From contig JAADDU010000132.1 of the NCBI GenBank assembly GCA_013153755.1, forward strand, positions 1 through 7,970: 7,970 bases of DNA, written 5' to 3'. This stretch comes from Campylobacterota bacterium. Lineage in GTDB: Bacteria; Campylobacterota; Campylobacteria; Campylobacterales; Sulfurimonadaceae. This document shows positions 1-7,970 of the stretch, one piece after another. The notes beneath the pieces are model-generated. The model did not search any database and had not been told where the DNA came from. It saw only the letters and a program-made list of their open reading frames with translations. A program made the position numbers and the translations under genes. Every line of letters begins with the position of its first letter. Position 1 is the stretch's first letter.

Positions 1-979
1 TGACTTTAGTGATGTTAGTTATTTTGATACCACTGCATCTATTTTTATAAACACACTTATAGAAAAATATAAATTAAAAAATTTGGAAGTAGAGATACTT
101 ACAAGTACAAATGATATTTTAGATACTTTAAAGTTAACATTATCCTTTAAAGAAAAAGCTCAAGAGTTACCAAAAGTTAAAAAAGATAATATTTTACAAG
201 CTATAGGTGAGAAAACATACCTATATTATAATGGTTTTATTGCATTTATAGCATTTCTTGGACAACTTTTTGCAACGAAACTATACTATCTGAAATCTTT
301 TAAAAATATACGCTTTAAAGAGATAGCTTTTGAGATAAATGAGAGTGCTATTAGAGCTTTAGGTATCATAGCATTAACAAGTTTTCTTATAGGCTTGGTC
401 GTAGCATATCAATCAGCATACCAACTAAAGATATATGGTGCAAATATATTTATAGTTGATATGCTTGGTATCTCTATATTTCGTGAGTTAGCACCACTTA
501 TGACTGCCATAGTTATAGCTGGTAGAAGTGGTTCTGCTTTTACAGCTCAAATAGGTGCTATGAAGATAACACAAGAGTTAGATGCGATGAGAACTATGGG
601 ATTTGATCCATATATATTTTTAGTTTTACCTAGAATTATAGCTCTTATTATTGCTATGCCTATACTTATCTTTGTTGCAGATATGATGGGAGTTTTTGGT
701 GGTATTTTAGTTGCAAATCTTGATTTGGGGATAACTCCACAACTTTTTTTAGAGAGATTTAGTGAGGTTGTTGCTATAAAACATTTTTATATAGGTATTT
801 TAAAAGGACCATTTTTTGCATTTTTGATAGCATCTATCGGTATATATAGAGGTTTAATGGTAAAAGATGATACACAAAGTATAGGTTTTAATACCACTAA
901 AAGTGTTGTAGAGTCTATCTTTGCAGTTATAGTATGTGATGCGATTTTTTCTATCATATTCACAAATCTGGGGATTTAG
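1..979 (+). CDS. mlaE: STAS-MlaE family ABC lipid transporter permease (5' end outside window)
   Basis: Inner-membrane permease of an MCE-type phospholipid/lipid ABC transporter, orthologous by order and type to C. jejuni iamB. The frame is open from base 2, giving 325 visible residues. The TTG at 83 is not the start: the codons before it read SDVSYFDTTASIF and then LEVEIL, the usual end of a STAS domain. A long hydrophilic linker follows. The MlaE domain has about five hydrophobic segments and the family signature FRELAPLMTAIVIAGRSGSA, continuing into TAQIGAM and ITQELDAMRTMGFDP. The stop TAG (977-979) abuts the ATG of the ATPase gene. STAS domains fused to MlaE permeases are known and are thought to regulate the transporter; that role is inferred here. 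Family assignment is firm, and the true start lies upstream. Confidence 0.93.
   Translation, partial: DFSDVSYFDTTASIFINTLIEKYKLKNLEVEILTSTNDILDTLKLTLSFKEKAQELPKVKKDNILQAIGEKTYLYYNGFIAFIAFLGQLFATKLYYLKSFKNIRFKEIAFEINESAIRALGIIALTSFLIGLVVAYQSAYQLKIYGANIFIVDMLGISIFRELAPLMTAIVIAGRSGSAFTAQIGAMKITQELDAMRTMGFDPYIFLVLPRIIALIIAMPILIFVADMMGVFGGILVANLDLGITPQLFLERFSEVVAIKHFYIGILKGPFFAFLIASIGIYRGLMVKDDTQSIGFNTTKSVVESIFAVIVCDAIFSIIFTNLGI
29..41 (-). repeat. TAGATGCAGTGGT repeat, copy 1
   Basis: ACCACTGCATCTA on the + strand, an exact copy of the 13-mer also seen at 3675, 5943 and 6585. It lies in the STAS part of the permease, reading Thr-Thr-Ala-Ser, antisense to the motif orientation. Confidence 0.7.
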
Positions 980-992
980 ATGCAGTGCATGA
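977..992 (+). repeat. TAGATGCAGTG repeat, copy 2 (16-mer variant)
   Basis: TAGATGCAGTGCATGA, containing the odd palindrome ATGCA-G-TGCAT. It holds the permease stop codon and both candidate start codons of the ATPase gene. It is identical over 16 bases to 3622-3637. Confidence 0.7.
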
Positions 993-1726
993 TTAAGGTT
1001 AGAGATATTAAAACAGTTTTTGATGAGAGAATTGTTCATAATGGACTAAATCTTAGTATAAATAAAGGTGAGATATATGGTCTCATAGGTCCAAGTGGAT
1101 GTGGAAAGACCACACTTCTTCGTGAGATGGTAATGCTTCAAGAATTTCATGGTGGTAACATAGAAATTTTAGGACATGATTTAAGTAAGATAGGTCATAA
1201 AGAAGCTCAAAGTTTAAGAAGAGAGTGGGGTGTTTTATTTCAAGCTGGTGCTTTGTTTTCATCTTTAAATCTTAAAGAAAACATATCTTTACCACTTATA
1301 GAGTATACAGATTTATCAAAAAAGATGATAGATGAGATAGTAAAGTTTAAGATAAACCTAGTAGGTTTAAAATCATCTGATGCACTACTTTACCCATCTC
1401 AGATAAGTGGTGGTATGAAGAAAAAAGCAGCATTAGCTCGTGCTTTAGCGATGGATCCTAAACTTCTTTTTTTAGATGAGCCTACAAGTGGACTTGACCC
1501 TATATCTGCAAGAGATTTTGATGCACTTATCTTAAATCTTAGAAGGCTTTTAGGTTTAACTATAGTGATGGTTTCACATGATTTACAGTCTATATATGAT
1601 ACACTAGATAGAGTTGCAATTATAGATGAAAAAAAGATAGTCTATGAGGGTGATTTGGCAAATATTAAAAATACAAAGAGTGAGTTTATACAAACATTTT
1701 TTAAAAATAGTGTAGTGAGTGAATGA
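980..1726 (+). CDS. mlaF: MlaF-type ABC transporter ATP-binding protein
   Basis: Cytosolic ATPase that powers the MlaE-type permease encoded just upstream (iamA in C. jejuni). All ABC motifs are visible in the 248 residues: Walker A GPSGCGKTT (38-46), Q-loop Gln88, signature ISGGMKKKAALAR (142-154), Walker B LLFLDEP with catalytic Glu167, D-loop SGLD, and H-loop His200. The start at 980 has GGGGA at 970-974, five bases upstream, and follows the permease stop directly. An alternative ATG at 989 would give the more usual N-terminus MIKVRDI but is further from that ribosome site. The ISGGMKKKAALARA signature is typical of the MlaF subfamily. The gene is translationally coupled to its neighbours. 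The start region coincides with one copy of the TAGATGCAGTG repeat. Confidence 0.95.
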   Translation: MQCMIKVRDIKTVFDERIVHNGLNLSINKGEIYGLIGPSGCGKTTLLREMVMLQEFHGGNIEILGHDLSKIGHKEAQSLRREWGVLFQAGALFSSLNLKENISLPLIEYTDLSKKMIDEIVKFKINLVGLKSSDALLYPSQISGGMKKKAALARALAMDPKLLFLDEPTSGLDPISARDFDALILNLRRLLGLTIVMVSHDLQSIYDTLDRVAIIDEKKIVYEGDLANIKNTKSEFIQTFFKNSVVSE

Positions 1727-1738
1727 GGATAAAAATTT

Positions 1739-2722
1739 ATGAATAACAAAGTAAATTATACAATAGTTGGATTAGTAGTACTTTTAGGAATCGCAATGAT
1801 GGTGGGTTTTGGGTACTGGTTACTTAAACCATCAGAAGATTTAAAAATAAAAAAATATTATATAAGATTTGATGAATCAGTTTTAGGATTAAATGTAGAT
1901 GCAGCAGTAAAATACAGAGGTATAAATGTAGGAAAAGTAACTGCACTTAGGATAAGTCCAAAAAATAGTGAGCAAGTAGAAGTTTTAGTAAGTATTTTAA
2001 AAACTACTCCCATAAAAGAGAATACAGTTGCAAAATTAACTGCTCAAGGTATCACTGGACTTAGTTATATAAACCTCTCAATGGGCGATAATGATGCTCC
2101 ACCATTAGAAGTTCAAGATGGAGAGAAATATCCAGTAATAAAAAGTATCCCATCCTTTTTTGAAAATATAGAGCAGTCTTTAGGAACTGTATCTACAAAC
2201 TTATCAAAAACACTAGTAAGAACATCAGAACTTTTAGATGATGAAAATCAGAAAGAGGTAACTAAAGTTTTAAAAAAGACTGCCTCTTTTATGGATAAGA
2301 TGGATAAATTACTAAATGATAAAACTATAAAACATCTACAATCATCTGCAAAAAACCTTGATAGTACTATGAAAAACATAGATAGTGTAACAGCTAAAAT
2401 TGACAATATGCTACCAAAGATAGAACATTTTGTTGATCATAGTGTTTCATGGGAAGAAAAAACATCAGATGCTTTTGCTTCTATTACAAAAAGCTATCTT
2501 GGTATTAAAGCTTCAATGGATGAGTTTAGATCTGCCATAGCAAATGGAGATTTCAATATCAAAGAGATAACAAGAGATATAGTGCCAACTTTAAATAACA
2601 CTTTAATAGAGATGCAAAGTCTTATGGTAAAGGTTGAAACTACACTAAATAAGCATGAACGAAGTCCTAGCGATATTTTATTTATGCAAGAAAAGATTAA
2701 AAAAGGTCCTGGAGAGATATGA
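1739..2722 (+). CDS. mlaD: MlaD/MCE family substrate-binding protein
   Basis: Membrane-anchored periplasmic MCE protein that would bind lipid and form the hexameric channel of the transporter. It has 327 residues. An N-terminal transmembrane anchor lies at about 8-29. One MCE domain spans about 38-115, with the recognisable KYRGINVGKVTAL and the hydrophobic pore segment GLSYINL (107-113). A long helical, probably coiled-coil region (about 140-305) follows, rich in Lys/Asp/Ser/Thr heptad-like stretches. The tail SPSDILF...GPGE (310-326) resembles the end of other MCE proteins. The ribosome site GAGGA (1725-1729) overlaps the ATPase stop, 9 bases before ATG. With one MCE domain plus a helical extension it is longer than E. 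coli MlaD (about 183 residues), so it could bridge more of the periplasm. The substrate is not shown by the sequence. Confidence 0.93.
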   Translation: MNNKVNYTIVGLVVLLGIAMMVGFGYWLLKPSEDLKIKKYYIRFDESVLGLNVDAAVKYRGINVGKVTALRISPKNSEQVEVLVSILKTTPIKENTVAKLTAQGITGLSYINLSMGDNDAPPLEVQDGEKYPVIKSIPSFFENIEQSLGTVSTNLSKTLVRTSELLDDENQKEVTKVLKKTASFMDKMDKLLNDKTIKHLQSSAKNLDSTMKNIDSVTAKIDNMLPKIEHFVDHSVSWEEKTSDAFASITKSYLGIKASMDEFRSAIANGDFNIKEITRDIVPTLNNTLIEMQSLMVKVETTLNKHERSPSDILFMQEKIKKGPGEI

Positions 2723-3321
2723 TGAAAAATATATTTATATCTATATGTGTATTGTTCTTGGTAATTGGTTGTTCAACAACAAAACCAACTATAGTAGAAT
2801 ATAAGTTATCTTTAGAAGATTTAAATCAAAAAACTGTTTCAAAAGGATGTAAAGATAAATCTTTAAAAGTTGCACAAGCATTTAGCTCAAACTCTTTGAT
2901 GTCTTTAAATATGAATTATGTGATAGGAAAATCAAAAATCTATTCATACTCTCAAGCCCAATGGAATAATTCTCCAAATCAAGAAATATCCCAACAAATA
3001 GTAAAACTCTTAAGAGATTCTAAACTTTTTAAAACTACACAAAGTGCAAAATCAAGAACTAGTAGTGATTTTATTTTAGAAACTAGTATCGAAGATTTTA
3101 TGCAGTATTATGATGAAAAGATTAAAACTTCTTATGTGAAAGTATCTATAAATATGTCACTTATAGATGTGAAAACAAATAAAGTTGTAGCAAGTAAAAC
3201 TTTTTTTACTAAGTTAAATACTACATCACTAGATGCATATGGTGGAGTAGATGCTTTGCAAGTTGGATTAAGAAATATACTTAGTCAAAGTTTAGAGTTT
3301 TTTAATGAGGTTTGTAGATGA
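2722..3321 (+). CDS. ABC-type transport auxiliary lipoprotein (PqiC/ABC_trans_aux-like)
   Basis: Probable outer-membrane or periplasmic lipoprotein partner of the MCE transporter. From the second ATG it has 199 residues. A short signal peptide ends in the lipobox VIGC with lipidated Cys17, followed by Ser-Thr-Thr. The body fits the ABC_trans_aux pattern (PF03886): YSYSQAQWNNSP, then a helix ISQQIVKLLRDSKLFKT, the strands DFILETSIEDFMQYYDE and VKVSINMSLIDVKTNKVVASK, and a final helix. ATG at 2719 overlaps the previous stop by 4 bases, but GGAGAG at 2711-2716 is only 2 bases from it. ATG at 2722 has a 5-base spacing and gives a shorter signal peptide, so I prefer it. Two more cysteines, Cys43 and Cys198, could form a disulfide in the periplasm. 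Sequence similarity in this family is low, so the assignment leans partly on context. Confidence 0.82.
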   Translation: MKNIFISICVLFLVIGCSTTKPTIVEYKLSLEDLNQKTVSKGCKDKSLKVAQAFSSNSLMSLNMNYVIGKSKIYSYSQAQWNNSPNQEISQQIVKLLRDSKLFKTTQSAKSRTSSDFILETSIEDFMQYYDEKIKTSYVKVSINMSLIDVKTNKVVASKTFFTKLNTTSLDAYGGVDALQVGLRNILSQSLEFFNEVCR

Positions 3322-4568
3322 TAAGTGAAGAAGAGTATAAAACAAGAAGAGCTATATTAGGAGATACTTTAGATAAAAATTCATTAGCAGTTCTTTTTAG
3401 TGCAAATCATAAAACTCGTTCAAATGACACATCTTATCCATATAGACAAGATAGTAATTTTTACTATCTTAGTGGATTTAAAGAAGATAACTCATGCCTA
3501 CTTCTTATAAAAGATAAAAAAAACATAAGAACAGTTTTATTTGTTCAAAAAAAAGACAAAGAAAAAGAGTTATGGAATGGTAAAAGAGTTGGTGTTAAAA
3601 AAGCTAAAAAAAGATTTTTAGTAGATGCAGTGCATGAATACACAGAATTTGAAAATATATTTAAAAAAGAGATAACCACTGCATCTACTTTGTATTTTGA
3701 TTTTAACCTTGATTACTCAAAAGTAAAAGTCCTAAAAAGGTATGCTAAAAATTTAAATACACATAAAAATCTCTCTATACCTATTCAAAAGATGAGGTTA
3801 ATTAAATCAGATACAGAGATACTACTCATAAAAAAAGCGATAGAGATTACAAAAAAGGCACACCATACCTTAATGAAGTTAGATAAATTGAATAAAAATG
3901 AATTTGAACTTCAAGCTCAACTAGAGTATGACTTTAAAAGGAATGGTGCATATAGTGATGCTTATACTTCCATTGTAGCTTCAGGAAATAATGCAAATAC
4001 TCTGCATTATATTAAAAATGATAAACCTTTAAAAAATGGTACGCTTATACTTATAGATGCTGGATGTGAATATGAGTATTATGCAAGTGATATAACAAGG
4101 ACTATCCCTGTAAATGGAACTTTCACAAAAGCACAAAAAGAGCTTTATAATTTGGTGTTAAATACTCAAGCAGAAGTTATCAAGATGATAAAACCAAATA
4201 TAAAAAGAAGTCAGTTACAAAAAAAAGCAATAAAATGTTTAACAGAAGGTATGGTTAATCTTGGTATCTTAAAAGGTGATGTTAAAAAACTTATAAAAAA
4301 ACAAAAATATAAAAAATACTATCCTCATGGTATAGGACATTGGATGGGGTTAGATGTACATGATGAATGCCCATATATAGATGAAAAAGGAAAAGAGATA
4401 AAACTTATGAAGGGGATGGTTTTAACTATAGAACCAGCGATATATATAGATAAAAATGATAAACAAGTACCTAAAAAATATCGTGGAATTGGTATAAGGA
4501 TAGAAGATGATATCTTAGTTTCTTTAGATGGATATGAAAACTTGTCAAAATCCATCCTTAAGTATTAA
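3318..4568 (+). CDS. pepP: Xaa-Pro aminopeptidase (M24B, pita-bread metalloprotease)
   Basis: Cytosolic dinuclear-metal peptidase that removes an N-terminal residue preceding proline. It has 416 residues, against 441 for E. coli PepP. The AMP_N domain (about 1-150) carries the typical YPYRQDSNFYYLSGF (40-54). The M24 catalytic domain (about 165-410) keeps all five metal ligands: Asp247 (IDAG), Asp258 (SDITRT), His341 (HGIGHWMGLDVHD), Glu372 (TIEPAIYI) and Glu396 (GIRIEDD). The accessory histidines His230 (LHY) and His348 are also present. ATG overlaps the lipoprotein stop (ATGA), with TGAGG seven bases upstream, so the gene is coupled to the lipid-transport operon. It has no signal peptide. 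It ends tail-to-tail with the S4 gene, overlapping it by 4 bases. It contains two copies of the TAGATGCAGTG repeat in opposite orientation. Confidence 0.95.
   Translation: MISEEEYKTRRAILGDTLDKNSLAVLFSANHKTRSNDTSYPYRQDSNFYYLSGFKEDNSCLLLIKDKKNIRTVLFVQKKDKEKELWNGKRVGVKKAKKRFLVDAVHEYTEFENIFKKEITTASTLYFDFNLDYSKVKVLKRYAKNLNTHKNLSIPIQKMRLIKSDTEILLIKKAIEITKKAHHTLMKLDKLNKNEFELQAQLEYDFKRNGAYSDAYTSIVASGNNANTLHYIKNDKPLKNGTLILIDAGCEYEYYASDITRTIPVNGTFTKAQKELYNLVLNTQAEVIKMIKPNIKRSQLQKKAIKCLTEGMVNLGILKGDVKKLIKKQKYKKYYPHGIGHWMGLDVHDECPYIDEKGKEIKLMKGMVLTIEPAIYIDKNDKQVPKKYRGIGIRIEDDILVSLDGYENLSKSILKY
3622..3637 (+). repeat. TAGATGCAGTG repeat, copy 3 (16-mer variant)
   Basis: TAGATGCAGTGCATGA inside pepP, where it encodes Val-Asp-Ala-Val-His-Glu. 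It matches copy 2 over 16 bases although the reading frame differs. Confidence 0.7.
3675..3687 (-). repeat. TAGATGCAGTGGT repeat, copy 4
   Basis: ACCACTGCATCTA on the + strand inside pepP (Thr-Thr-Ala-Ser), inverted relative to copy 3. The 11-bp cores lie 44 bases apart. Confidence 0.7.
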
Positions 4569-4768
4569 ATTACTTCGATTGTTACTTCTGCTACTTCTAT
4601 AATATCGCCAGAGACTATCTTGGCTCTTTTTCTTAACTCTACTTGAGAGTTTCTTGTTACATGACCATCTGCAATTACCATCTTTGCATGTGCTCCACTA
4701 TCTACTAAGTCTAATACTTTTAAAAGTTTAAATAACTCTATGTAGTCACCATTTAGTTCAAACTTCAC
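4565..4768 (-). CDS. small S4-domain RNA-binding protein (YbcJ-like)
   Basis: A 67-residue protein that is essentially one S4 RNA-binding domain. It reads as LDLVDSGAHAKMVIADGHVT, then N-x-x-x-E-x-R-K-R-x-K-I-V-x-GD, then an I/V-rich end. This matches E. coli YbcJ (about 70 residues) through the SGA.AK..IA.G.V and E.RKR.KIV.G patterns, which make up the S4 RNA contact surface. The RNA partner is unknown; ribosome or tRNA-related roles are typical of the superfamily. The start is GTG at 4768, supported by AAGAGG (4780-4775) six bases upstream inside the previous gene. Only one base separates it from that gene's stop, so the two are probably translationally coupled. It shares the palindromic TTAA of its stop with the pepP stop on the other strand. 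Confidence 0.88.
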   Translation of the reverse strand: MKFELNGDYIELFKLLKVLDLVDSGAHAKMVIADGHVTRNSQVELRKRAKIVSGDIIEVAEVTIEVI

Positions 4769-4769
4769 T

Positions 4770-5312
4770 TTAAGCCTCTTGATCTATGATAGAATACCCT
4801 AAGTCATACATAGCTTTATCTACCATCTCTACAGCTGCCTGCATTGTCTTTTGGCTTATTTCTGGAAGTTCTCCACCCCACATAGCCTCAGCTTCTTGAA
4901 AACCTTGTAGCATACCTTCTCTACCTGCACGCATTAGTTTTTCATCTCCATTTGAAGTATTGATAACAAAGTTTGCAATTCTTTCAGATGTTTGTTTAAT
5001 CCCAAAGATACCATCTTCACTGATAAGCTCGGCTGCTTCATCTTGTGAAAGCTCTGCTATTGGTTTCCCTGTATATCCAATATCACTTAAGAAGTTTTTA
5101 AAATCTTGATAATTTGTTTGAAATTTATCATCTTTATTTAAAATAGAAACTTGAGAAGTTGCAGAGTTTATCATCATCTCATTTGCTCTTTTTGAGATCT
5201 GCTCTCTTATCTCACTTGCTTCTTTTTGAGATATTTTTTGTGTAAAGTCCGTTTTTATAGGAGATTGACTCTCTTTAGTTGTGATATTTGGTATATTTGA
5301 TGCTATTTTCAT
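4770..5312 (-). CDS. conserved hypothetical protein, mostly helical, 180 aa
   Basis: I do not recognise a functional domain. The 180-residue product has no signal peptide or membrane segment and looks cytosolic, acidic and helical. A low-complexity N-terminus (about 1-30, Ser/Thr/Lys/Gln) leads to a charged helix with KEASEIREQISKRANEMM (30-47). A segment NYQDFKNFLSDIGYTGKPIAELS follows, and then a C-terminal half with FGIKQTSERIANFVI, GREGMLQGFQEAEAMWGGELPE and a closing amphipathic helix. From memory, similar Campylobacterota proteins carry the legacy name hydrogenase-4 component G, but nothing in the sequence supports a hydrogenase role, and no hydrogenase genes are in the window. The start ATG at 5312 has AAGGA (5323-5319) six bases upstream. 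It is the first gene of a two-gene unit with the S4 protein. Confidence 0.8.
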   Translation of the reverse strand: MKIASNIPNITTKESQSPIKTDFTQKISQKEASEIREQISKRANEMMINSATSQVSILNKDDKFQTNYQDFKNFLSDIGYTGKPIAELSQDEAAELISEDGIFGIKQTSERIANFVINTSNGDEKLMRAGREGMLQGFQEAEAMWGGELPEISQKTMQAAVEMVDKAMYDLGYSIIDQEA

Positions 5313-5325
5313 GTTCTATCCTTAT

Positions 5326-5351
5326 AGTATATATGTTAACAATATATATCG
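5326..5351 (-). promoter_or_regulatory. candidate promoter of the hypothetical-S4 gene pair
   Basis: On the minus strand, upstream of the ATG at 5312, the run TCGATATATATTG offers a -10-like TATATT (5346-5341), giving a leader of about 22 bases. A second hexamer, TATACT (5331-5326), seems too close to the start codon. The run also contains CGATAT (5351-5346), which resembles the -10 of flagellar sigma-28 promoters in Campylobacterota, but I see no matching upstream element. No -35 consensus is visible, as is usual in this phylum. Tentative. Confidence 0.35.
5328..5349. repeat. imperfect AT-rich dyad centred on GTTAAC
   Basis: TATATAT, the palindrome GTTAAC (5335-5340) and then AATATATAT form a near-symmetrical dyad with one extra base on the right. 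It overlaps the candidate promoter of the minus-strand gene pair, so it could be an operator. AT-rich composition makes chance symmetry plausible. Confidence 0.3.
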
Positions 5352-5389
5352 ACAAATTTAAAATAAAGTAAAATCTTTATATTTATTCG

Positions 5390-5415
5390 TTAATTTAAAA
5401 AAATTAAGATATAAT
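5390..5415 (+). promoter_or_regulatory. sigma-70-type promoter of the cold-shock gene
   Basis: A perfect TATAAT at 5410-5415 lies 139 bases before the csp ATG. The hexamer 17 bases upstream is TCGTTA, a poor -35, and the region is A/T-rich, as is normal for vegetative promoters in Campylobacterota. Immediately upstream, TTAATTT (5390-5396) and AAATTAA (5401-5407) form a 7-bp inverted repeat with a 4-base spacer between the -35 and -10 positions. Transcription would start near 5421-5423. Confidence 0.65.
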
Positions 5416-5420
5416 ACTCT

Positions 5421-5554
5421 CGATGAAAAGATGAGGCTCGAGTTCATCTTTAGTGTGTGATATTATGACTTGTTCAATCGTGACCCTAAAGACTCTCCAA
5501 TTTTTGACTCCACTTCTTAATTTTTTAAGAGTGAATTTTATATAAGGCTTAATA
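5421..5554 (+). promoter_or_regulatory. long structured 5' leader of the cold-shock mRNA
   Basis: The predicted transcript has about 130 untranslated bases before the csp ATG. A long leader is characteristic of cspA-type mRNAs, where it controls temperature-dependent translation. Two stems are visible. AAAGATGA (5427-5434) pairs with TCATCTTT (5444-5451), 8 bp around a 9-base loop. CACT-T-CTTAA (5511-5520) pairs with TTAAG-AGTG (5525-5533) around TTTT, ending 10 bases before the ribosome site AAGG (5544-5547). The leader also holds short open frames at 5423 (MKR), 5431 (9 codons) and 5465-5545 (26 codons), the last stopping exactly at the csp ribosome site. Thermosensing is inferred from the gene family, not shown. 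Confidence 0.5.
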
Positions 5555-5773
5555 ATGGCAGAATTATTAGACGGATCAGTAAAATGGTTCAACGAAGAAA
5601 AAGGTTATGGATTTATCCAACAAGATAATGGTGGAAAAGATGTATTCGTACATTTCCGTCAAGTTAATCACACTGGTGGTGGTCGTGTTTCTCTAGCAGA
5701 AGGACAAAAAGTTACATTTGAAGTAGGCGAAGGTCAAAAAGGACCACAAGCTGAAAACGTAACTCCACTGTAG
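5555..5773 (+). CDS. cold-shock protein, CspA family
   Basis: A 72-residue single-domain cold-shock protein, a single-stranded RNA/DNA-binding OB fold that acts as an RNA chaperone in the cytosol. It begins with [14 protein letters not shown], which carries the aromatic RNA-binding residues and RNP1 (KGYGFI), followed by RNP2 (DVFVHF). It ends with the usual EGQKVTFEV and KGPQAENV. The loop [13 protein letters not shown] between RNP2 and the next strand is slightly longer and more Gly-rich than in E. coli CspA. Arg codons are CGT, unlike the AGA/AGG of most neighbours, which suggests strong expression. The ribosome site AAGG lies seven bases before ATG. The gene ends in tandem stops, TAG TAA. 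It is flanked by its own promoter and a hairpin terminator, so it is probably monocistronic. Confidence 0.96.
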
Positions 5774-5783
5774 TAACCTTTTC

Positions 5784-5813
5784 TTTTACAGGCTTTTTGC
5801 CTGTAAAACTTTT
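5784..5813 (+). terminator. intrinsic terminator of the cold-shock gene, overlapping ackA
   Basis: TTTTACAGGC (5784-5793) and GCCTGTAAAA (5799-5808) form a perfect 10-bp stem with a TTTTT loop, followed on the + strand by CTTTT. It starts 10 bases after the csp stop. The T tract is short. On the minus strand the stem is followed by GAAAAGG with no T run, so it should work poorly for ackA transcripts. The stem and loop include the last ackA codons and stop. Confidence 0.75.
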
Positions 5814-6829
5814 AAACACTCCCTAGCTATTTCAAGTTCTTCATCTGTTTTTATAACTAATATTTTTGACTTTTCTAAAAGATTATCTTTTGTAATACTA
5901 TCTCGTATGTAAGAAGAATTTTCACCTATGCCACCACTAAAAACCACTGCATCTACTCTACCTATAAGAGCCATATAAGACCCAACATATTTTCTAGCTC
6001 TTCTTATCATCATAGCCAATGCTAGTTTTGATTCTTTAGAATTTGAATTTTGTATTTTTCTTATGTCATTATCGTTGCATATACCGATAAGTCCAGATTG
6101 TTTGTTTAAAACATCATCAACTTCATCAACACTTAAATTTAATTCTCTTTGCATATATAAGACTATAGCAGGGTCTATATCTCCACATCTAGTTCCCATT
6201 ATTAAACCCTCTAAAGGTGTAAAACCCATGGAAGTATCTATACTCTTGCCATTTTTGATGGCACAAATACTAGCTCCATTTCCTAAATGTAGAGTAATAA
6301 TATTCATTTCATCTATATTCTTATTTAAAATTTTTGCACACTCTTTTAAAAGATATCCGTGAGAAGTCCCATGAAAACCATATCTTCTTATCTTATGTTT
6401 TTCATACATCTTATAAGGGATAGCATATAAGTAAGCTTCCATTGGCATAGTTGTATGAAAAGCTGTGTCAAAAACTGCTACTTGTATGGCAGTTGGTGCT
6501 TTTTTTATAGATACTTTTATCCCTTCTACATTTGCAGGATTATGTAGTGGAGCTAAAGAGCTTAGAGAGTTTATTTTTTGTAAAACCACTGCATCTAAAA
6601 TAGTTGGTGAGTTAAATTCTTCTCCACCATGTACAACTCTATGTCCTATCACATCAATATGGCTAAAATCTATATCTATACTCTCTATAGCTTCATGGTG
6701 ATTTTTGATTTTTGAGTCTTTTGCACCTATATTTTGTACTAAAAGCTCATATAAAACTTTTTCCTCTTGCATATCAAAAAGTTTAAATTTTAAAGATGAA
6801 CTACCTGTATTTATAACTGCTATTTTCAT
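5786..6829 (-). CDS. ackA: acetate kinase, unusually short form
   Basis: Cytosolic enzyme interconverting acetyl phosphate + ADP with acetate + ATP, the partner of the upstream pta. From ATG it has 347 residues, against about 400 for the family. The active site is intact by comparison with Methanosarcina AckA: Asn7 (INTGSSSLKF), Arg64 (IGHRVVHGG), His96 (PLHNPA), Asp121 (VFDTAFH), His153 (RRYGFHGTSH), Arg214 (GTRCGDIDP), GGIGEN (299-304) and the final TDEELEIA (Glu330/331). About 24 residues are missing between Asn7 and Arg64, and about 24 between GGIGEN and TDEEL. ATG at 6829 is preferred over GTG at 6832, because AGAGGA (6841-6836) is six bases from ATG but only three from GTG. The ATG is two bases after the pta stop. 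The last codons lie in the csp terminator. Confidence 0.95.
   Translation of the reverse strand: MKIAVINTGSSSLKFKLFDMQEEKVLYELLVQNIGAKDSKIKNHHEAIESIDIDFSHIDVIGHRVVHGGEEFNSPTILDAVVLQKINSLSSLAPLHNPANVEGIKVSIKKAPTAIQVAVFDTAFHTTMPMEAYLYAIPYKMYEKHKIRRYGFHGTSHGYLLKECAKILNKNIDEMNIITLHLGNGASICAIKNGKSIDTSMGFTPLEGLIMGTRCGDIDPAIVLYMQRELNLSVDEVDDVLNKQSGLIGICNDNDIRKIQNSNSKESKLALAMMIRRARKYVGSYMALIGRVDAVVFSGGIGENSSYIRDSITKDNLLEKSKILVIKTDEELEIARECLKVLQAKSL
5943..5955 (-). repeat. TAGATGCAGTGGT repeat, copy 5
   Basis: ACCACTGCATCTA on the + strand. It lies in ackA, in the gene's sense direction, encoding Val-Asp-Ala-Val-Val just before the SGGIGEN motif. Confidence 0.7.
6585..6597 (-). repeat. TAGATGCAGTGGT repeat, copy 6
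   Basis: ACCACTGCATCTA on the + strand. It lies in ackA in the sense direction, encoding Leu-Asp-Ala-Val-Val, in a poorly conserved part of the protein. Confidence 0.7.
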
Positions 6830-6831
6830 CA

Positions 6832-7970
6832 CTAATCCTCTGCTTGTATAGCAGTAATGGCAACAGTATTAACTATATCTGCTATTAAACATCCACGACT
6901 TAAATCGTTTATGGGTTTGTTTAAACCTTGGAGTATTGGACCTATAGCTATAGCACCACTTGAGCGTTGAACTGCTTTGTATGTGTTATTTCCTGTGTTT
7001 AAATCTGGAAATATTAAAACATTTGCTTCACCAGCTATTTTAGAGTTTGGTAATTTTTTAAGTGCTACGCTTTTGTTAACTGCTGCGTCATATTGGATTG
7101 GGCCATCTATAAGAAGTTTAGGATTTTGTTTTTTTACGATTTGTGTTGCTTTTTTTACTTTATCTACATCCTCTCCACTACCACTATCTCCAGTTGAGTA
7201 AGAAAGCATTGCTACTTTTGGCTCTATGGAAAAAGCTTTGGCAGTTTTAGCACATGATATCGCTATTTGAGCTAGATCCTCTGCATTTGGATCTTTATTT
7301 ATAGCACAATCCCCATATATAAGTACCTCACTCTCTAAACACATAAAAAATAAGCTAGAAACTATGGATGTGTCTGGTTTTGTTTTGATGATTTGTAGTG
7401 CTGGTCTTATGGTTTCTCCAGTTGAACTAATAGCCCCACTAACCATACCATCTGCATAGCCTAAGTGTACCATCATGGTCGCAAAATAGTTAGCATGACT
7501 CATGGCATCTTTTGCCCCTTCTAGTGTTAGGCTTTTATGTTTACGCATCTCATAAAAAGTTTTACTAAATTCATCTATAAGATTAGAAGTATTATGGTTT
7601 ATGATTTGAACTTTACTTAAATCAAGCCCAAATCTTAGAGAGTTTTGTATAACATCTTCTCTGTCTCCTAAGAGTATGATATCTGCAACTTCTCTACGCA
7701 TTATGATTTCTGCTGCTCTTAAAATCCTCTCATCACTACTCTCTGGAAGCACTATCCTTTTCTTTCTTTTTCTAGCTATCTCAAAAATCTGATACTCAAA
7801 CATCATAGGTGTCATTACATTTTTAACCTCTGTTTGTATCTTACTTTCTATCGCTTCTATATCTACACTAGAATTAAAAAGACCTAGAGCTAAAGCTATC
7901 TTTCTATGACTATCTACACTTACCCTTGCATGGGCTTTTGAGAGCTTTTTGGCTGTCGTATATGTATCAT
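6832..7970 (-). CDS. pta: phosphate acetyltransferase, long form (5' end outside window)
   Basis: Converts acetyl-CoA + phosphate to acetyl phosphate + CoA in the cytosol, feeding AckA; reversed, the pair assimilates acetate. The frame is open to the right edge, giving 378 visible residues, so the ATG at 7815 is internal. Upstream codons read TTAKKLSKAHARVSVDSHRK and correspond to the segment joining the DRTGG domain to the catalytic domain in long Pta proteins such as the 714-residue E. coli enzyme. The catalytic PTA domain starts at about visible residue 56 (FEYQIFEIARKRKKRIVLPE). It continues with DGMVSGA, YGDCAIN, AMLSYSTGDSGSG, LIDGPIQYDAAV, IFPDLNTGNNTYKAVQRS and NDLSRGCLIAD, including the Ser-Arg...Asp active-site set (357, 358, 364). 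The N-terminal BioD-like and DRTGG domains would lie outside. Stop TAG, then ackA. Confidence 0.96.
   Translation of the reverse strand, partial: DTYTTAKKLSKAHARVSVDSHRKIALALGLFNSSVDIEAIESKIQTEVKNVMTPMMFEYQIFEIARKRKKRIVLPESSDERILRAAEIIMRREVADIILLGDREDVIQNSLRFGLDLSKVQIINHNTSNLIDEFSKTFYEMRKHKSLTLEGAKDAMSHANYFATMMVHLGYADGMVSGAISSTGETIRPALQIIKTKPDTSIVSSLFFMCLESEVLIYGDCAINKDPNAEDLAQIAISCAKTAKAFSIEPKVAMLSYSTGDSGSGEDVDKVKKATQIVKKQNPKLLIDGPIQYDAAVNKSVALKKLPNSKIAGEANVLIFPDLNTGNNTYKAVQRSSGAIAIGPILQGLNKPINDLSRGCLIADIVNTVAITAIQAED

Follow-up and report, generated by a model that had tools for sequence, protein, structure and literature searches.

An 11-letter word repeated in a Sulfurimonas-like metagenome contig is a probable DNA-uptake sequence

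The window analysed here is a complete metagenome contig of 7,970 bp (the whole record) from a Sulfurimonas-like bacterium. On the plus strand, it comprises mlaE, encoding a permease (PF02405; 2..979), the 5' end of which is lost at the contig edge, mlaF, encoding an ABC ATPase (PF00005; 980..1726), mlaD (PF02470; 1739..2722), the gene of an ABC-type transport auxiliary lipoprotein (PF03886; 2719..3321), and a pepP-like gene of an M24 aminopeptidase P (PF05195 and PF00557; 3318..4568). The minus strand carries ackA, encoding acetate kinase (PF00871; 5786..6832), and pta, encoding phosphate acetyltransferase (PF01515; 6832..7815). The 11-letter word TAGATGCAGTG is present in six perfect copies, two on the plus strand and four on the minus strand, spread over 6.6 kb, and all of them are found where the original prediction had placed them. 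mlaD, the lipoprotein gene, and pta are devoid of perfect copies.

As had also been claimed, the extended form is TAGATGCAGTGGT in four copies and TAGATGCAGTGCATGA in the other two, and the copies fall in unrelated genes and different frames, namely in mlaE, pepP, and ackA, in sense and antisense, and once across a stop/start junction. Copy 1 (31..41, minus strand, TAGATGCAGTGGT form) is antisense in the 5' part of the mlaE frame, at Asp-Thr-Thr-Ala-Ser (DTTAS), and copy 2 (977..987, plus strand, TAGATGCAGTGCATGA form) provides both the stop TAG of mlaE and the start ATG of mlaF. Within pepP, copy 3 (3622..3632, plus strand, TAGATGCAGTGCATGA form) is read in sense as Val-Asp-Ala-Val (LVDAVH) and copy 4 (3677..3687, minus strand, TAGATGCAGTGGT form) in antisense as Thr-Thr-Ala-Ser (ITTAST); these two copies oppose each other at a distance of 55 bp, the sole such pair noted in the window. 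Copies 5 (5945..5955) and 6 (6587..6597), both on the minus strand and of the TAGATGCAGTGGT form, are in sense in ackA and correspond to Val-Asp-Ala-Val-Val (RVDAVV) and Leu-Asp-Ala-Val-Val (ILDAVV), respectively. Most relatives exhibit VDAIV or VDALV at the site of copy 5, and the site of copy 6 is a little conserved position of ackA. When up to two mismatches are allowed, the window holds 11 sites, of which six are perfect and five have two mismatches, with no single-mismatch site; the two-mismatch sites include the degenerate shorter matches predicted at 579 and 1896.

This number of copies is far above expectation. Shuffled windows gave 0.01 expected copies of TAGATGCAGTG, and none of 200 shuffles reached six or more. 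As an empirical null, we used the 220 copies found over 135 Sulfurimonas genomes (about 278 Mb in total, from rounded sizes), a genus rate at which 0.006 copies are expected in the window and the probability of at least six is 9e-17; with the rate of G002 as null, the richest of these genomes with 16 copies, it is still 1e-11. We also compared the window with 110 windows of the same size from sampled genomes lacking the three sibling words described below. The best dispersed 11-mer had a count of 2-3 in 107 of them, and the other three, from G119, G136, and G035, reached 7-8 copies. As the copies in the G119 and G136 windows are all on one strand, we read these as repeat-rich genes, and the G035 window was taken as another because of the many overlapping words there. 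The best 11-mer count was not above 3 in windows from genomes bearing AAACGCAG (18 windows) and CTCACGCAG (6 windows), since both words are shorter than 11 letters. Some sampled stretches, those of G002 among others, were selected for lying on a contig with TAGATGCAGTG or near a copy of it, which biases de novo counts of this word there; whole-genome counts are unaffected.

With regard to relatives, TAGATGCAGTG is present in 87 of the 135 Sulfurimonas genomes, and the 12-mer in 57 of 398 Campylobacterales genomes drawn from a larger group, with a maximum of 4; bulk use of the word was observed in none of these 135 or 398 genomes. Conservation of the word in sister species, which the original prediction had put forward as a check, was not observed: the word is rare genus-wide and absent from the orthologous sites compared, all of them in matches with an identity of 45% or more. 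It was found in none of three relatives compared at the copy 1 site in mlaE, at the mlaE/mlaF junction of copy 2 (where locus L196 has the TAGATG part), and at each of the copy 3 and copy 4 sites in pepP. Likewise, it was found in none of 22 at each of the two ackA sites among the loci listed, which represent 20 genomes (L163 and L012 lie on one contig, and G024 appears twice, as L091 and L133). This absence indicates a separate origin of each copy in the window.

Three other words are abundant in the genus. Using a cut of at least 120 copies and at least three times the reversed-word control, we found that 51 of the 135 Sulfurimonas genomes carry one of them, at 124 to 2,331 copies each: GGCATGTGGA in 14 genomes, CTCACGCAG in 7, and AAACGCAG in 30, with none of the three reaching the cut in the other 84. 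There is essentially one word per genome, the single overlap being G039, in which the second word is lopsided (111/30). GGCATGTGGA has 1,302 copies in G075 (control 1) and 1,298 in G051 (control 2), CTCACGCAG has 487 in G039 (control 8), and AAACGCAG has 2,331 in the approximately 2.6 Mb of G113 (control 83). The same word can be found in groups that are separate in the tree, and words turn over between close clades. In G063, a 20-kb stretch with defence-gene matches has no copy of GGCATGTGGA, and the whole genome has 859.

We examined these words for the uptake-sequence traits given in the excerpts of PMC1626085 and PMC3630211 at hand. The density of TAGATGCAGTG in the window, 0.75/kb, fits the class trait of about one copy per kb, and the sibling words reach 0.24-0.51/kb in sampled stretches, several being well under one per kb. 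Whole-genome counts of the three sibling words are near-equal on both strands. Pooled over five genomes, GGCATGTGG occurs in each of the six frames as well as outside long ORFs, and CTCACGCAG in G039 is skewed toward one frame (46/90). An excess of perfect over one-mismatch copies is seen for the window's word (6 and 0) and for GGCATGTGGA (155 and 69; control 0 and 1), but not for CTCACGCAG (121 and 252; control 2 and 71) or AAACGCAG (105 and 238; control 3 and 166). Non-coding sequence holds 17.4% of GGCATGTGGA copies vs 8.5% of bases, and in sampled stretches no such preference was observed for CTCACGCAG (0% vs 6.7%) or AAACGCAG (3.8% vs 8.1%). Among close pairs, opposed ones outnumber direct ones for GGCATGTGGA (10 vs 3) and AAACGCAG (6 and 3), with no opposed-pair excess for CTCACGCAG. 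Spacing more even than random was not seen for the three sibling words (CV 1.01-1.31).

The window's word, CTCACGCAG, and AAACGCAG have in common a six-base core, A[CT]GCAG. By chance, such sharing has a probability of 0.001 with random words and of 0.0002 with shuffled words; these figures are post hoc and, as the triple was chosen after the words were seen, a factor of about 4 should be allowed on them. All four words, GGCATGTGGA included, share only GC[AG]T (chance 0.05). Thus, the uptake-class trait of dialects with a shared core is seen, post hoc, in three of the four words through A[CT]GCAG.

The original prediction had also pointed to com and type IV pilus genes with a sequence-specific minor pilin. 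Of the general machinery, the ComEC family is present in 123 of 135 Sulfurimonas genomes, being equally common in genomes without a word, and N-methyl pilins in 29 of 29 genomes searched; the family search and pilin comparisons that follow yielded no sequence-specific minor pilin. The neisserial receptor is a ComP/FimT-type pilin of the GspH family (PF12019), in which ComP falls, whereas a profile search for this family at E <= 0.01 returned no match in 47 of 47 Sulfurimonas genomes; a divergent GspH-type pilin below the reach of the profile is possible. Two pilins were tried as receptors and rejected, as they do not sort by word. The first, p1, encoded beside priA, was dropped because, once the first 25 residues are excluded, its identity is higher across words (68% between G075, with GGCATGTGGA, and G114, with AAACGCAG) than within a word (28% between G075 and G051, both with GGCATGTGGA; 25% between G114 and G113, both with AAACGCAG). 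The second, p2, of G114 is 71% identical to that of G094 and 50% to that of its neighbour G113, all three having AAACGCAG, and p2 of G113 is 62% identical to that of G049, which has GGCATGTGGA. GspI/GspJ-like pilins of a second locus were also rejected, being alike across words and in wordless genomes (from their names, judged by eye).

Taken together, the uptake-type reading is the best supported, through the words of sister species and not through the window's own genome. TAGATGCAGTG is probably a DNA-uptake sequence of the competence machinery of a Sulfurimonas-like bacterium, its uptake role being predicted. The word would occur throughout the chromosome of this bacterium, and its abundance beyond the window may be the same as within it. 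A surface receptor of the competence machinery would bind the words during uptake, so that DNA of the cell's own kind would be taken up preferentially, and words would accumulate as tagged alleles are more often taken up and recombined. The different words would be dialects of one system, with a receptor changing specificity. Counted against this reading are the behaviour of CTCACGCAG and AAACGCAG, which lack both the non-coding preference and the perfect-copy excess, and the fact that half of the window copies read as [VLI]-Asp-Ala-Val, a common frame.

To our knowledge, uptake words for a cell's own DNA have been reported so far from just two bacterial families. Among the titles and abstracts listed in a literature search, none described such words in Sulfurimonas, Campylobacterota, Epsilonproteobacteria, Campylobacter, or Arcobacter. 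According to the excerpts of PMC3630211, PMC1626085, and PMC12616744 used here, the DUS of Neisseriaceae comprises eight dialects with a conserved inner core, CTG; Sulfurimonas resembles it in having short words, up to roughly one in each kb, that are alike on the two strands and have many exact copies, in opposed pairs, and in lineage dialects that keep an inner core. The sequences and the phylum are different, and none of the four words resembles, on inspection, the neisserial consensus ATGCCGTCTGAA as quoted in the part of PMC5031613 consulted. Moreover, neisserial dialects track the core-genome tree in the portion of PMC3630211 used, whereas a Sulfurimonas word recurs in separate tree groups. 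The USS of Pasteurellaceae (Hin and Apl types) likewise are words of 8-10 bp with balanced strands, gained by substitution and differing between related clades, as far as the excerpt of PMC1626085 goes. Their GCGG core, within AAGTGCGGT or ACAAGCGGT (PMC12616744, in part), is in none of the four words on either strand by inspection, and they differ in that the single genus Sulfurimonas holds three abundant words in addition to that of the window.

We consider it fairly likely that Sulfurimonas (Campylobacterota) harbours a third self-DNA uptake system, evolved independently of those of Neisseriaceae and Pasteurellaceae, with several dialects partly built on A[CT]GCAG and with the window's lineage having its own dialect, TAGATGCAGTGG. 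The same dialect in separate clades suggests that receptor specificity switches or passes between species. If this is true, such words would be seen to evolve repeatedly, sulfur-oxidising bacteria being a third case unrelated to the other two, and a genus whose close clades differ in their word would make the joint change of word and receptor testable by sister-clade comparison.

Other readings of the words were weighed against uptake. The words could be targets of a methyltransferase or of a nucleoid or transcription protein, accumulating for protection, compaction, or regulation. That no receptor was identified for the words and that CTCACGCAG was seen only within ORFs (0/121 outside) would suit such a role, as would the example of Campylobacter, in which transformation is said to depend on methylation of a short motif. 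The Campylobacter system belongs to the same phylum and also recognizes self-DNA in transformation, and is set apart by its description, a methylated common short motif with no over-represented word. We nevertheless consider protein targets unlikely, as exact words of 8-11 bp, with hundreds of copies in genes and in several frames, absent from the orthologous sites compared in the case of the window's word and turning over between close clades, match uptake words more closely than they do regulatory sites, the consensus of which is looser (PMC1626085, in the excerpt used). Chi- or KOPS-like sites, which a recombination nuclease or a DNA translocase recognizes in a single orientation as it travels along the chromosome, are likewise short, non-palindromic, and genome-wide, and E. 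coli Chi, GCTGGTGG, slightly resembles GCATGTGG and GCAGTGG. However, the replichore bias that had been suggested as a check is absent from the one sibling word and genome analysed, CTCACGCAG in G039, with 43 leading and 47 lagging copies (P 0.75; GC skew, 21 stretches of one chromosome-sized contig), which counts against Chi- or FtsK-type sites. Neighbours have the same orientation in 49/128 cases for GGCATGTGGA, 49/95 for CTCACGCAG, and 35/95 for AAACGCAG, where polar sites should clearly exceed half, and the window copies are in both orientations, making such sites quite improbable.

A coding artefact, in which the word arises from fixed codons of the common peptide [LVI]-Asp-Ala-Val, would account for the three window copies in the Asp-Ala-Val frame, a frame that also holds 37 of 53 distinct copies read in other loci (some of which had been selected for containing the word). 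It is very improbable for the window as a whole: the other three copies, two antisense at Thr-Thr-Ala-Ser and one at the stop/start junction, compare with 0.0019 expected (P about 1e-9), and the peptide effect is already inside the genus rate serving as null. Equally improbable is a strictly local accumulation, confined to this 8-kb contig and without a role in the genome at large. The rarity of the word in all relatives searched would agree with it, but the copies are in unrelated genes across 6.6 kb, equal 11-mer counts are found, bar the three windows with repeat-rich genes, only in windows of GGCATGTGGA genomes, and the six-base core is common to two genome-wide words.

Several further apparent words were rejected. 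G002 was discarded as a sister dialect, the Asp-Ala-Val frame holding 5 of the 6 copies read and 12 of 17 copies of TAGATGCAG. The apparent words in G035, G119, G136, and G087 (GGAATGCATA) were put down to protein or local repeats. Finally, the palindrome TACATGTA was observed in G041 and G021.

Exact matches to the 11-bp word TAGATGCAGTG were recovered at all six positions, on both strands of the window, where the original prediction had placed perfect copies. When up to two mismatches were allowed, 11 sites were found in the window, none of them with exactly one mismatch. The word is strongly over-represented here: 220 copies were counted in ~278 Mb from 135 genomes of the genus (0.8 per Mb), a rate at which 0.006 copies would be expected in the window instead of six (P ~9e-17). 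The window, which is taken to be an entire metagenome contig because its own protein is listed on one of 7,970 bases, comprises mlaE, mlaF, mlaD, an auxiliary lipoprotein gene, pepP, the genes of an S4-domain protein, a protein without assignment and a cold-shock protein, ackA, and pta. The first copy lies inside mlaE (open reading frame from base 2), and the second provides both the stop codon of mlaE and the start codon of mlaF.

The original prediction held that a shared protein motif cannot explain the copies. Three of them encode [LVI]-Asp-Ala-Val, which is also encoded in frame by 37 of the 53 distinct copies in the other loci at hand. The remaining three, two of which are antisense in Thr-Thr-Ala-Ser and one at the stop/start junction, alone far exceed the 0.0019 copies expected (P ~1e-9). 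For comparison, 168 windows of the same size were cut from sampled relatives, including 110 from genomes without AAACGCAG, CTCACGCAG or GGCATGTGGA, three words abundant in sibling genomes. In 107 of these 110 windows, the best dispersed 11-mer count was 2-3. The three exceptions, from G035, G119 and G136, were put down to repeat-rich genes; stretches L132, L194 and L139 of these respective genomes contain many repeats of one word and resemble such genes. A count of six was reached in 2 of the 34 windows from GGCATGTGGA genomes, while in the two remaining word groups, with 18 and 6 windows, the count was 2-3 throughout because the words concerned have fewer than 11 letters.

Conservation of the word in sister species was not observed, as it occurs at none of the orthologous sites compared. 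It is absent from the orthologous codons of mlaE (0/3), pepP (0/3 and 0/3) and ackA (0/22 and 0/22, among matches with at least 45% identity, the 22 loci listed representing 20 genomes), and from the mlaE/mlaF junction of three relatives (0/3). Several sites are poorly conserved, or are one step off the word in relatives (RVDAIVF to RVDAVVF). Given this absence and these little conserved or nearly matching sites, the window copies were most simply gained separately in their own lineage, probably by substitution and not by segment copying.

Dispersed words were sought de novo by counting in sampled DNA from 87 genomes and by inspecting flanks. Three emerged, GGCATGTGGA, CTCACGCAG and AAACGCAG, and these were then counted in all 135 genomes. 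With a cut-off of at least 120 copies and at least three times the reversed-word control, they mark 14, 7 and 30 genomes, respectively, 51 in all. Both strands are used about equally. Forward/reverse counts of GGCATGTGGA are 663/639 in G075, 644/654 in G051, 424/463 in G049, 422/437 in G063, 410/430 in G070, 375/383 in G015, 345/376 in G064, 198/203 in G072, 181/176 in G005, 155/159 in G009, 131/129 in G010, 97/86 in G135, 76/65 in G076 and 73/67 in G126. Weaker totals are seen in G004 (81), G013 (71), G120 (55), G134 (36) and G112 (31), with at most 13 in the rest of the 135. For CTCACGCAG, the counts are 227/260 in G039, 184/213 in G090, 185/196 in G034, 179/186 in G088, 188/165 in G102, 166/140 in G053 and 128/139 in G071, followed by 33 copies in G096 and at most 14 in the remaining genomes. 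AAACGCAG reaches 124 to 2,331 copies in its 30 genomes, for example 1187/1144 in G113, 908/914 in G114, 833/865 in G054, 751/699 in G042 and 680/687 in G094. The words are nearly exclusive: the sole two-word genome at the cut-off is G039, whose lopsided AAACGCAG (111 forward vs 30 reverse copies) suggests a local repeat array. A weak AAACGCAG excess is retained in G088 (101, control 32) and G090 (97, control 34). The other 84 of the 135 genomes reach the cut-off with none of the three words, and no other word was established in them.

A dispersed palindrome, TACATGTA, is dense in stretch L154 of G041 (10 in 20 kb) and in L021 and L158 of G021 (15 in 41 kb), and samples from G016, G025, G027 and G033 contain related words at high rank; the palindrome could be a further word or a regulatory site. 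AAACGCCA (8 in 20 kb, L176 of G069) and AAACGCGA (8 in ~29 kb, L006 and L136 of G006) look like variants, possibly further dialects, of AAACGCAG.

The three words differ in strictness. In 380 kb from ten genomes, GGCATGTGGA has 155 perfect vs 69 one-mismatch copies (reversed control, 0 and 1), is in excess in non-coding DNA and has opposed close pairs; its wider consensus is approximately TTGGCATGTGGAA. In five genomes pooled, GGCATGTGG is present in each of the six reading frames and also outside long ORFs. The other two words are looser: in the samples of CTCACGCAG (four genomes, 514 kb) and AAACGCAG (eight genomes, 207 kb), one-mismatch copies outnumber perfect ones and there is no non-coding excess. 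In G039, CTCACGCAG is partly frame-biased (46/90 in one frame). None of the three is spaced more evenly than random in the sampled stretches. The replichore bias considered in the original prediction was not seen for CTCACGCAG in G039, where 43 copies are leading and 47 lagging (90 copies, 21 stretches of a 2.03-Mb contig with a single midway switch of GC skew, consistent with a near-complete chromosome). A low-GC stretch of G063, L124 (G063:C9:240000-259999), has no GGCATGTGGA copy and matches a type IIG restriction enzyme, a ThsA-like protein and a PD-Lambda-4-like protein; this single stretch would be in line with word-poor foreign DNA.

Uptake bias is the likeliest mechanism behind the words. 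In this reading, the word would be bound by a receptor associated with the pilus, tagged alleles would enter the cell and recombine more frequently, and copies would build up at places where the protein sequence tolerates them. Of the com genes and sequence-specific minor pilin envisaged in the original prediction, the former are represented by ComEC, present in 123/135 genomes; no receptor was identified. N-methyl pilins were found in 29/29 genomes searched, and one to three were recognised in each of 20 loci read near comEC; in G024, two lie directly upstream of priA, ~seven kb from comEC. The GspH family, which we take to include ComP- and FimT-like pilins, was found in 0/47 genomes searched. 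The ComEC frame of G039 (L253 14863-15948) is interrupted by a TGA inside the Competence domain, which could stem from misassembly or mark a disrupted competence gene.

The pilins p1 and p2 encoded beside priA were rejected as the receptor, as their sequences do not track the word. Beyond the first 25 residues, p1 of G075 is 68% identical to that of G114, which has a different word, vs 28% to that of G051, which has the same word. The p2 proteins of G114 and G094 are 71% identical. Because the 68% and 71% exceed the identity to nearer relatives, these pilins (L254 of G075, L265 of G114, L261 of G094 and L264 of G113) seem to have been exchanged between lineages.

The Sulfurimonas words would work in the same manner as the uptake sequences of Neisseriaceae (DUS) and Pasteurellaceae (USS). 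However, they match neither family in sequence, and no receptor of the neisserial type was found in the 47 genomes searched; they are therefore filed as neither. Passages of a 2025 paper still name just two families as having uptake sequences (PMC12616744). None of the titles and abstracts listed in the literature searches described such words in Campylobacterota.

TAGATGCAGTG, CTCACGCAG and AAACGCAG share the core A[CT]GCAG, with a chance of 0.1% for random words of the same lengths and 0.02% for shuffled words, on which a factor of ~4 is to be allowed because the triple was picked after the words had been seen. GGCATGTGGA is linked to the others via GC[AG]T only (chance 5%). Conserved inner cores mark the dialects of neisserial and pasteurellacean uptake sequences (PMC12616744, PMC3630211). 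On a 20-genome tree, AAACGCAG genomes fall in three places, namely G054/G113/G114, adjoining the GGCATGTGGA genomes G051/G075; G083/G094, adjoining the CTCACGCAG clade; and G024/G048. Some deep nodes of the AckA+Pta tree are weakly supported. The GGCATGTGGA genomes do not form one clade either, so the words may switch, or specificity may be exchanged between lineages.

The AckA of the window is at most 71% identical to the acetate kinases found in named genomes. In the AckA+Pta tree, the window groups with G001, G002, G003 and G014 (support 0.974, internal order not settled by the tree), and its host is taken, from sequence, as a Sulfurimonas-like bacterium. Its ackA (5786-6832) encodes ~345 residues, as in L001-L012, L014 and L017 (matches of ~1,005-1,041 bases), and this acetate kinase is a shorter form; the enzyme is longer, ~386-394 residues, in L013, L015, L016 and L018-L023 (1,156-1,182 bases).
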